A stretch of DNA of 64,000 nt, from contig NZ_FQVC01000001.1 of assembly GCF_900128975.1 (NCBI RefSeq), positions 456,479 through 520,478 on the forward strand, in the 5' to 3' direction. The notes beneath the pieces were generated by a model that saw only the letters and a list, made by a program, of their open reading frames with translations, did no database searches and was not told where the DNA came from. Every line of letters begins with the position of its first letter. Within the stretch, counting starts at the first letter, position 1. Source of the DNA: Devosia limi DSM 17137 (lineage in GTDB: Bacteria; Pseudomonadota; Alphaproteobacteria; Rhizobiales; Devosiaceae). Shown piece by piece: positions 1 to 64,000 of this stretch. The position numbers and the translations under genes were made by a program.

Positions 1-82
1 GGCCCTCCCCTCAAGGGGGAGGGGACGCAGACTGAGGGGGCGGTTTTGGGGGAGACCGACGCGGTGCCGCCGCACACACGGC

Positions 83-158
83 GTCACCCCGGCGAAAGCC
101 GGGGCCCAGTTTGGGGATGTGGCAAAGGAAACTGGATCCCGGTTTTCACCGGGATGAC
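83..158. repeat. Dispersed inverted repeat, family A, copy 1
   Basis: This imperfect inverted repeat has arms of about 30 bp. The left arm is GTCACCCCGGCGAAAGCC followed by GGGGCCCAGTTT; the right arm is AAACTGGATCCC followed by a GGGATGAC end. The spacer is about 18 bp. It is nearly identical to the copy at 484-558 and related to copies at 40238-40335 and 50366-50439. Confidence 0.85.
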
Positions 159-280
159 GGCGTTGAGGGCCTGGTTTGGTGACCCCGCCCTCACAAGGGG
201 GAGGGGCCGGCCGACGGATTGATGACGAATTTGCAGTCCTCTCCCTCCCCCTTGAGGGGCTTCCAAGCGGCCCGGAGGGA

Positions 281-305
281 CAAATCGCTCCAGTGGAGCG
301 ATTTG
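281..305. repeat. Perfect 11-bp hairpin
   Basis: CAAATCGCTCC and GGAGCGATTTG form a perfect 11-bp stem around a 3-nt loop (AGT). There is no T-run on either side, so an intrinsic terminator is not supported. It may be another small dispersed palindrome or a protein-binding site. I see no second copy in this window. Confidence 0.6.
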
Positions 306-483
306 AGCGCGGAAGGCCATGAGAGCTATGCTCGAATGGCTGGTCAGGGTGGGGGTTCTGCGCGCTCCACACGCTCCTGCCTCGCGACAACCGCAGCACC
401 CTCATTCCCCACCCCCACCCTAACCCTCCCCCTACAGGGGGAGGGGACGATGACTGAGGGGGCGGCGCATCCGCAAACACGGC

Positions 484-558
484 GTCACCCCGGCGAAAGC
501 CGGGGTCCAGTTTGGGGATGTGGCAAGGAAACTGGATCCCGGCTTTCGCCGGGATGAC
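484..558. repeat. Dispersed inverted repeat, family A, copy 2
   Basis: This is a second copy of the inverted repeat at 83-158, with the same arms and almost the same spacer. Its arms are the better matched of the two, because the right arm reads CCCGGCTTTCGCCGGGATGAC-like without the GGTTTTCACC variation of copy 1. It ends about 40 bp before the smc stop codon and is preceded by the same GGGGGAGGGG module as copy 1. Confidence 0.85.
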
Positions 559-599
559 GGAGGTGGGTGGGGCGAGTGCGGGCAGCAAGCCCGATCCGT

Positions 600-3500
600 C
601 TACACCGCTTCGAGGAATGTCTCCGCCGTCTTGAGATCCACCGAGACCAGTTGGCTGACGCCGCGTTCGGCCATGGTGACGCCGAACAGGCGGTCGACGC
701 GGCTCATGGTGATCGGGTTGTGGGTGATGACCATGAAGCGGGTATTGGTGCGCTGGCGCATGGATTCGAGCAGGTTGCAGAAGCGCTCGACATTGGCATC
801 GTCGAGCGGGGCGTCCACTTCGTCGAGCACGCAGATTGGCGCGGGATTGGTCAGGAACACCGCAAAGATCAGGCTCATCGCGGTCAAAGCCTGCTCGCCA
901 CCGGACAGAAGCGTCATGGTCTGCGGCTTCTTGCCGGGTGGGCGGGCGATGATTTCAAGGCCGGCTTCCAGCGGATCGTCGCTTTCCACGAAGGTCAGCT
1001 CGGCCGTGCCGCCGCCGAACAGCGTGGTGAACAGCTCCTGGAAATGCGCGTTGACCTTGACGAAGGCCTCGTTGAGGCGGGCGCGGCCTTCCTTGTTGAG
1101 TGACTGGATGCCGGTGCGCAGCTTGGCGATGGCTTCGATCAGGTCGTCGCGGTCCTTCACCATGGTATCCAGCTTCTCCTGGACCTCGATGGCTTCCTTT
1201 TCGGCGGAGAGATTGACCCCGCCCAGCCGCTCGCGCTCGGCCTTGAGCCGATCAAGCTTCTGCTCGGTGGCGCCCTCGGCGGGCAGCGCCTCTTCGGGGC
1301 GAATGCCGGAGACTTCCAGGGTCTTGCTGGCGGGGATATCGAGGGTTTCCTCGATCTGCCGCTCGATCTGCATGCGCTGGGCGATGATGCCCTTGAGCCG
1401 TTCGTCGATGCGGGTCAGCTCGATCCGCGCATTGGCAAGCAGGTCACTGGCGGTCTTGAGCGCCTTGTCGGCCTCGCGATAGCCGGTCTGGGCGACATTG
1501 AAGGCATCCGACGCCGCCTTGTGTTCGATCCCGGCAGTCTCGATCTGCTCTTCAAGCGCGGCGCGGCGGGCGGCAAAGCCGTCCGGCGTTTCGTTGACAG
1601 AGGTCAGTTGCGCGGTGACTTCGGCGGTGCGGCTGTCCAGCGTCGCCAGCTGGGTCATGGCGCCATCGCGGCGGCGCTGCCAGCTGGCGCTGTCTTTTTG
1701 CAGCTGGGTCAGGCGGCCCTCGCGCATGCGCGCCGAGGTTTCAAAAGTGCCGAGCTTGAGCCGCGCCTGCTCGGCGCGTTCGCGCAGGCCCGCGAGATGG
1801 ATCTGGCTGTCTTCGGCCAGAACGCTGGTCTCGTCCTCGTCGCCGGCATCGATCATCGCCTCTTCGGCATCGGCGCGAATGGCTTCGGCTTCTTCGAGGC
1901 TGGTGGCGAGGCGGAGGCGCGCCTCCTCAAGCGCGCTCTGGCGCGTGGTCAGATCGCCGATGGCGCGCTGGGCCTTGTCGACATCGGCCTGGGCCGCGCC
2001 GATGGCGTGCTGGGCCGAACGCCAGCCTTCGCGATGTTCGCGTTCGGCCTGGCGGGCGGCATCGAGCGCCGCGGTCAGCGATTCGACATCGCGTTTCCAG
2101 GCATTGCGTTCGCCGCGGGCGCGGGTGATTTCCTCATCGAGTTCGGCGAGGCGATTGCGCTGGGCCAGGCGCTGGGCGGCGGCGCTCGGGGCATCGGCGG
2201 CGGCGATGAACCCGTCCCAGCGCCAGAGCGCTCCGTCCAATGTGACTAGCCGCTGGCCGGGCTTGAGTGCATGCATCAGGCCGGGGCCGTCGACGGCATG
2301 GATCAACCCGATCTGGTCGAGCCGGCGTTTCAGCAGCGCGCTGCCGGTGACGTAACGCGACAAGGGTTCGGCAGCCTGGGGCAGGGCGGCGTCATCTGTG
2401 TGATCGACCGGCACCGACCAATGCATCGGGGCGCCGGCATCGGAAGAGGCTTCGAGATCGTCGCCCAAAGCGGCGCCGAGCGCGGTTTCGTAGCCGGGGG
2501 CGACCTTGAGTTCGTCGACAATGGCCGGCCAGAGGCTGGCGCCGACATTGAGCATCTTGCCCAATGTGGCGGCTTCGGACTCGATGCGCGTCAGCGCCGC
2601 TTCGATTTCCTGGAGGCGCGGGCGGGCGGCGTCGAGCCGGTCCTGCGCATTGGCGGTCGCCTCTTCGGCAGACATGGCCAGCTCTTCGGCTTCGGCGGCG
2701 GCGGCTTGCGCGGCTTCGAGGCCGGCACGCTTGAGACTGAGGGTCTCGTCGGCATCGAGGCTGGCCGCGACAGTCCGGGCTTCCTGCTCGACACTGGCGA
2801 TTTCCTGGCCGAGGCGGGCAATGCGGGCGGCGGCATCCTGGGCACTGCGCTGGGCCTGGGCGCGGCGGGCGCGCACCTGGGCCAGCGCATCGGCGGCGGC
2901 GCGGGCTTCGATTTCGGCTGTTGCCACGGCGGCGCGAGCCAGGTCGGCCTCGCCACGGGCGCGATCGAAATCGGTCTGGGCGGCTTCCCCCTCGACAAAC
3001 AGGCGCTCTTCTTCCTCTTCATAGGCAGCCAGGGTGATTTCGCTTTCGGCCACCAATTCGCGTTCGCGTTCGCCATCGGCGGCCAGCTGGCGGATGCGGT
3101 CTTCCAGCTCGGCGCGGCGCTGGTTGTTGCGGCGTGATTCTTCGGCCAGCTGTTCGGCCAGGATCGTGTAGCGCTGCAAGACGGCGCCGCTCACCGCTTC
3201 GCGGTCGCGCAGCGGCTGCAGGGCGGCATCGGCGGCTTCGAGCTTTTTCTGCGCCTGCAGGTGCAGGTGATTGGCGTCGGCCAGTTCGCGGATCAGGATC
3301 GCCTGCTGCGCCTCGGTTTCCTTTTCGGCGAAGCGGGCGGCGACCCAGCGGATGTGGAACAGCGTCGCTTCGGTGCGGCGGATATCGCCCGAGAGGGTGC
3401 GATAGCGAATGGCGAGGCGGGCCTGGCGCTTGAGGGTTTCGAGCTGGGTTTCGACCTGGCCGATAATATCGTCGACGCGCTCGAGATTGGTCTCGGCCGC

Positions 3501-4055
3501 GCGCAGGCGCAGCTCGGCCTCGTGGCGGCGGGAGTGGAGACCCGAAATCCCGGCGGCTTCTTCGAGCAGGGCGCGACGGGCGGTCGGCTTGGCGGCGATC
3601 AGCTCGCCGATCTGGCCCTGGCGTACCATGGCCGGGGAATGGGCGCCGGTCGAGGCATCGGCAAACAGCAGCTGCACGTCGCGGGCGCGCACTTCCTTGC
3701 CATTAACACGATAGACCGAACCGGCCTCGCGCTCGATGCGGCGGGTGACTTCCAGGATATCGGCATTGTTGAGGGCGGCCGGGGCGGTGCGGTCGGAATT
3801 GTCGAGGACGAGGGTGACTTCGGCCGAGTTACGGCCGGGGCGATTGCCGGAGCCCGAAAAAATCACGTCATCCATGCCCGAAGCGCGCATGGCCTTGTAG
3901 GAGCTTTCGCCCATCACCCAGCGCATGGCTTCGACCAGATTGGACTTGCCGCAGCCATTGGGCCCGACAATGCCGGTCAGTCCCGGCTCCATATAAAGGA
4001 CGGTCTCGTCGGAAAACGACTTGAAGCCATGCAGCTTGAGGCGGGAGAATTTCAT
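600..4055 (-). CDS. smc: Chromosome segregation ATPase SMC
   Basis: This is the core ATPase of the bacterial SMC-ScpAB condensin, which compacts and segregates the chromosome. At 1151 residues it has the usual full length. The N-terminal head carries Walker A GPNGCGKSN (about 31-39). Two very long Ala/Glu/Arg-rich coiled-coil stretches flank a hinge at about 500-650. The C-terminal head has the ABC signature LSGGEQ (about 1050) and Walker B ICVLDE with the DAPLDD segment (about 1074-1085). I chose the ATG that gives MKFSRLKLHGFKSF, the normal SMC start; an upstream frame adds only six residues. A DsbA-like gene, a DUF721 gene and mutY lie upstream, an arrangement I recall as common in alphaproteobacteria. 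The Shine-Dalgarno sequence is weak. Confidence 0.97.
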   Translation of the reverse strand: MKFSRLKLHGFKSFSDETVLYMEPGLTGIVGPNGCGKSNLVEAMRWVMGESSYKAMRASGMDDVIFSGSGNRPGRNSAEVTLVLDNSDRTAPAALNNADILEVTRRIEREAGSVYRVNGKEVRARDVQLLFADASTGAHSPAMVRQGQIGELIAAKPTARRALLEEAAGISGLHSRRHEAELRLRAAETNLERVDDIIGQVETQLETLKRQARLAIRYRTLSGDIRRTEATLFHIRWVAARFAEKETEAQQAILIRELADANHLHLQAQKKLEAADAALQPLRDREAVSGAVLQRYTILAEQLAEESRRNNQRRAELEDRIRQLAADGERERELVAESEITLAAYEEEEERLFVEGEAAQTDFDRARGEADLARAAVATAEIEARAAADALAQVRARRAQAQRSAQDAAARIARLGQEIASVEQEARTVAASLDADETLSLKRAGLEAAQAAAAEAEELAMSAEEATANAQDRLDAARPRLQEIEAALTRIESEAATLGKMLNVGASLWPAIVDELKVAPGYETALGAALGDDLEASSDAGAPMHWSVPVDHTDDAALPQAAEPLSRYVTGSALLKRRLDQIGLIHAVDGPGLMHALKPGQRLVTLDGALWRWDGFIAAADAPSAAAQRLAQRNRLAELDEEITRARGERNAWKRDVESLTAALDAARQAEREHREGWRSAQHAIGAAQADVDKAQRAIGDLTTRQSALEEARLRLATSLEEAEAIRADAEEAMIDAGDEDETSVLAEDSQIHLAGLRERAEQARLKLGTFETSARMREGRLTQLQKDSASWQRRRDGAMTQLATLDSRTAEVTAQLTSVNETPDGFAARRAALEEQIETAGIEHKAASDAFNVAQTGYREADKALKTASDLLANARIELTRIDERLKGIIAQRMQIERQIEETLDIPASKTLEVSGIRPEEALPAEGATEQKLDRLKAERERLGGVNLSAEKEAIEVQEKLDTMVKDRDDLIEAIAKLRTGIQSLNKEGRARLNEAFVKVNAHFQELFTTLFGGGTAELTFVESDDPLEAGLEIIARPPGKKPQTMTLLSGGEQALTAMSLIFAVFLTNPAPICVLDEVDAPLDDANVERFCNLLESMRQRTNTRFMVITHNPITMSRVDRLFGVTMAERGVSQLVSVDLKTAETFLEAV

Positions 4056-4084
4056 GGCGCGGTGCTCACGCACGCAAAGACAAA

Positions 4085-4106
4085 CACCCCGGCGCGAGCC
4101 GGGGTG
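4085..4106 (-). terminator. Hairpin between dsbA-like gene and smc
   Basis: CACCCCGG and CCGGGGTG form a perfect 8-bp stem around a 6-nt loop, 46 bp past the stop codon of the DsbA-like gene on the minus strand. It is followed on that strand by the T-rich stretch TTTGTCTTTG. This could be a weak intrinsic terminator or attenuator before smc. The interrupted T-run leaves it uncertain. Confidence 0.5.
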
Positions 4107-4151
4107 AATGGGGCAGGCTGATACGGCCGGTCCGCAAACCGGACCTGGCTA

Positions 4152-4799
4152 TCAGGAAACCAGCGGGTCGATTTCGGCCGCAAGCTGTTCAAGCGTCTTG
4201 CCCCCAGAGAGCGTCTTGCCATTGATATAGAAGGTGGGTGTACCCTGAAGTCCGAATTCGTTCAGCGCCTGATCGCGCAGGGCTTCCATCCCGGCGAACA
4301 GCTCCTGATTCGTCAAGGCGGCGTCGAAGGTTTCCTGGGTAAAGCCCAGCTGCTTGGCGATCTCAAACAGCGCGTCGCGCGGCGCGGGCGAAGCGCTCCA
4401 TTCCGGCATGGTCTTGAAATAGGTGGTGACGACATTGTGGTAATTGGTCTCGCCGGCGGCTTCCGCCAGCATGAACACCGCCGCATCCAGCACATTGCGC
4501 ACGAAGGGGCGCAGGACGAACTTGACCTTGCCGCTGTCGATATAGTCGGCCTTGAACTGGGGATAGACCTCGTTGTGGAACGTGGCGCAGTGCGGGCAGG
4601 TCGGCGAGGCATATTCGATGACGGTCACTTTCGCCGCTGCATCGCCCAGCATCCGGTCGGCAATGCCGCCGGCCGGGGCCAGGAGCTTGGCCTGATCGAC
4701 CACATCGCCTTCACCGGCAGTCGCAGCACCAATGCCGGAAAGGCTCAGTGCGCTGGCGGCGGCGGCAAGGATAATGGTATCGCGACGGGTAAACTTCAC
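4152..4799 (-). CDS. DsbA-family thioredoxin-fold protein, exported
   Basis: This is an exported thiol-disulfide oxidoreductase, probably acting on periplasmic protein disulfides. The N-terminus (FTRRDTIILAAAASALSL) has a twin arginine followed by a hydrophobic stretch and an Ala-rich cleavage region, so export by Tat or Sec is likely. The redox motif CPHC sits at about 68-71 after VTVIEYASPT, and the cis-Pro region is FGLQGTPTFYING near the C-terminus. At 215 residues it is typical of the DsbA/BdbD group. I chose a GTG start because AGGAG lies 8 nt upstream; the longer frame adds about 30 residues that would disrupt the signal peptide. It is followed by smc on the same strand. Confidence 0.9.
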   Translation of the reverse strand: MKFTRRDTIILAAAASALSLSGIGAATAGEGDVVDQAKLLAPAGGIADRMLGDAAAKVTVIEYASPTCPHCATFHNEVYPQFKADYIDSGKVKFVLRPFVRNVLDAAVFMLAEAAGETNYHNVVTTYFKTMPEWSASPAPRDALFEIAKQLGFTQETFDAALTNQELFAGMEALRDQALNEFGLQGTPTFYINGKTLSGGKTLEQLAAEIDPLVS

Positions 4800-4888
4800 T
4801 TCAGACGCTCCTGGGTTCAATTTGCGCGACACTACACGGGGAGAACGTGTCGGCAAGTAGGCACATGGATCAACAGAGGGTGAACACA

Positions 4889-5410
4889 CTATCCGCCGTT
4901 GTTTTCCGATCTGCTGGAGAGTGCGTGGCCCAATGCCCGCAACGCCTCCCGCAGCCCCTCATCTTCGACCCCTTCGACCGAGGCCCCGACCTTTGCAATC
5001 GTGCTCTGGCTCGGTTGACGCTGTTTTTGCCCCTTATCGCCTGAATGGGGGATGAATGGCTCGATCGACAGGCGAATCTGGCCCACCAGCACATAACCGA
5101 AATAGCGATTGACCGCCGCAGCAATGGCCGGCCCCTCGTGGGAAATAGCCATGGCATGGCCGGGCACGCAGCGCAGATACAGCGTGGCGCCCTCGGCACT
5201 GCGCTCGCCGCGCGGCCAGGTCAGCTTGTCAGGAATGGCGACGCTATCATAAGGACGCGGCGCCATGGCCGCCCAATGGGTCATGATATCGCGGCTGGCA
5301 AAGCCGCGTTTTTTCAGCATTGGATCAAGCGCGCCCGACAATGCATCGGCCACCGTGACGGCACGATTGCGGCGCTTGGGTTCGGGCGGGGATTTGCTGG
5401 CCTGGCTCAT
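4889..5410 (-). CDS. DUF721 (DciA-like) protein
   Basis: A 173-residue protein with a DUF721 domain (VADALSGALDPMLKKRGFASRDIMTHWAAM, about residues 20-50), followed by a compact domain rich in charged residues. DUF721 includes DciA, the helicase operator that loads DnaB in bacteria lacking DnaC, so a role in replication is plausible but inferred. The alphaproteobacterial branch is divergent. The start is the ATG giving MSQASKSPPEPKRRNR; the frame stays open for 1.2 kb upstream through the antisense of mutY, and that extension is a shadow. It diverges from mutY with an 84-bp gap and precedes the DsbA-like gene on the same strand. Confidence 0.85.
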   Translation of the reverse strand: MSQASKSPPEPKRRNRAVTVADALSGALDPMLKKRGFASRDIMTHWAAMAPRPYDSVAIPDKLTWPRGERSAEGATLYLRCVPGHAMAISHEGPAIAAAVNRYFGYVLVGQIRLSIEPFIPHSGDKGQKQRQPSQSTIAKVGASVEGVEDEGLREALRALGHALSSRSENNGG

Positions 5411-5494
5411 GGGCCATCTTCTAGCACCGGTCGCGCCCGGCAAGAACCCCCGTCCCTCTTGTGGAGAAGGGGCTGCCGGGATTATCCCTCTGGC

Positions 5495-6547
5495 ATGCAC
5501 CTGCCATCTCCTGCCCCCATCGACGCGCCAGCGGTCCTCGACTGGTATGACCACCATGCCCGCAGCCTGCCCTGGCGGGTGCCACCCGCCGAGCGGGCGC
5601 GGGGCGTGGCGCCCGATCCCTATCGGGTCTGGCTCTCCGAGGTGATGCTGCAGCAGACCACCGTGGCGGCGGTGAAGACCTATTTCCTGCGCTTCACCAG
5701 CCTCTGGCCAACGGTGTTCGAGCTGGCGGCAGCGCCGCTCGAGGCGGTGCTGGTGGAATGGGCGGGGCTTGGCTATTACGCGCGCGCCCGCAATCTGCAT
5801 GCCTGTGCGGTGGCGGTGGTGCGCGACCATGGCGGCGTGTTTCCCACCACATCGGCGGGTCTGCAGGCACTGCCCGGAATTGGCGCCTATACCAGCGCTG
5901 CCATTGCGGCGATCTGCTTCGATGAACGGGTCGCCGTACTCGACGGCAATCTCGACCGGGTGCTGGCGCGCTATTTTGCGCTGGCCGTACCGGTGCGCGA
6001 GGCCAAGGAGGAGCTGCGCGCCGCCCTGCAGGCAGCGGTCCCGGCCCGCGCCGGCGATTTTGCCCAGGCGATGATGGACCTGGGCGCCACCATCTGTGCA
6101 CCGCGCACGGCGCTCTGCATGCTGTGCCCGATCCAGCCGGGATGCGCGGCCACGGCAGCGGGCGATCCAACGATCTATCCGGTCAAGCCGGTCAAGGCCG
6201 AGCGGCCGGTGCGCAAGGGCCATGCCTATGTGATGCTGGACAGTGCCGGCGACGTCTATCTGCAGACCCGCCCCGACAAGGGCCTGCTGGCCCAGATGAC
6301 CGAAGTGCCGGGCTCCGACTGGTCTGCGGCGCTGCCCGAGCCCAGTTATCCGGCCCAGGGCGCGTGGCGCCATCGCGGGCAGGTGGTCCATATCTTCACC
6401 CATTTCCGGCTGGAACTGGAAGTTTGGTCGGCCGAAGTGACGCCGGACGGCCTCGATGGCGGCTGGTGGGCCGAGCCAGGGGCGCTGGCGGGCGAGGCCT
6501 TGCCGACGCTGTTTCGCAAGGTGCTGGCCGAGGCGGGGCTGCAATAG
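5495..6547 (+). CDS. mutY: A/G-specific adenine DNA glycosylase MutY
   Basis: This base-excision enzyme removes adenine paired with 8-oxoguanine. At 350 residues it is full length. The catalytic Glu is in LSEVMLQQTT (E49). The helix-hairpin-helix is LQALPGIGAYTSAAI (about 123-137), followed by the catalytic Asp of the GNLDRV segment (D150). Four cysteines in the C-x6-C-x2-C-x5-C pattern (201, 208, 211, 217) bind a 4Fe-4S cluster. The C-terminal part is a NUDIX-like MutT-related domain that recognises 8-oxoG. I chose the ATG giving MHLPSPAPIDAPAVLDWYD; the longer open frame overlaps the divergent DUF721 gene. The next gene starts 76 bp downstream. Confidence 0.96.
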   Translation: MHLPSPAPIDAPAVLDWYDHHARSLPWRVPPAERARGVAPDPYRVWLSEVMLQQTTVAAVKTYFLRFTSLWPTVFELAAAPLEAVLVEWAGLGYYARARNLHACAVAVVRDHGGVFPTTSAGLQALPGIGAYTSAAIAAICFDERVAVLDGNLDRVLARYFALAVPVREAKEELRAALQAAVPARAGDFAQAMMDLGATICAPRTALCMLCPIQPGCAATAAGDPTIYPVKPVKAERPVRKGHAYVMLDSAGDVYLQTRPDKGLLAQMTEVPGSDWSAALPEPSYPAQGAWRHRGQVVHIFTHFRLELEVWSAEVTPDGLDGGWWAEPGALAGEALPTLFRKVLAEAGLQ

Positions 6548-6623
6548 CCAGCTTGCGCCGTTAAGCGCTGGCAATGGTTGCCAAAATCCTGTTTGGTGCG
6601 CCCGGTTTGGACCAGAGACCTTC

Positions 6624-7643
6624 ATGACCTATGCGATTAGCCTGGATCCGGCGCGGATCTATTGTGCCCTGCCGGCCCCGGCCTATTTCAGACGGGAATT
6701 CGAGCGGGTGGGGGCGCGGCCCCCGAAAATCCGCATCCGCTATCGCCAGACCGACAATCCGCCACATGACGTGTTGATCGAGCGGCGCGGAGACGGCTTC
6801 ACCATCGTGCTGGAACAGTCATCCGCGCGGCTGTTCACGCGATTCATGCGCCATAAGGTCTGCGCCTATACCTATTGGCTGAGCCTGTGTGCACCGGCAG
6901 TGACGGGTATCACCGTCAATGCATCGGATGGGGAAGAGGTGTCGCGGGCGCGGTTTTCGCCCTCGGTGCGCTTCCCCCAGCATGTGGCGCTGCCCGATCC
7001 GCATTTTTTCCAGAATCTGGGCTTTGCGCGGGCGCGGGACGCCGGCAGGCAGGCGCCCGACTGGCATGGGCGATCCGACGAAATCGTCTGGCGCGGTGGC
7101 ATGAATGGCACCGGCTGGATGAGCCTGGAGCCGCAGGATGCCGACAATCCGGCCGTGCTGCAGCGCATCCGCATGGTGTTCCGGCTCAAGGGGCTCGATG
7201 GAGTGGATGCCCGCCTGATGGATATGCACCGCAGCGTTGCCCCGTTCACCGCTCTGGCCGATGCCCAGGGACTGCTGGCGGCGCCGTTGCCGGCAACCAC
7301 CTGGCTGGGGCACAAATTCGCCATCGATATCGATGGCTATACCAATACCTGGTCCAACCTGCTGGTGCGCCTGCTCTATGGCTGCTGCGTGCTCAAGGTC
7401 GGCTCGCAATTCGGCTATCGGCAATGGTATTACGATGCCCTGCGTCCCTTCGAACACTATGTGCCGGTCGCGGCGGACATGTCCGATTTCGCCGAAAAGA
7501 TTGACTGGGTGCGCAGTCACCCCGCCGAAGCCGCGGCGATTGCAGCGCGGGGGCAGGCGCTGGCGCAGACGCTGACCTTTGCCAGGGAGGCGCGCCGGGC
7601 GGCGGACCTGATCGAAGCGCATTGGGACCGGACGGAGGTCTAG
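6624..7643 (+). CDS. Glycosyltransferase family 90 (CAP10-like)
   Basis: A 339-residue protein resembling GT90/CAP10 glycosyltransferases. These transfer xylose or glucose from UDP-sugars; in bacteria they are linked to LPS or capsule. Family-like segments are [13 protein letters not shown] (about 153-165), [15 protein letters not shown] (230-244) and the following [14 protein letters not shown] (251-264). It has no signal peptide or membrane span, so it should act in the cytoplasm. It is convergent with a UDP-glucuronate decarboxylase gene; the two stop codons overlap by a few bases. That neighbour makes UDP-xylose, which suggests xylose as donor, but this is inference. The ATG at [13 protein letters not shown] fits; the open frame upstream overlaps mutY. 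Confidence 0.82.
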
Positions 7644-8596
7644 GCTGGTATCGCGGTATCGGCGAGCATGGCCTCGAAATAGGCGATGGTCTGGCGGAGG
7701 CCCGCGTCCAGCTCGACCCGGGGCGACCAGCCGAGGCTGTGCATGGCAAGGCTGATATCGGGGCGGCGCTGGCGCGGGTCGTCGATGGGCAGGGGGCGTT
7801 GCACAAGGCGTGAGCGTGACCGGGTCAGCGCAATGACCTGTGCGGCCAGTTCGCGCATGGTGAATTCCGTCGGATTGCCCAGATTGACCGGACCGGTCAC
7901 CTCGGGGCCGCTGTTCATCAGCATGACCAGGCCATCGAGCAGATCATCGACATAGCAGAACGAGCGGGTCTGCCGGCCATCGCCGTAAAGCGTGATGGCG
8001 TCGCCCTGCAGTGCCTGAACAATGAAATTGGCGACGACGCGGCCATCGGCCGGATGCATGCCGGGGCCATAGGTATTGAAGATGCGCGCCACCTTGATCG
8101 CCACGCCATGCTGGCGGTGGTAATCGAAGAACAGGGTTTCGGCGCTGCGCTTGCCTTCATCATAGCAGGCGCGCGGCCCGATCGGATTGACGTTTCCCCA
8201 ATAGCCTTCCGGCTGCGGATGGATATGGGGATCGCCATAGACTTCGGAGGTCGATGCCTGCAGCACCGGGACGTCGAGGCGCCGGGCCAGATCCAGCATA
8301 TTGATCGCGCCCAGCACGCTGGTCTTGAACGTGGCTATGGGATCGGCCTGGTAATGCACTGGCGAAGCGGGGCAGGCGAGGTTGTAGATCTGGTCGACCG
8401 CCAGTGTCACCGGTTCGCTGACGTCCTGCTGCAGCAGCGTGAAACGGGGGTGACCGAGCAGGTCGGCAATATTGCGTTGCGCGCCAGTGCGGAAATTGTC
8501 GAGACAGACGATTGCATGGCCCTGGGCCAGCAGCTTGCGGCACAGATTTGCGCCGAGGAAGCCAGCGCCGCCGGAAATCAGAATACGTTTAGTCAT
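7640..8596 (-). CDS. UDP-glucuronate decarboxylase (UDP-xylose synthase)
   Basis: An extended short-chain dehydrogenase that converts UDP-glucuronate to UDP-xylose with bound NAD. The Rossmann motif GGAGFLG is at about 9-15 and the catalytic Tyr/Lys are in [12 protein letters not shown] (Y145, K149). Diagnostic UXS segments are [24 protein letters not shown] and YWGNVNPIG, which separate it from UDP-glucose 4-epimerases. The length of 318 residues is normal for soluble bacterial UXS. The start is either this ATG or a GTG two codons upstream. It is the last gene of a probable three-gene minus-strand run (polymerase-like, secreted hydrolase-like, this gene) and ends tail-to-tail over the GT90 gene. 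Confidence 0.9.
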
Positions 8597-8686
8597 AATC
8601 ACTTAGGCGCGCCCCCACCGCGTGCGGGTGCTTAGCGCCATTCGCGGTGGAGGACAAGGCGGCCACCAGGCTGCGGGCGCCGCCGT

Positions 8687-10471
8687 CTATTGGCGCGCGA
8701 GAAAAGCACCGTCGGGGCGCGTTTCCCACCAGGCCGGATTGGCGGCGTTGAACCGGGTTATCGCGTCCCAGCGCGGCGTGCTGTCATCGAGATGGCGCAA
8801 CGCACCCCAGCTGCCCCATTTGCTCGGTGCCGCCACGTCTACGAACAGGGCAAAGGCCTTGCCGCCTGCCGCTTTCCAGGCATCGAGCAGGGCGGTGTAA
8901 AGTGCGCCCATCTGCGGGGAGTAATTCAGCGCGATGTAGAACGCGGTCAGTTCCGCGTTGTCGAGCGCGGCCTCGACACCCACCACATGCGTGCCGCCCT
9001 CATACATGACGAGGTCCAGGCCATGATCCCGGGCGATGCCCGCCTGTCGGGGAAAAGCATGATCGGCCAGCCCGGCAATGCTGTCCTGGCTATTGCCGGT
9101 GACCGAGCCATCCCGCAATTCGCGCGCAGCCAGGGCGATGGCAGCGTCGAACTTGTGGGCCTGGATATGGTCGGCCAACGCCTGGTCCGCAAGGCCAAGG
9201 GCCTTGCCGGCGGCTTCGGCCTCCGACCGGCTAAGAGCAATCCAGCCGAGCACCAGATCGGCCTTTTCGCCCCCCAGCTGGGCGCTGAAATAGCCGGTGA
9301 TCGCATAGGCATCGAAATACGCGGCCGGCGGGCGATGGTTTGCCGGATCTTCAGCGATCCAGAGCGGGGCTTCAAGGATTTCGGTTTCCAGGCCCTCCCA
9401 GCCTGAATGGGTTGCGATGACCTTGACCAGACGATCGGTTTGTCCGGCAAAGGCCGCCTCCCAGATCCTGGCCATCTCCATGGCCCGCACTGCATAGAAC
9501 TGGACCCAGCTATTGGGGCGCCCCCACCGCAGGCGTCCCTGCTCATCGGCCCATTTTGCCTGCTCGAAAATGAAGTTCCAGACTTCGTTGGACAATTCGA
9601 CATGCACCTTGAGGTCGTCGCGAAGCCCGTCGCGCACCATGGCGGCGAACTGGGCCATGTAGTCATTGCTCGCCAGGTGAGGCATGTTGAACCAGGGGTC
9701 GGCGCCAATGCGATTGGCCAGCGCCAGCATGATCTCCAGCGGCGCGCCACGCCGGGTATAGGTATAGTCGCTGACCTGGGGCCGGCCGGCCCAATCCGAC
9801 TGGGTGGAATTGTTCGTCTGCATCCAGTCCATGAACCGCAGCATGCGCATGTTCTCGATCAGCGCCAGCCATTGGGGATTGAAGATCTCGCCCGCCTCAT
9901 AGGCGGCAATGTCGCGTTCGTGGACGATGGTGATGTTGCGGATATACTCCCCGATCCGGCGTGGATCGGTCCGCGAGATGACCACATTGACGATGGTATT
10001 GTCGGGCGTGACCTCGAACCAGAGCAATCCCGGCCGGCTGGGCCTGCGGGGCGCGCCGCCGGCCCTGACCTCGATCTGCCCTTCGCCTTCATAGGTGAGC
10101 CGATAGACACCGCGCGTGGAAACCGCGCCCACCGGCAGGTCGGCGAGCAGGACTGTACTGACCGATTCAAGCGCCGGGGGTATCGCCTTCAGCCACCCCT
10201 GTGTGTCCAGATAACCCTCATCGGCCAGGCGCTGATGATCCCAGCCGCCCCATTGCCCGGGCAGATGCCCTATCCAGGTGCTCGCGGTTTTCATGATGTC
10301 CAGGAACGGCAGCTGGCTGGCGTAATAGTCGAGACCGCTCAACCCGATGCCGACGGACGGATTGCCCAGTTCGCCGGCCTCGGTTGCCTGCGCGCGTGCC
10401 GGCAGGCTCCAGAGCTGGGCCGTGCAGAGTGCAATTGTGAACACGAGTGCGGCGAGAAACTTGGGGCGCAT
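8687..10471 (-). CDS. Secreted protein, candidate clan-A-type glycoside hydrolase
   Basis: A 594-residue exported protein. The N-terminus (MRPKFLAALVFTIALCTAQLWSLPARAQA) is a clear signal peptide. I cannot assign a named family. Two features resemble clan-A (TIM-barrel) glycosidases: an Asn-Glu pair in VELSNEVWN (N295, E296) and a second Glu in LVMYEGGTH (E491). In that clan the acid/base follows an Asn, and the nucleophile lies about 100-200 residues later. The protein is rich in Trp and other aromatics, as in glycan-binding clefts. It lies between a polymerase-like membrane protein and UDP-xylose synthase, so trimming or releasing the glycan made here is a reasonable inference. The start was chosen at the signal peptide; the upstream open frame overlaps the next gene. 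Confidence 0.65.
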   Translation of the reverse strand: MRPKFLAALVFTIALCTAQLWSLPARAQATEAGELGNPSVGIGLSGLDYYASQLPFLDIMKTASTWIGHLPGQWGGWDHQRLADEGYLDTQGWLKAIPPALESVSTVLLADLPVGAVSTRGVYRLTYEGEGQIEVRAGGAPRRPSRPGLLWFEVTPDNTIVNVVISRTDPRRIGEYIRNITIVHERDIAAYEAGEIFNPQWLALIENMRMLRFMDWMQTNNSTQSDWAGRPQVSDYTYTRRGAPLEIMLALANRIGADPWFNMPHLASNDYMAQFAAMVRDGLRDDLKVHVELSNEVWNFIFEQAKWADEQGRLRWGRPNSWVQFYAVRAMEMARIWEAAFAGQTDRLVKVIATHSGWEGLETEILEAPLWIAEDPANHRPPAAYFDAYAITGYFSAQLGGEKADLVLGWIALSRSEAEAAGKALGLADQALADHIQAHKFDAAIALAARELRDGSVTGNSQDSIAGLADHAFPRQAGIARDHGLDLVMYEGGTHVVGVEAALDNAELTAFYIALNYSPQMGALYTALLDAWKAAGGKAFALFVDVAAPSKWGSWGALRHLDDSTPRWDAITRFNAANPAWWETRPDGAFLARQ

Positions 10472-10503
10472 GGCGGGCGTGGCTCTTATGGACAGGTCGG
10501 CGG

Positions 10504-11943
10504 CTAGGACTTGGGCGTGGCCCGCAGATTGGCATCGGCGCGCGACCGCGATTTCGCCCAGGGCGCGGGTTCCGATTGCCGGTGCCGCGGCGTTGCCGCG
10601 CTGCGCGATGCGCTGCCCAATTCTGCATGGCCCAGGATTGCCCCGGCCAGCAACCAGGTGAGGGGGACCAGAGTAGCGTTGGGCAGAAGATCGAACAGGT
10701 TGGCAGCGTAGATCAGCGCCAGTGGACCGGCATAGCGCGAAAGCTTGGTCCTGGCGGTGAAGCTGACGCGCGCCAGGACCAGCAGGGGGAGTGCGAGAAG
10801 CCCGAATTCGCCGACAAAGCCTGCCCATCCGGAGACGCTCATCACTTCGATCCAGCGTCCATCGATGACCGACAGGCGCTGCCCGGATATCACATCGTGC
10901 AGGTGGTTGCGCGCCCAGCCGCCCCAGCCGAACAGGGACCGTTCAGCGGCATGTCCGATCAGCAGCGCCTCGTTGTTCAGCCGGTAGACGAGCGAACCGG
11001 CGCGATCGGCATCGAAGGACATGGCCTGGGCAACAATCCAGTCGACGGGAACGAGTTGGGCCCCGCGCAAGGCAGGGTAAAGCAAGGCCAGGCAGGCCAG
11101 TGCCGCCGAAACAGCAATTTGGGCGCGCTGGCGCATGAACAGCACAACGGGGGCCAGGAAAACCACATAGACCAGCACGCCGGCGCTCTTGCACAGATAC
11201 AGGACCACCAGCAGATAGAGCGCGGCGAACATGTAGCGCGTGCGCATGGGGCCAGCCTCGGTTCGCGCCAGTGCCAGGGCCGCCAGGAAGGTCATCAGCG
11301 CGAAGAGCGCCACCCACAGGCCATGCGGCATGAAGACGATGGGCCGGAAGCCGCCATACCGCATCATCTGCCCAAAATCGTGCTGGAAGAAGCCATAGAC
11401 CCAGACATTGATCTGCGGACTGAGGCGAACCTCGATCAGCATGGGTATGGAATAGATCAGGCCGGCAATCACCAGGGCGACGAGGATGTCGCGCAGCGCC
11501 TCGTCGTCGTGCAGGAGCGCGCGGCCAAGCAGAAAGGGAATGGCGACGATGATGCGTTCCAGCACCATTGTCGGCAGTTCTTGAATCTGCATGCCGGGCA
11601 ATCCGCCATAACCGAACAGGATGACATCGGAATTGGTCAGGACGGTGCCGATCGGACTGAGGATGAAGATCGCCAATAGCAGGCGGCCCAGCATCGACAC
11701 CGGCAGCAGCTTTGGCAGGCCCTCCTTCGCAGTCGCCAGGGCGAACAGCGCACTCAGACTGGCGATGGCGAATTTATCGAGATCGGGCAGGATCAGCAGG
11801 TCCAGGGCGGCCCTGGGCGGCAAGATCATATAGCCGCCAAGTATCGTCCAGATCAGCGCCCGACCCGGCGGCAGGCGACGAAACAGCAGGATCGTCACCA
11901 GCGGCCAGACGCACAGCATCAGATAGGCAAGCATATTCGGCAT
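10504..11943 (-). CDS. O-antigen polymerase/ligase-like membrane protein
   Basis: A 479-residue polytopic protein with about ten to twelve hydrophobic segments, starting MPNMLAYLMLCVWPLVTILLF. A large loop (about 310-385) lies between membrane segments, and the layout resembles Wzy polymerases and WaaL ligases, whose sequences are poorly conserved. The motif-like stretch SLFGWGGWARN in that loop recalls the FGxGWG-type segment of O-antigen polymerase relatives. The role is therefore polymerising or ligating a surface glycan at the inner membrane, inferred from topology and neighbours. The C-terminal tail is Arg/Ala rich and probably cytoplasmic. The 32-bp gap to the secreted hydrolase-like gene suggests an operon. 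It diverges from a GMC oxidoreductase gene. Confidence 0.75.
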   Translation of the reverse strand: MPNMLAYLMLCVWPLVTILLFRRLPPGRALIWTILGGYMILPPRAALDLLILPDLDKFAIASLSALFALATAKEGLPKLLPVSMLGRLLLAIFILSPIGTVLTNSDVILFGYGGLPGMQIQELPTMVLERIIVAIPFLLGRALLHDDEALRDILVALVIAGLIYSIPMLIEVRLSPQINVWVYGFFQHDFGQMMRYGGFRPIVFMPHGLWVALFALMTFLAALALARTEAGPMRTRYMFAALYLLVVLYLCKSAGVLVYVVFLAPVVLFMRQRAQIAVSAALACLALLYPALRGAQLVPVDWIVAQAMSFDADRAGSLVYRLNNEALLIGHAAERSLFGWGGWARNHLHDVISGQRLSVIDGRWIEVMSVSGWAGFVGEFGLLALPLLVLARVSFTARTKLSRYAGPLALIYAANLFDLLPNATLVPLTWLLAGAILGHAELGSASRSAATPRHRQSEPAPWAKSRSRADANLRATPKS

Positions 11944-12160
11944 GGCGATCCGGCGGTTCTGAACTCTTGCGGACCATCCTAGCCGCTCATCGGGCGGATC
12001 GGAAACGCGATCCATCCGGTTGGTTGATGATCGCGCGAAGGTGACCAGGCCCGGGCTGGTGTCCGGGCACCCGGCAACGCGCCGGGGTGCCGCAATCCTG
12101 CCATTTCTTCGTCAGCTTCAGCAAGCGAGGCGCGAGAAATCCAAAATCGCAGGCTGTTTC

Positions 12161-12177
12161 GAGCAATGTGCTTGCTC
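12161..12177. promoter_or_regulatory. Small inverted repeat in divergent promoter region
   Basis: GAGCAA and TTGCTC form a perfect 6-bp inverted repeat with a 5-nt spacer, 70-86 bp upstream of the GMC oxidoreductase start. It lies in the 303-bp gap shared with the polymerase-like gene. It may be part of an operator region together with the palindrome at 12186-12205. This short repeat alone could be chance. Confidence 0.35.
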
Positions 12178-12185
12178 ACGCCTGT

Positions 12186-12205
12186 TTTGTATTGGAAAAT
12201 ACAAA
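12186..12205. promoter_or_regulatory. 20-bp AT-rich palindrome, candidate operator
   Basis: TTTGTATT and AATACAAA form a perfect 8-bp inverted repeat with a 4-nt spacer, in an otherwise GC-rich region. It sits 42-61 bp upstream of the GMC oxidoreductase ATG, inside the divergent gap. The symmetry and length fit a dimeric repressor or activator site. The cognate regulator is not in this window. Confidence 0.55.
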
Positions 12206-12246
12206 CTGGGCGTGCCCATCCGGCGGTCGCCTCGCTGGAGAATAGC

Positions 12247-13797
12247 ATGTTCTCTGAGATACTTACCAAGCACTGGGACGCCATCGTCATCGGTTCTGGC
12301 CTGGGGGGCGGCAGCGTTGGACGGCAACTCGCCGAACAGGGGGCCTCGGTATTGTTTATCGAGCGCGGTCCTGCCAACCCCGCCCAGATCAGCGCGCAGG
12401 ACGACCCGAGCAGCGACTTTGAGCGCGGTCTTTGGCAGGTGCCGGTCGATGGGACCATCGATGGCCGCCTCCAGAAATTCCACGATGCATTCGGCGCGGG
12501 CGTTGGCGGCTCCTCCACCTTCTATGCCGCAACGCTGGAACGCCCCGAGCGCTCCGACCTGGACGACAGCCCCGCGCGGCCCCATCCGACCGGGGGATGG
12601 CCCGTTGGCTACGACGCCTATAGTCCCTATTTTGCCGAGGCGGAAAAACGCTTTTTCGTCTGTGGCGAACAGGACCCGCTATCGCATGACCTGGGCACCC
12701 TGCTCAGACCCCCCGAGCTTCCCGCCGGCGACATGGCACTGATCGAAGATTTCCGCCGCCACGGCCTGCACCCTTACCGCAACCATATGGGTGTTCGGTA
12801 TGTGCCCGGCTGTACGAATTGCCTGGGCCGCGCCTGCGGTCGGAACTGCAAGATGGAAGGCCGCTCGGCGGGGGTCGAGCCGGCGCTGGCGACCGGCCGC
12901 AGCGCGCTGCTGGCCAATTGCGCGGCGATTGCCCTGCGCGGCAGCAATAACACCATTTCGCATCTGGACGTGGAACTGGGCGGCGTCCGCCATGCCCTGC
13001 GGGCCAAGACCTATATTCTGGCAGCCGGTGGCTTCGGATCACCGCGCCTGTTACTGGCGTCGCGATCCGATCAATGGCCCGACGGCCTGGCGAACGCCTC
13101 GGGCCTCGTCGGCCGCAACCTCATGTTCCATCTGCTTGAATCGGTCGTGATCTGGCCCGAGCGGCGGACCAGGATCAGTGCCCCGTCCAAAGCGATAACC
13201 CTGCGCGACCTCTACTGGCACGAGGGCATGCGACTGGGCGCGCTGCAGTCGGCGGGGCTGGATGCCCTATATGGAGAGGTGTCGTACGCGCTCAGCACGC
13301 ACTTGACCGGTTCGGCACTTGGGCGGCTGGCCAATACGCTGAAGCTGAACTCGGCGCTGGCCCGCGTTATCTATCGGCGGCGCGGGACCGGCAAGGTGTT
13401 TCGGGCCATCATCGAAGACCTGCCCTATGAGCACAATCGGGTCGTCTTCGATCCCGATAATCCGGAGCGCCTGCAGTTCAGCTACAATTTTTCCGACGAA
13501 TTGCGGGAGCGCCACCGGGCCTTCCGGCAATTGCTGCGCCAGCGGCTTTCGGGCCAGCGGACCATGTTTCTCAAGCCCAAGCCCGAACTTGACATCACCC
13601 ATGCCTGCGGGACGCTCCGGTTTGGCGACAATCCGCGCACCAGCGTACTCAATGCGGACTGCCGGGCCCATGACGTCGAAAATCTCTATGTGGCCGATGC
13701 AAGTTTCTTCCCCACCTCGGCCGGGATCAATCCCGGCCTGTTGATCGCGGCCAATGCGATTCGCGTCGCCGATCGCGTTCTGGCAGCGATGCGCTGA
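12247..13797 (+). CDS. GMC-family FAD oxidoreductase
   Basis: A flavoprotein of the glucose-methanol-choline family, 516 residues. The N-terminal FAD-binding motif is DAIVIGSGLGGGSVG (about 11-25) with the ribose-binding Glu in LFIERG (E39). The C-terminal family segment runs from ITHACGTLRFG to NLYVADASFFPTSAGINPGLLIAANAIRVAD. A four-cysteine cluster CTNCLGRACGRNC (189-201), with spacing C-x2-C-x4-C-x3-C, may bind metal or form disulfides; I do not know its function. The substrate cannot be read from sequence; an alcohol or sugar is likely. I chose the ATG preceded by GGAG six nt upstream. It diverges from the glycan polymerase-like gene and may oxidise a sugar residue, which is only inference. 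Confidence 0.87.
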   Translation: MFSEILTKHWDAIVIGSGLGGGSVGRQLAEQGASVLFIERGPANPAQISAQDDPSSDFERGLWQVPVDGTIDGRLQKFHDAFGAGVGGSSTFYAATLERPERSDLDDSPARPHPTGGWPVGYDAYSPYFAEAEKRFFVCGEQDPLSHDLGTLLRPPELPAGDMALIEDFRRHGLHPYRNHMGVRYVPGCTNCLGRACGRNCKMEGRSAGVEPALATGRSALLANCAAIALRGSNNTISHLDVELGGVRHALRAKTYILAAGGFGSPRLLLASRSDQWPDGLANASGLVGRNLMFHLLESVVIWPERRTRISAPSKAITLRDLYWHEGMRLGALQSAGLDALYGEVSYALSTHLTGSALGRLANTLKLNSALARVIYRRRGTGKVFRAIIEDLPYEHNRVVFDPDNPERLQFSYNFSDELRERHRAFRQLLRQRLSGQRTMFLKPKPELDITHACGTLRFGDNPRTSVLNADCRAHDVENLYVADASFFPTSAGINPGLLIAANAIRVADRVLAAMR

Positions 13798-13820
13798 TGC
13801 CGGGGCCTGCAGGGGGCAAC

Positions 13821-13849
13821 AAAAAGGCCGCCGGGGCAAACCGGCGGCC
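13821..13849 (-). terminator. Intrinsic terminator of ccrM
   Basis: GGCCGCCGG and CCGGCGGCC form a perfect 9-bp GC stem with a 6-nt loop. On the minus strand it is followed directly by five T. It lies 37 bp after the ccrM stop codon in the 88-bp convergent gap. Plus-strand transcripts of the GMC gene would meet the same hairpin without a T-run. Confidence 0.85.
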
Positions 13850-13885
13850 AGTTAATAGAGCCTGAGACGTGATTGGAGGTCAGGA

Positions 13886-15044
<1,159 letters not shown>

Positions 15045-15090
15045 CAATGCCGTTATAGCGCGTCAGAGTTAATGGAGCGTTTGCAAGGGG

Positions 15091-15105
15091 TTAGCGGGAG
15101 GTTAA
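15091..15105 (+). promoter_or_regulatory. CtrA-like box, distal to ccrM
   Basis: TTAGCGGGAGGTTAA is TTAG-N7-TTAA, one mismatch from the CtrA consensus, 72-86 bp upstream of ccrM. It overlaps the stop codon of rnhB. In Caulobacter ccrM is activated by CtrA, so a site here is expected. A nearly identical site lies upstream of the SleB-type hydrolase gene. Confidence 0.6.
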
Positions 15106-15779
15106 GACGGCGCTCCGGCGACGGCACCGGCGGCCAGCCGCACCCGCTCCCAAGCCTGCGCAACCGGGGCAAATTCCTCACGATGATGGCGGCAGGGGCC
15201 GTGATCGACGAGGGCCCGCATATGCTGGGCCGTCGAATATCCCTTATGGCCGGCAAAGCCGAAATTGGGCGCATCGCCATCCATGATCCGGCACATGCGG
15301 TCGCGCGTGACCTTGGCGACGATGGAAGCAGCCGCGATGGAAACGCTGCGCCCGTCGCCGCCGATCAGCGCCAGACCTTCGCAGGGCAGGCCCATCGGCA
15401 CGTCGCGGCCATCGATCAAGACACGGTCGGGCGGCAGGCTGAGGCCAATGGCGGCCTGCGCCATGCCCCAGAGCGTGGCACCGCGAATATTGTGCGACAG
15501 GATGATCGAGGGCGGCGCGACGACCACCGAGACGGCAAGGGCCGTGGCCACCACCTGCTCGAACAGGGCCTCGCGCTGCTCTTCGGAGAGTTTCTTGGAA
15601 TCGTTGAGGCCTGCCGGGATGGCCCTGGCGTCGAGGACGACGGCGGAGACCACGACGGGGCCAGCCAGCGGGCCACGCCCAGCCTCATCGACGCCGGCGA
15701 CAATGCGGGCGCCGCGGGCCTGGGCGGCCAGCTCATGGGAATAGTCGGGAGCGGTCTGTGCGTCTGATTCGAACAACAT
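15102..15779 (-). CDS. rnhB: Ribonuclease HII
   Basis: RNase HII cuts RNA in RNA-DNA hybrids and removes single ribonucleotides from DNA. At 225 residues it is full length. The catalytic acidic pair is in VAGVDEAGRGPLAGPV (D31, E32), the third acid in RVLIDGRD, and the family segment SIAAASIVAKVTRDRMC follows. The C-terminal HKGYSTAQHMRALVDHGPCRHHR motif is typical. It lies upstream of ccrM on the same strand with an 82-bp gap. The CcrM neighbourhood of rnhB is one I recall from rhizobia. No terminator separates the two genes, so read-through into ccrM is possible. Confidence 0.96.
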   Translation of the reverse strand: MLFESDAQTAPDYSHELAAQARGARIVAGVDEAGRGPLAGPVVVSAVVLDARAIPAGLNDSKKLSEEQREALFEQVVATALAVSVVVAPPSIILSHNIRGATLWGMAQAAIGLSLPPDRVLIDGRDVPMGLPCEGLALIGGDGRSVSIAAASIVAKVTRDRMCRIMDGDAPNFGFAGHKGYSTAQHMRALVDHGPCRHHREEFAPVAQAWERVRLAAGAVAGAPS

Positions 15780-15823
15780 GGGACGAGCATCCGCGCGGGC
15801 GCGCGCAAGTCAATCGCCAGCGT

Positions 15824-16189
15824 TCACAAGCCAGCCAGCAGCGCCTCACGATTGGGGACGAAGCGGTGATTGCCGATGGCATTGGTCTCATAGACGAAGT
15901 CGCGCAGCGCCGTGCTGGCGGCGATGGCCTCCGAAATGTCGCCAACAATGACGAGCCGGCAATGATAGTTCTGCAGTTTCTGGATGAAATTGCCGGCAAG
16001 GCCACTGCGCAGGCGCAGGAAGTCGGGAACCAGCCGTTCGGCGGGAATGATGATCACTGTCGCATTATGGGCAAAGGCTTCGCCCAGAATGTCGGTGGCA
16101 TCGCGCTCGCTGCCCACCGGGGCGCCAATGGGGTCAAGTTCCAGCACGATGGCGTCGTTGGCCGTATATGTCTGCATTTGCGTACTCAT
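15824..16189 (-). CDS. DUF4180 domain protein
   Basis: A small soluble protein of 121 residues that resembles DUF4180, a family of unknown function often placed near regulators. Visible features are an N-terminal beta-rich part (NDAIVLELDPIGAPVGSERDATDILGEAF), the segment TVIIIPAERLVPDFLRLRSGLAGNFIQKLQNYHCRLVIVGD, and a C-terminal part ending ALRDFVYETNAIGNHRFVPNREALLAGL. No catalytic motif or membrane segment is seen. The start is the ATG giving MSTQMQTYTAND; the frame stays open further upstream through the neighbouring secreted-protein gene, which I treat as shadow. It diverges from that gene by 66 bp and follows rnhB only loosely. Confidence 0.75.
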   Translation of the reverse strand: MSTQMQTYTANDAIVLELDPIGAPVGSERDATDILGEAFAHNATVIIIPAERLVPDFLRLRSGLAGNFIQKLQNYHCRLVIVGDISEAIAASTALRDFVYETNAIGNHRFVPNREALLAGL

Positions 16190-16255
16190 TTCTATCGTCG
16201 TGTCGGCAAGTCCTGCTATGGTTATCCACCGGGGGGCCGGTCGCCAGAGTTTGCC

Positions 16256-16843
16256 ATGAACAAGACTATTCTCGCCATCGCCTTGCTTGTCAGTATGATC
16301 GTGCCGACGGCTGCAAAACCCTTCCACCATCCTTATGGGGAGTGGCGCGAGTATAACCAGGACTGGCTCGCGGCCTGTCCGGATGCGATCGACGAGGACG
16401 CGGCGGACTATTACGGATTTTCCTGCTTTGCCAGTACCGGCAGCCCGGACCTGAATGCGGCGGGCCTGCCCGCCTATAAGCTGACGCTGATGCTCAACCG
16501 GCTGACCGGGGACATCGACATTGCGGTCACGGTGGCAGCGGACGGGGTCGAGGTCGACCAGAGCAGGCCGCTGATCATGACCTTTGGCGGTGCGCTGCCC
16601 ATTCGGCTGGATTTCAGCACGGACCTGGAGACGCGCTACAACACGACCAATGTGTATTATGTCGCCGAACCCGACCGGAGCGCAGCGCTGCTGGAGCAGA
16701 TGAAATCGCGCAATGCCGTTACGGTGGCGTTTCCGATCAGTGCTGGCAACCAGCAGGTGCGCGAAGTGCGGTTCTCGCTGCGCGGCACCATCGCCTCGCT
16801 TGACTTCATGACCACCTATGCGCGGCGCGTCGCCGACTATTGA
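16256..16843 (+). CDS. Exported protein of unknown function
   Basis: A 195-residue protein I do not recognise. It starts with a classic signal peptide (MNKTILAIALLVSMIVPTAAK) and continues with a soluble domain containing two cysteines (LAACPDAID and YGFSCFAS), likely forming a periplasmic disulfide. The rest alternates short beta-like stretches, including TLMLNRLTGDIDIAVTVAADG and REVRFSLRGTIASLDFMTTYARR, which may be a beta-sandwich. It ends five bases before the stop codon of the convergent APH-like gene. No operon partner is present. Function cannot be inferred. Confidence 0.75.
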   Translation: MNKTILAIALLVSMIVPTAAKPFHHPYGEWREYNQDWLAACPDAIDEDAADYYGFSCFASTGSPDLNAAGLPAYKLTLMLNRLTGDIDIAVTVAADGVEVDQSRPLIMTFGGALPIRLDFSTDLETRYNTTNVYYVAEPDRSAALLEQMKSRNAVTVAFPISAGNQQVREVRFSLRGTIASLDFMTTYARRVADY

Positions 16844-16847
16844 GCGT

Positions 16848-17714
16848 TTAGCCCTGCACCCAGCGGCCGACATAGTCGACCATTTCTGCATGGCGGTCCG
16901 GCTCCGGCGCGACCTCTGCCAGTTCGTTGAGGCGCAGCACGCCACTGAGCAATTCGACCCGTTCGCGGTCAATGCTTCTGCCGGTCAACGTCTCATAGGC
17001 GCTGATCGTCCGCTCGGTGAGGTCTCGGGCGATGAAGTTGGAATAGATGAAATCCTGCTGCAAAGCGCCAAAGCCTGAATCGGAAAAGTCGTAGACGCCA
17101 TTGAGACGGTGGGCCGAATGGTCGAATGCCATGTTCCAGCCATGGCCGTCGAAGAAGCCATAGGTGACGCCATGAGGATCGGGGGGCAGGTCCCGCCAGG
17201 CGGTGATGGTTCGCTGGGCATAGGAGTGCAGGTTCGGCGGCAGCAAGGGCAAGGCGCGGTCGAGAATGGCGTCGGGCGCCAGCCATTCGAAGATTGGCCG
17301 GGCGCCGACATCGGCCATGACGTGATTATCGATGGCATGCAACTGGCTGTAGAACTGCGCCAGCTCCGCCGCCATGCGGTCGCGGGCCGAGACAGGCAGC
17401 GCCTCATACTGCTCCGTCACGAGATGTTCACCCCGCAACTTCTTGTGGCGGGAGAACAGGCGCGGCTCCTGATAGAGGGTCAAGTCCGGCACCGGCATGG
17501 TCAAAAATGGCCGGACAGCAGCGAGGATGCTGGCTTCGCGGATCAACGCCGCGCGGGCCACCTCATTGCGCGGGAACTTGAAGATCAACGCATCATCGAC
17601 ATCCAGCGCCACGCTGTCCCAGCCGGTCGATAGCAGTTCAAACGAGGCGCAGGCCAGTTCCGGGAAACGGGCGAGGATGACCGATTGCAGGGTATCAAGG
17701 GTCATGTCGCGCAT
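16848..17714 (-). CDS. APH/choline-kinase-like phosphotransferase family protein
   Basis: A 288-residue protein with the aminoglycoside-phosphotransferase (kinase-like) fold. The N-lobe has an ALIFKFPRN strand (Lys of the VAIK type), and the C-lobe has the sequence YGFFDGHGWNMAFD with D189 and N194 in the D-x4-N spacing of the Brenner motif, then VYDFSDSGFG (D209) as the metal-binding segment. The usual His two residues before the catalytic Asp is Phe. The family covers antibiotic, choline, homoserine and many unknown substrates, so resistance should not be assumed. The start has AGGA seven nt upstream; an alternative in-frame start lies further up. It is separated by 201 bp from the radical SAM gene. 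Confidence 0.78.
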   Translation of the reverse strand: MRDMTLDTLQSVILARFPELACASFELLSTGWDSVALDVDDALIFKFPRNEVARAALIREASILAAVRPFLTMPVPDLTLYQEPRLFSRHKKLRGEHLVTEQYEALPVSARDRMAAELAQFYSQLHAIDNHVMADVGARPIFEWLAPDAILDRALPLLPPNLHSYAQRTITAWRDLPPDPHGVTYGFFDGHGWNMAFDHSAHRLNGVYDFSDSGFGALQQDFIYSNFIARDLTERTISAYETLTGRSIDRERVELLSGVLRLNELAEVAPEPDRHAEMVDYVGRWVQG

Positions 17715-17877
17715 GAAATGTCCTTTCGCGGCTGGCCCAAGGCCCTTAGCGCCTGGGACTTTGGAGGGCAAGGCGGGCCGGGAGACGGAGCAACTCAAGA
17801 CTGATGCAGTTCTACTCCTGCACCGCCAGAATGTATCCAATGCTGCGCGGGAATGGCACCGCGAGTGCACAAGGCTG

Positions 17878-17912
17878 TCTGCGGCGCTGCCTTTGGAGCG
17901 CAGCGCCGCAGA
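17878..17912 (-). terminator. 13-bp hairpin after the radical SAM gene
   Basis: TCTGCGGCGCTGC and GCAGCGCCGCAGA form a perfect 13-bp stem with a 9-nt loop, beginning three bases past the stop codon of the radical SAM gene on the minus strand. There is no T-run, so it may be a processing or Rho-related 3-prime end rather than a classic intrinsic terminator. Confidence 0.5.
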
Positions 17913-17915
17913 TGC

Positions 17916-19064
17916 CTAGAACAGGCTCATCTGCTTGTCTTCAACCTTGGGGGCGAGGAAGAGATCGTTGCGCAGGCCCGGTAGCTTGTCGACGAGGCCG
18001 TAGCGTTCGCGGGCCTTGTCGAAGCGTTGGCGAAGCAGGGTGGCGTAGGGGCCTTCGCCAGTCATGCGCGAGCCAAAGCGCGGATCATTGTCGCGCCCGC
18101 CGCGCGTGTCGCGGATCAGGCCGAGGACGTGGCGAACCCGGTCCGGGAAGTGGCGCAGCAGCCACTCGCGGAAGATATCGCGCACTTCGCCCGGCAGGCG
18201 GACCAGGATCATCGACGCGCCCTTGGCCCCTTGGGCAGCGGCGGCGTCGAGAATGCGTTCAAGCTCCATGTCGTTGATCGCCGGGATCATCGGGGAAGCA
18301 AATACCGAGACGGGAACCCCAGCTTCCGCCAGCAACCGGATGGCTTCCAGGCGGCGGGCCGGCGAGGAGGCGCGCGGTTCCATCTTGCGGCTGAGCTTGT
18401 GATCCATCGAGGTCATCGAGATCGCCACCTTGACCAGGTTCAGCTTGGCCAGTTCGGTCAACAGATCAAGATCGCGGATGATCAGCGCCGACTTGGTGGT
18501 GATCATCACCGGATGGCGGGTCTCCAGCATGACTTCGAGGATGCCGCGGGTCAGCTTATGCTTGCGCTCGGCGGGCTGGTACGGGTCGGTATTGGTGCCC
18601 ATGGCGATGGCCTTGACCTTGTAGTTCCGAGCGCCGAGCTCGGCCCGCAGCGCCTCGACCGCATTGGTCTTCACATAAATATCGCGCTCGAACTCGATCC
18701 CGGCGGAATGGCCAAGAAAGGCGTGGCTGGGCCGGGCGAAGCAATAGGAACAGCCATGCTCGCAGCCGCGATAGGCATTGATCGAGCGATCAAAGCCAAT
18801 GTCGGGGCTGTCATTGGAGGTGATGATGGTCTTGGCGCGTTCAGTGTGCTCGACCGTCTCGAACAGCGGCAATGGCTCGACCGTGCTCCAGCCATCGTCA
18901 AAGCCCTCGCGGCTCTGCTTTTCAAATCGGCCGGAATGATTGGACTGCGCGCCCCGGCCGCGATTGCGGCTGGGATCGACCAGTTCGCGCCGCGCGAGAT
19001 CGGCGTCGCGGCTACGGCTCAAGCGTTCCAGGGCTTCAAAGGATGGGGCCTGATAGAGGGCCAT
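17916..19064 (-). CDS. PA0069-family radical SAM protein
   Basis: A 382-residue radical SAM enzyme of the PA0069/Rv2578c group, distantly related to spore photoproduct lyase; its reaction is unknown. The iron-sulfur motif CEHGCSYC (C101, C105, C108) has the canonical C-x3-C-x2-C spacing after DRSINAYRG. A typical family segment is AIAMGTNTDPYQPAERKHKLTRGILEVM, followed by SALIIRDLDLL and the C-terminal DNDPRFGSRMTGEGPYATLLRQRF. I chose the ATG giving MALYQAPSFEALERL, with GGGAG seven nt upstream; an 18-codon extension is possible. A LexA-type box lies 76-90 bp upstream, so induction by DNA damage is plausible. Confidence 0.88.
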   Translation of the reverse strand: MALYQAPSFEALERLSRSRDADLARRELVDPSRNRGRGAQSNHSGRFEKQSREGFDDGWSTVEPLPLFETVEHTERAKTIITSNDSPDIGFDRSINAYRGCEHGCSYCFARPSHAFLGHSAGIEFERDIYVKTNAVEALRAELGARNYKVKAIAMGTNTDPYQPAERKHKLTRGILEVMLETRHPVMITTKSALIIRDLDLLTELAKLNLVKVAISMTSMDHKLSRKMEPRASSPARRLEAIRLLAEAGVPVSVFASPMIPAINDMELERILDAAAAQGAKGASMILVRLPGEVRDIFREWLLRHFPDRVRHVLGLIRDTRGGRDNDPRFGSRMTGEGPYATLLRQRFDKARERYGLVDKLPGLRNDLFLAPKVEDKQMSLF

Positions 19065-19139
19065 GTTCCGTCTCCCAATAGCGCCGGGGCGAGGGGGAAT
19101 CACCCGGTTCGACGTCAAACAAAGCTAACAGGAGTTGCG

Positions 19140-19154
19140 GAACATAACAAGAAC
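19140..19154 (-). promoter_or_regulatory. LexA-type (SOS) box of the alphaproteobacterial kind
   Basis: GAAC-N7-GAAC on the plus strand (GTTC-N7-GTTC on the minus strand) is the direct-repeat LexA operator known for alphaproteobacteria. It lies 76-90 bp upstream of the radical SAM start and reads GAACATAACAAGAAC. One such match is expected by chance per roughly 65 kb per strand, so its place in a promoter region is what matters. Confidence 0.5.
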
Positions 19155-19440
19155 AAGTAGAAAGACGAGGGGATGTATCATGTTTCCAAAATCAAGCCCC
19201 AAAGGGGCATTGCAAGACTTTACGGGCCGGGATGAGAAGGAGTAGAGAACGCGCCCCGGCATTCTACCGGTCTGGCGATCACTGCGCCGCCAGCCCGCCA
19301 GCCCGCCCGCCCGCTGGGGCCAGTTCCATATCGATCAGCTTGCCGACACGTGCTGTCACAAGCAATTCGCATTGCCGTGTCGAATACCGGCGCCGTTCTT
19401 CGTCGCTGGAGCGATGACATTCATTGAGAGGGATTTGAGG
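19155..19440. other. Gap between radical SAM and MFS genes
   Basis: This stretch belongs to the divergent promoter region of the radical SAM and MFS genes. It holds a small GCCCC-AAA-GGGGC hairpin near 19196-19210 and a low-complexity GCCAGCCCGCC-type run near 19291-19315. I see no gene or recognised regulatory RNA in it. Confidence 0.5.
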
Positions 19441-20919
19441 ATGACAATGGAAGCAACCATGGATGCTGCGCCCGAACAGGCGCCGCACCACCCCGTCAAT
19501 GCAGCCCGCAACCGGCTGGTCATTGTCATTCTTCTGGTCTCGACCTTCGTGGTGTTTCTCAACGAAACCATCATGAGCGTCGCCATTCCGCACCTGATGA
19601 AGGATCTGGGCGTCACGGCCAGCGCCGCGCAGTGGCTGACCACGGCCTTCCTTCTGACCATGGCGGTGGTGATCCCGGTCACCGGCTTCCTTTTGCAGCG
19701 GATCAACACCAGGCCGATCTTCGTGGCGGCCATGAGCATCTTCTCGCTCGGTACCCTGGTCTGCGCGCTGGCGCCGGGCCTCGAACTGCTGGTGGCCGGC
19801 CGCGTGGTTCAGGCCACCGGCACCGCCATCATGATGCCCCTGCTCATGACCACGGTGATGACGCTCGTTCCCCTTGAGGGACGCGGCAAGACCATGGGCA
19901 ATATCTCGATCGTCATGTCCGTGGCCCCCGCCATCGGCCCGACCATTGGCGGGTTCATCCTCGCCAATTTCGACTGGCGCTTCATGTTCTATTTCACCCT
20001 GCCCATCGCCATCCTGACGCTGGTTCTGGGCGCCATGCGCATCCGCAATGTGTCGACGCCCCGTTTCGCGCCGCTTGATGTGTTCTCGGTAATCGTCTCC
20101 GCCCTGGCCTTTGGCGGCCTGGTCTACGGGCTGTCCAGTCTGGGGGAAGCCTCCGAGCACGGTTCGGCCATACCCAGCTGGGTGCCGATCGCGGTTGGCC
20201 TCGTTGCCATGGCAATCTTCGTCTGGCGCCAGATTGGGCTGCAGCACCAGAACAAGGCGCTGCTCGACCTCCGGACGCTGCAGCACAAGAACTATACCTT
20301 TGCGCTGCTGACCATGGCCGCCGCCATGGTGGCGCTTCTGGGCACCTCGATCCTGATGCCGATCTACACCCAGAGCGTGCTGGGCCTCGATACGCTGCAG
20401 ACCGGCATGATCCTGCTACCCGGAGGGTTGCTTATGGGGCTGCTCGGCCCGGTGGTGGGGCGGCTCTATGACCGCCACGGCCCCCGGCCGCTGCTGGTGC
20501 CGGGCGCGATTATGGTTTCGGCCGTGATGTGGGCGCTGACCTTTGTCGGCACCACTACCCCGGTCTGGGCGGTCATTGCCGGCCATATCGTGCTCAGCGT
20601 CGGGTTGGCCTTCACCTTCACCCCGCTGTTCACCGCCTCGATGAGCTCGGTGCCGATGCCGCTCTATTCTCATGCCAGTGCCATTCTTGGCTCCGTGCAG
20701 CAGGTGGCAGGGGCGGCCGGTATCGCCCTGTTCGTGGCGGTGATGAGCCTGCGTACGGCAGCCGGTGCTGCCGAGGGACTGGTGGGTAATGAAGCGCTGG
20801 CCGCCGGGATCCGCTCGGGCTTCCTGTGCGGCGCCATCATTTCGCTGCTGATGGTCGTGGCGGCGCTGTTCGTCCGCAAGCCGGCCTCCACCGCACCGGG
20901 TGACACCGCCGTCCATTAG
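19441..20919 (+). CDS. DHA2-family MFS drug/proton antiporter
   Basis: A 492-residue inner-membrane transporter with about 14 hydrophobic segments, matching the EmrB/QacA (DHA2) type of multidrug efflux pump. Signature regions are STFVVFLNETIMSVAIPHLMKDLG in helix 1, the AAQWLTTAFLLTMAVVIP segment, and motif C-like GPTIGGFI in helix 5. A GRLYDRHGPRPLL motif-A-like loop comes later. No adjacent EmrA-type partner or regulator is present. The start is uncertain: an ATG at 19441 or the one two codons on, which has AGG seven nt upstream. A strong intrinsic terminator follows. Substrate is unknown. Confidence 0.9.
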   Translation: MTMEATMDAAPEQAPHHPVNAARNRLVIVILLVSTFVVFLNETIMSVAIPHLMKDLGVTASAAQWLTTAFLLTMAVVIPVTGFLLQRINTRPIFVAAMSIFSLGTLVCALAPGLELLVAGRVVQATGTAIMMPLLMTTVMTLVPLEGRGKTMGNISIVMSVAPAIGPTIGGFILANFDWRFMFYFTLPIAILTLVLGAMRIRNVSTPRFAPLDVFSVIVSALAFGGLVYGLSSLGEASEHGSAIPSWVPIAVGLVAMAIFVWRQIGLQHQNKALLDLRTLQHKNYTFALLTMAAAMVALLGTSILMPIYTQSVLGLDTLQTGMILLPGGLLMGLLGPVVGRLYDRHGPRPLLVPGAIMVSAVMWALTFVGTTTPVWAVIAGHIVLSVGLAFTFTPLFTASMSSVPMPLYSHASAILGSVQQVAGAAGIALFVAVMSLRTAAGAAEGLVGNEALAAGIRSGFLCGAIISLLMVVAALFVRKPASTAPGDTAVH

Positions 20920-20958
20920 CGCCGGCGGGCGTTTTCCCGAGAACGGTCAAACCAATCG

Positions 20959-20993
20959 GCCCCTGCCGCGACCATCGCGGCAGGGGCATTTTT
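20959..20993 (+). terminator. Intrinsic terminator after MFS gene
   Basis: GCCCCTGCCGCG and CGCGGCAGGGGC form a perfect 12-bp stem with a 5-nt loop, followed by ATTTTT. It lies 40 bp beyond the MFS stop codon and upstream of the diguanylate cyclase gene, so the two are transcribed separately. Confidence 0.9.
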
Positions 20994-21110
20994 GGACAAC
21001 ACTGCTGTCGGTTGGGGGAAATCCTGTCGGGACCGCAAGGCCGCAAGTCCGCCGCAATCGAACGCTTTGCTTACCTTTCGAGGCTAAGAAGCACGTCGCG
21101 GGGGCGGGAC

Positions 21111-22274
21111 GTGGAACCAATCGACAATTTTGCGGTGATCCTGCCTATCATCCAGGCCTCCCTGGGTGTGGTGTTTGCCCTATTGTTTCGGTCCGGTATC
21201 CGCAGCGCCGGTCACTGGGGCGTGGCCTATCTCCTCAGCGCCGCCGCCATCGCCGTCTATATCCTGCCCGTTGATGGCACGGTCCTCACCCTGGTCTCCG
21301 ACGGACTGTTCCTTGCGTCCTATTTCATGTTTGGCGAGGCCATCATTGCCCGCTTCGGTGTGCCACCGCACCGGCCGTTGCGCCTGGCACTGGGCGTCGG
21401 CGTGTTCCTGGCCGATATCTATGTCGTCGTCGGCCTGGAAAGCCTCGGCGCCAGCGTGCTGGTGGTCGATCTCGGCATCAGCCTGCAATTGGCCACGGCC
21501 TGTGCGCTGTCCTGGCGGCACATGCTGCGCGGGATCGATCTGGTCATTGGCCTGCTGGCGCTGCTCAGCGTGTTCAGCAATGCCGGCATGGCGCTATTGT
21601 TCGGGGTTCTGCTGCCGCCCGGCGAGGATGTGGCGCAGTTCCTTGCGAGCAATTATGCCTTTGTCATGCAATTGTTGGCCAGCGCCTTCAGCCTCTGGTT
21701 CGGTCTCGCCGGACTGGCGGCGATCACACTGGATATGCTGGGGAAATATCGCCAGGCGGCCCATCACGATCCGCTGACGGGCCTGTTGAACCGTCGCGGT
21801 TTCGAGGTCGCGGCGCGCCGGGTGCGCGGGGCCGAGGGCAAGGGGGTCCTGCTGATCCTCGACCTCGACGGGTTCAAATCAATCAACGACCAGTTCGGGC
21901 ATGATACCGGCGACCTGGTGCTGGCCGGGCAGGCCAGCCTGCTGCGCGCGATGCTGCCGCCACAGGCGGTGATCGCCCGGTTTGGCGGCGAGGAATTTGT
22001 CGCGCTCCTGCCGGGCGTCTCGCTGGCCGAAGGCGGCGCACTGGCCGATAGCGTGCGCCTGGCCTGTGCCGGCCGGGATTGGCGGCAGCTGGGAGTGGAT
22101 CGTGCGGTGACGCTGTGCGCCGGTGTATCTGCCTATGGTCCGGACGATGTCAGCCTGCGTCATGCGCTGCGATGCGCCGATACCGCGCTTTACGCCGCCA
22201 AGGCAGCGGGGCGCAATCGGGTCATGCTCGGGCGTGACGGCGCTGTCGAGCCTGTCGGCGGGGGAGCCGCCTGA
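21111..22274 (+). CDS. Membrane diguanylate cyclase (GGDEF domain)
   Basis: A 387-residue protein with six to seven N-terminal membrane helices (about 5-205) and a C-terminal GGDEF domain (about 215-375) that makes cyclic di-GMP from GTP. The domain starts with HDPLTGLLNRRGF and has LDLDGFKSINDQFGHDTGD, then an intact GGEEF motif (292-296). The inhibitory I-site (RxxD before the motif) is absent; RAML is found near there. The N-terminal half probably senses a membrane or periplasmic signal. I chose the GTG start, preceded by GGGGGCGGGAC; a TTG start 33 codons upstream is less likely. It is convergent with moaB with a 6-bp gap. Confidence 0.9.
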   Translation: MEPIDNFAVILPIIQASLGVVFALLFRSGIRSAGHWGVAYLLSAAAIAVYILPVDGTVLTLVSDGLFLASYFMFGEAIIARFGVPPHRPLRLALGVGVFLADIYVVVGLESLGASVLVVDLGISLQLATACALSWRHMLRGIDLVIGLLALLSVFSNAGMALLFGVLLPPGEDVAQFLASNYAFVMQLLASAFSLWFGLAGLAAITLDMLGKYRQAAHHDPLTGLLNRRGFEVAARRVRGAEGKGVLLILDLDGFKSINDQFGHDTGDLVLAGQASLLRAMLPPQAVIARFGGEEFVALLPGVSLAEGGALADSVRLACAGRDWRQLGVDRAVTLCAGVSAYGPDDVSLRHALRCADTALYAAKAAGRNRVMLGRDGAVEPVGGGAA

Positions 22275-22280
22275 GCCAGA

Positions 22281-22817
22281 TCAGCGCTCGTCGAGGCGCG
22301 GCATCAGCTCGACGAAATTGCAGGGCTTGTGGCGATAATCGAGCTGGTGGCTGAGGATACCTTCCCAGGCATCGCGGCAGGCGCCGCGCGAGCCGGGCAG
22401 GCAGAAGACGAAGGTGGTGCCGATCAGCCCGCCGGTCGCCCGCGACTGCAGTGAACTGGTGCCGACGGTGGTCGCCGAATATTGGTGGAACAGCACGGAG
22501 AACCCCTCCATGCGCTTGTCGAACAGGGGCTCGACCGCCTCGGGGGTGACGTCACGGCCGGAAAAACCTGTGCCCCCGGTGGTCAGGATGACGTCGACCC
22601 CGGGATTGGCGACAAAGCCCTGCACGGCCTGGCGGATCAGCTGGATATCGTCGCGCACCACGACGCGGTCGGCGCAGCTATGGCCGTCGGCTTCCAGCAA
22701 CGACCTGAGCAGGGCGCCGCCGGTATCGGTTTCCAGCGTCCGCGTGTCGGACACGGCAACGACGGCAATGGACAGCGGCTTGAACGCGCGGTCTTCAAAT
22801 CGTTCCGTCTTGAACAT
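22281..22817 (-). CDS. moaB: Molybdenum cofactor biosynthesis protein MoaB
   Basis: A 178-residue MoaB/Mog-fold protein that acts in adenylylation of molybdopterin in the Moco pathway. Family segments are IAVVAVSDTRT (about 17-27), DTGGALLRSLLEADGH, and ILTTGGTGFSGRDVTPEAVEPLFDKRMEGF (about 76-105). The second conserved part is QSRATGGLIGTTFVFCLPGSRGACRDAW. It overlaps the 3-prime end of the upstream MFS gene by 23 bp on the same strand, which suggests coupled translation. No other molybdenum gene lies in the window, so the link to the transporter is not explained. Confidence 0.93.
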   Translation of the reverse strand: MFKTERFEDRAFKPLSIAVVAVSDTRTLETDTGGALLRSLLEADGHSCADRVVVRDDIQLIRQAVQGFVANPGVDVILTTGGTGFSGRDVTPEAVEPLFDKRMEGFSVLFHQYSATTVGTSSLQSRATGGLIGTTFVFCLPGSRGACRDAWEGILSHQLDYRHKPCNFVELMPRLDER

Positions 22818-24123
22818 CGCGCTTCTCCTCGGGCGTCTCGATCAATTCCTCCGGCACGGGCGCTTCGCGATCATCCGGAATCTCGTCGCTATCACTATCA
22901 GCCCGCGGATCGAGCGCAACGCTTTCCGGCGTCACCTGCTTGTCATTGCCCATCGGCTGGAAGGGCGCGCGGTCGGCGGCGGCCGGAGCATTGCGGATGC
23001 GCATGCGCATGAAGGCGAAGAGCGCCAGCCCGCCATGGAAGGTGGCGGTGACGATGAACAGGCCAACCGGCGAAAACGCGCCCATGATCATCGAGGCCAC
23101 CAGCGGGCCGATGGCCAGGCCAATGCCCAGGATCAGCAGCATGCCGCCGGCGATCTTGGCAAATTCGCCATCCTTGGCGAAGTCATTGGCATGGGCGACG
23201 GCGACGGCATAAATCGGGTTGGCCGAAAAGCCATAGAGCGCGAACAGCACATACATCATCCAGCCGGCGCCCGGATTGATCAGCACGGTCAAGGCGCCGA
23301 CCACGGCGGCAGTGCCGGAGAGCCCGATCAGCACCTTGCGCCGGTCGATGCGGTCGCTGAGACGGCCGAAGGGAATTTGCGCGATGGCGCCGAGCGTGGC
23401 GGCCAGAGCGAACAGAAAGGCGATGCCGCCGGCATCCAGACCCTGCTGATAGCCATAGACCGGGGCCAGCGTGCCGAAGGACCCATTGGCCATGCCAACC
23501 GAGAAGGCTGCAATCGCGGCGACGGGGGAAGTGCGATAGAGCAGCCAGACGTCGAGCTTGGCCGAAGCCAGCGGGCGGGGCTGGGGGCTGGAGGTCAGTG
23601 CGGTGGGCAAGACGGCGCAGATGAAGCTGATGGCGCCGATGACAAAGGGCACATAGCCGGCCACCCCGGTGATCGACATGGCGATCTGCCCCAGGGTCGA
23701 AGCGGTCATGTTGATGGTGGTGTAGATCGAAAAGATCGTGCCGCGGCTGCGGTTTTCGGCGACTTCGTTGAGCCAGCTTTCCACGATCATCGCCGCGCCG
23801 GCAAAACAGAAGCCGGACAGCGCGCGCAGGATGATCCAGCTGATATCGTTGATCAGCAGCAGATTGAGCAGGATGGTGATGGTGCCGATGGCGGCCATCA
23901 CCGAGAAGGCCCGGATGTGGCCAACCTTGCGCACCACCAGCGGCACGGTGATCGAGCCGGCAACAAAGCCCACCGACCAGCCAGTGCCGATCAGGCCGAG
24001 TGCCAGCAGCGAAAAGCCTTCCTCCGCGCCACGCACCGAGAGCAGCAAGCCTTGAAGCCCACCGCCGAACATCAAGAGGGCGGAGCCGAGGAACAGGGCG
24101 TAGATCTTGATGACGGACGACAT
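22795..24123 (-). CDS. MFS transporter (YcaD-like)
   Basis: A 442-residue major facilitator protein with 12 predicted membrane segments over about residues 1-385. A hydrophilic acidic tail of about 55 residues (rich in Asp and Glu, ending EKRDVQDGTI) follows. The sequence resembles the YcaD group: IESWLNE-like in FAGAAMIVESWLNEVAENRSRG, and IPFGRLSDRIDRRKVLIG as the motif-A loop. Substrate is unknown. The ATG giving MSSVIKIYALFLG fits the start of helix 1; a longer open frame exists upstream. Its 3-prime end overlaps moaB by 23 bp, so the two probably share a transcript. Confidence 0.88.
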   Translation of the reverse strand: MSSVIKIYALFLGSALLMFGGGLQGLLLSVRGAEEGFSLLALGLIGTGWSVGFVAGSITVPLVVRKVGHIRAFSVMAAIGTITILLNLLLINDISWIILRALSGFCFAGAAMIVESWLNEVAENRSRGTIFSIYTTINMTASTLGQIAMSITGVAGYVPFVIGAISFICAVLPTALTSSPQPRPLASAKLDVWLLYRTSPVAAIAAFSVGMANGSFGTLAPVYGYQQGLDAGGIAFLFALAATLGAIAQIPFGRLSDRIDRRKVLIGLSGTAAVVGALTVLINPGAGWMMYVLFALYGFSANPIYAVAVAHANDFAKDGEFAKIAGGMLLILGIGLAIGPLVASMIMGAFSPVGLFIVTATFHGGLALFAFMRMRIRNAPAAADRAPFQPMGNDKQVTPESVALDPRADSDSDEIPDDREAPVPEELIETPEEKRDVQDGTI

Positions 24124-24473
24124 GGCACTTCCGGGACTAGGTGCGAGAGAACGTTGCAAATCACGCAATGGTGACAATAGCGCGGCGTCGGCGTTTGGCA
24201 CGGCTGAAATGCGGCGATTGGGGAATTTAGTTTTTTGCGGTGGCGTGAGGCGCCTTAGCGTGTCGGTAGTCCGGTGGGGGTAGTCGCGCCGTGCGCTTGC
24301 AACACCACGGAGTCATTCCCGCGCAGGCGGGAAACCATTCTTTGGGTGGGTCCGGTGGTTCCAAGGAAGAATGGATTCCCGCCTGCGCGGGAATGACCCG
24401 GTGGGTGGTTAGGGAAGGGAGTGACTGGTGGCTTAGGAGTTAGACGGACACGGTCTCGGCGCCGCAGCCGCCA
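24124..24473. other. 350-bp gap with one family B repeat
   Basis: This gap lies upstream of the YcaD-like MFS gene and after the stop codon of the uracil-DNA glycosylase gene, both on the minus strand. It holds the promoter region of the MFS gene and the inverted repeat at 24312-24397. I see no small gene in it. Confidence 0.6.
24312..24397. repeat. Dispersed inverted repeat, family B, copy 1
   Basis: The left arm GTCATTCCCGCGCAGGCGGGAA and the right arm TTCCCGCCTGCGCGGGAATGAC are near-perfect complements (each arm is itself palindromic), with a spacer containing the CCATTCTT and AAGAATGG pair. Closely related copies lie at 60547-60625 and 62500-62588, and a single half-unit at 46613-46638. 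Confidence 0.9.
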
Positions 24474-25304
24474 TCATCCCCCGATACCAAGCTCGTCCAT
24501 TTTCAGCCGCAGGCTCAGCAGGTCGCGCCAGGCTTGTTGTTTGGCGGCGGGGGCGCGCAACAGATAGGCGGGGTGCAGTGTTGGCATGGCCTGGACGCCG
24601 TGATTGCCGACGACGACCTCGCTCCACTTGCCGCGCATCTTGAGGATGCCGGACGTGGTGGAGAACACGGTCTGCATGGCCGGGCCGCCCAGCGTCACGA
24701 TCAGGCGGGGGGCGACCAGTTCGACCTGGCGATGCAGGAACGGCAGGCAGAGCGCCATTTCCTCGGGGCTGGGGGTGCGATTGCCCGGCGGGCGCCATGG
24801 CACGGTATTGGCGATATAGACCTTGGTGCGATCCAGCCCGATGGCGGCCAGCATACGGTCGAGCAATTGCCCGGACTTGCCGACAAACGGCTTGCCCTGG
24901 CGGTCCTCTTCGGCGCCGGGTGCTTCGCCGATCAGCATGATCTCGGCATCCGGATTACCATCGGCGAACACCAGCTGGGTGGCGCGCAGCTTGAGCCCGC
25001 AGCCCTCATAGGCATTGAGCGTGGCTTCAAGTTCGCCCAGGCTCTGGGCGCTGGCGGCCAGCATGCGGGCTTCGGCGGGATCGGCCTGGAAAACAACCGG
25101 GGGCGGCGGTGGCGCCGGGCGTTCTGGCGCCATACCGGGCAAGGCGGCCTTGACCGGCGCAGCCGCTTGCTGCGGGCGGACCGGCGGCCGCTGTGCAAAA
25201 CGGTCGACCGGCTCTTCGCCCACGGCAATGTCGACCCCGGCGGCCCGATACCATTCGAGCACCGAGACCATTTCGGCGTGATTTAGCGGTCGATCTTCTG
25301 ACAT
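24474..25304 (-). CDS. Family-4-like uracil-DNA glycosylase
   Basis: A 276-residue protein that should remove uracil from DNA. The C-terminal 190 residues form the UDG domain: motif GEAPGAEEDRQGKPFVGKSG, then PPGNRTPSPEEMALCLPFL, and the HP motif TLHPAYLLR. The N-terminal 85 residues are Pro/Ala rich and probably flexible. Family 4 normally has four cysteines binding a 4Fe-4S cluster. Only two cysteines remain in this protein (in YEGCGLK and MALCLPF); the first and third ligand positions are Tyr and Trp (VPWRPPGN). The ATG giving MSEDRPLNHAEM was chosen. It diverges from the ETF-QO gene by 74 bp, a common rhizobial pairing as I recall. Confidence 0.86.
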   Translation of the reverse strand: MSEDRPLNHAEMVSVLEWYRAAGVDIAVGEEPVDRFAQRPPVRPQQAAAPVKAALPGMAPERPAPPPPPVVFQADPAEARMLAASAQSLGELEATLNAYEGCGLKLRATQLVFADGNPDAEIMLIGEAPGAEEDRQGKPFVGKSGQLLDRMLAAIGLDRTKVYIANTVPWRPPGNRTPSPEEMALCLPFLHRQVELVAPRLIVTLGGPAMQTVFSTTSGILKMRGKWSEVVVGNHGVQAMPTLHPAYLLRAPAAKQQAWRDLLSLRLKMDELGIGG

Positions 25305-25378
25305 GATCTCTGTTATGTCACAGCGCTCCCGGCGCGGCCAGACGGCGGGGCGCATGAAGCAGGATTAGGGCAGGATAT

Positions 25379-27022
25379 ATGGCAGAGGCGGGCAACCGGG
25401 AAACCCTTTCGACCGATGTGCTGATCGTCGGTGCCGGCCCCTCCGGGCTTGCGGCGGCCATCAGGCTGAAGCAGCGCCATCCCGACATCGCCGTCACCGT
25501 AGTGGAAAAAGCTGCGGAAGTCGGCGGCCATATCCTTTCGGGCGCCGTGATGGACCCGGTGGGGCTTGACGCGCTGCTGCCCGATTGGCGGCTCAAGCGC
25601 GCGCCGGTTGGCCCGGACGTGACCAGCGATACCTACCATTTCCTCACCGCCAGGCGCGATTTCAGCTTTCCTGATTTTGCCCTGCCGCCGCAGATGCGCA
25701 CCCCCAATGCGGTGATCGTCAGCCTTGGCGATTTGGTGCGCTGGCTGGGGGAGCAGGCGGCCGAGCTGGGCGTCGATATCTTCCCGATGACCGCGGCGGT
25801 CGACGTGCTGCGCAGCGGCGATGGCCCGGTGCGCGGGATCATCACCGGCGATCTGGGGCTGGACGCTGACGGCAACCCCAAGCCAGGCCATGCGGCCGGC
25901 ATTGCGCTGGAAGCCAGATATACCCTGATCGCCGAGGGCGCGCGGGGATCGCTGGCCAAGCAATTGAATGCGGCATTCGGCACCGAGCGCCAGCCGCAGA
26001 AATATGGACTGGGTATCAAGGAAGTCTGGGAAATCCCGGCCGATCGGCATCAGCCCGGCAAGGTCGACCATTATATGGGCTTTCCGCTCGATAATGCCAC
26101 GTCCGGTGGTGGATTTGCCTATCACGCGCAGGACCGCAAACTCTATCTGGGGCTGGTCGTGCATCTCGACTATGCCGATCCCAGCCTGTCGCCTTTCGAT
26201 GAGTTCCAGCGCTTCAAGACCCATCCCAGCATTGCCCCACTGCTCGAAGGCGCGACGCGGCTGAGTTATGGCGCACGGGCCTTGGCCTCGGGCGGCTGGC
26301 AATCGGTGCCGACACTGGCTTTCCCCGGTGGCGGGCTGATCGGTTGCGCCGCCGGCTTCATGAATGCGCCGCGGCTCAAGGCCATCCACAATGCGATTCT
26401 CTCCGGCATCGGGGCGGCTGACGCGGTGGGGGCGGCGATCGAGAAGGGCCGCCAGCACGACCTGATCGAGGATTTTTCGGCCCGCGTCTTCCAGACCGGG
26501 ATCAAGGACGAATTGCGCGCGGTGGAGAACGTCAAGCCGCTCTGGTCGCGATTGGGGACACTGGCCGGGGTGTTGGCGGCGGGCGCCGATATGTGGTGCC
26601 GGGCGCTGTTCAAGACCTCGCCGCTGGGAACGCTGCATCATCGACAGCCTGACTTCGCGGCACTCCGCCCGCTTGGGGCCAAGCGCCGGACCTATGCGCG
26701 GCCGGACGGCAAGACCACGTTCGATCGGACGTCGTCGGTGTTTCTGGCCAACCTCGCCCATGACGAGGACCAGCCCATTCACCTCAAACTGGCCGATCCG
26801 GCTGTGCCGGTGCGCGATAACCTGCCGCTTTATGGCGAGCCGGCGCCGCTTTATTGTCCCGCCGGGGTCTATGAAATGGCACAAGAGGGTGGCGCCCCGG
26901 TGTTCCGCATTCACGCGGCCAATTGCGTGCACTGCAAGACCTGCGACATCAAGGACCCGGCCCAGAACATCACCTGGGTGCCGCCAGAGGGCGGCAGCGG
27001 GCCCAACTACAACGGAATGTGA
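25379..27022 (+). CDS. Electron transfer flavoprotein-ubiquinone oxidoreductase
   Basis: This membrane-associated FAD/4Fe-4S enzyme passes electrons from ETF to ubiquinone in fatty-acid and amino-acid oxidation. At 547 residues it is full length. The N-terminal FAD motif is VLIVGAGPSGLAAAIRL (about 14-30), followed by VVEKAAEVGGHILSGAVMDP. The ubiquinone/membrane part is in the middle (about 200-330). The C-terminal cluster cysteines are in LYCPAGVYE and NCVHCKTCDIKDPAQNI. The ending GGSGPNYNGM is typical. An AGGA lies five nt before the ATG. It is divergent from the uracil-DNA glycosylase gene, and a 148-bp gap separates it from the downstream TPR gene. Confidence 0.97.
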   Translation: MAEAGNRETLSTDVLIVGAGPSGLAAAIRLKQRHPDIAVTVVEKAAEVGGHILSGAVMDPVGLDALLPDWRLKRAPVGPDVTSDTYHFLTARRDFSFPDFALPPQMRTPNAVIVSLGDLVRWLGEQAAELGVDIFPMTAAVDVLRSGDGPVRGIITGDLGLDADGNPKPGHAAGIALEARYTLIAEGARGSLAKQLNAAFGTERQPQKYGLGIKEVWEIPADRHQPGKVDHYMGFPLDNATSGGGFAYHAQDRKLYLGLVVHLDYADPSLSPFDEFQRFKTHPSIAPLLEGATRLSYGARALASGGWQSVPTLAFPGGGLIGCAAGFMNAPRLKAIHNAILSGIGAADAVGAAIEKGRQHDLIEDFSARVFQTGIKDELRAVENVKPLWSRLGTLAGVLAAGADMWCRALFKTSPLGTLHHRQPDFAALRPLGAKRRTYARPDGKTTFDRTSSVFLANLAHDEDQPIHLKLADPAVPVRDNLPLYGEPAPLYCPAGVYEMAQEGGAPVFRIHAANCVHCKTCDIKDPAQNITWVPPEGGSGPNYNGM

Positions 27023-27170
27023 ACCGGTCAGCCAATAGTGACGAGCTCTTGACCAAGCTGGCCTTGCGGCGCGGTCGCAAAATCGACAATCTTGACGCAG
27101 TAAAAGGTGCTACTCGCGCAAGCGGAACTGCACACACCGGCCTGCAAGGGCCAAGGGAGAATTCAGCCTC

Positions 27171-28886
27171 GTGACCAAGCTCATGAACCGTATCGTGCGA
27201 CCTGCTGTGCTGGCGCTGGCCCTGGGCAGTCTTGTCGTCGCCCCGACCATGGCGCAAGGCAACGTGACCGCCAATATTCTCCAGATGTTCAATGCCAGCG
27301 TCACCGGCTCCTATATGGCTGGCCAGCAGGCGTTGCAGGATTTGCGGACCGACGAAGCCGCGCGCTATTTCATGATGGCCGCGCAGCAGGACTGGGACAA
27401 TCCGGTGCTGGTCGAGCGCGCCTTTATCGGCTTTGCCGCCGACGGCCAGATCGGCCAGGCCGCGTCGACGGCAAAACACCTGCTCGATCTTGATCCGACC
27501 AATGAGCTGGCCCAGCTGGTCGTGGCCACTGAAGCGCTCAAGGAGCGCCGCTATGGCGCCGCCGACACCATGCTGTCCAAGATCGGCCAGGATAGCTTTA
27601 CCGCCATAACCGGCGGCATCCTGCGCGCCTGGGCGCTGGTGGGTGACAATCGCGGTGCCGAAGCCGATGCCGTGCTCGACAAGCTCGGGCAGGGCGGCCT
27701 CGCCGATTTCCTGGTGTTCCACCGGGCACTGATGGCTGAGGCCTCCGGCGATACCAAGCGGGCCATCCAGCTGGCCGGCAAGGCCTTCGATACCGAGCCC
27801 TTCGTGGCGCGGATCGTGGAAGTCTATGCACGTATCCTGGCCAATGCCGGTCGCTTCGATGAAGCCAAGGAAGCCATTGCCCAGTTCGAGAATCAGGGCC
27901 TGTCCCACCCGGTGGTGACCATCGTCAAGGAAGCGGTGGATGCCGGTCAGAAGCCGGGCATTTTTGCCGCCAATGTGCAGGTTGGCGCTGCCGAAATGTT
28001 CCATGGCATCGGCGTTGCCCTCGCCCGTGATGGCAGCCTGGATCTGTCGCTGGTTTTCCTGCGCCTCGGTCTCTATCTGGACCCCAATGCCGATGTGATC
28101 TCGCTGGCACTGGGCCAGTTGCTCGACAGCGCCGACCAGCATGTCGCGGCCAACAAGGTCTATGAGGGCGTGCCCCCGACCTCGGCGATGAAACCCACCG
28201 CCGTGGTGCGCATTGCCACCAATCTGGACAATATGGGCGACCGCCCGGAGGCGCTGCGCCGTCTGGGCAATATCGTCGCCACCCAGCCGGACGACCTCGA
28301 CGCTGTCTCGGTGCTCGGCGACCTGCTGCGCTATGACGAGCAATATGTGAAGGCTGCCGACGCCTATACCAAGGCGCTGGAACTGTCCGGCGGCGAAAGC
28401 CCTGCCGACTGGCGGTTCTATTATGTGCGCGGCATCAGCTATGAGCGGGCCAAGGAATGGCCCAAGGCCGAGGCTGATTTTCTCAAGGCGCTCAAGCTCA
28501 ATCCCGACCAGCCGCAGGTGCTGAACTATCTCGGCTATAGCTGGATCGACCAGGACATGAACCTGGAGCCGGCGCTGGAAATGATCGAAAAGGCCGTCGC
28601 CGCGGTGCCTCAGGATGGCTACATCGTCGATTCGCTCGGCTGGGCCTTTTACAAGATGGATCGCATCGACGAGGCCGTGACCACGCTGGAACAGGCCGTG
28701 CAGCTGCGGCCCAACGATGCCGAGATCAATGACCATCTGGGCGATGCCTATTGGAAGGCCGGCCGTCAGCTCGAGGCGCGGTTCCAGTGGAATATCGCCG
28801 CTTCGGTCGATGAGGTTGGCAATGTCAAGGAACGCGTCGCGCCCAAGCTGGCCGATGGACTGACCGAAGAAAACGCCACCGAGTAA
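27171..28886 (+). CDS. Exported TPR-repeat protein
   Basis: A 571-residue protein with a signal peptide (MTKLMNRIVRPAVLALALGSLVVAPTMAQ) and many tetratricopeptide repeats. Clear repeats occur at the C-terminal half, for example KAADAYTKALELSG, KAEADFLKALKLNPDQPQVLNYLGYSW, and EAVTTLEQAVQLRPNDAEINDHLGDAYWKAGR. The N-terminal half contains more divergent helical pairs. TPR proteins of this size in alphaproteobacteria act as periplasmic scaffolds; no partner can be named here. The start is GTG with GGGAG about 11 nt upstream; an ATG four codons on is an alternative. It is 7 bp upstream of ispE and almost certainly cotranscribed. Confidence 0.88.
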   Translation: MTKLMNRIVRPAVLALALGSLVVAPTMAQGNVTANILQMFNASVTGSYMAGQQALQDLRTDEAARYFMMAAQQDWDNPVLVERAFIGFAADGQIGQAASTAKHLLDLDPTNELAQLVVATEALKERRYGAADTMLSKIGQDSFTAITGGILRAWALVGDNRGAEADAVLDKLGQGGLADFLVFHRALMAEASGDTKRAIQLAGKAFDTEPFVARIVEVYARILANAGRFDEAKEAIAQFENQGLSHPVVTIVKEAVDAGQKPGIFAANVQVGAAEMFHGIGVALARDGSLDLSLVFLRLGLYLDPNADVISLALGQLLDSADQHVAANKVYEGVPPTSAMKPTAVVRIATNLDNMGDRPEALRRLGNIVATQPDDLDAVSVLGDLLRYDEQYVKAADAYTKALELSGGESPADWRFYYVRGISYERAKEWPKAEADFLKALKLNPDQPQVLNYLGYSWIDQDMNLEPALEMIEKAVAAVPQDGYIVDSLGWAFYKMDRIDEAVTTLEQAVQLRPNDAEINDHLGDAYWKAGRQLEARFQWNIAASVDEVGNVKERVAPKLADGLTEENATE

Positions 28887-28893
28887 GGGACTT

Positions 28894-29769
28894 ATGTTTG
28901 AAGTCCAATCCCAGGCGGCGCCGGCCAAGATCAATCTGGCGCTGCATGTCACGCGGCGGCGTGACGATGGCTATCACGATCTCGAAAGCCTGATCGTCTT
29001 TGCCGATATTGCCGATGAGATCACGGCGGCGCCGGCCAAGACTGATTCGCTGGCTGTCACCGGCCCTTTTGCCAAGGCGCTGAGCAATGGCGAGACCAAT
29101 CTGGTGACACGCGCCGTCGCGGCGTTTCGCGAGCGCTGGCCCGATGCGGTCGAGGCTGGCCTGGCGCTGACGCTGCACAAGAACCTGCCGGTGGCCGCCG
29201 GGATTGGTGGTGGTTCGGCCGACGCGGCTGCGGCCCTGCGGCTGATGGCGGGGCTGGCGGATCGGCCGATTGCGCTGGCGGAACTATCGGAACTGGCCGG
29301 GCGGCTGGGCGCCGATGTGCCGGCCTGCCTGATTTCGAGCCCCTTGGTGGCGCGCGGTGTCGGCGAAATCCTGTCGCCACTGCCGCAATTTCCGGCCTGC
29401 CATGTGGTGCTGGTTAATCCGCTGATTCCGGTGATCACTGCGGATGTGTTTCGCCGGCTGACCAGCCGCGACAACGATCCGCTGCCGGCTTTGCCGGTGC
29501 CGCTGACCCGCCCGGCGCAGCTGGGGATCTGGCTGGCCGAGACGCGCAATGACCTGGAAACGCCGGCGATTGCGCTGGTGCCCGAGGTCGGGCGGTTGAT
29601 CGCGCATCTGGCGGCGGCGCCAGGGTGTATTCTGGCGCGGATGTCGGGCTCGGGGGCGACGGTGTTCGGGCTGTTTGGTTCGGGCGCGCAGGCGCATCAG
29701 GCGGCGCATGAGTTGCGGGAGCAGAACCCGGACCATTGGGTTGCGGCGGCGCCGTTGATTGTGCCTTAG
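28894..29769 (+). CDS. ispE: 4-diphosphocytidyl-2-C-methyl-D-erythritol kinase IspE
   Basis: IspE phosphorylates CDP-ME in the MEP pathway of isoprenoid synthesis. At 291 residues it has normal length and is a GHMP kinase. The N-terminal motif is APAKINLALHVTRRRDDGYHDL (substrate binding), the glycine-rich ATP loop is LPVAAGIGGGSADAAAALR (about 97-115), and the C-terminal motif is RMSGSGATVFGLF. An AAGGG ribosome-binding site lies just before the ATG, which is 7 bp after the TPR gene. Other isoprenoid genes in the window are ispH and the polyprenyl synthase just downstream in convergent orientation. Confidence 0.96.
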   Translation: MFEVQSQAAPAKINLALHVTRRRDDGYHDLESLIVFADIADEITAAPAKTDSLAVTGPFAKALSNGETNLVTRAVAAFRERWPDAVEAGLALTLHKNLPVAAGIGGGSADAAAALRLMAGLADRPIALAELSELAGRLGADVPACLISSPLVARGVGEILSPLPQFPACHVVLVNPLIPVITADVFRRLTSRDNDPLPALPVPLTRPAQLGIWLAETRNDLETPAIALVPEVGRLIAHLAAAPGCILARMSGSGATVFGLFGSGAQAHQAAHELREQNPDHWVAAAPLIVP

Positions 29770-29822
29770 GTGGCGCGGGGTTTTTCCTGCTCTCCGTTGA
29801 CTGCGACATGTGTATTACCACC

Positions 29823-29895
29823 GTCATCACCCGGCTTGTGATCCAGTCGTGCTGTCTGGGCGAAGATGGATTGCCCGGACAAGCCGAGCAATGAC
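29823..29895. repeat. Inverted repeat, family E, copy 1
   Basis: The left arm GTCATCACCCGGCTTGT and the right arm ACAAGCCGAGCAATGAC form an imperfect inverted repeat, with an intervening GATCCA/TGGATT pair. It sits in the convergent gap between ispE and the polyprenyl synthase gene, next to the family D hairpin at 29931-29951. A related CCACCCGG-ACAAG-CCGGGTGG hairpin lies at 60667-60687. Confidence 0.75.
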
Positions 29896-29930
29896 GATGG
29901 AATGGCGGGGGCGTGCCGTGTTGGGAGTGA

Positions 29931-29951
29931 CCCACGGGGCAAGCCCGTGGG
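29931..29951. repeat. Hairpin, family D, copy 1
   Basis: CCCACGGG and CCCGTGGG form a perfect 8-bp stem with a GCAAG loop, followed by GCAGCGC. The same CCCACGGG motif and GGGCAGCGCGG tail occur at 50244-50332 and 52505-52608. It is in the same convergent gap as a family E element. Confidence 0.8.
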
Positions 29952-29976
29952 CAGCGCAATGAGAGCCGTGAACGGC

Positions 29977-30990
29977 TTAGTAGGCGCGCAGAACGCTGAA
30001 TTCGACGACGTCGGCGAGGAGGGTTGCCATGTCGGATGGCGGCAGGACGCTCAGGGCTTCGCGGGCGGCGCGGGCGTGGGCATTGGCCTTGTCGAGCGTG
30101 CGCGACAGCGTGTTGTAGCGCTCGAAAATGGCGACGATCTCGGCCACCTGTGCCGGCGTTGCATCGACATCGCCGAGGGCGGCCGAGATGGTGGCCTGCT
30201 CGGCCTCAGTGCCTTCGGCCAGCGCCAGAATCACCGGCAGGGTCATCTTGCCTTCGCGCAGGTCGTCGCCGGTATTCTTGCCCAGCGTGCCGCTTTCGCC
30301 GCGATAGTCGAGCACGTCATCAACCAGCTGGAAGGCATTGCCGAGTTCCAGGCCATAGGCCTTGAGCGCCTTGCGCCCGGCTTCATCGGCGCCACCGGCC
30401 ATCGCGCCGACTTCGCAGGCGGCCTCGAACAGGGTCGCGGTCTTGGCGCGGATCACTTCGGCATAATCGGCGGCGGAGGTTTCCAGATCGCCGGTCTTGG
30501 CCAGCTGGAAGACTTCGCCCTCGGCCATCGCCGCGGCAGCGGCGGCGAGAACGCCCAGCGCTTCGATATCCTTGGTTTCGACCATCATCATGAAGGCCTG
30601 ACCGAGGAGGAAATCGCCGACCAGCACGCTGGCCTGGTTGCCCCACACCATGCGGGCGGCTGGCTTGCCGCGGCGCATGTCGCTCTCGTCGACGACATCG
30701 TCGTGGAGCAGGGTGGCATTGTGCATGAATTCGACGGCGGCAGCGAAATTGATCGCGCTGCCAGTGCCGCCGCCAAACAGCGAAGCCGCCGCGACGGTCA
30801 GCATCGGGCGCAGGCGCTTGCCGCCGCTCTCGATCAGGTAGCGCGCGAGTTCGGGCACCATCTCGACGTGCGAATCAGCCCGGGCCAGAATCATCGCATT
30901 GACCTTGGCCATATCGGCCTCGGTCGCCTGCAACAGCCTCTCGATCGCATTGGCGCTGATCGCCGACTTGGTTTGCGCCAGAACTGACAC
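29977..30990 (-). CDS. Polyprenyl (octaprenyl-type) diphosphate synthase
   Basis: A 337-residue trans-prenyltransferase that builds the long isoprenoid tail, probably of ubiquinone. The first Asp-rich motif is LHDDVVDESDMRRG (DDxxD) and the second is QLVDDVLDYRG (DDxxD). SGGKRLRPML is the substrate-binding KRxRP segment. The small residue pattern before the first DDxxD (FMHNATL) permits a long chain rather than C15, but chain length cannot be set from sequence alone. The GTG giving VSVLAQTKSAIS fits the family length; the frame is open 48 codons further upstream, overlapping the divergent methyltransferase gene. The gap to the methyltransferase ATG is 95 bp. Confidence 0.92.
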   Translation of the reverse strand: MSVLAQTKSAISANAIERLLQATEADMAKVNAMILARADSHVEMVPELARYLIESGGKRLRPMLTVAAASLFGGGTGSAINFAAAVEFMHNATLLHDDVVDESDMRRGKPAARMVWGNQASVLVGDFLLGQAFMMMVETKDIEALGVLAAAAAAMAEGEVFQLAKTGDLETSAADYAEVIRAKTATLFEAACEVGAMAGGADEAGRKALKAYGLELGNAFQLVDDVLDYRGESGTLGKNTGDDLREGKMTLPVILALAEGTEAEQATISAALGDVDATPAQVAEIVAIFERYNTLSRTLDKANAHARAAREALSVLPPSDMATLLADVVEFSVLRAY

Positions 30991-31085
30991 CGCTTTTCCG
31001 TCCTCGTTCGCCTCTATGGGCAAATCTGGTTGAGCCCAATGTGGATGCGCATGTATGGTCGCGCGAAACCGGCCATTCGGGTGCG

Positions 31086-31871
31086 ATGTCCCTAGACCAG
31101 CCACAAGACTTTGTAAAACACCAAACGCCGACACGCGATGCCTTTTTGGGTGGAAGGCTCATAGTGTCGCAGCCGCGCCATGGCTTCCGTGCCGGGCTCG
31201 ATAGCGTATTGCTGGGCGCAGCAGTGGCGCCGGGCAGCCCATGGCTGCTCGATCTGGGCTGTGGCGTGGGCACTGCGGGGCTGGTGGCGATGAGCCATTG
31301 GCCCGATATGGTGGCGACGCTGGCCGACCGGGACAAGGACATTCTGGCCCTGACGCGGGACAATGCCGCCGCCAATGGCTTTTCGGCGCGCACGACGGTG
31401 CTGGCCGTTGACGTGACCGCCAAGGGCGCCGAGCGCCATGCGGCCGGGCTGGCGGAGAATGCCTATGCCTCGGTAATCGCCAATCCGCCATTCTTTGATG
31501 CCGGCGCCGGCACGCTGGCCGGCGAAGGAGGGCGCGCCGGGGCCCGTCATATGGATCCGGCGACGCTCGATCTCTGGATCAAGACCGCCGCCGGCTGCGC
31601 CACGCCGGGTGGCGAGGTGATTTTCGTCTATCCGGTGGAAAGCCTCTCGCCTTTGCTGGCCGGCTTCACCCAGCGCTTCGGCGCTGTGACGGTGTTGCCA
31701 TTGACCCCGCGGCCGGGGCAGGCGGTGACGCGGGTGCTGGTGCGGGCGATCAAGGGATCGCGGGCGCCGCTGACCATGCTGGCCTCGCGGGCCCTGCACG
31801 GCGATGAGGGCCGGGGCTTCCTGCCAGAATTCGACGCGATCTTCCGCGGCGAGGCACGCCTCGTCTGGTAA
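31086..31871 (+). CDS. tRNA1(Val) (adenine-N6)-methyltransferase family protein
   Basis: A 261-residue SAM-dependent methyltransferase of the TrmN6/YfiC type that modifies an adenine in tRNA. It begins DAFLGGRLIVSQPRHGFRAGLDSVLLGAAV, the typical family N-terminus, then the SAM motif LLDLGCGVGTAGL (about 55-67), and NPPFFDAG as the catalytic NPPF motif. The C-terminal half has the ALLVFPVE-like stretch IFVYPVESLSPLL. It diverges from the polyprenyl synthase gene and is the first of a plus-strand run; the S49 protease starts 47 bp later. The start ATG giving MSLDQPQDFVKH was preferred over an upstream frame start. Confidence 0.88.
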   Translation: MSLDQPQDFVKHQTPTRDAFLGGRLIVSQPRHGFRAGLDSVLLGAAVAPGSPWLLDLGCGVGTAGLVAMSHWPDMVATLADRDKDILALTRDNAAANGFSARTTVLAVDVTAKGAERHAAGLAENAYASVIANPPFFDAGAGTLAGEGGRAGARHMDPATLDLWIKTAAGCATPGGEVIFVYPVESLSPLLAGFTQRFGAVTVLPLTPRPGQAVTRVLVRAIKGSRAPLTMLASRALHGDEGRGFLPEFDAIFRGEARLVW

Positions 31872-31918
31872 TTGACGACGGGGCCACCTAAATCTGGGCC
31901 GAGTAACAAGGAGCGACC

Positions 31919-32752
31919 ATGGCGCACGAGACGAGCAAGCGCAAAAGCTGGCTGGCCCGCCTGTTCCGCCGTGTGCCGGTGATCCCGGTGGTGCGGCTGC
32001 ATGGCATCATTGCCGCCGAGCAGCGCCAGGGGCGGCTCAACATCGCCAATGTCGAACCCTTGCTGAAGCGCGCCTTCGCCATCAAGTCGGCGCCTGCGGT
32101 GGCGATTATCGTCAATTCGCCGGGCGGCTCGCCGGTGCAGTCGCGGCTGATCTCCAAGCGCATCCGCAACCTGGCCGACGAGCATGGCAAGACCGTGCTG
32201 GTCTTTGTCGAGGATGCGGCGGCCTCGGGCGGCTATTTCATCGCCGTGGCCGGCGACGAGATCATCGCCGATCCATCCTCCATTGTCGGATCGATCGGGG
32301 TCATCATGGCCGGTTTTGGCTTTGTCGGCGCACTGGACAAGCTCGGCGTCGAGCGGCGCGTGCACACGGCGGGCAAGAACAAGTCGACGCTCGATCCGTT
32401 CCTGCCGGAAAAGGCCGAGGATATCGACCGCATCAAGAGTTTCGAGCTCGATATCCATCAGGTGTTTATCGATCATGTGAAGGGGCGGCGGGGCGCCAGG
32501 CTCAAGGCCAGCGACGAAACACTGTTCACCGGCGAGTGGTGGACGGGCTTGCGCGGTCTCGATCTCGGCCTGATCGATGGGCTTGGTGACCTGAACGAGA
32601 CCCTGCGCAGCCGCTACGGCAAGGATATCGCGCTCAAGCCGATCGAGGCCAAGCGGGGCCTGTTCAATTTGCCGCGTTTCGGCTTTTCCATTGCCTCGGA
32701 CGTCTCGGCCACGGTCGAGGATCGCGCCGCCTGGGCGCGTTTCGGACTCTAG
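31919..32752 (+). CDS. S49-family (SppA/SohB-like) serine protease
   Basis: A 277-residue protease of the signal-peptide-peptidase/SohB family. The catalytic Ser is in EDAAASGGYFIAVAGDEI and the catalytic Lys in GKNKSTLDPFLP, forming a Ser-Lys dyad. Substrate-binding segment is VNSPGGSP. It is short, one protease unit rather than the two of E. coli SppA. A strong hydrophobic anchor is not obvious; the N-terminus (KSWLARLFRRVPVIPVVRLHG) is basic and weakly hydrophobic, so membrane attachment may be peripheral. AAGGAG precedes the ATG closely. Three bases separate it from the next small membrane protein gene, so the two are probably translated together. Confidence 0.9.
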   Translation: MAHETSKRKSWLARLFRRVPVIPVVRLHGIIAAEQRQGRLNIANVEPLLKRAFAIKSAPAVAIIVNSPGGSPVQSRLISKRIRNLADEHGKTVLVFVEDAAASGGYFIAVAGDEIIADPSSIVGSIGVIMAGFGFVGALDKLGVERRVHTAGKNKSTLDPFLPEKAEDIDRIKSFELDIHQVFIDHVKGRRGARLKASDETLFTGEWWTGLRGLDLGLIDGLGDLNETLRSRYGKDIALKPIEAKRGLFNLPRFGFSIASDVSATVEDRAAWARFGL

Positions 32753-32755
32753 ACC

Positions 32756-32992
32756 ATGACCGGTATCATTCTTCGTCTCGTCATCTACGCCGCCATCGGG
32801 CTGGCGATCTATTTCGGCATCCGCAAGATCTGGCGGGACTGGTCCGGCCAGTTCAAGGCCGAGGACAAGGAAGCCCAGCGCCTGCGGCGCGAGCGCGATC
32901 TGGCCGAGCGGGGCAAGCCGGGCATCATCGACCTGAAGCGCGACAAGGACGGCACCTATCGCCCAGGCGACGACGACAGCGCCCGGCGGTGA
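32756..32992 (+). CDS. Small single-span membrane protein
   Basis: A 78-residue protein with one N-terminal membrane helix (IILRLVIYAAIGLAIYFGI, about 3-21) and a highly charged cytoplasmic tail (KDKEAQRLRRERDLAERGKPGII and onward). It starts three bases after the S49 protease stop, which suggests a partnership with that protease or the membrane. I do not recognise a family. It ends 88 bp before glyQ. Confidence 0.7.
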   Translation: MTGIILRLVIYAAIGLAIYFGIRKIWRDWSGQFKAEDKEAQRLRRERDLAERGKPGIIDLKRDKDGTYRPGDDDSARR

Positions 32993-33080
32993 TCGCAAGG
33001 TTGGCCGGTTGAGCAAGCGCAGTTGACCGGGCAGGGCGCAGTAACTAGGTTCGCGCCCGTTGCTCTCCCGGATACCGAAC

Positions 33081-34007
33081 ATGACCGACCGCAAGCCCCA
33101 TATGGACCCCAGGAATTCGTTTCAGGGGCTGATCCTGACCCTGCAGAACTATTGGGCAGAGCAGGGCTGCGTCATCATGCAGCCCTATGACATGCAGATG
33201 GGCGCCGGTACGTTCCACACCGCCACCACCTTGCGCGCGCTGGGCCCCAAGCCCTGGAAGGCCGCCTATGTGCAGCCGTCGCGCCGCCCCAAGGATGGCC
33301 GCTATGGCGAAAACCCCAATCGGCTGCAGCACTATTACCAGTTCCAGGTGATCCTCAAGCCATCGCCGCCCAACATCCAGGAACTCTATCTTGCCTCGCT
33401 GGCCGAGATCGGGCTGGACGCATCGCTGCACGATATCCGCTTTGTCGAGGACGACTGGGAAAGCCCGACGCTGGGCGCCTGGGGCCTGGGCTGGGAGTGC
33501 TGGTGCGACGGCATGGAAGTCAGCCAGTTCACCTATTTCCAGCAGGTCGCCGGCTTTGAATGCGCGCCGGTACCGGGGGAAATCACCTATGGGCTCGAGC
33601 GCCTCGCCATGTATGTGCAGGGCGTCGAGAACGTCTACGACCTCAATTACAATGGCCGCGAGGGCGCCGAAAAGGTGACCTATGGCGATGTGTTCCTGCA
33701 GAACGAACGCGAGTTCTCCAAGTATAATTTCGAGGCCGCCGACACCGAAATCCTGTTCCGGCACTTCAAGGATGCCGAGGACGAGTGCAAGGCGATCCTG
33801 ACTCAGGGGGCCGAAGGCAATCGCCAGACCATGGCTGTGCCCGCCTATGAGCAGGTGATCAAGGCCTCGCACAATTTCAATATGCTCGATGCGCGCGGCG
33901 TGATTTCGGTCACCGAACGGCAGAGCTACATCCTGCGCATCCGCGACCTGGCCAAGGCCTGCGGTGCCGCCTGGCTGCAGACCGACGGCGGCGGGGCGGA
34001 AGGCTGA
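33081..34007 (+). CDS. glyQ: Glycyl-tRNA synthetase alpha subunit
   Basis: The alpha subunit of the bacterial alpha2-beta2 glycyl-tRNA synthetase, which attaches glycine to tRNA-Gly. It has 308 residues and shows family segments [77 protein letters not shown] and [21 protein letters not shown]. The chosen ATG gives [15 protein letters not shown]; a 7-codon extension exists upstream. The beta subunit gene glyS follows in the same direction but is separated by two genes (LemA and DUF2207), which is unusual since glyQ and glyS are normally adjacent. Confidence 0.97.
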
Positions 34008-34102
34008 TTGCGACGGGCCGATAAGGCCCGTTGCGCTCTCCTCTGACCAATGCGAATGTCCCTGCAACTCGGCGGGGTTAGCTGCCGCATTGGGAGAAGC
34101 TC

Positions 34103-34663
34103 ATGGCCATCTGGATCATTCTTGGCGTCATCGCCATCGCCGCCGTCTATGCCGTTTCCATCTATAACAGCCTGGTCAAGAACCGGCAGATGGTCGAGGA
34201 GGGGTGGTCGGGCATCGACGTGCAGCTCAAGCGCCGCACCGACCTGATCCCCAACCTGATGGAGACGGTCAAGGGCTACATGGCCCATGAGCGCGAAACG
34301 CTCGAATCGGTGACCAATGCCCGCACCGCCGCGCAATCGGCCCAGAACGGCACGCCCGAGCAGCGCGCCCAGGCCGAAGGGGCGCTGTCCTCGGCGCTGG
34401 GGCGCCTCTTTGCCGTGGCTGAGGCCTATCCCGATCTCAAGGCCAATACGACATTTCTGGAATTCCAGGCGGCGCTGCAGACCGTGGAAGACGAGATCCA
34501 GATGGCGCGCCGCTATTACAATGGCGCCGTGCGTAATCTCAATGTGACCGTCGAGTCCTTTCCCTCCAATCTCGTCGCCAATGGCTTCAAATTCGAGAAG
34601 GCGGAATATTTCGAGCTGGAGAACGAGGCCGACCGGGCCGTTCCCAGCGTCAAGTTCAACTGA
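34103..34663 (+). CDS. LemA-family protein
   Basis: A 186-residue membrane protein of the LemA family. It has one N-terminal membrane helix ([22 protein letters not shown], about 3-24), followed by the family segment [36 protein letters not shown], and a helical bundle to the end ([19 protein letters not shown]). Function is unknown; LemA proteins are often paired with membrane proteins of the DUF2207 type. A GGGAG ribosome-binding site lies just before the ATG. It lies between glyQ and the DUF2207 gene, only 8 bp before the latter, so the pair is probably cotranscribed and may form a complex. Confidence 0.93.
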
Positions 34664-34671
34664 GCCATCCC

Positions 34672-36582
<1,911 letters not shown>

Positions 36583-36677
36583 CGCGCAACGACAATTGCA
36601 CCGATGTCCGCAACCAAGTGGACATTCGGCGCCCCCCAAGTTAGGTAAACCGCGCCTTCCAACTCTGGTGTTCCACC

Positions 36678-38702
36678 ATGCCCGAACTGCTGCTCGAACT
36701 GTTTTCCGAAGAAATCCCCGCGCGCTTTCAGCGCCGTGCGGCCGATGATCTCAAGAAGGCCGTCACCAACGGTCTGGTCGATGCAGGACTGGTCTATGAG
36801 GGCGCCAAGGCTTTCGTGACCCCGCGCCGCCTGGCGCTGACCGTCACCGGTCTGCCCGCCCGCTCGCCCGATACGCGCGAAGAAAAGAAGGGCCCCAAGG
36901 TTGGTGCCCCGCAGCCCGCCATCGATGGCTTCCTGCGCGCCGCCGGGCTGAACTCGATCGATCAGGCCAAGATCGAAAGCGATCCCAAAAAGGGTGATTT
37001 CTATGTCGCGCTGATCGAAAAGCCCGGCGCCGGTGCCATCGAGCTGCTGTCGGCCATGCTACCCAAAATTCTGGCGGATTTCCCCTGGGCCAAATCGATG
37101 CGCTGGGGCACTGGGACTTTCAGCTGGGTGCGCCCGCTGCGTGCCATCACCGCGACGTTTGGCGCCGAGAACGAAGAGCCCGAAATCATCCCGTTTGCTA
37201 CCAATGAGCTGCAGGCCGGCCAGACTACATACGGCCACCGCTTCCTGGCGCCGGATGCGATCCGCGTTCGTCGCTTCGAGGACTATGTGATGGCGCTGGA
37301 GCGCGCCAAGGTGGTGCTGGACCTCGACCGCCGCAAGGACATCATCAAGACCGACGCCGAGCAGCTGGCATTCGCCCAGGGGCTGACGGTCATTGCCGAC
37401 GAAGGACTGCTCGAAGAAGTCGCCGGGCTGGTCGAATGGCCGGTGGTGATGATGGGCTCGTTCGATCCCGATTTCCTCAAGCTGCCCGAGGAAGTCATCA
37501 TTGCTACCATCCGCGCCAATCAGAAATGCTTCTGCCTGCGCGATGCCAGCGGCAAGCTGGCGCCCAATTTCATCATCACCGCCAATACGATCCCCACCGA
37601 TGGCGGCGACGTGATCACCGCCGGCAATGAGCGTGTCATTCGTGCCCGCCTCAGCGATGCCGCCTTCTTTTATCAGGGCGACCTGGCGAGCCCGCTGGAG
37701 CATGGCCTGCCCAAGCTCGAGGACATGGTGTTCCATGCCAAGCTCGGGACGCAATTTGCCCGCGTCGAGCGCCTGGTCAAGCTGGCGGGCGAGATCGCGC
37801 CGCAGGTTGGCGCCGATCCCGAACGCGCCAAGCGCGCCGCCATGCTGGCCAAGGCCGACCTGGTCACCGGCATGGTTGGTGAATTCCCCGAATTGCAGGG
37901 CCTGATGGGGCGCTATTATGCCGCCGCCCAGGGCGAACCCGCCGATATCGCCGATGCCGTCGAGCTGCACTACAAGCCGCTGGGCCCGACCGACAAGGTG
38001 CCGACCGATCCGGTGGCGATTGCCGTAGCCCTGGCCGACAAGCTGGACCTGTTGACCGGGTTCTGGGCCATCGACGAAAAGCCGACCGGCTCGCGCGATC
38101 CCTTCGCATTGCGCCGGGCGGCGCTGGGCGTCATCCGCATCATCTCGGAAAACGGGCTGAAATTCCCGCTGCAGGTCGAGCCGGACCTCCTGGCCTTTTT
38201 CCATGACCGCCTCAAGGGCACGCTGCGCGACGCGGGCGCGCGCCACGATCTGGTCGACGCGGTCATCGCGGGCGACAGCAACGATATCCTGACCATCACC
38301 CAGCGGGTCGAAGCGCTATCGGCGCTGCTTTCGTCGGAAGATGGCGTGAACTTGCTGGCCGGATACAAGCGCGCCGCCAATATTCTGGCGGCCGAGGAAA
38401 AGAAGGACGGCAAGGCCTATGGCGGCGCTGTCAATCAGGACGCCTTGCAGCTGCCCGAGGAAACCGCACTGGCCTTTGCGGTCGACGCAGTCCATGCCGC
38501 CGTCATGACGCATGTGGCCAGCGACGACTATAAGGGCGCGATGGCCGAGCTGGGGACACTGCGTGGCCCGGTCGATGCGTTCTTCACCGCTGTGCTGGTC
38601 AACGATGCCGACCCGGCAGTGCGGGTCAATCGGCTGAACCTGCTGGCACGCCTGCGTGACACCATGCACCTGGTGGCGGATTTCTCTAAGGTTGCTGGCT
38701 AG
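36678..38702 (+). CDS. glyS: Glycyl-tRNA synthetase beta subunit
   Basis: The 674-residue beta subunit, which binds tRNA in the alpha2-beta2 enzyme. The N-terminal segment [29 protein letters not shown] is diagnostic, followed by [15 protein letters not shown]. Central family segments are [29 protein letters not shown] and [19 protein letters not shown]. The C-terminal part has the DALR-like anticodon-binding helices, ending [24 protein letters not shown]. The length is slightly short of typical 690 but all segments are present. The gene follows the LemA-DUF2207 pair and ends before a hairpin in a convergent gap. Confidence 0.97.
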
Positions 38703-38729
38703 GTCCTGGACGGCCGTCTCACTCGATCG

Positions 38730-38751
38730 GGTCCCTCCCACAAGAGGGACC
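38730..38751. terminator. Hairpin in glyS/hypothetical convergent gap
   Basis: GGTCCCTC and GAGGGACC form a perfect 8-bp stem with a CCACAA loop, midway in the 64-bp gap between the glyS stop codon and the stop codon of the convergent hypothetical gene. No T-run follows on either strand, so termination is possible but unproven. Confidence 0.5.
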
Positions 38752-38766
38752 GGTCCTGCAGTGGCC

Positions 38767-39114
38767 TCATTCAGGCGGCAAGGCGCATTGCAGGGCGCCC
38801 TTGTCGCTGGCGAAGATGAATACGGCCTCGCCGCGTTCGCCGGTGGCAAAGCTGCCGGTCAGGTGGATATCGGCCAGCGGGCCGCTGATCGAATTGACGC
38901 TCGGTCCGGCCGAGGCCAGTTGACCCTTGCCACTCGGGATCACGCTGGAAGTGAAGTCATAATCCCCCGCCACGAATAGCGTCAGCGTGCCGAAGGCATT
39001 TCCCGCCGCATCGACGCAGGCATAGATTCCCGGCGGCGGAAACTGGGCCATTGCGGGCAGGGTGAGCGCGGCCACAAGGACTGCGGCAAGGGCGGTGGAG
39101 CGGATCATGCCCAT
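38767..39114 (-). CDS. Exported protein of unknown function
   Basis: A 115-residue exported protein I do not recognise. The N-terminus (MGMIRSTALAAVLVAALTLPAMAQ) is a signal peptide and the mature part has two cysteines (YACVDAAGNAF and GALQCALPPE), consistent with a disulfide. The mature part alternates strands (GTLTLFVAGDYDFTSSVIPSG, GPLADIHLTGSF, EAVFIFASDKG), suggesting a small beta domain. The start is either this ATG or the one two codons downstream, with no strong ribosome-binding site; a longer frame extends seven codons upstream. It is convergent with glyS and divergent from the DUF808 gene. Confidence 0.65.
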   Translation of the reverse strand: MGMIRSTALAAVLVAALTLPAMAQFPPPGIYACVDAAGNAFGTLTLFVAGDYDFTSSVIPSGKGQLASAGPSVNSISGPLADIHLTGSFATGERGEAVFIFASDKGALQCALPPE

Positions 39115-39224
39115 AGTGTGCGCCGCGGAATGCACGCAGACAAATCAAGCCATCGTCACTGCAAGGTCGCGCTTCTCAGCGCCCAAGGGGCTGTATAGGC
39201 TGGCGGCGTTGATGGAGAACGATC

Positions 39225-40217
39225 ATGAGCGTTGGACTATTGGCTCTGCTCGATGACGTCGCGGGCCTCGTCAAGGTCGCCGCCGCCTCGCTGGACGATG
39301 TCGCCGGGCAGGCGGCCAAGGCCGGGGCCAAAGCCATGGGCGCGGTAATCGACGATGCGGCGGTAACCCCGCGCTATGTCGATGGCTTCACCGCCGACCG
39401 CGAATTGCCCATTGTCGGCAAGATCGCGTTGGGCTCGATCCGCAACAAGCTGGTATTCCTGCTGCCGGCGGCGCTGCTGCTGAGCGCCTTCCTGCCGGGT
39501 GCCATTTCGCCGCTGCTGATGCTTGGCGGCGCTTATCTCTGTTACGAGGGCGCCGAAAAGGTCTTTGCCCATTTCCTGCCGCATGAGGTGGCCGCCCATG
39601 CAGTGGAGGTGTCACCCGTGGGGGCCTCGCCGCAATCGCTGGAGGAGGAAAAGGTCTCGGGCGCGATCAAGACCGATTTCATCCTCTCGGCCGAGATCAT
39701 GACGATTGCGCTGGCGGCGATCCCGGCGGGGGATTTCCTCACCCAGGCCATGGTGCTGGCGCTGGTCGGGATCGGCATTACTGCGCTGGTTTATGGCGGC
39801 GTGGCGCTGATCGTCAAAGCCGACGATTTCGGTGTGCTGCTGGCGCGCAGGGGCAAGACCGGTTTTGGGCGCAGCTTTGGCCGCTGGCTGGTGAAGGCCA
39901 TGCCCGGCTTCATGCAGACGTTGGGCGTGGTGGGCACCGCGGCGATGATCTGGGTGGGCGGTGGCATTGTCATCCACGGCCTCGATTCGTTCGGCATTTC
40001 GCTGTTCGAACACATCCTGGAAGGCGCCGAAGCGGCGGCCCGCCATGCGGTGCCGGCAATCGCCGACTTCGCCGCCTGGACGATTGGGGCGATCCTGTCG
40101 GGTATCGCCGGGCTGGTACTGGGGCTGCTGCTGATCCCGGTGGCGGGATATGTCGTTGAGCCGGTCTGGGGCTGGATCACGGGGCTTTGGCGCAAGCCGG
40201 GGCAGGTGGGGTCGTAA
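39225..40217 (+). CDS. DUF808 (YedI-like) membrane protein
   Basis: A 330-residue polytopic protein of the DUF808/YedI family, function unknown. The start MSVGLLALLDDVAGLVKVAAASLDDVAGQAAKAGAKAMGAVIDDAAVTPRYV is highly characteristic. Membrane helices lie at about 75-105 (LVFLLPAALLLSAFLPG), 145-200, and in the C-terminal half (about 225-255, 285-315). The QALVYGGVALIVKADDFG-like segment (GIGITALVYGGVALIVKADDFGV) is also family-like. The ATG has GGAG eight nt upstream. It is convergent with rnhA across a gap containing a family A repeat. Confidence 0.9.
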   Translation: MSVGLLALLDDVAGLVKVAAASLDDVAGQAAKAGAKAMGAVIDDAAVTPRYVDGFTADRELPIVGKIALGSIRNKLVFLLPAALLLSAFLPGAISPLLMLGGAYLCYEGAEKVFAHFLPHEVAAHAVEVSPVGASPQSLEEEKVSGAIKTDFILSAEIMTIALAAIPAGDFLTQAMVLALVGIGITALVYGGVALIVKADDFGVLLARRGKTGFGRSFGRWLVKAMPGFMQTLGVVGTAAMIWVGGGIVIHGLDSFGISLFEHILEGAEAAARHAVPAIADFAAWTIGAILSGIAGLVLGLLLIPVAGYVVEPVWGWITGLWRKPGQVGS

Positions 40218-40237
40218 GGGGCATTCCAGCGCTCGGT

Positions 40238-40335
40238 GTCATCCCGGCGGAGGCCGGGATCCATGCTGAAGGTTCTCCCAGACATCCGGTGTGCGGACAA
40301 AGCACAGCATGGATTCCGGCCTTCGCCGGAATGAC
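40238..40335. repeat. Dispersed inverted repeat, family A, copy 3
   Basis: Outer arms GTCATCCCGGCGGAGGCCGG and CCGGCCTTCGCCGGAATGAC are imperfect complements, with inner ATCCATGCTG and CAGCATGGAT. It fills most of the convergent gap between the DUF808 and rnhA genes. The spacer differs from that of copies 1 and 2. Confidence 0.85.
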
Positions 40336-40364
40336 CCGGTGGAAGGTGAGGGGATGGTGAGCGC

Positions 40365-40829
40365 CTAGAATCCGGCGCTGCCGCGGCGCTTGAACGGGGC
40401 CATGCCTTCATTGGCGAGCTGATCGGCGCGTTCGTTGAGAGCGTGGCCGGCATGGCCCTTGACCCATCGCCACTCAATGGAATGGCGCTTGGTGGCTTCG
40501 TCCAGCGCCTGCCAGAGTTCCAGGTTCTTCACCGGCTTCTTGTCGGCGGTTTTCCAGCCGTTCTTCTTCCAGCCATGCATCCAGCTCTGCACGCCGTTCT
40601 TGACGTATTGGCTATCGGTATGGAGCTCGACATTGCAGGGGCGCTTGAGCGCGTTGAGCGCCTCGATGGCGGCGGTCAGTTCCATCTTGTTATTGGTGGT
40701 CAGCTGCTCGCCGCCGCACAATTCACGGGTCTTTTCGCCATATTGCAGGATCGCGCCCCAGCCGCCGGGGCCCGGATTGCCCGAGCAGGCGCCGTCGGTG
40801 TGGATGATGACTTGTGCGTCTTCGCTCAT
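40365..40829 (-). CDS. rnhA: Ribonuclease HI
   Basis: A 154-residue RNase HI that cuts the RNA strand of RNA-DNA hybrids. Catalytic acids are visible in [49 protein letters not shown] and [12 protein letters not shown] (D, E, D, D). The [14 protein letters not shown] segment contains the conserved His. The first bases overlap the GNAT gene's stop by four bp, so the two are translationally coupled. The operon order ispH-GNAT-rnhA places it last. In many rhizobia thrB lies between ispH and rnhA; it is not found here. Confidence 0.97.
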
Positions 40830-41344
40830 GAAACAGGCCGATGCTTGATGTAAAATTGATGCGGCATTTCGGCGACCATGTCCTCATGGGTCGGCTGCAT
40901 GCCGATTTTTTCGAGGACGCGGCGCGAGGCCAGATTGTCGCGATGGGCGAAGCCGATGAAATGGGGATCGGCCCGGGTAGCGAACAGCCAGTCGGACAGG
41001 CCTATGGCGATTTCGCTGGCATAGCCCTGGCCCCAATGCTGGCGAGCCAGCGTATAGCCGATCTCGGGCGCGCCGGTGACGTATATCGAAAAGCCGGCGC
41101 GGCCGACAAACTCGCCATCGGACTTGCGGATCAACCGGTGCTTGCCGAGACCGGTCGTGGCCAGTTCCTCGATCCAGCCCTTGACCCGTTCGGCCGCCTT
41201 GGCCCGGTCGTAGACGCGCCCCTCGATATCGAGAAAGCGCGCCACATCGGGATTGCTGTGCATCGCGAAAACCTCGTCAACCGCTGACGCCGTCCATTGG
41301 CAAAGCACCAGACGGTCGGTTTCCAGGATAATGCCGTCGCTCAT
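40826..41344 (-). CDS. GNAT acetyltransferase (RimJ/RimL-like)
   Basis: A 172-residue N-acetyltransferase. It begins [34 protein letters not shown], typical of the RimJ/RimL group that acetylates protein N-termini or small amines. The acetyl-CoA pyrophosphate-binding region is in [20 protein letters not shown], and the C-terminal [16 protein letters not shown] matches the family NxxSxRVLEKxGF segment. The substrate is unknown. It overlaps ispH upstream and rnhA downstream by four bases each, so it is part of a tightly coupled operon. Confidence 0.88.
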
Positions 41345-42312
41345 CGCGCGACTGAGGCTTCGATGGTGCGCAGCTCGCGCGGAATGTTGAAGGCGATGTT
41401 CTCGCGGGCGGTGACGCGGGCCTCGACCTTGATCTCATAGCGCTGGGCGAAGGCTTCGATGACCTCGTCCACCAGCTTTTCCGGCGCTGAGGCACCGGCA
41501 GAGACGCCAAGGCTGCGAATGCCTTCGAGGCGGCTCCAGTCGATCTCGGCGGCGCGGTCGACCAGCATCGAGACCTTGCAACCGGCCCGTTCGGCGACTT
41601 CCACGAGGCGCAGCGAATTGGACGAATTGGACGAGCCAACCACGATCATCGCGTCGACCTCGGGCGCCACGGCCTTGATGGCTTCCTGCCGATTGGTGGT
41701 GGCGTAGCAGATGTCTTCCTTGTGCGGGCCATTGATGGCCGGGAAGCGCTGCTGCAGGGCGGTCACGATCTCGCGGGTGTCATCGACGGAAAGGGTGGTC
41801 TGGGTGACGAAGGCCAGCGTCAACGGGTCCTTGGGCTCGAATACCATGGCATCGGCCACCGTCTCGATCAGGGTGATGGCGCCGACAGGCAGCTGGCCCA
41901 TCGTGCCCACGACCTCGGGATGGCCCTTGTGGCCGATCAGCACGATCTCATGACCTTCGGAAAAATGGCGCTGCGCTTCCACATGCACCTTGCTGACCAG
42001 CGGACAGGTGGCATCGAGGAAGAACATGTTGCGGCTGCGTGCATCGGCGGGAACGCTCTTGGGCACGCCATGCGCCGAGAACACCACCGGTGCGCCGGTT
42101 TCGGGGATCTCGTCGAGTTCTTCGACAAAGATCGCGCCCTTTTCCCGCAGGCCGTCCACCACATATTTGTTGTGAACGATCGCGTGGCGCACATAGACCG
42201 GCGCGCCGTATTTCTCCAGCGCCAGCTCCACGATCTGGATGGCTCGATCTACCCCCGCGCAAAATCCGCGCGGGGCACACAGCAGAATGTCTAGTTGTGG
42301 CCGCTTTTCCAT
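41341..42312 (-). CDS. ispH: 4-hydroxy-3-methylbut-2-enyl diphosphate reductase IspH
   Basis: The last enzyme of the MEP pathway, a 4Fe-4S protein that makes IPP and DMAPP. At 323 residues it is full length. The three conserved cysteines are in [30 protein letters not shown] and [13 protein letters not shown]. The [15 protein letters not shown] segment binds substrate, and EVI/IEVRVTARE ends the protein. The ATG giving [11 protein letters not shown] is preferred, though it lacks a Shine-Dalgarno sequence; a 30-codon open extension is unlike the family. It is the first gene of the ispH-GNAT-rnhA operon and diverges from the PPDK-like gene. Confidence 0.96.
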
Positions 42313-42412
42313 AGGAGATGAGATGCTTTCTGAGTGTGGCCAAGTCAAGTCTTGTTGCGGCAACCCACCCTCATAGGCATTATGCGTTCTGGTTGACGGC
42401 AAGGACTAATCA

Positions 42413-44695
42413 GTGAGTTTGGCCCAGGAAATGTTTGCGATTGCCCCAGCGACGGGGAAGGCGAACCTTTCCGCCGGGCAGCTGAAGCTCCTGGCGGGCA
42501 AGTCGCGCTGGATTTTTCGCGTCGGCGAAGCCGGCTTTCCCACGGTGCCGACCATTTGCCTGACACGCGCCGCCTGGGAAGCGCTGCAGGCCGAGCGCGG
42601 GCGCAAGGATGTGCGGCTGCGCACCCATTGGGTAGCGTGCCTGTATCGCCTGGTCGGCAAGGACGGCAAGCCGCCCGTGCTGGTGGTACGCACTTCGGCG
42701 GCTCATCACAATGGTGGCTTGATGCCAGCCAAGCTGGGCATTGCCGCGCCCGCACTGCCTGAAGATTCGGTTGATCCGAGCCGGCCGCTGGCCAAAGCGA
42801 TCAAGAATGCCTTTGACAGCTACGGCTATAGCAGCTGGTCGGGCCCGCGCGCCGAGGATGACCGGGCGCGCCAGATCGTGCTGGTCCAGGCGCTGGCGCC
42901 GGGTGAAATCGAGCAGTTCCTGACCCGCAATGCGGTGACGGGGGCCTTGGGGCCCGCGCCCACAAGTGGCGGCGCGCTGCCGCGCCTGCCCGAAAGCGTC
43001 GAGGCGCTGGTGGCGCTGCTCGACAGCAAGGCGGGCCGGCACATGGTGTGCACCGTCACGGTGCATGGCGGGCAGGTGACATTCCTGTCGGCCAGGCCAC
43101 AGCAGGCGACCCCGGCGGCCGAGCTTGAAGCGGCGGTGGATCGGGTGACCCGCAAGATCTGGTCGGCCCACAATGCCGTCACCCGCGTCGATCCGTCACG
43201 GCTGGCGCTGCTGCTGCATCCCCGGCTGAAATCGGCCGAGGGGGCGTCGAAAATTGCCACTGGCCTGGGCGTGTCGCCGGGCGCAGCAAGCGGGGTCATT
43301 GTTTTCAACGCCGAAGACGCGGCGCGGCTGCGCGCTCGCGGCAAGCACTGTATTCTGGTGGTCAATGAAACGGGCCCTGCCGATATCGAGGGCATGAAAG
43401 CCGCGACCGGCATTTTGACGGCGCGTGGCGGCATGTCGAGCCATGCCGGGGTGATCGCCCGCATTACCGGCAAGCCCTGCGTCGCGGGGGTGCGGACGCT
43501 ATCGGTGGATGCTGCCGAGATGGTCTGCCGTATTGGCGAGCGCGAATTCCGCATTGGCGACCGACTGACCATCGATGGCACCGATGGCTCGGTCTATGCC
43601 GGCACGCTGCCGCTGGCCCAGCCCCATATCGGTGGCGCGATCGGCACGCTGCTCGGCTGGTCCGATGCCAGCCGCACGATTGCGGTGCGCACCAATGCCG
43701 AAACCGTGGATTCGGCCCGTACCGCGCTGAGCTTTGGCGCCGAGGGCATCGGCCTGGCACGCTCCGAGCACATGTTCTTTTCGCCCGAGCGCATGGTGGC
43801 GCTCCGGCGCATGATCCTGTCGGAAGACGAGGAGGATCGCAGCCGTGCGGTCAATGGTCTCGTCGATTTCCAGACCGGCGATTACTCGGCGCTGTTCTCG
43901 GCCATGGCTGGCATGCCGGTCAATGTGCGGCTGTTCGATCCGCCACTGCACGAATTCCTGCCGCGCAGCGACGAGGATATCGAGGAGACCGCCAATTCGC
44001 TGGGACTGGCGGTGCGCGCCCTGCGCCAGCGGCTGGACCGCATTGCCGAGGTTAACCCGATGCTTGGGCATCGCGGCGTTCGGCTGGCGATCACCTATCC
44101 CGAAATCCTGCAGATGCAGTTGCAGGCATTGATGGCCGGCGCCCGCGCCGCCAGCGAAACCCAGACCGAGCCGGTGCTGCTCGAGGTTATGGTGCCATTC
44201 GTCTCGACCGCTACCGAAGTGGCCTGGGTGCGCGACCGTGCCATGACCATTGCCGCCAATTCGGGCCTGTTGCGCAGCGAGCGGGTCAAGTTCTCCCTGG
44301 GCACGATGATCGAACTACCGCGGGCGTGCCTGCGCGCTGGCGATATCGCCCAGATGGTCGATTTCATCTCGTTCGGCACCAATGACCTGACCCAGACCAC
44401 ATTCGGCATTTCGCGCGACGACGCGCCGACCTTCCTGGCCGCCTATCAGCGCAAGGGCGTCTATGAGCGCGATCCTTTCGTCACCATCGACGAGAAGGGC
44501 GTCGGCGAATTGATCGGAATCGCCATTCAACGCGGCCGCGAAGCCAACCCGAAACTGAAGATCGGCATTTGCGGCGAGCATGCCGGTGACCCGGCCTCGC
44601 TCAAGTTCTTTGCCGGGCTGGGTGTCGACTATGTCAGCTGCTCACCCTATCGTGTTCCAGTAGCAAGGCTGACGCTGGCGCAGGCTTCTGGTTAA
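42413..44695 (+). CDS. PPDK-like protein with eroded ATP-binding half
   Basis: A 760-residue protein related to pyruvate, phosphate dikinase, which is usually about 870-890 residues. The phosphohistidine domain is intact: TARGGMSSHAGVIARITGKPCVAG with His344. The PEP-binding barrel is also well conserved, including RSEHMFF, LGTMIELPRACL, SFGTNDLTQTTFGISRDD and GICGEHAGDPASLKF with the catalytic-type Cys720. The N-terminal nucleotide domain (about 1-280) is shorter: the normal RSGAPVSMPGMMDT segment has become VRTSAAHHNGGLMPAKLG, and the metal-binding EFTIE region has become VCTVTVHGG. It may have lost ATP binding. The start is GTG with AAGGA seven nt upstream. It diverges from ispH. Confidence 0.83.
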   Translation: MSLAQEMFAIAPATGKANLSAGQLKLLAGKSRWIFRVGEAGFPTVPTICLTRAAWEALQAERGRKDVRLRTHWVACLYRLVGKDGKPPVLVVRTSAAHHNGGLMPAKLGIAAPALPEDSVDPSRPLAKAIKNAFDSYGYSSWSGPRAEDDRARQIVLVQALAPGEIEQFLTRNAVTGALGPAPTSGGALPRLPESVEALVALLDSKAGRHMVCTVTVHGGQVTFLSARPQQATPAAELEAAVDRVTRKIWSAHNAVTRVDPSRLALLLHPRLKSAEGASKIATGLGVSPGAASGVIVFNAEDAARLRARGKHCILVVNETGPADIEGMKAATGILTARGGMSSHAGVIARITGKPCVAGVRTLSVDAAEMVCRIGEREFRIGDRLTIDGTDGSVYAGTLPLAQPHIGGAIGTLLGWSDASRTIAVRTNAETVDSARTALSFGAEGIGLARSEHMFFSPERMVALRRMILSEDEEDRSRAVNGLVDFQTGDYSALFSAMAGMPVNVRLFDPPLHEFLPRSDEDIEETANSLGLAVRALRQRLDRIAEVNPMLGHRGVRLAITYPEILQMQLQALMAGARAASETQTEPVLLEVMVPFVSTATEVAWVRDRAMTIAANSGLLRSERVKFSLGTMIELPRACLRAGDIAQMVDFISFGTNDLTQTTFGISRDDAPTFLAAYQRKGVYERDPFVTIDEKGVGELIGIAIQRGREANPKLKIGICGEHAGDPASLKFFAGLGVDYVSCSPYRVPVARLTLAQASG

Positions 44696-44778
44696 ATAGC
44701 TGGACGCTCATCCCTATATGCAGGGAAGGCGCAAGTCCGGAAGCAATGGACCGGACAATGGGATGGGATAAATACCAC

Positions 44779-45333
44779 GTGAAAATACTGACGGCTCTGA
44801 TTGCGCTGCCACTTCTTCTGGTTCAGGCACCTGTTGCCATGGCGCAATCGGGTGGGGCCGCGTGCTCCGCCATTCCAGACGATAGCGAGCGGCTGTCCTG
44901 CTATGACGCGGTCTACCGCAACGCTGCCGAAGCCGCCGCCACACTGGCCGTCGCCATCGAGTCGGAACAACTGATCCCGGCGCGGCCCAGCGGCCGCATG
45001 CCGGCGGTGATGACAGTGGCCTGCACCGCTGGTGTGTTGTCGGTGGAGTTCGACTTTGCGGGCAATACGATGTCGGCCCTTGGCAGGGACGCGGGTCTGA
45101 CCCTGCAACTGGACCTGCAGGCGGCCCGCAGCCGGACCCTGCCGGTCAATGCCGACAATACGGCGCTGGTGATCGACAATACCCGCGACGCCGCAGCGTT
45201 TCTCGATAGCCTCTCCGGCTTCACAAACCTGACCGCGCGGGTCACTCCGGTCAATTCCCGCTCGCTCTCGGTGCGCTTCCGGATTGCCGATATCGCCGCG
45301 CAGATCGCCCCGGTTCGGGCCGCCTGCGAATAA
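44779..45333 (+). CDS. Exported VasI-like protein of unknown function
   Basis: A 184-residue exported protein. The signal peptide is KILTALIALPLLLVQAPVAMAQ. The mature N-terminus has CSAIPDDSERLSCYD, a short motif also seen in VasI-type and other alphaproteobacterial periplasmic proteins, with two Cys 12 apart that may form a disulfide. A further Cys pair (TVACTAG and RAACE) lies in the remaining beta-rich domain. No type VI secretion genes are in the window, so a secretion role is not supported. I preferred the GTG start because it begins the signal peptide; an ATG 11 codons upstream is possible. The gene stands alone, 83 bp after the PPDK-like gene. Confidence 0.7.
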   Translation: MKILTALIALPLLLVQAPVAMAQSGGAACSAIPDDSERLSCYDAVYRNAAEAAATLAVAIESEQLIPARPSGRMPAVMTVACTAGVLSVEFDFAGNTMSALGRDAGLTLQLDLQAARSRTLPVNADNTALVIDNTRDAAAFLDSLSGFTNLTARVTPVNSRSLSVRFRIADIAAQIAPVRAACE

Positions 45334-45422
45334 GGTTCCCACGCTCACTGCGACAAATGCGCCCGTCACAACTCTGCCTGATGAGCGCCACGCTTTGTTC
45401 ATGCCGCGGCCAGATTAGGTAT

Positions 45423-45437
45423 TTAACTCCCCGCTAA
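45423..45437 (-). promoter_or_regulatory. CtrA-like box upstream of SleB-type hydrolase
   Basis: On the minus strand this reads TTAGCGGGGAGTTAA (TTAG-N7-TTAA), one mismatch from the CtrA consensus. It is almost the same as the distal ccrM box (TTAGCGGGAGGTTAA). It lies 88-102 bp upstream of the cell-wall hydrolase ATG, in the 191-bp gap after the VasI-like gene. Confidence 0.55.
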
Positions 45438-45524
45438 CCCTAATGAGACATCATTCCAACTGTCGGCATTTTAGCGTCACTTTCGCCGATCAGTAGTTTG
45501 TTGCGTAGCGTTGAGTAAAAATCT

Positions 45525-46586
45525 ATGGCCCATCCACACCGGTCCGCCGCCCGCAAGGGCGCGGCCAGAGCGGCTCGTCGGGAACGCCCCATTGCCAGGA
45601 TAGCGGCAGCGGGGGTTTTTTGTATCCTGAGCTATGCAGCCCTGACAGGCGGTGCTTTTGGCCCGGCATCCGAGCCCCTTGGTGACCTGGGCTTGCCGGG
45701 TATCAACCTGGTCGAAGCCAGCCTCTCCTATTCCGGGACTGACGCAATCATCACCGGCTCTGTCGGACATCTGTTCGATACTGCCAGCTTCAATGGCCCC
45801 AACCGTGCCGACAAGACCGACCGTGTGCGCCCGGCAGTCGATGCGCTGAGCATTGCCCGCAGCTTCGAGGAAGTGCGTACGCGCATGGCCTCGCTGCGCG
45901 CTCCAGCCGATCCAACCGATCTCGGCCAATCCCGTCCGGCCGATAGCGGTATTCCCACCCTGGCAGCAGCTGCTGCCGCCGAGGGGGAGGACATTCCGCG
46001 CATTTCTATTGCTGCGATCAACCCGGTCCTGGGGTCGGATGCGCTTGACGCAATTGCCGGGATCGCGCCTTCGGAGACGCCGCTACCGGTGCTGGCGTCC
46101 GACCAATTGGCCTATGCTCGCGCCAATGCACCGGTCACCGGCGGGATGGCGACCGGCCAGGCGATGCAGGTTTCCGACAAGGAATTGTGGTGTCTGGCGA
46201 CTGCGGTCTATTTCGAGGCCCGCGGCGAAAGCTATCGAGGCCAGGTGGCAGTGGCGCAGGTGGTGCTCAACCGGGTCAAGGATCGTCGCTATCCCAATAC
46301 CATTTGCGGCGTGGTGTTCCAGAACCAGGCCAAGCGCAATGCCTGCCAGTTCTCCTTTGCCTGCGATGGTATCCCCGAGACCATCAACGACCAGAAATCC
46401 TGGGCCCAGGCCGAGGAAATCGCCACCAAGTTCACCGATGGCGAGCTCTATCTGACCGAAGTCGCCGATGCGACCCACTACCACGCCACCTATGTCCGCC
46501 CGAAATGGGCGCCGCGCATGAACCGGGTTACCCAGATCGGGCTGCACGTTTTCTACAAGTTCAAGAACGGCTGGTCGTTCGGTTAG
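45525..46586 (+). CDS. SleB-type cell-wall hydrolase
   Basis: A 353-residue protein with a C-terminal cell-wall hydrolase domain (Hydrolase_2/SleB family, about 215-350). This domain contains LWCLATAVYFEARGESYRGQVAVAQVVLNRVKDRRYPNTICGVVFQ with the catalytic-type Glu in YFEARGE, then CQFSFACDG and TH YHATYVRP-like histidines near the end. It probably acts on peptidoglycan in the periplasm. The N-terminus has basic residues followed by a hydrophobic stretch (IAAAGVFCILSYAALTGGAFG, about 26-46), either a signal anchor or a signal peptide. A linker of about 160 residues precedes the domain. A CtrA-like box upstream suggests cell-cycle control. Confidence 0.88.
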   Translation: MAHPHRSAARKGAARAARRERPIARIAAAGVFCILSYAALTGGAFGPASEPLGDLGLPGINLVEASLSYSGTDAIITGSVGHLFDTASFNGPNRADKTDRVRPAVDALSIARSFEEVRTRMASLRAPADPTDLGQSRPADSGIPTLAAAAAAEGEDIPRISIAAINPVLGSDALDAIAGIAPSETPLPVLASDQLAYARANAPVTGGMATGQAMQVSDKELWCLATAVYFEARGESYRGQVAVAQVVLNRVKDRRYPNTICGVVFQNQAKRNACQFSFACDGIPETINDQKSWAQAEEIATKFTDGELYLTEVADATHYHATYVRPKWAPRMNRVTQIGLHVFYKFKNGWSFG

Positions 46587-46612
46587 CGGGCTGCAAGCCC
46601 GCCACTCACGGC

Positions 46613-46638
46613 GTCGTTCCCGCGCAAGCGGGAATGAC
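46613..46638. repeat. Family B half-unit
   Basis: GTCGTTCCCGCGCAAGCGGGAATGAC is a single-unit version of family B, forming one short palindrome. It lies in the 80-bp convergent gap between the SleB-type hydrolase and the downstream minus-strand gene. Confidence 0.75.
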
Positions 46639-46666
46639 CCTGTGGCTCTGGCAAGACCGCGCCCGC

Positions 46667-47179
46667 TCAGCAGCCGGCGAAATTGGCGGTGATGACGCAG
46701 GTGTCCCGGCCATTGCTGAGGATGCGGCTGGCGGCGGTTCGGACCTGCACGATGGAACCGGTGTTGATCAGCGGCAGGGCAACCCAGTTGCCGTGCGCGC
46801 CGATCATCGACAGCGCACCGCCAAAGGCGGAGGCGGGCGCTTCGGCGACCATGATGCCCGGATACCGCACATGGTTGGAAAACATCGCGTCGGTTGAATA
46901 GGTGCCGGTCGCGGTGGTGACCACGTCGATATAGGACACGCGTCCGAACTCGATCTTCTTGATGCGGCTGCGCGAGATTTCCTCGGTCGAAACCCAATCC
47001 TCGTGCTGGATGTCGTAATCGCGCCCGTCATGGCGCACGAGGCCCGCCACATCGATCCCCGGCGCCATTTCATCAGCGAAGGCCGCCAGCACGAAGCCAG
47101 GCCCGGTGGCCGCGAGCGCGGAGGCGCAGAGCGCGCCCAATGTCATGCCCATCAGCATATGACGACTTGGAAGGTTCAT
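46667..47179 (-). CDS. Exported protein of unknown function, candidate CtrA target
   Basis: A 170-residue protein with an N-terminal hydrophobic segment (MLMGMTLGALCASALAATGPGFVLAAFA) that is a signal peptide. I do not recognise the mature domain, which includes PGIDVAGLVRHDGRDYDIQHEDWVSTEEI and ends VITANFAGC. It may be beta-rich. The ribosome-binding site is a strong AGGAGG eight nt before the ATG, at 47188-47193. Upstream lie a perfect CtrA-like box and a one-mismatch box, so expression is probably tied to the cell cycle. It is convergent with the SleB-type hydrolase gene, which also has a CtrA-like box. Confidence 0.75.
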   Translation of the reverse strand: MNLPSRHMLMGMTLGALCASALAATGPGFVLAAFADEMAPGIDVAGLVRHDGRDYDIQHEDWVSTEEISRSRIKKIEFGRVSYIDVVTTATGTYSTDAMFSNHVRYPGIMVAEAPASAFGGALSMIGAHGNWVALPLINTGSIVQVRTAASRILSNGRDTCVITANFAGC

Positions 47180-47230
47180 TGCACTTGCCTCCTGCACTTG
47201 TCCCGAAATGACGCGCCTGGCTGTCCGATC

Positions 47231-47245
47231 TTAACGGTTTATCAA
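47231..47245 (+). promoter_or_regulatory. CtrA-like box, proximal
   Basis: TTAACGGTTTATCAA is TTAA-N7-TCAA, one mismatch from the CtrA consensus. It lies 52-66 bp upstream of the minus-strand secreted-protein gene, where a core promoter would be expected. Confidence 0.5.
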
Positions 47246-47270
47246 CCATGCCGTTAGCGGACGTGCAAAA

Positions 47271-47285
47271 TTAATCCCTGGTTAA
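47271..47285 (+). promoter_or_regulatory. Perfect CtrA box
   Basis: TTAATCCCTGGTTAA is an exact TTAA-N7-TTAA CtrA consensus site, followed by another GGTTAA. It lies 92-106 bp upstream of the secreted-protein gene at 46667-47179. In a genome of about 65 percent GC an exact match of eight AT bases is expected less than once per 64 kb window. Confidence 0.7.
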
Positions 47286-47339
47286 GGTTAATCGGCATGC
47301 AGTGGCCAGCGCGAGGCAATGGCCTGCTTTATCAATGGC

Positions 47340-47942
47340 TTAGGGGGTTATTGCCTCGAAGGCTTCGATGAAGCGATCATGGGCTTCACGCGTCGGCCAG
47401 GGGCGGATCAGGCGATCGAACGCTTCGACGTCGAAAGCGGGCAGGCTGGGGGCACCGAACAGGCGCCGTGCTTCGGTGTCCTCGAACCCGGCCAGATGCA
47501 CCGCCTCGAAGAACGCCGCTTCGCGGTCGGCCTTCTTGATCAGCTTGGTGATTGCAGCTGTCGGGATGGCGGGCAGGGAAAAGCGCAGGTGAATGGCGCC
47601 GAGCAGGCGGTTCTCTACATCCTTGTAATTGCCGCCCATCGCTGCCTTGAACGGCGAGATGATGTCGCCCATCACATATTCGGGGGCGTCGTGCAGCAGG
47701 GCCTGCAATTGCGCCTTGCCATCGACATCGCGATTATGGGCCCGGAACAGTTCGAGCACCAGGACGGAATGCTGGGCGACGGAAAATGGATAGTCTCCCA
47801 GCGTCTGGCCATTCCAGCGGGCGACGCGGGCGAGGCCATGGGCAATGTCGGACAGCTCCACATCAATGGGGGAGGGGTCCAGAATATCGAGCCTGCGTCC
47901 CGACAACATGCGTTGCCAGGCCCGGTCTTTGCCGCGTGCCAT
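47340..47942 (-). CDS. HD-domain phosphohydrolase (YfbR-like)
   Basis: A 200-residue metal-dependent hydrolase of the HD superfamily, related to YfbR 5-prime-deoxynucleotidases. Family segments are DYPFSVAQHSVLVLELFRAHN with a metal His, and LLHDAPEYVMGDIISPFKAAMG with the HD pair. The substrate is probably a nucleotide, but this is inferred from the family. The ATG giving MARGKDRAWQRML was chosen over an upstream TTG. It follows the ygfZ-like gene on the same strand with a 35-bp gap and lies downstream of it, so both may be in one transcript. Confidence 0.85.
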   Translation of the reverse strand: MARGKDRAWQRMLSGRRLDILDPSPIDVELSDIAHGLARVARWNGQTLGDYPFSVAQHSVLVLELFRAHNRDVDGKAQLQALLHDAPEYVMGDIISPFKAAMGGNYKDVENRLLGAIHLRFSLPAIPTAAITKLIKKADREAAFFEAVHLAGFEDTEARRLFGAPSLPAFDVEAFDRLIRPWPTREAHDRFIEAFEAITP

Positions 47943-47977
47943 CGTGCCCAATTCGCTCCGAGAAAGTGGCCTGAACG

Positions 47978-48805
47978 CTACTCATCTCCGCCCGATTCGC
48001 CAAACGCGTAGGTGGCCCAGGCGGGAAGAGAAAGGCTTGCCTCGCTCCCAGCAATGGTGCCGGTGCCATCGGCGGGGAATCGGTCGAGGCGGACAATGCC
48101 CACGGCGCTGCCATCGACCACGCGGCCAATCGTGCCGCTGTCTCGACCATTGGCGAGGATGGCAGTGCCGGTTGGAGCCATGATGCCGGTAACGACCACA
48201 GGACGCCGGCGGGCGGTGCCGCGATGCTTCATGCGCGACACCACTTCCTGGCCGACATAGCAGCCTTTGACGAAGTCGATGCCGTCGAGCATGTCCATGC
48301 CGATATCATGGGCGAAGGTCGTATCGGCCGCAAAATCCTGGCCCAATTGGGCAATGCCTGCGGCAATGCGGATGCGGGCATATTCGGTATCGTCCTGCAC
48401 CCAGCTGCTCGTTTCCTCCAGCGGCGCGATGACACGCCAGCCGAGATCGACGGGGCCGATGCGGTCGCCATGAATGAGGCCGGCATTGGGCTTCTCGCGT
48501 GACCAACCAACGCGATGGGTTGCGCGCAAATCGTCGATCATCACGCTGGCGCGCAGGCGATACATGCGCATGCGCCTATAGAAGTCGTCGGCGACGCTTT
48601 CATGCACGTCGAGCCAGACGGCATCATCAGCCCAGCCGGCCAGACCTTCGGCGAGGATCTTGCCCTGGGGCGACAGCAGCGCCCACCAGGCAGCCATCTC
48701 GCCGCTATTGGGGATGGGACCGGTGACGACATCATTGAGCAGTTTATGGGCCTCTGGGCCGGAAAACCTGAACACGACACGGTCGGCACGCAGGTGGATG
48801 CTCAT
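47978..48805 (-). CDS. YgfZ/GcvT-domain folate-binding protein
   Basis: A 275-residue YgfZ-family protein, a folate-binding factor needed for maturing some Fe-S proteins and tRNA modification. The signature KGCYVGQEVVSR (K180, C182, E187) is present, with the usual N-terminal LLNDVVTGPIPNSGEM-like segment. It resembles the aminomethyltransferase T-protein but lacks its catalytic features. It diverges from the dihydroorotase gene (84-bp gap), an arrangement I recall in rhizobia. The start MSIHLRADRVVFRF is well supported by homologous length. Confidence 0.88.
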   Translation of the reverse strand: MSIHLRADRVVFRFSGPEAHKLLNDVVTGPIPNSGEMAAWWALLSPQGKILAEGLAGWADDAVWLDVHESVADDFYRRMRMYRLRASVMIDDLRATHRVGWSREKPNAGLIHGDRIGPVDLGWRVIAPLEETSSWVQDDTEYARIRIAAGIAQLGQDFAADTTFAHDIGMDMLDGIDFVKGCYVGQEVVSRMKHRGTARRRPVVVTGIMAPTGTAILANGRDSGTIGRVVDGSAVGIVRLDRFPADGTGTIAGSEASLSLPAWATYAFGESGGDE

Positions 48806-48889
48806 TGTTGACTGGTCCCAAGTTCACTTGCTTTGCGCGCATGCCATCCGCTAAACCGGCCGGAGTTAACCAGCGGATGGACCAGAGAC

Positions 48890-50218
48890 ATGGCGCACTA
48901 CGAGGTGATTTTCAAGAACGGCACGCTGGTCAACCATGACGGCGAAGGGCTGAGCGATGTCGGCATCAGCCAGGGCCGGATCGTGGCGCTGGGCAACCTT
49001 GCCGGCGACACGGCCGACGAGGTTGTCGATTGCAAGGGCCTGCACATCCTGCCAGGCGTCATCGACACCCAGGTGCATTTCCGCGAACCCGGCCTGACGC
49101 ACAAGGAAGACCTGGAATCGGGGTCGCTGTCGGCGGTGATGGGCGGTGTGACCGGCGTTTTTGAAATGCCCAACACCAATCCGCTGACCACCAGCCGCGA
49201 GACCTTCGAGGCCAAGATCGCTGCCGGCACCAATCGCATGCATTGCGATTTCGCCTTCTATATCGGCGGCACCCACGAGAATGTCGGCGAATTGGCCGAA
49301 CTGGAAAAACTGCCCGGTTGCGCCGGCATCAAGGTATTCATGGGCTCCTCCACTGGTTCGCTGCTGGTGCAGGACGATGCCGGGGTCGAGGCCATTCTGC
49401 GCGCGATCTCGCGGCGCGCTGCCTTCCATTCGGAAGACGAATACATGCTTGAGGAGCGCAAGCATCTGCGCGTGCCCGGCGATCCGTCGAGCCACCCGAT
49501 CTGGCGCTCGCCCGAAGTGGCGCTGAACTGCACCAAGCGCCTCGTCGGCCTCGCCCACAAGACCGGCAAGCGCATCCACGTGCTGCACATTTCGACCGGC
49601 GAAGAGATTGCCTATCTGGCCGATCATAAGGACGTGGCGTCAGTCGAGGTGACCCCGCACCATCTGACGCTGGACGAGACCGCCTATAGCCGCCTCGGCA
49701 CCTATGCGCAGATGAACCCGCCCGTGCGCGACGCCAGGCATCGCGAAGCCATCTGGGGCGGTGTTGCCAATGGCGTGGCCGATATCCTGGGCTCCGACCA
49801 TGCGCCCCATACGCGGGAGGAAAAGGACCATGCCTATCCCGCGTCCCATTCCGGCATGACCGGGGTGCAGACGCTGGTGCCGACCATGCTCGACCATGTC
49901 AATGCCGGCAAGCTGAGCCTGCAGCGCTTCGTCGACATGACCAGCGCCGGGCCGAACCGCCTATTCGGCATTGCCAATAAGGGCCGGGTTGCGGTGGGCT
50001 ATGATGCCGACCTGACCATTGTCGATATGCAGCGCCGCGAGACGATCACCAATGACTGGGTCAAGAGCCGCGCTGGCTGGACGCCCTATGATGGCGTGAC
50101 GGTCACTGGCTGGCCGGTGGGCACCATTGTGCGCGGCAAGACGGTGATGTGGCAGGGCGAACTGGTGACGCCGTCGACAGGGCAGGCGATGCGGTTCCTG
50201 GAAGCGCTGCCGGTCTAA
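48890..50218 (+). CDS. pyrC: Dihydroorotase-family amidohydrolase (pyrC-type)
   Basis: A 442-residue cyclic amidohydrolase of the type-I dihydroorotase group. This group closes carbamoyl-aspartate to dihydroorotate in pyrimidine synthesis. Visible segments are GVIDTQVHFREPGLTHKEDLESGS, FEMPNTNPLTT, IKVFMGSSTG (possible carboxylated Lys), HSEDEYML, HVLHIST, and GSDHAPH with the metal Asp. The first metal His of the usual H-x-H motif is replaced by Gln (Q61, with H63 present). I recall that rhizobial homologues share this change. The ATG giving MAHYEVIFKNGTL was chosen. It is divergent from the ygfZ-like gene. The substitution leaves activity open to question, although annotation in relatives is dihydroorotase. 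Confidence 0.85.
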   Translation: MAHYEVIFKNGTLVNHDGEGLSDVGISQGRIVALGNLAGDTADEVVDCKGLHILPGVIDTQVHFREPGLTHKEDLESGSLSAVMGGVTGVFEMPNTNPLTTSRETFEAKIAAGTNRMHCDFAFYIGGTHENVGELAELEKLPGCAGIKVFMGSSTGSLLVQDDAGVEAILRAISRRAAFHSEDEYMLEERKHLRVPGDPSSHPIWRSPEVALNCTKRLVGLAHKTGKRIHVLHISTGEEIAYLADHKDVASVEVTPHHLTLDETAYSRLGTYAQMNPPVRDARHREAIWGGVANGVADILGSDHAPHTREEKDHAYPASHSGMTGVQTLVPTMLDHVNAGKLSLQRFVDMTSAGPNRLFGIANKGRVAVGYDADLTIVDMQRRETITNDWVKSRAGWTPYDGVTVTGWPVGTIVRGKTVMWQGELVTPSTGQAMRFLEALPV

Positions 50219-50243
50219 GGCGCGCTGTTCAGAGCTGCATTTA

Positions 50244-50332
50244 GTCCCCGGACCTGATCCGGGGACCACGCGCCACCCCGCCGTGCTGAGAGTGGCCCAC
50301 GGATCACGTCCGGGGGCAGCGCGGCGGGTGGG
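50244..50332. repeat. Inverted repeat, family D, copy 2
   Basis: GTCCCCGG and CCGGGGAC form a stem with an ACCTGAT spacer, followed by CCCACGGATCACGTCCGGGGGCAGCGCGG. The last part matches the D-type GGGCAGCGCGG tail also seen at 29944 and 52584. Confidence 0.75.
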
Positions 50333-50365
50333 GATCGATTGGGGACATGCGAAAAAGCGCGGGCT

Positions 50366-50439
50366 GTCATCCCGGCGGAAGCCGGGATCCAGTTTAGGAC
50401 GGCCAAAGAAAACTGGATTCCGGCCTTCGCCGGAATGAT
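50366..50439. repeat. Dispersed inverted repeat, family A, copy 4
   Basis: The left arm GTCATCCCGGCGGAAGCCGG and the right arm CCGGCCTTCGCCGGAATGAT form an imperfect inverted repeat, with inner ATCCAGTTT and AAACTGGAT. It is shorter than copy 3 and lies in the same convergent gap as the family D element. Confidence 0.85.
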
Positions 50440-50493
50440 GTCGTGGGTGGGATGAATTGGTGGCCGGTGACGGCAACTCGATCTGAAGGCCGC

Positions 50494-50772
50494 CTACTGC
50501 AGAACCCGATCCAGATTGTATTCTCCGGTGCGGATGCGGTCGGGCAGGAGCGCAACCAGTTCGGCGGTGACGTCGTCGCCATGCACCTTGACGAAGGTGG
50601 CCAGCGCGGCGAACAGCGACGCATGCGCCAGGGCGACGGTTTCGACGCCGTCTTCTTCGGCGGTATTCCAGGCTTCGGCCAGATATTCGAGCGCGAGCTG
50701 GCGTTCGCCGTGCTCCCCATCGAGGGCGCCGGTTGACTCTGGGATTGGAAAGAGCGGTTTGCTGATCGTCAT
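50494..50772 (-). CDS. Small hypothetical soluble protein
   Basis: A 92-residue protein I do not recognise. It is largely helical: ALEYLAEAWNTAEEDGVETVALAHASLFAALATFVKVHGDDVTAELVALLPDRI. No membrane segment or cysteine cluster is present. The ATG giving MTISKPLFPIPES was chosen; an upstream frame adds 14 codons. It lies at the end of the minus-strand group with the TIGR02301 and NUDIX genes. Confidence 0.65.
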   Translation of the reverse strand: MTISKPLFPIPESTGALDGEHGERQLALEYLAEAWNTAEEDGVETVALAHASLFAALATFVKVHGDDVTAELVALLPDRIRTGEYNLDRVLQ

Positions 50773-50848
50773 GCTGCTGGGGTAGCACGGCGATTTCCGC
50801 CTCGCGCGCATCATTTGCCCCGACGGTTAATTCCGGAGCGGAGCGCTC

Positions 50849-51220
50849 CTATTCGGCGAAACGCGTGTGAATGTCGCGGGCCGTGTGTTCGGCTTCGACA
50901 AGTAGCCGGGTGAGGGCCTCGCGGGCGGCTGGGGTGCAGGCGCGGTGGAAGCGGGCAAAGGCGGTGTAGCCGCTGTTGAAGGCCCCGGCGAGGCGCTGGC
51001 GGCGGTCTTCATCGGGATCATCCAGCGCGATCAGCTCGGCCATCTGCGCCCGCCAGTCCTCATTGCCGGCATGGCACAATGGCTGCAGGAAATAGAGGCT
51101 ACCCATGATCTCGGCCAAGCGCTCCATCTGCCGCTGATAGGGTGGATCGATAGCGACAGCGGGCGTCGCCGCGACGAGCGCGAACAGCAGGGCGATGGTA
51201 GCTTGGCGGAAACGCATCAT
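50849..51220 (-). CDS. TIGR02301-family exported protein
   Basis: A 123-residue exported protein of the alphaproteobacterial TIGR02301 family, function unknown. The signal peptide is MMRFRQATIALLFALVAATPAVA. The mature part contains LAEIMGSLYFLQPLCHAGNEDWRAQMAELIALDDPDEDRRQRLAGAFNSGYTAF with an internal Cys, and FHRACTPAAREALTRLLVEAE. It starts with two adjacent ATGs; either is possible. It is a separate gene 43 bp downstream of the NUDIX gene on the same strand, a pairing I recall in rhizobia. Confidence 0.85.
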   Translation of the reverse strand: MMRFRQATIALLFALVAATPAVAIDPPYQRQMERLAEIMGSLYFLQPLCHAGNEDWRAQMAELIALDDPDEDRRQRLAGAFNSGYTAFARFHRACTPAAREALTRLLVEAEHTARDIHTRFAE

Positions 51221-51263
51221 TGGTTCCAGTAGTTCTCGACTGGCAGTGGTCAGGTCCTGCTTA

Positions 51264-51665
51264 TCAGCTTCGCTCGAACAGTGCGAAGGCCCTTCCCAGC
51301 ACATCATCAAGACGTGAGGTGGTGCGCAAGCCGCCCATCGCATCGGGCGCGATCCATTGATACGCGGCGATCTCGTCGGAGGGCACGATCTCGCCCTCAA
51401 AGCCCTCTGTGGCGAACACAGCGAGCTTGAACGCCTGATCCTGACCAAGCGCCTGGGTCAGCACATGACGCAGCGCGAAGACGGTCAACCCCAGCTCTTC
51501 CCGGATTTCGCGTGCGGCGCATTCCTCGATGGTCTCGCCGGGTTCCAGCCGCCCGCCCGGCAGGGTCCACAAATGCTGGTAGGGCGCATAGGCGCGTTTG
51601 ATCAGCAGCGTCTTGCCCTTGTGGATAAGGGCAACGCTGGCGCCATTGGCATTGATGGTCATCAT
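51264..51665 (-). CDS. NUDIX hydrolase
   Basis: A 133-residue NUDIX pyrophosphohydrolase. The signature GGRLEPGETIEECAAREIREELGL matches the G-x5-E-x7-R-E-U-x-E-E-x-G-U consensus exactly. The substrate cannot be set; candidates are modified nucleotides or NDP-sugars. It starts close to the divergent SRAP-domain gene (64-bp gap), so the two may share a promoter region. It precedes the TIGR02301 gene on the same strand. Confidence 0.9.
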   Translation of the reverse strand: MMTINANGASVALIHKGKTLLIKRAYAPYQHLWTLPGGRLEPGETIEECAAREIREELGLTVFALRHVLTQALGQDQAFKLAVFATEGFEGEIVPSDEIAAYQWIAPDAMGGLRTTSRLDDVLGRAFALFERS

Positions 51666-51729
51666 GGCTCCATTTGCGATTCGACACGCGCGAGACTACC
51701 TGTAACTGCAGGCGAAGGAGACATCGAAC

Positions 51730-52467
51730 ATGTGCGGACGCTACGCGGCAACGCTGCCGCCCGAACAGATGGTAGAATTGTTCAAGCTGCTGAACTCGGT
51801 GGCCATGGTGCCGCGCTACAATATCGCGCCCACCCAGCCGGTCGCCGCTATCTGGGAAGAGTCCGGCCGGCGCGAGGCGCATTTCGCCCGCTGGGGGCTG
51901 GTGCCGCGCTGGGTCAAGGATCCGCGCGAATTCCCGCTGCTGATCAATGCCCGCGTCGAGACCATGGACGAGAAACCCGCCTTCCGTGACGCGCTCAAGC
52001 ATGGCCGCTGCATCATCCCGGCCAATGGCTATTACGAATGGCACACCGGGCCCGACAAGAAGAAGCAGCCCTATTACATCACCCTGCAGGATGATCGGCC
52101 GATGGCACTGGCCGGGCTCTATGCCACCTGGGTCGGGCCGGAGGGCGAAGAGATCGACAGCGTTGCTACCATCACCGTTCCAGCCAATCCGCAGCTATCG
52201 GTGGTGCATGACCGCATGCCGGCAATTCTTGAGGGCGACGCCATCGAGCAATGGCTGGATGTGCGTGGGGTGACGGCCAAGGCCGCCCACCAGCTGGCAC
52301 TGCCGCTGGCCGATGGGGTGGTGAAGTTCCATCCGGTATCGACGCGGGTCAATTCTGCGCGGGATGATGATCCCGGGCTGATCGCGCCGTTGACGCTGGA
52401 GAAGCCGGAGCCAGCAGTGGCGCGGCCCAAACGGGTTGCCGGGGGCGGGCAGCTGGATTTGTTCTAG
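51730..52467 (+). CDS. SRAP-domain DNA-protein crosslink sensor (YedK/HMCES)
   Basis: A 245-residue SRAP protein that forms a covalent link to abasic sites in single-stranded DNA. The catalytic Cys2 (MCGRYAA), NARVETMDEKPAF with the Glu, and the VHDRMPAIL His segment are all present. The internal RCIIPANGYYEW segment is typical. Family members protect abasic sites in replicating DNA. The promoter region has no clear LexA box. The C-terminal 25 residues (EKPEPAVARPKRVAGGGQLDLF) are a hydrophilic tail. It is divergent from the NUDIX gene and convergent with the hemerythrin gene. Confidence 0.93.
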   Translation: MCGRYAATLPPEQMVELFKLLNSVAMVPRYNIAPTQPVAAIWEESGRREAHFARWGLVPRWVKDPREFPLLINARVETMDEKPAFRDALKHGRCIIPANGYYEWHTGPDKKKQPYYITLQDDRPMALAGLYATWVGPEGEEIDSVATITVPANPQLSVVHDRMPAILEGDAIEQWLDVRGVTAKAAHQLALPLADGVVKFHPVSTRVNSARDDDPGLIAPLTLEKPEPAVARPKRVAGGGQLDLF

Positions 52468-52504
52468 GGTTTTGGGGCGGAGCGTGTGTCGCCTTCGTCT
52501 ATCC

Positions 52505-52608
52505 TCCCCACCGCACTGCCCACGGGCGTGACCCGTGGGTCATTCGCCGCTTGTGCCGTATTGAGAGGGACCCCCGGGTCAAGCCCGGGGGCAGCGCGGT
52601 GGGTGGGG
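52505..52608. repeat. Inverted repeat, family D, copy 3
   Basis: The outer arms CCCCACCGCACTGCCC and GGGCAGCGCGGTGGG form an imperfect inverted repeat enclosing two hairpins: CCCACGGG/CCCGTGGG and CCCCCGGG/CCCGGGGG. It occupies most of the convergent gap between the SRAP and hemerythrin genes. Confidence 0.85.
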
Positions 52609-52662
52609 CGAGTAGGGTAAGTGCCGCGAAGGTTGTGCTTGGAGCTAGCTCCGCACCGCAGC

Positions 52663-53220
52663 CTACATGATATCGAAGTACCCCAGTGCATCGCCCATGG
52701 CCTCTTCCTCGTAGCCGAGGTGGGAGAGCAGCACGCCTTCGAGCGCTTCGTAGACCGTGCGGGCGTCGGCGAAATTACTGGGGCCGGGCTCGCGAGCCAG
52801 GGCATTGAGCGCATCGACCAGCCGCACCAGCAATTCGTGTACGACGACATGCTCGGCCTGCAGCCGCTCGGCAATCTTGCGGAAGGCCTCGCCCTGCTGC
52901 GCCAGAACCGGGAACAGGTGATGATCCTCGATCGAGTGGTGGGTGTTGACCACCTGGCAATACTGGCCGCAGAGGTTTCCGAAACGACGGTAATTGGCGA
53001 TCATCGCCAGGTCACCGGTTTCGGCGGCAACGTCGGCAGGCGTGACCGTGCCGGCATTGGCGCGTTCGATCAGCGCGCCCAATGTCTGCATATTGTGGCG
53101 CAGGTGGTCGTGGATCTGCTTGAGGTGCAGGCCGGGCGCGCGCTGTGCCTCGGTCAGCCCCTCCAGCTTCTGCGGGGGTGGGCGTGTGGCATCGTCGAGA
53201 AAGCCAATGTCGAGCAGCAT
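52663..53220 (-). CDS. Hemerythrin-domain protein
   Basis: A 185-residue helical protein of the hemerythrin HHE type with a likely di-iron site that binds oxygen or reactive species. Metal-ligand His/Glu segments are KQIHDHLRHNMQTLGALI, VVNTHHSIEDHHLFPVLAQQ and AEHVVVHELLVRLVDALNAL. No regulator or output domain is attached. The first ATG after a TTG start gives MLLDIGFLDDATRP. It is on the same strand as the FAD-linked oxidase gene, downstream of it, 86 bp apart. Confidence 0.86.
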   Translation of the reverse strand: MLLDIGFLDDATRPPPQKLEGLTEAQRAPGLHLKQIHDHLRHNMQTLGALIERANAGTVTPADVAAETGDLAMIANYRRFGNLCGQYCQVVNTHHSIEDHHLFPVLAQQGEAFRKIAERLQAEHVVVHELLVRLVDALNALAREPGPSNFADARTVYEALEGVLLSHLGYEEEAMGDALGYFDIM

Positions 53221-53306
53221 GAGCAAACCTGGTGCTGGAATGGATGTTTGATCCCGAAATGGGGCCAGACGTCCATGCGATCAAGTAGGCACATATAGGT
53301 GCGCGC

Positions 53307-54719
53307 TTAGCCCAGCATCTTGCCGGGGTTCATGATGCCCTTGGGATCGAGGGCATTCTTGATGGCATGCATCATCTCCAGCGCCACCGGATCCTTGACC
53401 TGTTTCAGCAGTTCGGTCTTGAGCTGGCCAATGCCGTGCTCGGCCGAAACCGAGCCGCCCAGCTTCAGCACGATCTCGTAGATCGCGGCGTGCACCGGCT
53501 CGGCGCCGGCCATGAAGGCCTTGCCATCGGCCCCGACCGGCTGGCTGAAATTGAAGTGGATATTGCCATCGCCCATATGCCCGAACGGCACCGGGCGGAT
53601 GCCCGGCACCACGCGCTGCGCGGCAATCGAACCTTCGGCAATCAATTGCGGCACGGCGGCGATCGGGACGGAAACGTCGTGCTTGATCGAGGCGCCTTCG
53701 CGCGACTGGCATTCGCTCATCTGTTCGCGGAAGTCCCACATCCGGGTCCGATCGGCGAGGGACTCGGCAATGACGGCATTGTCGACGAGGCCGGTTTCAA
53801 ACGCCGCTTCCAGTGCTGATTGCAGCGCGCCGGATGTGCCGCCCTTCATCCGCGAGATTTCCACCAGCGCATACCAGGGGGAGGGGCCGGCAGTCGGGTC
53901 TCGGTCGAGCATGCCATGGCGCAGCTGGATATCGAGGCCAATCCAGGGGATCAGCTCGAACGCATTGAGGCGGGAGCCGGCGCGCTCGCGTAGCGACTGG
54001 AACAGCGTTAGCGCGACCTCCGGCGAAGCGACATTGACCAGCGCGGTTTCGAATTCCTCCGGCTGCGGGAAGATCTTGAGCGTTGCGGCGGTGATGATCC
54101 CCAGCGTGCCCTCGGCCCCGACCAGCAGGTCCTTGAGGTCGTAGCCGGTATTGTCCTTCTTGAGCGAACTGAGGCCCTGATAGAGCCGGCCATCGGCCAA
54201 GACGGCTTCGACGCCCATGCAGAGTTCGCGTGCATTGCCGAAGGCCAGCACATTGACGCCGCCGGCATTGGACGAGAGCACGCCGCCAATGCGGGCCGAA
54301 CCCTGCGAGGCCAGCCAGAGCGGGAACATGGCGCCCTCGGCCTCGGCAGCCTTGTGGGCGTTTTCGAGGATCATCCCGGCTTCGACGGTCATGGTCCCGG
54401 CGGCGATGTCGATAGCGCGCACCTTGTCGAGCCGGGACAGACTGATGATGACCTCATCGCCCCGCAGCGGCACCTGGGCGCCGACCAGCCCGGTATTGCC
54501 GCCCTGGGGAATGAGGCCGACGCCGTGTTCATTGGCGAAACGGGCAATGGCTTGCACCTGTTCGACCGTGGCCGGCAGCCCCACGGCGATGGCGGGCACA
54601 TGGAAGCGCTTGCGCGGCTCATTGAGATAGGCGCCCATCTGCGCGGGATCGGCAATGACCCCGCCGGGGCCAAGCAGGGCGGTGAGCTGGGCGATGATCT
54701 CGGCGGTGCTGAGCGACAT
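53307..54719 (-). CDS. FAD-linked oxidase, D-2-hydroxyacid dehydrogenase type
   Basis: A 470-residue FAD enzyme of the VAO/PCMH family with the FAD-binding segment IPQGGNTGLVGAQVPLRGDEVIISL (about 70-95) and C-terminal GHMGDGNIHFN plus SAEHGIGQLKTELL. It closely resembles D-lactate and D-2-hydroxyglutarate dehydrogenases. The substrate cannot be fixed from this alone; D-2-hydroxyglutarate or D-lactate is likely. The ATG giving MSLSTAEIIAQL was chosen; the frame is open upstream across the promoter region. It diverges from the histidine phosphatase gene by 159 bp. Confidence 0.88.
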   Translation of the reverse strand: MSLSTAEIIAQLTALLGPGGVIADPAQMGAYLNEPRKRFHVPAIAVGLPATVEQVQAIARFANEHGVGLIPQGGNTGLVGAQVPLRGDEVIISLSRLDKVRAIDIAAGTMTVEAGMILENAHKAAEAEGAMFPLWLASQGSARIGGVLSSNAGGVNVLAFGNARELCMGVEAVLADGRLYQGLSSLKKDNTGYDLKDLLVGAEGTLGIITAATLKIFPQPEEFETALVNVASPEVALTLFQSLRERAGSRLNAFELIPWIGLDIQLRHGMLDRDPTAGPSPWYALVEISRMKGGTSGALQSALEAAFETGLVDNAVIAESLADRTRMWDFREQMSECQSREGASIKHDVSVPIAAVPQLIAEGSIAAQRVVPGIRPVPFGHMGDGNIHFNFSQPVGADGKAFMAGAEPVHAAIYEIVLKLGGSVSAEHGIGQLKTELLKQVKDPVALEMMHAIKNALDPKGIMNPGKMLG

Positions 54720-54878
54720 GGGTATGGGAGCCTTGAACACAGGATTTCGAGCGCGGGCCAACTTGCCCCACCGGGCCTCCATGTGCCACAACCTGCCGGT
54801 CGGTTCCAGCACAGGACGTCGCCGGGCCGTGGGGATTTTATGTAGGACGTGCAGGATTTCTGCACGGGGGAAAGCACG

Positions 54879-55496
54879 ATGACAGCCTTGGTCTGGCCGG
54901 AAATCTACTTCGTCCGGCACGGAGAGACACCCTGGAACGCTGAACGCCGCTATCAGGGGCGCAAGGACATTCCGCTCAACGACAAGGGCAGGGGCCAGGC
55001 CAGCCAGAACGGTAAGACGCTCGCGGCCCTGTTCAAGGCGCGCGGGCTCGATCCCCAGGCCTTCGAATGGCACGCCTCCCCGCTCAATCGCACCCGCGAC
55101 ACCATGGACCGCGTTCGCGCCGGCTTTGATGGCCCGCTGCCGGATGTGCAGTACGACGTGCGCCTGATGGAGATTTCCTTCGGTGTGCTGGAGGGCGAAC
55201 TGTTTGAGCAGTTGCCGGCCAATATGGCGATCGCGCCGGGTGAGCGTACTGAGGACTATTGGGACTATCGCCCCGAAAATGGCGAGAATTATCGCGATGT
55301 CGAAGCGCGGCTGGCCGAGTTTGCCGCTGTGCTGAAGGGCCCTTCGGTGGTCGTGGCCCATGGCGGCATTGCCCGCACGCTGCGGGTGCTGATCGAGCAT
55401 GCGCCGATCATTGAGGTGATCAACTGGGCGCCGCCGCAGGACGTGATCATGCATTTCACCCCCGGCAAGATGGAGCTGCTGCGCGCCGGGGACTAG
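54879..55496 (+). CDS. Histidine phosphatase (phosphoglycerate-mutase-like)
   Basis: A 205-residue phosphatase of the histidine-phosphatase superfamily. The catalytic motif is VRHGETPWN (about 12-20), the second His is in VVAHGGIARTLR, and the conserved Arg/Glu segment is ASPLNRTRDTM. It resembles the general phosphatases rather than the cofactor-dependent mutase. Its substrate is not known. GGGGGAAAG lies 5 nt before the ATG. It is 64 bp upstream of aroC on the same strand, so cotranscription is possible but not required. Confidence 0.88.
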   Translation: MTALVWPEIYFVRHGETPWNAERRYQGRKDIPLNDKGRGQASQNGKTLAALFKARGLDPQAFEWHASPLNRTRDTMDRVRAGFDGPLPDVQYDVRLMEISFGVLEGELFEQLPANMAIAPGERTEDYWDYRPENGENYRDVEARLAEFAAVLKGPSVVVAHGGIARTLRVLIEHAPIIEVINWAPPQDVIMHFTPGKMELLRAGD

Positions 55497-55560
55497 CGCT
55501 CCGATTGACCTGCGTGCCCGCGCTGCCTAGAAAGCCTGCAATCCGCGCAAGGGCACGCTT

Positions 55561-56676
55561 ATGTCATTCAATACGTTCGGCCATCTGTTCCGCTTCACCA
55601 CCTGGGGCGAAAGCCACGGGCCGGCGCTTGGCGTGGTCATCGACGGCTGCCCGCCGGGCCTGACGCTGACGCCCGAAATCATCCAGCGCGACCTCGACCG
55701 CCGCAAGCCGGGCCAGTCGAAATACACCACGCAGCGCCGCGAGGCCGATGAGGTGAAAATCCTCTCCGGCGTGTTCGAGGACGAACGCACTGACGGGCCG
55801 CGCACCACCGGCACCCCGATCTCGCTGCTGATCGAAAACACCGACCAGCGCTCCAAGGACTATGCCGAAATCCGCGACAAATACCGTCCGGGCCATGCCG
55901 ACTACACCTATGACCAGAAATACGGCATTCGCGACTATCGCGGTGGTGGCCGTACCTCGGCGCGCGAAACCGCAGCCCGCGTTGCCGCCGGCGCCGTGGC
56001 TCGCCTCGTGCTGGCCGGCATCACCATACGCGCCAGCCTGGTGCAGGTGGGGCCGCACAAGATCAATTACGGCAATTTCGATTGGGATCAGGTCGGGCAA
56101 AACCCGTTCTTCTGCGCTGATGCCGAAGCGGCGGCGCTGTGGGCCGATTATCTCGATGGCATCCGCAAGGACGGCAATTCGGTTGGTGCTGTGATCGAAG
56201 TGGTGGCCGAGAATGTGCCGCCCGGCTGGGGCGCGCCGATCTATGGCAAGCTGAGCGCCGATCTGGCCTCGGCGATGATGAGCATCAACGCCGTCAAGGC
56301 AGTGGAAATCGGCGCTGGCTTTGAGGCCGCGAGCCTCACCGGCATCGAGAATGCCGACCAGATGCGCGCCGGGGCGGATCGCCCGTATTTCCTGTCCAAC
56401 CAGGCGGGCGGCATTCTGGGTGGCATTTCCAACGGCGATCCGGTGGTGTGCCGCTTTGCCGTCAAGCCGACCTCCTCGATCCTGACGCCGCGCCAGACCG
56501 TGACCACGGCCAATGAGGACACCGACATCATCACCAAGGGCCGCCACGACCCCTGCGTTGGTATCCGCGCCGTGCCGGTGGGCGAGGCGATGATGGCCCT
56601 GGTGCTGGCCGATCATGCGCTGCGGCATCGTGGGCAGACCGGCCGCGAGGGCGCGTTGGGGTTTGAGCGGAACTAA
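55561..56676 (+). CDS. aroC: Chorismate synthase
   Basis: The last shikimate-pathway enzyme, an FMN-dependent lyase producing chorismate. At 371 residues it has normal length. Family signatures are [22 protein letters not shown], near the N-terminus (about 12-33), [20 protein letters not shown] (about 126-145), and [22 protein letters not shown]. It ends HPLR-like with [19 protein letters not shown]. An AAGGG lies upstream of the ATG. It is convergent with tlyA across the large inverted element at 56705-56819. Confidence 0.97.
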
Positions 56677-56704
56677 GGGGCGGGGGCTGGTTGAGAGATC
56701 GGAG

Positions 56705-56819
56705 CACCCCCTCCTAGCCTCCCCCTGATAGGGGGAGGAATCCGCGCGGTGGGTTTTGCGCGATTGTGTCCGGTGCTCGCTCTGTTCCTCCCCCTATCAG
56801 GGGGAGGTTAGGTGGGGGT
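56705..56819. repeat. Large inverted repeat, family C
   Basis: CCTCCCCCTGATAGGGGGAGG and CCTCCCCCTATCAGGGGGAGG are near-perfect complements flanked by CACCCCCTCCTAG and TTAGGTGGGGGT. The element spans almost the whole convergent gap between aroC and tlyA. Related single units lie in the left-end cluster (about 10-30, 186-260 and 414-446). Confidence 0.85.
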
Positions 56820-56836
56820 ATCCACGCGAAAAAAAC

Positions 56837-57571
56837 CTACCGCCCGAACACCAGCACGGTTTCCACATTGCCGTCGCCACCGGCGATGGGCGACGTAACC
56901 GAGTGGCGGTGGGCAAAGCCCTGTTCGGTCATGAAGGCGATGACATCGGCCAGTGCCGCGTCAATGGCGGCGGCGTCGGTGACGATACCGCCCTTGCCGA
57001 CATTGCGACGGCCGACTTCGAACTGCGGCTTGAACAGGATCACGGCGTCGGCGTTGGGCGTGCACAGCGCCAGGGGTGCAGCCAGCACCTTGATCACCGA
57101 AACGAAGCTCACATCTGACACCAGCACATCGATGGGCTCGGGGACGGTTTCGGCGGTCAGGTCACGGGCATTGGTGCCCTCGAGGCTGATGACGCGGTCG
57201 CTGCCGCGCAGGCGCTGGTGCAGTTGGTCGTGGCCCACATCGACGGCATAGATGCGGCTGGCGCCGCGTTCCATCAACACCTGGGTAAAGCCGCCGGTTG
57301 AGGCGCCGATATCGGCGCAGACCTTTCCAGCGACGTCGATGGCGCCCGCATCGAGCCCGGCAACCAGCTTGAGCGCAGCGCGCGAGACGTAATTTGCAGC
57401 CGGGTCGCTCAGTTCCAGCGTGTCGTCGCGGCCGACCATCTGGTTCTGCTTGACGGCAATCACGCCATTGATCGTGACGGTGCCACGCAGGATCGCATCA
57501 CGCGCCCGAGCCCGGCTGGGAACGAGGCCACGCTGTTCCAGCGCCAGATCGAGGCGAATGCGTTCGCTCAC
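56837..57571 (-). CDS. TlyA-family rRNA 2-O-methyltransferase/hemolysin-like
   Basis: A 244-residue protein with an N-terminal S4 RNA-binding domain (ERIRLDLALEQRGLVPSRARARDAILRGTVTING) and an FtsJ-like methyltransferase domain with the SAM motif VCADIGASTGGFTQVLME (about 85-102). TlyA proteins methylate ribosomal RNA ribose in some bacteria; the hemolysin name is historical. It overlaps the SCO gene by four bases on the same strand. In many alphaproteobacteria the order is xseB-dxs-tlyA; here an SCO gene takes the dxs position. Confidence 0.9.
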   Translation of the reverse strand: MSERIRLDLALEQRGLVPSRARARDAILRGTVTINGVIAVKQNQMVGRDDTLELSDPAANYVSRAALKLVAGLDAGAIDVAGKVCADIGASTGGFTQVLMERGASRIYAVDVGHDQLHQRLRGSDRVISLEGTNARDLTAETVPEPIDVLVSDVSFVSVIKVLAAPLALCTPNADAVILFKPQFEVGRRNVGKGGIVTDAAAIDAALADVIAFMTEQGFAHRHSVTSPIAGGDGNVETVLVFGR

Positions 57572-58170
57572 TTCTGCACCAGCAGCTTGAGCTTGCCGAG
57601 CGCCATGTCTTTGGATTCTTCGTAGGAAATGGTGCCCTGGAAGGTGCCATCCGGCTTGATCAGATAGATCAGTGCGGTGTGATCGACGAGGTAATAGGGA
57701 TCGCCGGGTTCGCCGCGCTTTTCCGAGAAGACGTTGAAGGCGGCTTTGACATTGGCGGTCTCGGCCTCGTCGCCGACAAGGCCGATGATCGAAGGGTCGA
57801 AGCCTTCGACATAGCCCTTGAGCACATCAATCGGATCGCGCTCGGGATCGACGGTGACGAAGATGATACGCAGGTCTTCGGGCGAGAGGCCGAGTTGGGC
57901 GCGCAAGGCCGTGGCTTCGGCCAGCGTGGTGGGGCAGACGTCCGGGCAGAACGTATAGCCGAAGAACACCATGCTGGGGGCGCCGCGCAGGTCAGCCTGG
58001 GTGAAAGTGCCGCCGGCGGTGGAGGCCAGCGCAAATTCCTGCCCGGTGACGCCCAGCGGGCGGGTGGGCGGGCGGAACAGATAGAGCGCAGTGGCGCCGA
58101 CGGCGACGATGACCACCAGGCTCCATAGCACGATGCGGAAATTGCGGAGAAGTTTGGGGTTCTGGCTCAT
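57568..58170 (-). CDS. SCO-family copper/redox protein
   Basis: A 200-residue membrane-anchored SCO1/SenC-type protein, usually involved in copper delivery to cytochrome oxidase CuA. One N-terminal membrane helix (about 15-35: IVLWSLVVIVAVGATALYLF) precedes a thioredoxin-like domain. The copper motif is FCPDVCPTTLAEA, and the required His is in YLVDHTALIYLIK. The reductase/copper site faces the periplasm. It is upstream of tlyA with a four-base overlap, so they are translated in tandem. No cytochrome oxidase gene is in this window. Confidence 0.92.
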   Translation of the reverse strand: MSQNPKLLRNFRIVLWSLVVIVAVGATALYLFRPPTRPLGVTGQEFALASTAGGTFTQADLRGAPSMVFFGYTFCPDVCPTTLAEATALRAQLGLSPEDLRIIFVTVDPERDPIDVLKGYVEGFDPSIIGLVGDEAETANVKAAFNVFSEKRGEPGDPYYLVDHTALIYLIKPDGTFQGTISYEESKDMALGKLKLLVQK

Positions 58171-58271
58171 CTCGAACTCTATAGCGTGGCCTCGTGGGGC
58201 TCACCATGAGGTCCAGAAAACACGGCGATGCGGCAGACCTCGTCCCATCAGGCGAGGCCCTGGCGCAGGTG

Positions 58272-58520
58272 TCAGGCGTCCAGCGGCTCGGTGCCCGTGG
58301 GCTTGCCGTCGCGCGACAGGGTGATTTTTTCGATGCGGGCTTCTGCGGTGCGCAACAGGGTTTCGCAATGGGCCTTGAGGGCTTCGCCGCGTTCATAGAT
58401 GGCAATCGACTCGGCCAGCGGCGCCTTGCCGCTTTCCAGCTTGCCAACGATTTCCTCGAGCTGGTTCAAGGCAGCCTCAAAGCTCAGGGCCTTTACGTCG
58501 TCATTGGTGGTCTCGGCCAT
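58272..58520 (-). CDS. xseB: Exodeoxyribonuclease VII small subunit
   Basis: An 82-residue XseB that forms ExoVII with XseA. The helical family segments [55 protein letters not shown] are complete. It is 12 bp downstream of the histone-deacetylase-like gene on the same strand, and they probably share a transcript. The gene xseA is not in the window. Confidence 0.95.
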
Positions 58521-58532
58521 CGCGGCGCTCCT

Positions 58533-59480
58533 TCAATCATCCAAGCGGCCCGTGGCGCCGTCCATCAGCATGGCGACGTGATGCGAAGCACCGGCCGCCA
58601 GTCCCTTGAGGTCATAGCCACCTTCGAGCAGCGACACAATGCGGTTGCCGCAGCTGCGCTCGGCCACATCCATCAACTTTCCCGTGAGCCAGCCATAGTC
58701 ATCCCCCACCCAGTTGAGCTGGGCCAGTGGATCGCGCTCATGGGCATCGAACCCAGCTGAAATCAGCAGCAGATCGGGCGAAAAATCCAGCAGAGCCGGG
58801 AGGATGCGACCGATATAGGCCTCGCGCATCGTCTCGCCATCGGTATGGGGACTGAGCGGGGTATTGGTGATATTGCCGACACCGGTTTCGGTTGCCTTGC
58901 CGGTGCCCGGAAACAACGGCATCTGGTGGCTGGAAGCGTAGAAAACGCTCGGGTCGTCCTTGAAAATATCCTGCGTGCCATTGCCGTGATGCACGTCGAA
59001 ATCGACGATGGCGATGCGCTCGGCGCCATATTTGCGCTGGGCTTCGCGGGCGAGGATGGCGACGGTGTTGATCAGGCAAAATCCCATCGGGGTGGCGATT
59101 TCGGCGTGGTGGCCGGGCGGTCGGATGGCGCAGAAGGCATTGTCGACCTCGCCCAGCAGCACCGCGTCGAGAGCCGAGAGGGCGCCGCCAAGGGCGGTGG
59201 AGATGGTGTCGAGCGAGCCGGAGGCGATAAACGTGTCGCCATCCAGCTGACCGATGCCTTCGGCGGGGCGGGCATCGCGCAGGCGGGCCAAGTATTTGGT
59301 ATCGTGGACTAATTCGGCCAGCGTCAGGTCGCTGGAGGGGGCGTTGCGGCGCAATAATGCATCGAAGCGGGAGCGCGCCAGCGCCTCTTCGACCGCCTGG
59401 ATACGATCGGCGCGCTCGGGATGGCCCTGTGGGGTCACATGGTCCGCAAAGTTCTTTTGGCTGATGAGAAGGGTGGTCAC
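58533..59480 (-). CDS. Histone-deacetylase-family amidohydrolase
   Basis: A 315-residue class-II-type HDAC/AcuC-like deacetylase. Metal and catalytic segments are AIRPPGHHAEIATPMGFCLINTVA, IVDFDVHHGNGTQDIF, and SAGFDAHERDPLAQL. It probably deacetylates small acetyl-amines or acetylated proteins. The GTG giving VTTLLISQKNFADH was chosen; the open frame extends upstream through the antisense of the divergent tsaC-like gene. It is upstream of xseB, and the HDAC-xseB pair is common in alphaproteobacteria as I recall. It diverges from the tsaC-like gene by 66 bp. Confidence 0.9.
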   Translation of the reverse strand: MTTLLISQKNFADHVTPQGHPERADRIQAVEEALARSRFDALLRRNAPSSDLTLAELVHDTKYLARLRDARPAEGIGQLDGDTFIASGSLDTISTALGGALSALDAVLLGEVDNAFCAIRPPGHHAEIATPMGFCLINTVAILAREAQRKYGAERIAIVDFDVHHGNGTQDIFKDDPSVFYASSHQMPLFPGTGKATETGVGNITNTPLSPHTDGETMREAYIGRILPALLDFSPDLLLISAGFDAHERDPLAQLNWVGDDYGWLTGKLMDVAERSCGNRIVSLLEGGYDLKGLAAGASHHVAMLMDGATGRLDD

Positions 59481-59546
59481 GACAGCACTTCTCCGCTCGT
59501 TAACGTTCGTCTTGACGCGCCGCCGCGTGGTTGTCAAACAACCCTT

Positions 59547-60500
59547 ATGACCCAGCATGCTGAATTTCTTGCTACCGATCCGACCACGGTCGCCGAGGCC
59601 GCTGCACTCTTGCGCGCCGGCAAGCTCTGCGCCTTCCCCACCGAAACCGTCTATGGCCTGGGCGCTGACGCGACCGATGCCGACGCGGTGCTGGCGATCT
59701 ACGAAACCAAGGGACGGCCACGCTTCAATCCGCTGATCATTCATTGCGCCGATCTGGCGATGGCGGAGGCGCTGGCGGAATTTTCGCCGCTGGCTCAACA
59801 GGTTGCCGCGCTCTGGCCGGCGCCGCTGACGCTGGTGCTGCCGGCGAGGCCGAACAATGGACTGGCCGATATCGCCATGGCCGGGCTCGATACGGTCGCC
59901 CTGCGCATACCCGATCATCCGCTGGCACTGGAGCTGCTGGCAGCGGTCGGCCGGCCGCTGGCGGCACCGTCGGCCAACCCATCGGGGCGGCTGTCGCCAA
60001 CCAGCGCTTACCAGGTAAGGCTTGGCTTTGCTGGTCGCGTGCCGGTTATCGATGGCGGGCCCTGCCGGGCCGGCGTGGAATCGACCATTATCCGGGTCGA
60101 TGGCGACCGGCTGGTGCAATTGCGGGCCGGGGCGCTGGCGCGGTCCGATATCGAGCTGGCGCTGGGCGTGCCGATTGCCGTGGCGGAAAAGGATGCGGCA
60201 GTGGCCGCGCCGGGCATGTTGCTCAGCCACTATGCGCCGCGTTCGCAGATGCGGCTCAATACCACCCCGCGGGCGGGCGAAGCCTGGTTGGCGTTTGGCG
60301 CGGTTCCGGAGTTTGACGGGCCGACGCGGAACCTGTCGCCATCGGGCGATCTGCACGAAGCGGCGCGGAACCTGTTTGCGATGCTGCATGAGCTGGATGC
60401 GAGCGGGGCCGAGACGATCGCGGTGGCACCGATCCCGGGCGAGGGATTGGGCGAGGCGATCAATGACCGGCTGGAACGGGCGGCGGCGCCAAGAGGGTAG
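59547..60500 (+). CDS. Threonylcarbamoyl-AMP synthase (TsaC/Sua5)
   Basis: A 317-residue enzyme that makes threonylcarbamoyl-AMP, the precursor of the t6A tRNA modification. The N-terminal YrdC domain includes LCAFPTETVYGLGADATDADAVLAIYETKGRPRFNPLIIH and PLAAPSANPSGRLSPT. The C-terminal about 100 residues (from MLLSHYAPRSQMRL) match the Sua5 extension, so this is the long Sua5 form rather than short TsaC. The ATG giving MTQHAEFLATDPTT was chosen. It diverges from the HDAC-like gene and is convergent with the DnaJ-like gene. Confidence 0.93.
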   Translation: MTQHAEFLATDPTTVAEAAALLRAGKLCAFPTETVYGLGADATDADAVLAIYETKGRPRFNPLIIHCADLAMAEALAEFSPLAQQVAALWPAPLTLVLPARPNNGLADIAMAGLDTVALRIPDHPLALELLAAVGRPLAAPSANPSGRLSPTSAYQVRLGFAGRVPVIDGGPCRAGVESTIIRVDGDRLVQLRAGALARSDIELALGVPIAVAEKDAAVAAPGMLLSHYAPRSQMRLNTTPRAGEAWLAFGAVPEFDGPTRNLSPSGDLHEAARNLFAMLHELDASGAETIAVAPIPGEGLGEAINDRLERAAAPRG

Positions 60501-60546
60501 GCGGCTGGGGCCGGCCGGAACCGCCGAGTTTCCAGCTACCCACCGG

Positions 60547-60625
60547 GTCATTCCCGCGCAGGCGGGAATCCACTCTTGGGATTTCAACACCGGGAAGAAT
60601 GGATTCCCGCCTGCGCGGGAATGAC
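60547..60625. repeat. Dispersed inverted repeat, family B, copy 2
   Basis: The left arm GTCATTCCCGCGCAGGCGGG and the right arm CCCGCCTGCGCGGGAATGAC are near-perfect complements with an inner AATCCACTCTT and AGAATGGATT-like pair. It is in the convergent gap between the tsaC-type and DnaJ-like genes. Another hairpin follows at 60667-60687. Confidence 0.9.
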
Positions 60626-60666
60626 CCCGTGGGGAATGGGTCTGTCGGTATTTGCGGGGCAATGGA

Positions 60667-60687
60667 CCACCCGGACAAGCCGGGTGG
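60667..60687. repeat. Hairpin, family E, copy 2
   Basis: CCACCCGG and CCGGGTGG form a perfect 8-bp stem with an ACAAG loop. It is related to the arms of the element at 29823-29895 (CCCGGACAAGCC segment) and lies in the same convergent gap as the family B copy. Confidence 0.8.
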
Positions 60688-60756
60688 TGACGGTGTGGCG
60701 GGATCGCTCTCCGACGAAGGAAGGGATCGCGCTTGGTGCGCTGATCCCGCCGATGC

Positions 60757-61698
60757 CTAGTTGTCGCGCACCTTGTAGGGTTTCTGGTCGCGCCAGAAGC
60801 GCATCAGGCTTTCCAGGTCGGGGTCACCGCCGGGGGGCAGCACGACCTTGAGGTTGACGTAGAGGTCGCCGTCGCCATAAAGGCCCTTGCCCTTGAGGCG
60901 GAGGGATTTGGCGGTATCGACGCCCGGGGGCAGGTTGAGTTCGACCGAGCCATCCAGCGTCGGCACGCGGACCTTGGTGCCCAGCACGGCTTCGTAAAGC
61001 GCAATCGGCACATCGGTGCGCAGGTCCGAACCGTCGCGGCGGAACTGCTTGGACTTTTCGAATCGCACCGTCACCAGGGCATCGCCCGGCTCGCCGCCAT
61101 AGGGGCTGGAACTGCCCTGGCCCTTGAGGCGGATCTGCTGACCCTCCTCGACCTTTTCGGGCAGCTTGACCGACAAGACCTTACCAGTGGGCATACGCAC
61201 CTGGATCGAGGCCGCCTTATGGGCATCCTCGAGCGAGATGGTGGCATTGACGACAATGTCTTCGCCCTTGCCACGCGGCGCAGCGCCCCCCTGGGCGGCT
61301 CCCGCAAACGGGTCCCATTGGGCCCCGCCCTGCGGACGAGCACCGCCACGGGGCTGGCCGCCAAAGCCGCTCATGAACTCCTTGAGGATATCCTCGGCCG
61401 AGAACCCGCCGGCCGTGTTACGACCGCCCCGGGCGCCGGCGCCAGCCGCCCCCGGATTGAAGCCGGCAAAGCGGGGATTGCCCTCGGCGTCGATTTCGCC
61501 ACGGTCGAACTGGCCGCGCTTGTTCTTGTCGGTCAGCAGGTCATAGGAATGGGTCGCCTCCGCGAACTTCTCGTGGGCGCCCGGGTCTTCCGGATTCTGG
61601 TCGGGGTGGTATTTCTTGGCCAGCTTGCGATATGCGGACTTGATATCCTTCTCGCTCGCCGAGCGGGGCACCCCAAGCACGGTATATGGATCGCGCAT
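60757..61698 (-). CDS. DnaJ/CbpA-like co-chaperone without zinc finger
   Basis: A 313-residue J-domain protein of the CbpA/DjlA-free type. The J domain (about 3-66) has the HPD motif in KKYHPDQNPEDP (H31-D33). A Gly-rich linker (about 85-150) is followed by the C-terminal substrate-binding region with the RLKGQG and RLKGKG segments. The Cys zinc-finger region of DnaJ is absent. It should stimulate DnaK ATPase and bind unfolded substrates. The ATG giving MRDPYTVLGVPRSASEKD was chosen. It diverges from pdxH (123-bp gap), an arrangement I recall from rhizobia. Confidence 0.92.
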   Translation of the reverse strand: MRDPYTVLGVPRSASEKDIKSAYRKLAKKYHPDQNPEDPGAHEKFAEATHSYDLLTDKNKRGQFDRGEIDAEGNPRFAGFNPGAAGAGARGGRNTAGGFSAEDILKEFMSGFGGQPRGGARPQGGAQWDPFAGAAQGGAAPRGKGEDIVVNATISLEDAHKAASIQVRMPTGKVLSVKLPEKVEEGQQIRLKGQGSSSPYGGEPGDALVTVRFEKSKQFRRDGSDLRTDVPIALYEAVLGTKVRVPTLDGSVELNLPPGVDTAKSLRLKGKGLYGDGDLYVNLKVVLPPGGDPDLESLMRFWRDQKPYKVRDN

Positions 61699-61821
61699 CG
61701 TGTCCAATCAGTTGGTCTGGGCGTTGCTTCGCCCGGGTTTCATGTCCTATATGGCGAGCGCTCCCCGCCTTGTCCAGTTTTGCGCCGCTTGGCGGGCCAT
61801 TATGCTTTGGGATGACCAGCC

Positions 61822-62451
61822 ATGTTGCAGACCCTGACCGAACGCCTCTTCGATGACAGTGATCGCACCGATCTCGATCCGTTCGCGGTTTTCGAGGAGT
61901 GGTTTGCCCTGGCCAAAGAGGCCGAACCCAACGATCCCCATGCCCTGGCGCTGGCCAGCGTCGATGACGATGGCATGCCCGATGTGCGCATGGTGCTCCT
62001 CAACGCGCGTGATGCGCGCGGGTTCACCTTCTTCACTAATTTTGAAAGCGACAAGGGGCATCAGTTGCATGACCACCCCAAGGCGGCGATGGTAATGCAC
62101 TGGAAATCGCTGCGCCGGCAGGTGCGGGTGCGCGGCCCGGTGCAGGTGGTAACGCCGCAAGAGGCCGACGAATATTTCGCCAGCCGGCCCAAGGGCAGCC
62201 AGATTGCCTCCTCGGCCTCGCGCCAGTCGCGGCCGCTCGATGCGCGCCAGACGCTGATCGATGAAGTCGCGGCGCTGGAGAGCCGGATCGGCGAGGGTGA
62301 CGTGGTGCGGCCACCGCATTGGTCGGGTTTCCGCATCGTGCCGACAAGCATCGAATTCTGGAAGGACGGAGAGTTCCGCCTGCATGACCGGGTGCGGTTT
62401 ACGCGCGACACGCCGGATGCAGCTTGGGTGAGTGCGCGGTTGTATCCATAG
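61822..62451 (+). CDS. pdxH: Pyridoxamine 5-phosphate oxidase
   Basis: A 209-residue FMN enzyme that oxidises PNP/PMP to pyridoxal phosphate. Family segments are ALASVDDDGMPDVRMVLLNARDARGFTFFTNFESDKGHQL (FMN binding), ALVFHWKSLRRQVRVRGPV-like VMHWKSLRRQVRVRGPVQVV, and SRQSRPL. The C-terminal FWKDGEFRLHDRVRFTRDTPDAAWVSARLYP is diagnostic of PdxH rather than general FMN oxidases. It is a single gene divergent from the DnaJ-like gene and followed by a family B repeat. Confidence 0.95.
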   Translation: MLQTLTERLFDDSDRTDLDPFAVFEEWFALAKEAEPNDPHALALASVDDDGMPDVRMVLLNARDARGFTFFTNFESDKGHQLHDHPKAAMVMHWKSLRRQVRVRGPVQVVTPQEADEYFASRPKGSQIASSASRQSRPLDARQTLIDEVAALESRIGEGDVVRPPHWSGFRIVPTSIEFWKDGEFRLHDRVRFTRDTPDAAWVSARLYP

Positions 62452-62499
62452 GGGGCCAGGCAACAAAGCGCGCACCGGATATTCCGGGGCAATCACAGG

Positions 62500-62588
62500 G
62501 TCATTCCCGCGCAGGCGGGAATCCACTCTTCATTGGGTGACGCTCGGGCTCGAAGAGACGAATGGATTCCCGCCTGCGCGGGAATGAC
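62500..62588. repeat. Dispersed inverted repeat, family B, copy 3
   Basis: The left arm GTCATTCCCGCGCAGGCGGG and the right arm CCCGCCTGCGCGGGAATGAC are near-perfect complements. The spacer holds the AATCCACTCTTC and GAATGGATT pair. It lies in the 233-bp tandem gap between pdxH and the DUF898 gene. Confidence 0.9.
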
Positions 62589-62684
62589 CCGGTGGGTGGT
62601 TTTGGCGCCGGGGTGGTTTGAGCGTCGGGGGCGCTTGCGGCTTGAGACGGGCCATCTGGCAAAAGGTCTTCGTCTCGCCTAAAA

Positions 62685-63914
62685 ATGCCTGAAGGCTTGG
62701 GGCGGCGCATGGATGGGATGAACGGGCAGGGGCAGCCGGTGGCGTTTACCGGCACGCGGCGTGAACTGGGCGCGATCTTGCTGCGCGGCTATCTGCTGAT
62801 GGTCCTCTCGATCGGCATTTACCGGTTCTGGCTGACCACCTGGAAGCGGCGCTTTTATTGGTCCAATACCGAAATAGGTGGCGAGGCGCTGGAATATACC
62901 GGCAATGCCATGCAGCTGCTGCTCGGCTTTCTGCAGGCGCTGGCCATCTTCATTCCGCTCTATAGCGTGTTTTTCTATCTGTCCACCCAGTCCAGCACCA
63001 CGGCGGTGATCGGCTATGGCGCCATTGCCGTGGGTCTGTGGTTTCTCGCGGGCTATGCAATCTATCGCGCCCGCGATTTTCGTCTGTCGCGCACGCTGTG
63101 GCGCGGCATCCGCTTCGATCAGGGCGGCAGCGCCTGGGGCTATGCCTTCCGCCGCTTTGGCTGGAGCATATTGATGCTGGTGACGGCCGGGCTGGTCTAT
63201 CCGTTCATGGCAGGCAGTCTCTGGCGCTACCGCTATGCCAATAGCTGGTACGGCGATCGGCAGTTCGGCTTCACCGGCTCATGGAAGAGTGTCGCCAAGC
63301 CCTATTACCTTGCCTATCTGCTGGTGATTGCAAGTGCCGCGCTGGCGCTGGGTTCTGCCGCCGCTCTGGGTGCATTCAAGGGCGGTTTCCCATCGGCGCG
63401 GGCAGTGCTGGTCCTGCTGCTGGGCGCGGTGGCCGTCGGCATCATCATCATCAATTATCAGGCCCGCGAGATGAGCCGGATGTTTTCGGCGGTGCGATTG
63501 GGCGCAGCGGCGCTGGCGGTCAAGGTCGAGGCGCTGGGCCTTCTGGGGCAGTATGTCAGGTTCGGGCTGGCGCTGGCGGGGGCTTATATCGTGCTGGCCA
63601 TTGGTGGCTTTGTGGTGCTCAACACCGTGGCCCCCGATGCCTTTGCCGATGGGCAATTCCAGCCGGCAGTGCTGCTGGCGCATCTGCGCGGCAGCGCGGC
63701 AACCATCCTGGCGTTGATTACCGGCTATCTGCTGATTTTTGCCGCGTTCACGCTGATGAGCGAGCTGTTCCTGGGGCTGGGCTATTGGAAGCTCGTGGCC
63801 AGCGGGACCAGGGTTTACGGGCTCGAAACGCTGGCTTCGGTGCGGGCGCGCGACGAAGACAAGGCGCTGGTCGGCGAAGGGCTGGCCGATGCGCTCAATG
63901 TGGGGGGCTATTGA
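62685..63914 (+). CDS. DUF898 (YjgN-like) membrane protein
   Basis: A 409-residue polytopic inner-membrane protein of the DUF898/YjgN family, function unknown. After a short N-terminus comes the diagnostic FTGTRRELGAILLRGYLLMVLSIGIYRFWLTTWKRRFYWSNTEIGGEALEYTGNAMQLLLGFL. Six or more helices follow, and the second unit repeats the FGFTGSWKSVAKPYYLAYLLVI pattern. The start may be this ATG or the one eight codons downstream. It overlaps the next gene by one base (TGATG), so the two are coupled. In relatives the DUF898-M48 pair is common. Confidence 0.88.
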   Translation: MPEGLGRRMDGMNGQGQPVAFTGTRRELGAILLRGYLLMVLSIGIYRFWLTTWKRRFYWSNTEIGGEALEYTGNAMQLLLGFLQALAIFIPLYSVFFYLSTQSSTTAVIGYGAIAVGLWFLAGYAIYRARDFRLSRTLWRGIRFDQGGSAWGYAFRRFGWSILMLVTAGLVYPFMAGSLWRYRYANSWYGDRQFGFTGSWKSVAKPYYLAYLLVIASAALALGSAAALGAFKGGFPSARAVLVLLLGAVAVGIIIINYQAREMSRMFSAVRLGAAALAVKVEALGLLGQYVRFGLALAGAYIVLAIGGFVVLNTVAPDAFADGQFQPAVLLAHLRGSAATILALITGYLLIFAAFTLMSELFLGLGYWKLVASGTRVYGLETLASVRARDEDKALVGEGLADALNVGGY

Positions 63915-64000
63915 TGGCAATTGCCGCCCGTTACCACGATGGCCAGACGGCCGAGGTGCATGCTGTCGGGCTCGACTATGAGCGGCAGGGCGCGGTCGGC
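63914..64000 (+). CDS. Partial gene, likely M48-type metallopeptidase
   Basis: The first 29 codons of a gene that runs off the window. The sequence begins MAIAARYHDGQTAEVHAVGLDYERQGAV, which matches the start of M48-family peptidases that follow DUF898 genes as I recall. The active-site HExxH is beyond the end, so the call is provisional. Its ATG overlaps the stop codon of the DUF898 gene by one base. Confidence 0.5.
   Translation, partial: MAIAARYHDGQTAEVHAVGLDYERQGAVG

Follow-up and report, generated by a model that had tools for sequence, protein, structure and literature searches.

Polymerase, hydrolase and oxidoreductase genes of Devosia limi, probably separated from the rest of a Wzx/Wzy-type exopolysaccharide cluster

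Five adjacent genes of Devosia limi DSM 17137 raise the question of whether they act on a single surface glycan or belong to separate systems that have become neighbors. The genes encode a GT90 glycosyltransferase, a UDP-glucuronate decarboxylase (UXS), a secreted glycoside hydrolase (GH), a Wzy-like polymerase and a GMC oxidoreductase, and lie within a 64-kb stretch of DNA that was analyzed as a whole (the window). All five were found to be present and correctly called; the identities and adjacency given in a first-pass annotation were borne out by coordinates, family matches and a structural model of the GH, and its reading of the block as glycan genes also stands. By contrast, related genomes did not support the proposal of that annotation that the five are a single conserved locus for one and the same glycan.

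Gene block between mutY and ccrM

The gene for the GT90 (CAP10-type) glycosyltransferase (6624 to 7643, + strand, 339 aa) is convergent with that for UXS (7640 to 8602, - strand, 320 aa), the gene ends overlapping by 4 nt. The start codon of UXS is GTG, with an ATG two codons further in. Next are the genes for the secreted GH (8687 to 10471, - strand, 594 aa), the Wzy-like polymerase (10504 to 11943, - strand, 479 aa) and the GMC flavin oxidoreductase (12247 to 13797, + strand). The Wzy, GH and UXS genes share a strand with gaps of 32 nt (Wzy-GH) and 84 nt (GH-UXS) and, thus, may be co-transcribed. Promoter and terminator scans gave counts at or below shuffled expectation.

The block is bordered on the left by mutY (5495 to 6547, + strand, start inferred), identified by its HhH-GPD and NUDIX_4 domains and by synteny, and on the right by ccrM (13886 to 15019, - strand), identified by synteny and by the NCBIfam CcrM model (E 3e-191 and 635 bits, below that model's own cut-off of 830). 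Both borders lie outside of the glycan locus. All 16 Devosia stretches that were examined keep the mutY-ccrM order, with an interval of 73 bp to 5.4 kb in which genes of other kinds occur; the five-gene block occupies this variable slot. The block has a GC content of 0.638, near that of the window (0.642), and, therefore, gives no compositional sign of recent foreign origin. The block was also considered as a mobile element or as flanked by repeats, and the repeat search found short, imperfect matches only.

Predicted functions of the five gene products

UXS was found to match human UXS1 over 309 residues (5-313; E 1e-111, 376 bits), with its STSEVYGDP and YDEGK stretches aligned to the human enzyme; TSE and YxxxK are the catalytic signatures of UXS enzymes. 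Based on this full-length similarity and these catalytic stretches, the protein is predicted to be a UDP-xylose synthase, and a UDP-glucose-dehydrogenase-type gene of the same genome could supply its substrate. UDP-apiose was considered as a product because of the apiose operon of Xanthomonas pisi, which reportedly encodes a UDP-apiose/xylose synthase and a GT90 apiosyltransferase (PMC6193724); this product is disfavored by the scores (376 bits to human UXS1 vs. 73 bits to the plant UDP-apiose/xylose synthase). The operon resembles the Devosia pair in having an SDR-family UDP-GlcA decarboxylase directly beside a GT90 that uses, or in Devosia may use, its product (PMC6193724), whereas the Devosia synthase is of the UXS and not the UAS type and the two Devosia genes converge, with no GT2 directly adjoining them. 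In a literature search on UXS, GT90, xylosyltransferase, exopolysaccharide and luciferase-like monooxygenase/nonribosomal peptide synthetase, the directly relevant work was that on apiose alone (PMC6193724, PMC5607165).

The GT90 is assigned to its family by a CAP10/PF05686 domain that scored above the cut-off (E 6e-13, 48.8 bits, cut-off 24), with a match confined to the C-terminal region of the profile (positions 214-300 of 396). A five-sequence GT90 profile matched POGLUT2, POGLUT1 and Rumi in the PDB at E 3e-20 to 2e-6. No signal peptide was evident by eye. The protein is probably a xylosyltransferase, a donor suggested by the adjoining UXS.

The secreted GH has a signal-peptide-like N-terminus (judged by eye) and gave a confident AF2 model (pLDDT 89, pTM 0.90). 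The best VIA fold matches to this model were GH51 enzymes (Z 23.8), and the best 50 included GH51, heparanase/beta-glucuronidase, GH39, GH5, GH164 and similar enzymes (Z 19.1-23.8, 271-307 residues aligned, rmsd 2.6-4.0), which we take to be members of clan GH-A. In this clan, an Asn-Glu acid/base follows strand 4 and a Glu nucleophile stands at strand 7. N292-E293 and E488 of the GH (591-aa numbering) were invariant in 43 of 43 homologues; in the model the former follows a strand at 286-290 and the latter ends a strand at 483-488, which are putatively equivalent to strands 4 and 7. By this model, the protein is probably a TIM-barrel hydrolase like those of clan GH-A with two putative catalytic Glu residues. 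Assignment to a named family (GH51, GH39 or GH79) was not supported, as sequence searches with the GH gave no match in Pfam up to E 10, in NCBIfam up to E 1 or, by profile, in the PDB up to E 1, the HMMER filters discarding most matches above E 0.1. Likewise, no GH-family Pfam match was detected among the 43 members up to E 0.1. The system is, for the most part, of a known kind, with the GH as a component that has no family match in Pfam or NCBIfam. GH39, also a clan GH-A family, aligned with the model at Z of about 20. The Psl cluster of Pseudomonas aeruginosa reportedly encodes the periplasmic GH39 hydrolase PslG (PMC10485009). This cluster and those of the Devosia relatives described below are alike in placing a secreted glycoside hydrolase gene inside an exopolysaccharide biosynthetic cluster (PMC10485009). 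Unlike PslG, the window GH is without a solved-structure match by sequence profile at E up to 1, and its best fold rows are GH51.

The Wzy-like protein has nine membrane segments by simple hydropathy count. Its own match to Wzy_C was below cut-off (E 0.013), and with a limit of E 1 all five members of its family matched Wzy_C, the best at 2.5e-6. Its structural model was of low quality (pLDDT 67), and a Foldseek search with it gave no match at E 0.001. In its own genome, the single homologue detected was the protein itself. The GMC protein matched PF05199 (E 2.6e-17) and PF00732, had no signal peptide evident by eye, and was closest among solved structures to FAD glucose dehydrogenase (E 1.5e-27) and fructose dehydrogenase (E 2e-23). 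It is probably a sugar oxidase or dehydrogenase, and we infer its substrate class from these relatives.

Two modules in related genomes

Conserved five-gene synteny, the arrangement expected from the first-pass annotation, was absent from the other genomes of a 121-genome family sample. Instead, the set was found to be split. Relatives of Wzy and GH occurred together in the same three of the 121 genomes, namely D. limi, Devosia submarina (G102) and a second Devosia (G106), and a GMC of 51-53% identity was present in the same three. In the latter two genomes the Wzy, GH and GMC genes sit among exopolysaccharide genes (Wzx, transferases and a large adenylation/luciferase-like enzyme), and one of these loci also showed a priming transferase. 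In neither genome did the 19 kb read around these genes include UXS or GT90; thus, the polymer need not contain xylose.

The UXS-GT90 pair had a distribution of its own. UXS adjoins GT90 in five of the nine family genomes that have a GT90 relative (D. limi, G008, G076, G117 and G035); two of the five are from close relatives and one, G035, has a GT90 remnant only, leaving three independent intact cases. In a tree of UXS the window enzyme stood apart from those of G008, G076 and G117, and no count of independent pairings was drawn from this tree since several deep supports were low (from 0.13). Co-occurrence of the two genes, which had been set beforehand as a check of the first-pass annotation, was confirmed: UXS was found in 12 of 13 GT90 genomes (the nine of the family plus four further ones of the class). 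In the four further genomes UXS was present in all and beside GT90 in none (14-20 kb read around GT90). Within the family, UXS was present in eight of nine genomes with a GT90 relative vs. 42 of 112 others (Fisher p 0.004, uncorrected for kinship). The 42 genomes without a GT90 match, among 50 of 121 with UXS, indicate that UXS serves other uses too.

UXS and GT90 appear, therefore, to be a two-gene xylose cassette, a module separate from Wzy/GH/GMC, and the only link between the two modules is their neighborhood in D. limi. A single five-gene locus that builds, polymerizes and trims one xylose-containing glycan would fit the adjacency of the genes, the common strand and short gaps of Wzy, GH and UXS, and the presence in G035 of a different Wzy_C gene near UXS and the GT90 remnant. 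We consider it rather unlikely, as the five-gene set recurs in no other genome of the family sample, none of the other four genomes with UXS beside GT90 has a relative of the window Wzy or GH, and the Wzy/GH/GMC loci of G102 and G106 show no such pair in the 19 kb read.

A more serious contender is that mutY-ccrM is a permissive insertion slot in which two functionally unlinked modules arrived independently. UXS/GT90 would then modify the LPS core, a glycolipid or some different glycan. The constancy of the borders and the varied genes between them agree with this explanation, as do the ABC transporter genes around UXS/GT90 in G076, G117 and G035. On the other hand, both modules consist of glycan genes, UXS lies 84 nt behind GH on their common strand, and the context of the G008 pair is mixed, including an acyltransferase-SGNH gene and a polysaccharide deacetylase. 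We regard this explanation as a real possibility, if somewhat short of an even chance.

Partner genes 120 kb downstream and a proposed pathway

The first-pass annotation had noted the absence of flippase, priming transferase and exporter; for the first two this was confirmed across the window, as no match to PF02397 (priming transferase) or PF13440 (Wzx) was detected in the 64 kb and all matches of the genome lay elsewhere. Its suggestion that the backbone is made elsewhere also stands, and a likely location can now be given. Relatives (47-74% identity) of five partner genes of the G102 and G106 loci form a single run at 590-599 kb of contig C11, about 120 kb downstream of the block on the same contig, with PF13440 and PF02397 matches at 590.9 and 593.2 kb. 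Behind this run are dTDP-rhamnose-type, Wza-like (Poly_export) and weakly Wzz-like genes, the Wzz match being below cut-off (E 0.004). The distant half also includes glycosyltransferase-like genes, a phosphopantetheinyl transferase and a large formyltransferase/AMP-binding/luciferase-like/carrier-protein enzyme. Since counterparts of the relatives' partner genes are found here, the seemingly missing machinery exists and the cluster looks split.

Among open reading frames called in C11:589.9-649.6 kb, Wzx alone has at least eight hydrophobic segments, and no second polymerase-like protein was detected in the 60 kb read (by hydropathy count with mechanical choice of reading frames). The one genome holds a priming transferase, Wzx, Wza-type export, a sub-cut-off Wzz and, in the window, Wzy, the set by which a Wzx/Wzy pathway is recognized. 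We therefore favor, with some reserve, that 8687 to 13797 (Wzy, GH and GMC) belongs to a Wzx/Wzy-type exopolysaccharide cluster and is detached from its remainder, which lies about 120 kb downstream. The gene identities, the distance, the co-location in relatives, the fold and the conserved residues on which this proposal is based are observed. Further Wzx-type and priming-transferase genes on contigs C8, C6, C24 and C16 mean that a different cluster could be the one in which the window Wzy acts. The separation might also be taken to mark the block as a decaying leftover with no working polymerase module; this is very improbable, as all five frames are open with even codon use (GC3 0.77-0.79) and conserved putative catalytic residues, and the partner genes 120 kb away are likewise open frames.

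We infer how the two parts would cooperate, along with the roles of polymerase and hydrolase, the xylose donor and acceptor, and the GMC substrate. The distant half would build a lipid-linked repeat that is flipped by Wzx and polymerized by the window Wzy. The secreted GH may cut or trim the polymer during or after export, like PslG for Psl, and in the cytoplasm the GMC enzyme may oxidize a sugar residue. UXS would convert UDP-GlcA to UDP-xylose, from which GT90 may move xylose onto a glycan, whether this repeat unit or a different one at the cell surface. The polymer may plausibly contain xylose. In the literature searched, no paper on the exopolysaccharide composition of the genus Devosia was found. 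The split arrangement indicates where the genes that seemed to be missing from the pathway probably lie and yields a short list for one Devosia polymer: one polymerase, one hydrolase and one xylose cassette.

The loci of D. submarina, G106 and Rhodobacterales share the GH with Wzx, the large enzyme and often a priming transferase, whereas in D. limi about 120 kb lies between the two parts, one of which has UXS/GT90 as its neighbor. A Rhodobacteraceae MAG (L058) has GH, Wzx, Wzy, GMC and the large enzyme inside 20.5 kb. Among 81 GH loci, a relative of Wzx was labelled in 54, of the large enzyme in 60 and a priming transferase in 39, while relatives of the window Wzy and GMC occurred in only five and three, respectively. 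It is conceivable, though we think it doubtful, that the GH founds an uncharacterized clan GH-A family for exopolysaccharides with an unusual amino-acid-derived group, whose clusters carry the formyltransferase/adenylation/luciferase-like monooxygenase/carrier-protein enzyme, and that the same polymer in D. limi also receives xylose from UXS/GT90. The unnamed GH family is common in Rhodobacterales exopolysaccharide loci (among the best 80 loci) and could yield polymer-specific cutting enzymes.

UXS and GT90 in the window and in relatives

All five genes named by the first-pass annotation were confirmed in the window (C11:456479-520478 of the 4.3-Mb Devosia limi genome, G000). The GT90 protein (6624-7643, + strand) scored over the Pfam cut-off, and the GT90 family profile matched the solved O-glucosyltransferases POGLUT2, POGLUT1 and Rumi. 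By sequence comparison, the UDP-xylose synthase (UXS; 7640-8602, - strand) is related over its full length to human UDP-glucuronate decarboxylase 1 (E 1e-111) and distant from plant UDP-apiose/xylose synthase. The Wzy-like protein (10504-11943, - strand) gave a weak Wzy_C match when searched alone; all five aligned members of its family matched Wzy_C at E up to 1 (best 2.5e-6). FAD glucose and fructose dehydrogenases were the closest solved structures to the GMC oxidoreductase (12247-13797, + strand). The fifth gene encodes a secreted glycosidase-like protein (GH; 8687-10471, - strand).

UXS was detected in 50 of the 121 genomes of the family sample (E 1e-60) and GT90 in nine (E 1e-10). UXS and GT90 do co-occur in these relatives: eight of the nine GT90 genomes held UXS, the exception (G073) being 87% complete, and the two genes were adjacent in five (G000, G008, G076, G117 and G035). 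G076 and G117 are close relatives, with 83-100% protein identity over the stretch, and in G035 GT90 was recognisable only as a C-terminal stretch of about 54 residues, which leaves three independent intact pairs. The GT90 match of G117 was split over two reading frames. Elsewhere, UXS and GT90 were about 650 kb apart (G014) or on different contigs (G063 and G038, in the latter both near contig ends and so possibly adjacent). By profile search of 385 class genomes (E 1e-30), four others were found with a GT90 relative, all four with UXS, but the 14-20 kb of sequence inspected around GT90 contained no UXS in any of them. In G035, the short GT90 stretch is convergent with UXS and adjoins a Wzy_C gene (L132:9421-9582 and 9715-10899).

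Because UXS was commoner among GT90 genomes than in the rest of the family sample (8/9 vs 42/112, p 0.004, kinship ignored), these sequence comparisons support, without proving, UDP-xylose as the GT90 donor. The direct precedent is the X. pisi operon, in which the product of a UDP-GlcA decarboxylase is used by the GT90 encoded next to it (PMC6193724).

The Wzy/GH/GMC module and its probable distant half

GH and Wzy homologues were found in the same three family genomes (G000, G102 [Devosia submarina] and G106). GMC matches occurred in nine: those of the same three genomes group together, at 51-53% identity to the window protein, and the remaining six are at 32-34%. In G106 and D. submarina, Wzy, GH and GMC lie within about 8 kb of each other, and the surrounding 19 kb that were read contained neither UXS nor GT90. 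Thus, a single five-gene locus, as in the first-pass annotation, is not supported in these relatives, and judged from sequence the five genes form two modules.

Around Wzy/GH/GMC in both genomes were a Wzx flippase, glycosyltransferases, a flavin reductase, a phosphopantetheinyl-transferase-like gene and a large AMP-binding/luciferase-like/carrier enzyme. Two further genes, for a priming sugar transferase and an acyltransferase-SGNH protein, were found in G106; the stretch of D. submarina that was read showed no priming transferase.

Searching named genomes with the GH alignment gave at least 540 relatives among at least 593 candidate stretches. The best 80 of these at least 540 were kept and, by record title, were nearly all Rhodobacterales, the others including D. 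submarina, Caulobacter and a Brevundimonas MAG. The resulting 81 loci (the best 80 plus G106) include several short ones and the two, G106 and D. submarina, from which the queries came. Labels for a Wzx relative were assigned in 54 loci, for a priming transferase in 39, and for the large enzyme or something related to it in 60; weak matches among these last may stem from its common adenylation domain. ORF choice recovered GH itself in only 75. Relatives of the window Wzy and of GMC were found in only five and three of the 81, respectively. One Rhodobacteraceae MAG (L058) had GH, Wzx, large enzyme, Wzy relative and GMC relative all together. The large enzyme, of 1.5k residues, combines formyltransferase, AMP-binding, luciferase-like monooxygenase and carrier-protein parts (L158:4624-9237, L010:13922-18541).

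The D. limi genome has counterparts, at 47-74% identity to the relatives' genes, of five of these partners (flavin reductase, Wzx, priming transferase, phosphopantetheinyl transferase and large enzyme) in a single run at C11:590-599 kb, some 120 kb past the window block. Adjoining it were dTDP-rhamnose-type genes, a Wza-like export gene, an ATPase and a gene weakly similar to Wzz (E 0.004, below the cut-off). Further along are glycosyltransferase-like genes and another large protein, of 2143 aa (L192:777-7208), locally similar to the adenylation/luciferase-like enzyme. In the 60 kb read (589.9-649.6 kb), no called ORF except Wzx had at least eight hydrophobic segments, and the only homologue of the window Wzy in the genome is itself. 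The most economical explanation is a split cluster whose polymerase, hydrolase and oxidoreductase are encoded in the window. It is weakened by other Wzx-type genes (on C8 and C6) and priming transferases (on C24 and C16) in the genome, so another partnership of the window genes is possible. The putatively split cluster is a known kind of system in an unusual layout.

The secreted hydrolase and its proposed role

Searches with GH gave no match in Pfam (up to E 10) or NCBIfam (up to E 1), and its family is unnamed in the libraries covered. The model, built from a 43-sequence alignment, was confident (pLDDT 89, pTM 0.90). By structural alignment it was closest to GH51 arabinofuranosidases (Z 23.8, rmsd 3.2, 301 aligned), with a bacterial heparanase nearly equal (Z 22.9) and GH39 beta-xylosidases at Z 20; Foldseek alone placed beta-glucuronidases, an agarase and a GH164 mannosidase on top, at TM-scores of about 0.2-0.3. 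N292-E293 and E488 (591-residue numbering) were invariant in 43/43 sequences and modelled at the ends of two strands, consistent with the clan GH-A catalytic pair and in agreement with the glycosidase-like Glu residues noticed earlier. Calcium-binding RTX repeats, matched in 19 of the 43 alignment members (E up to 0.1), suggest export by type I secretion.

The distant half would make a lipid-linked repeat unit and flip it, and the window Wzy would polymerise it. GH would trim or release the polymer, by analogy to PslG, the hydrolase of the Psl operon (PMC10485009), and GMC may oxidise a sugar. UXS would supply UDP-xylose, for which a UDP-glucose-dehydrogenase-type enzyme encoded on C8 may provide the substrate, and GT90 would attach xylose to some glycan acceptor. 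Locally, the one indication of a role for UXS in this polymer is that Wzy, GH and UXS share a strand, with gaps of 32 and 84 nt. Of the earlier interpretation, glycan genes with backbone machinery elsewhere (probably at C11:590-599 kb) are retained; a single five-gene unit is not.

The mutY-ccrM interval

The five genes occupy the interval between mutY and ccrM (6548-13885 in the window). In 16 Devosia stretches, obtained from 24 genomes searched and including G102 and G106, the SMC-dsbA-mutY and ccrM-rnhB order was kept in all, the distance from mutY to ccrM ranged from 73 bp to 5.4 kb, and none of the five window genes was matched between them (tblastn, E 1e-10). The Wzy/GH/GMC genes of G102 and G106 sit outside this interval, which looks to be a permissive, variable slot across Devosia. 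Of ten proteins scanned from six such intervals, two had no match; the others were diguanylate cyclases, a chemoreceptor, an aldo-keto reductase, an ABC transporter, a pilus-like/VWA protein and a DUF6602 protein.
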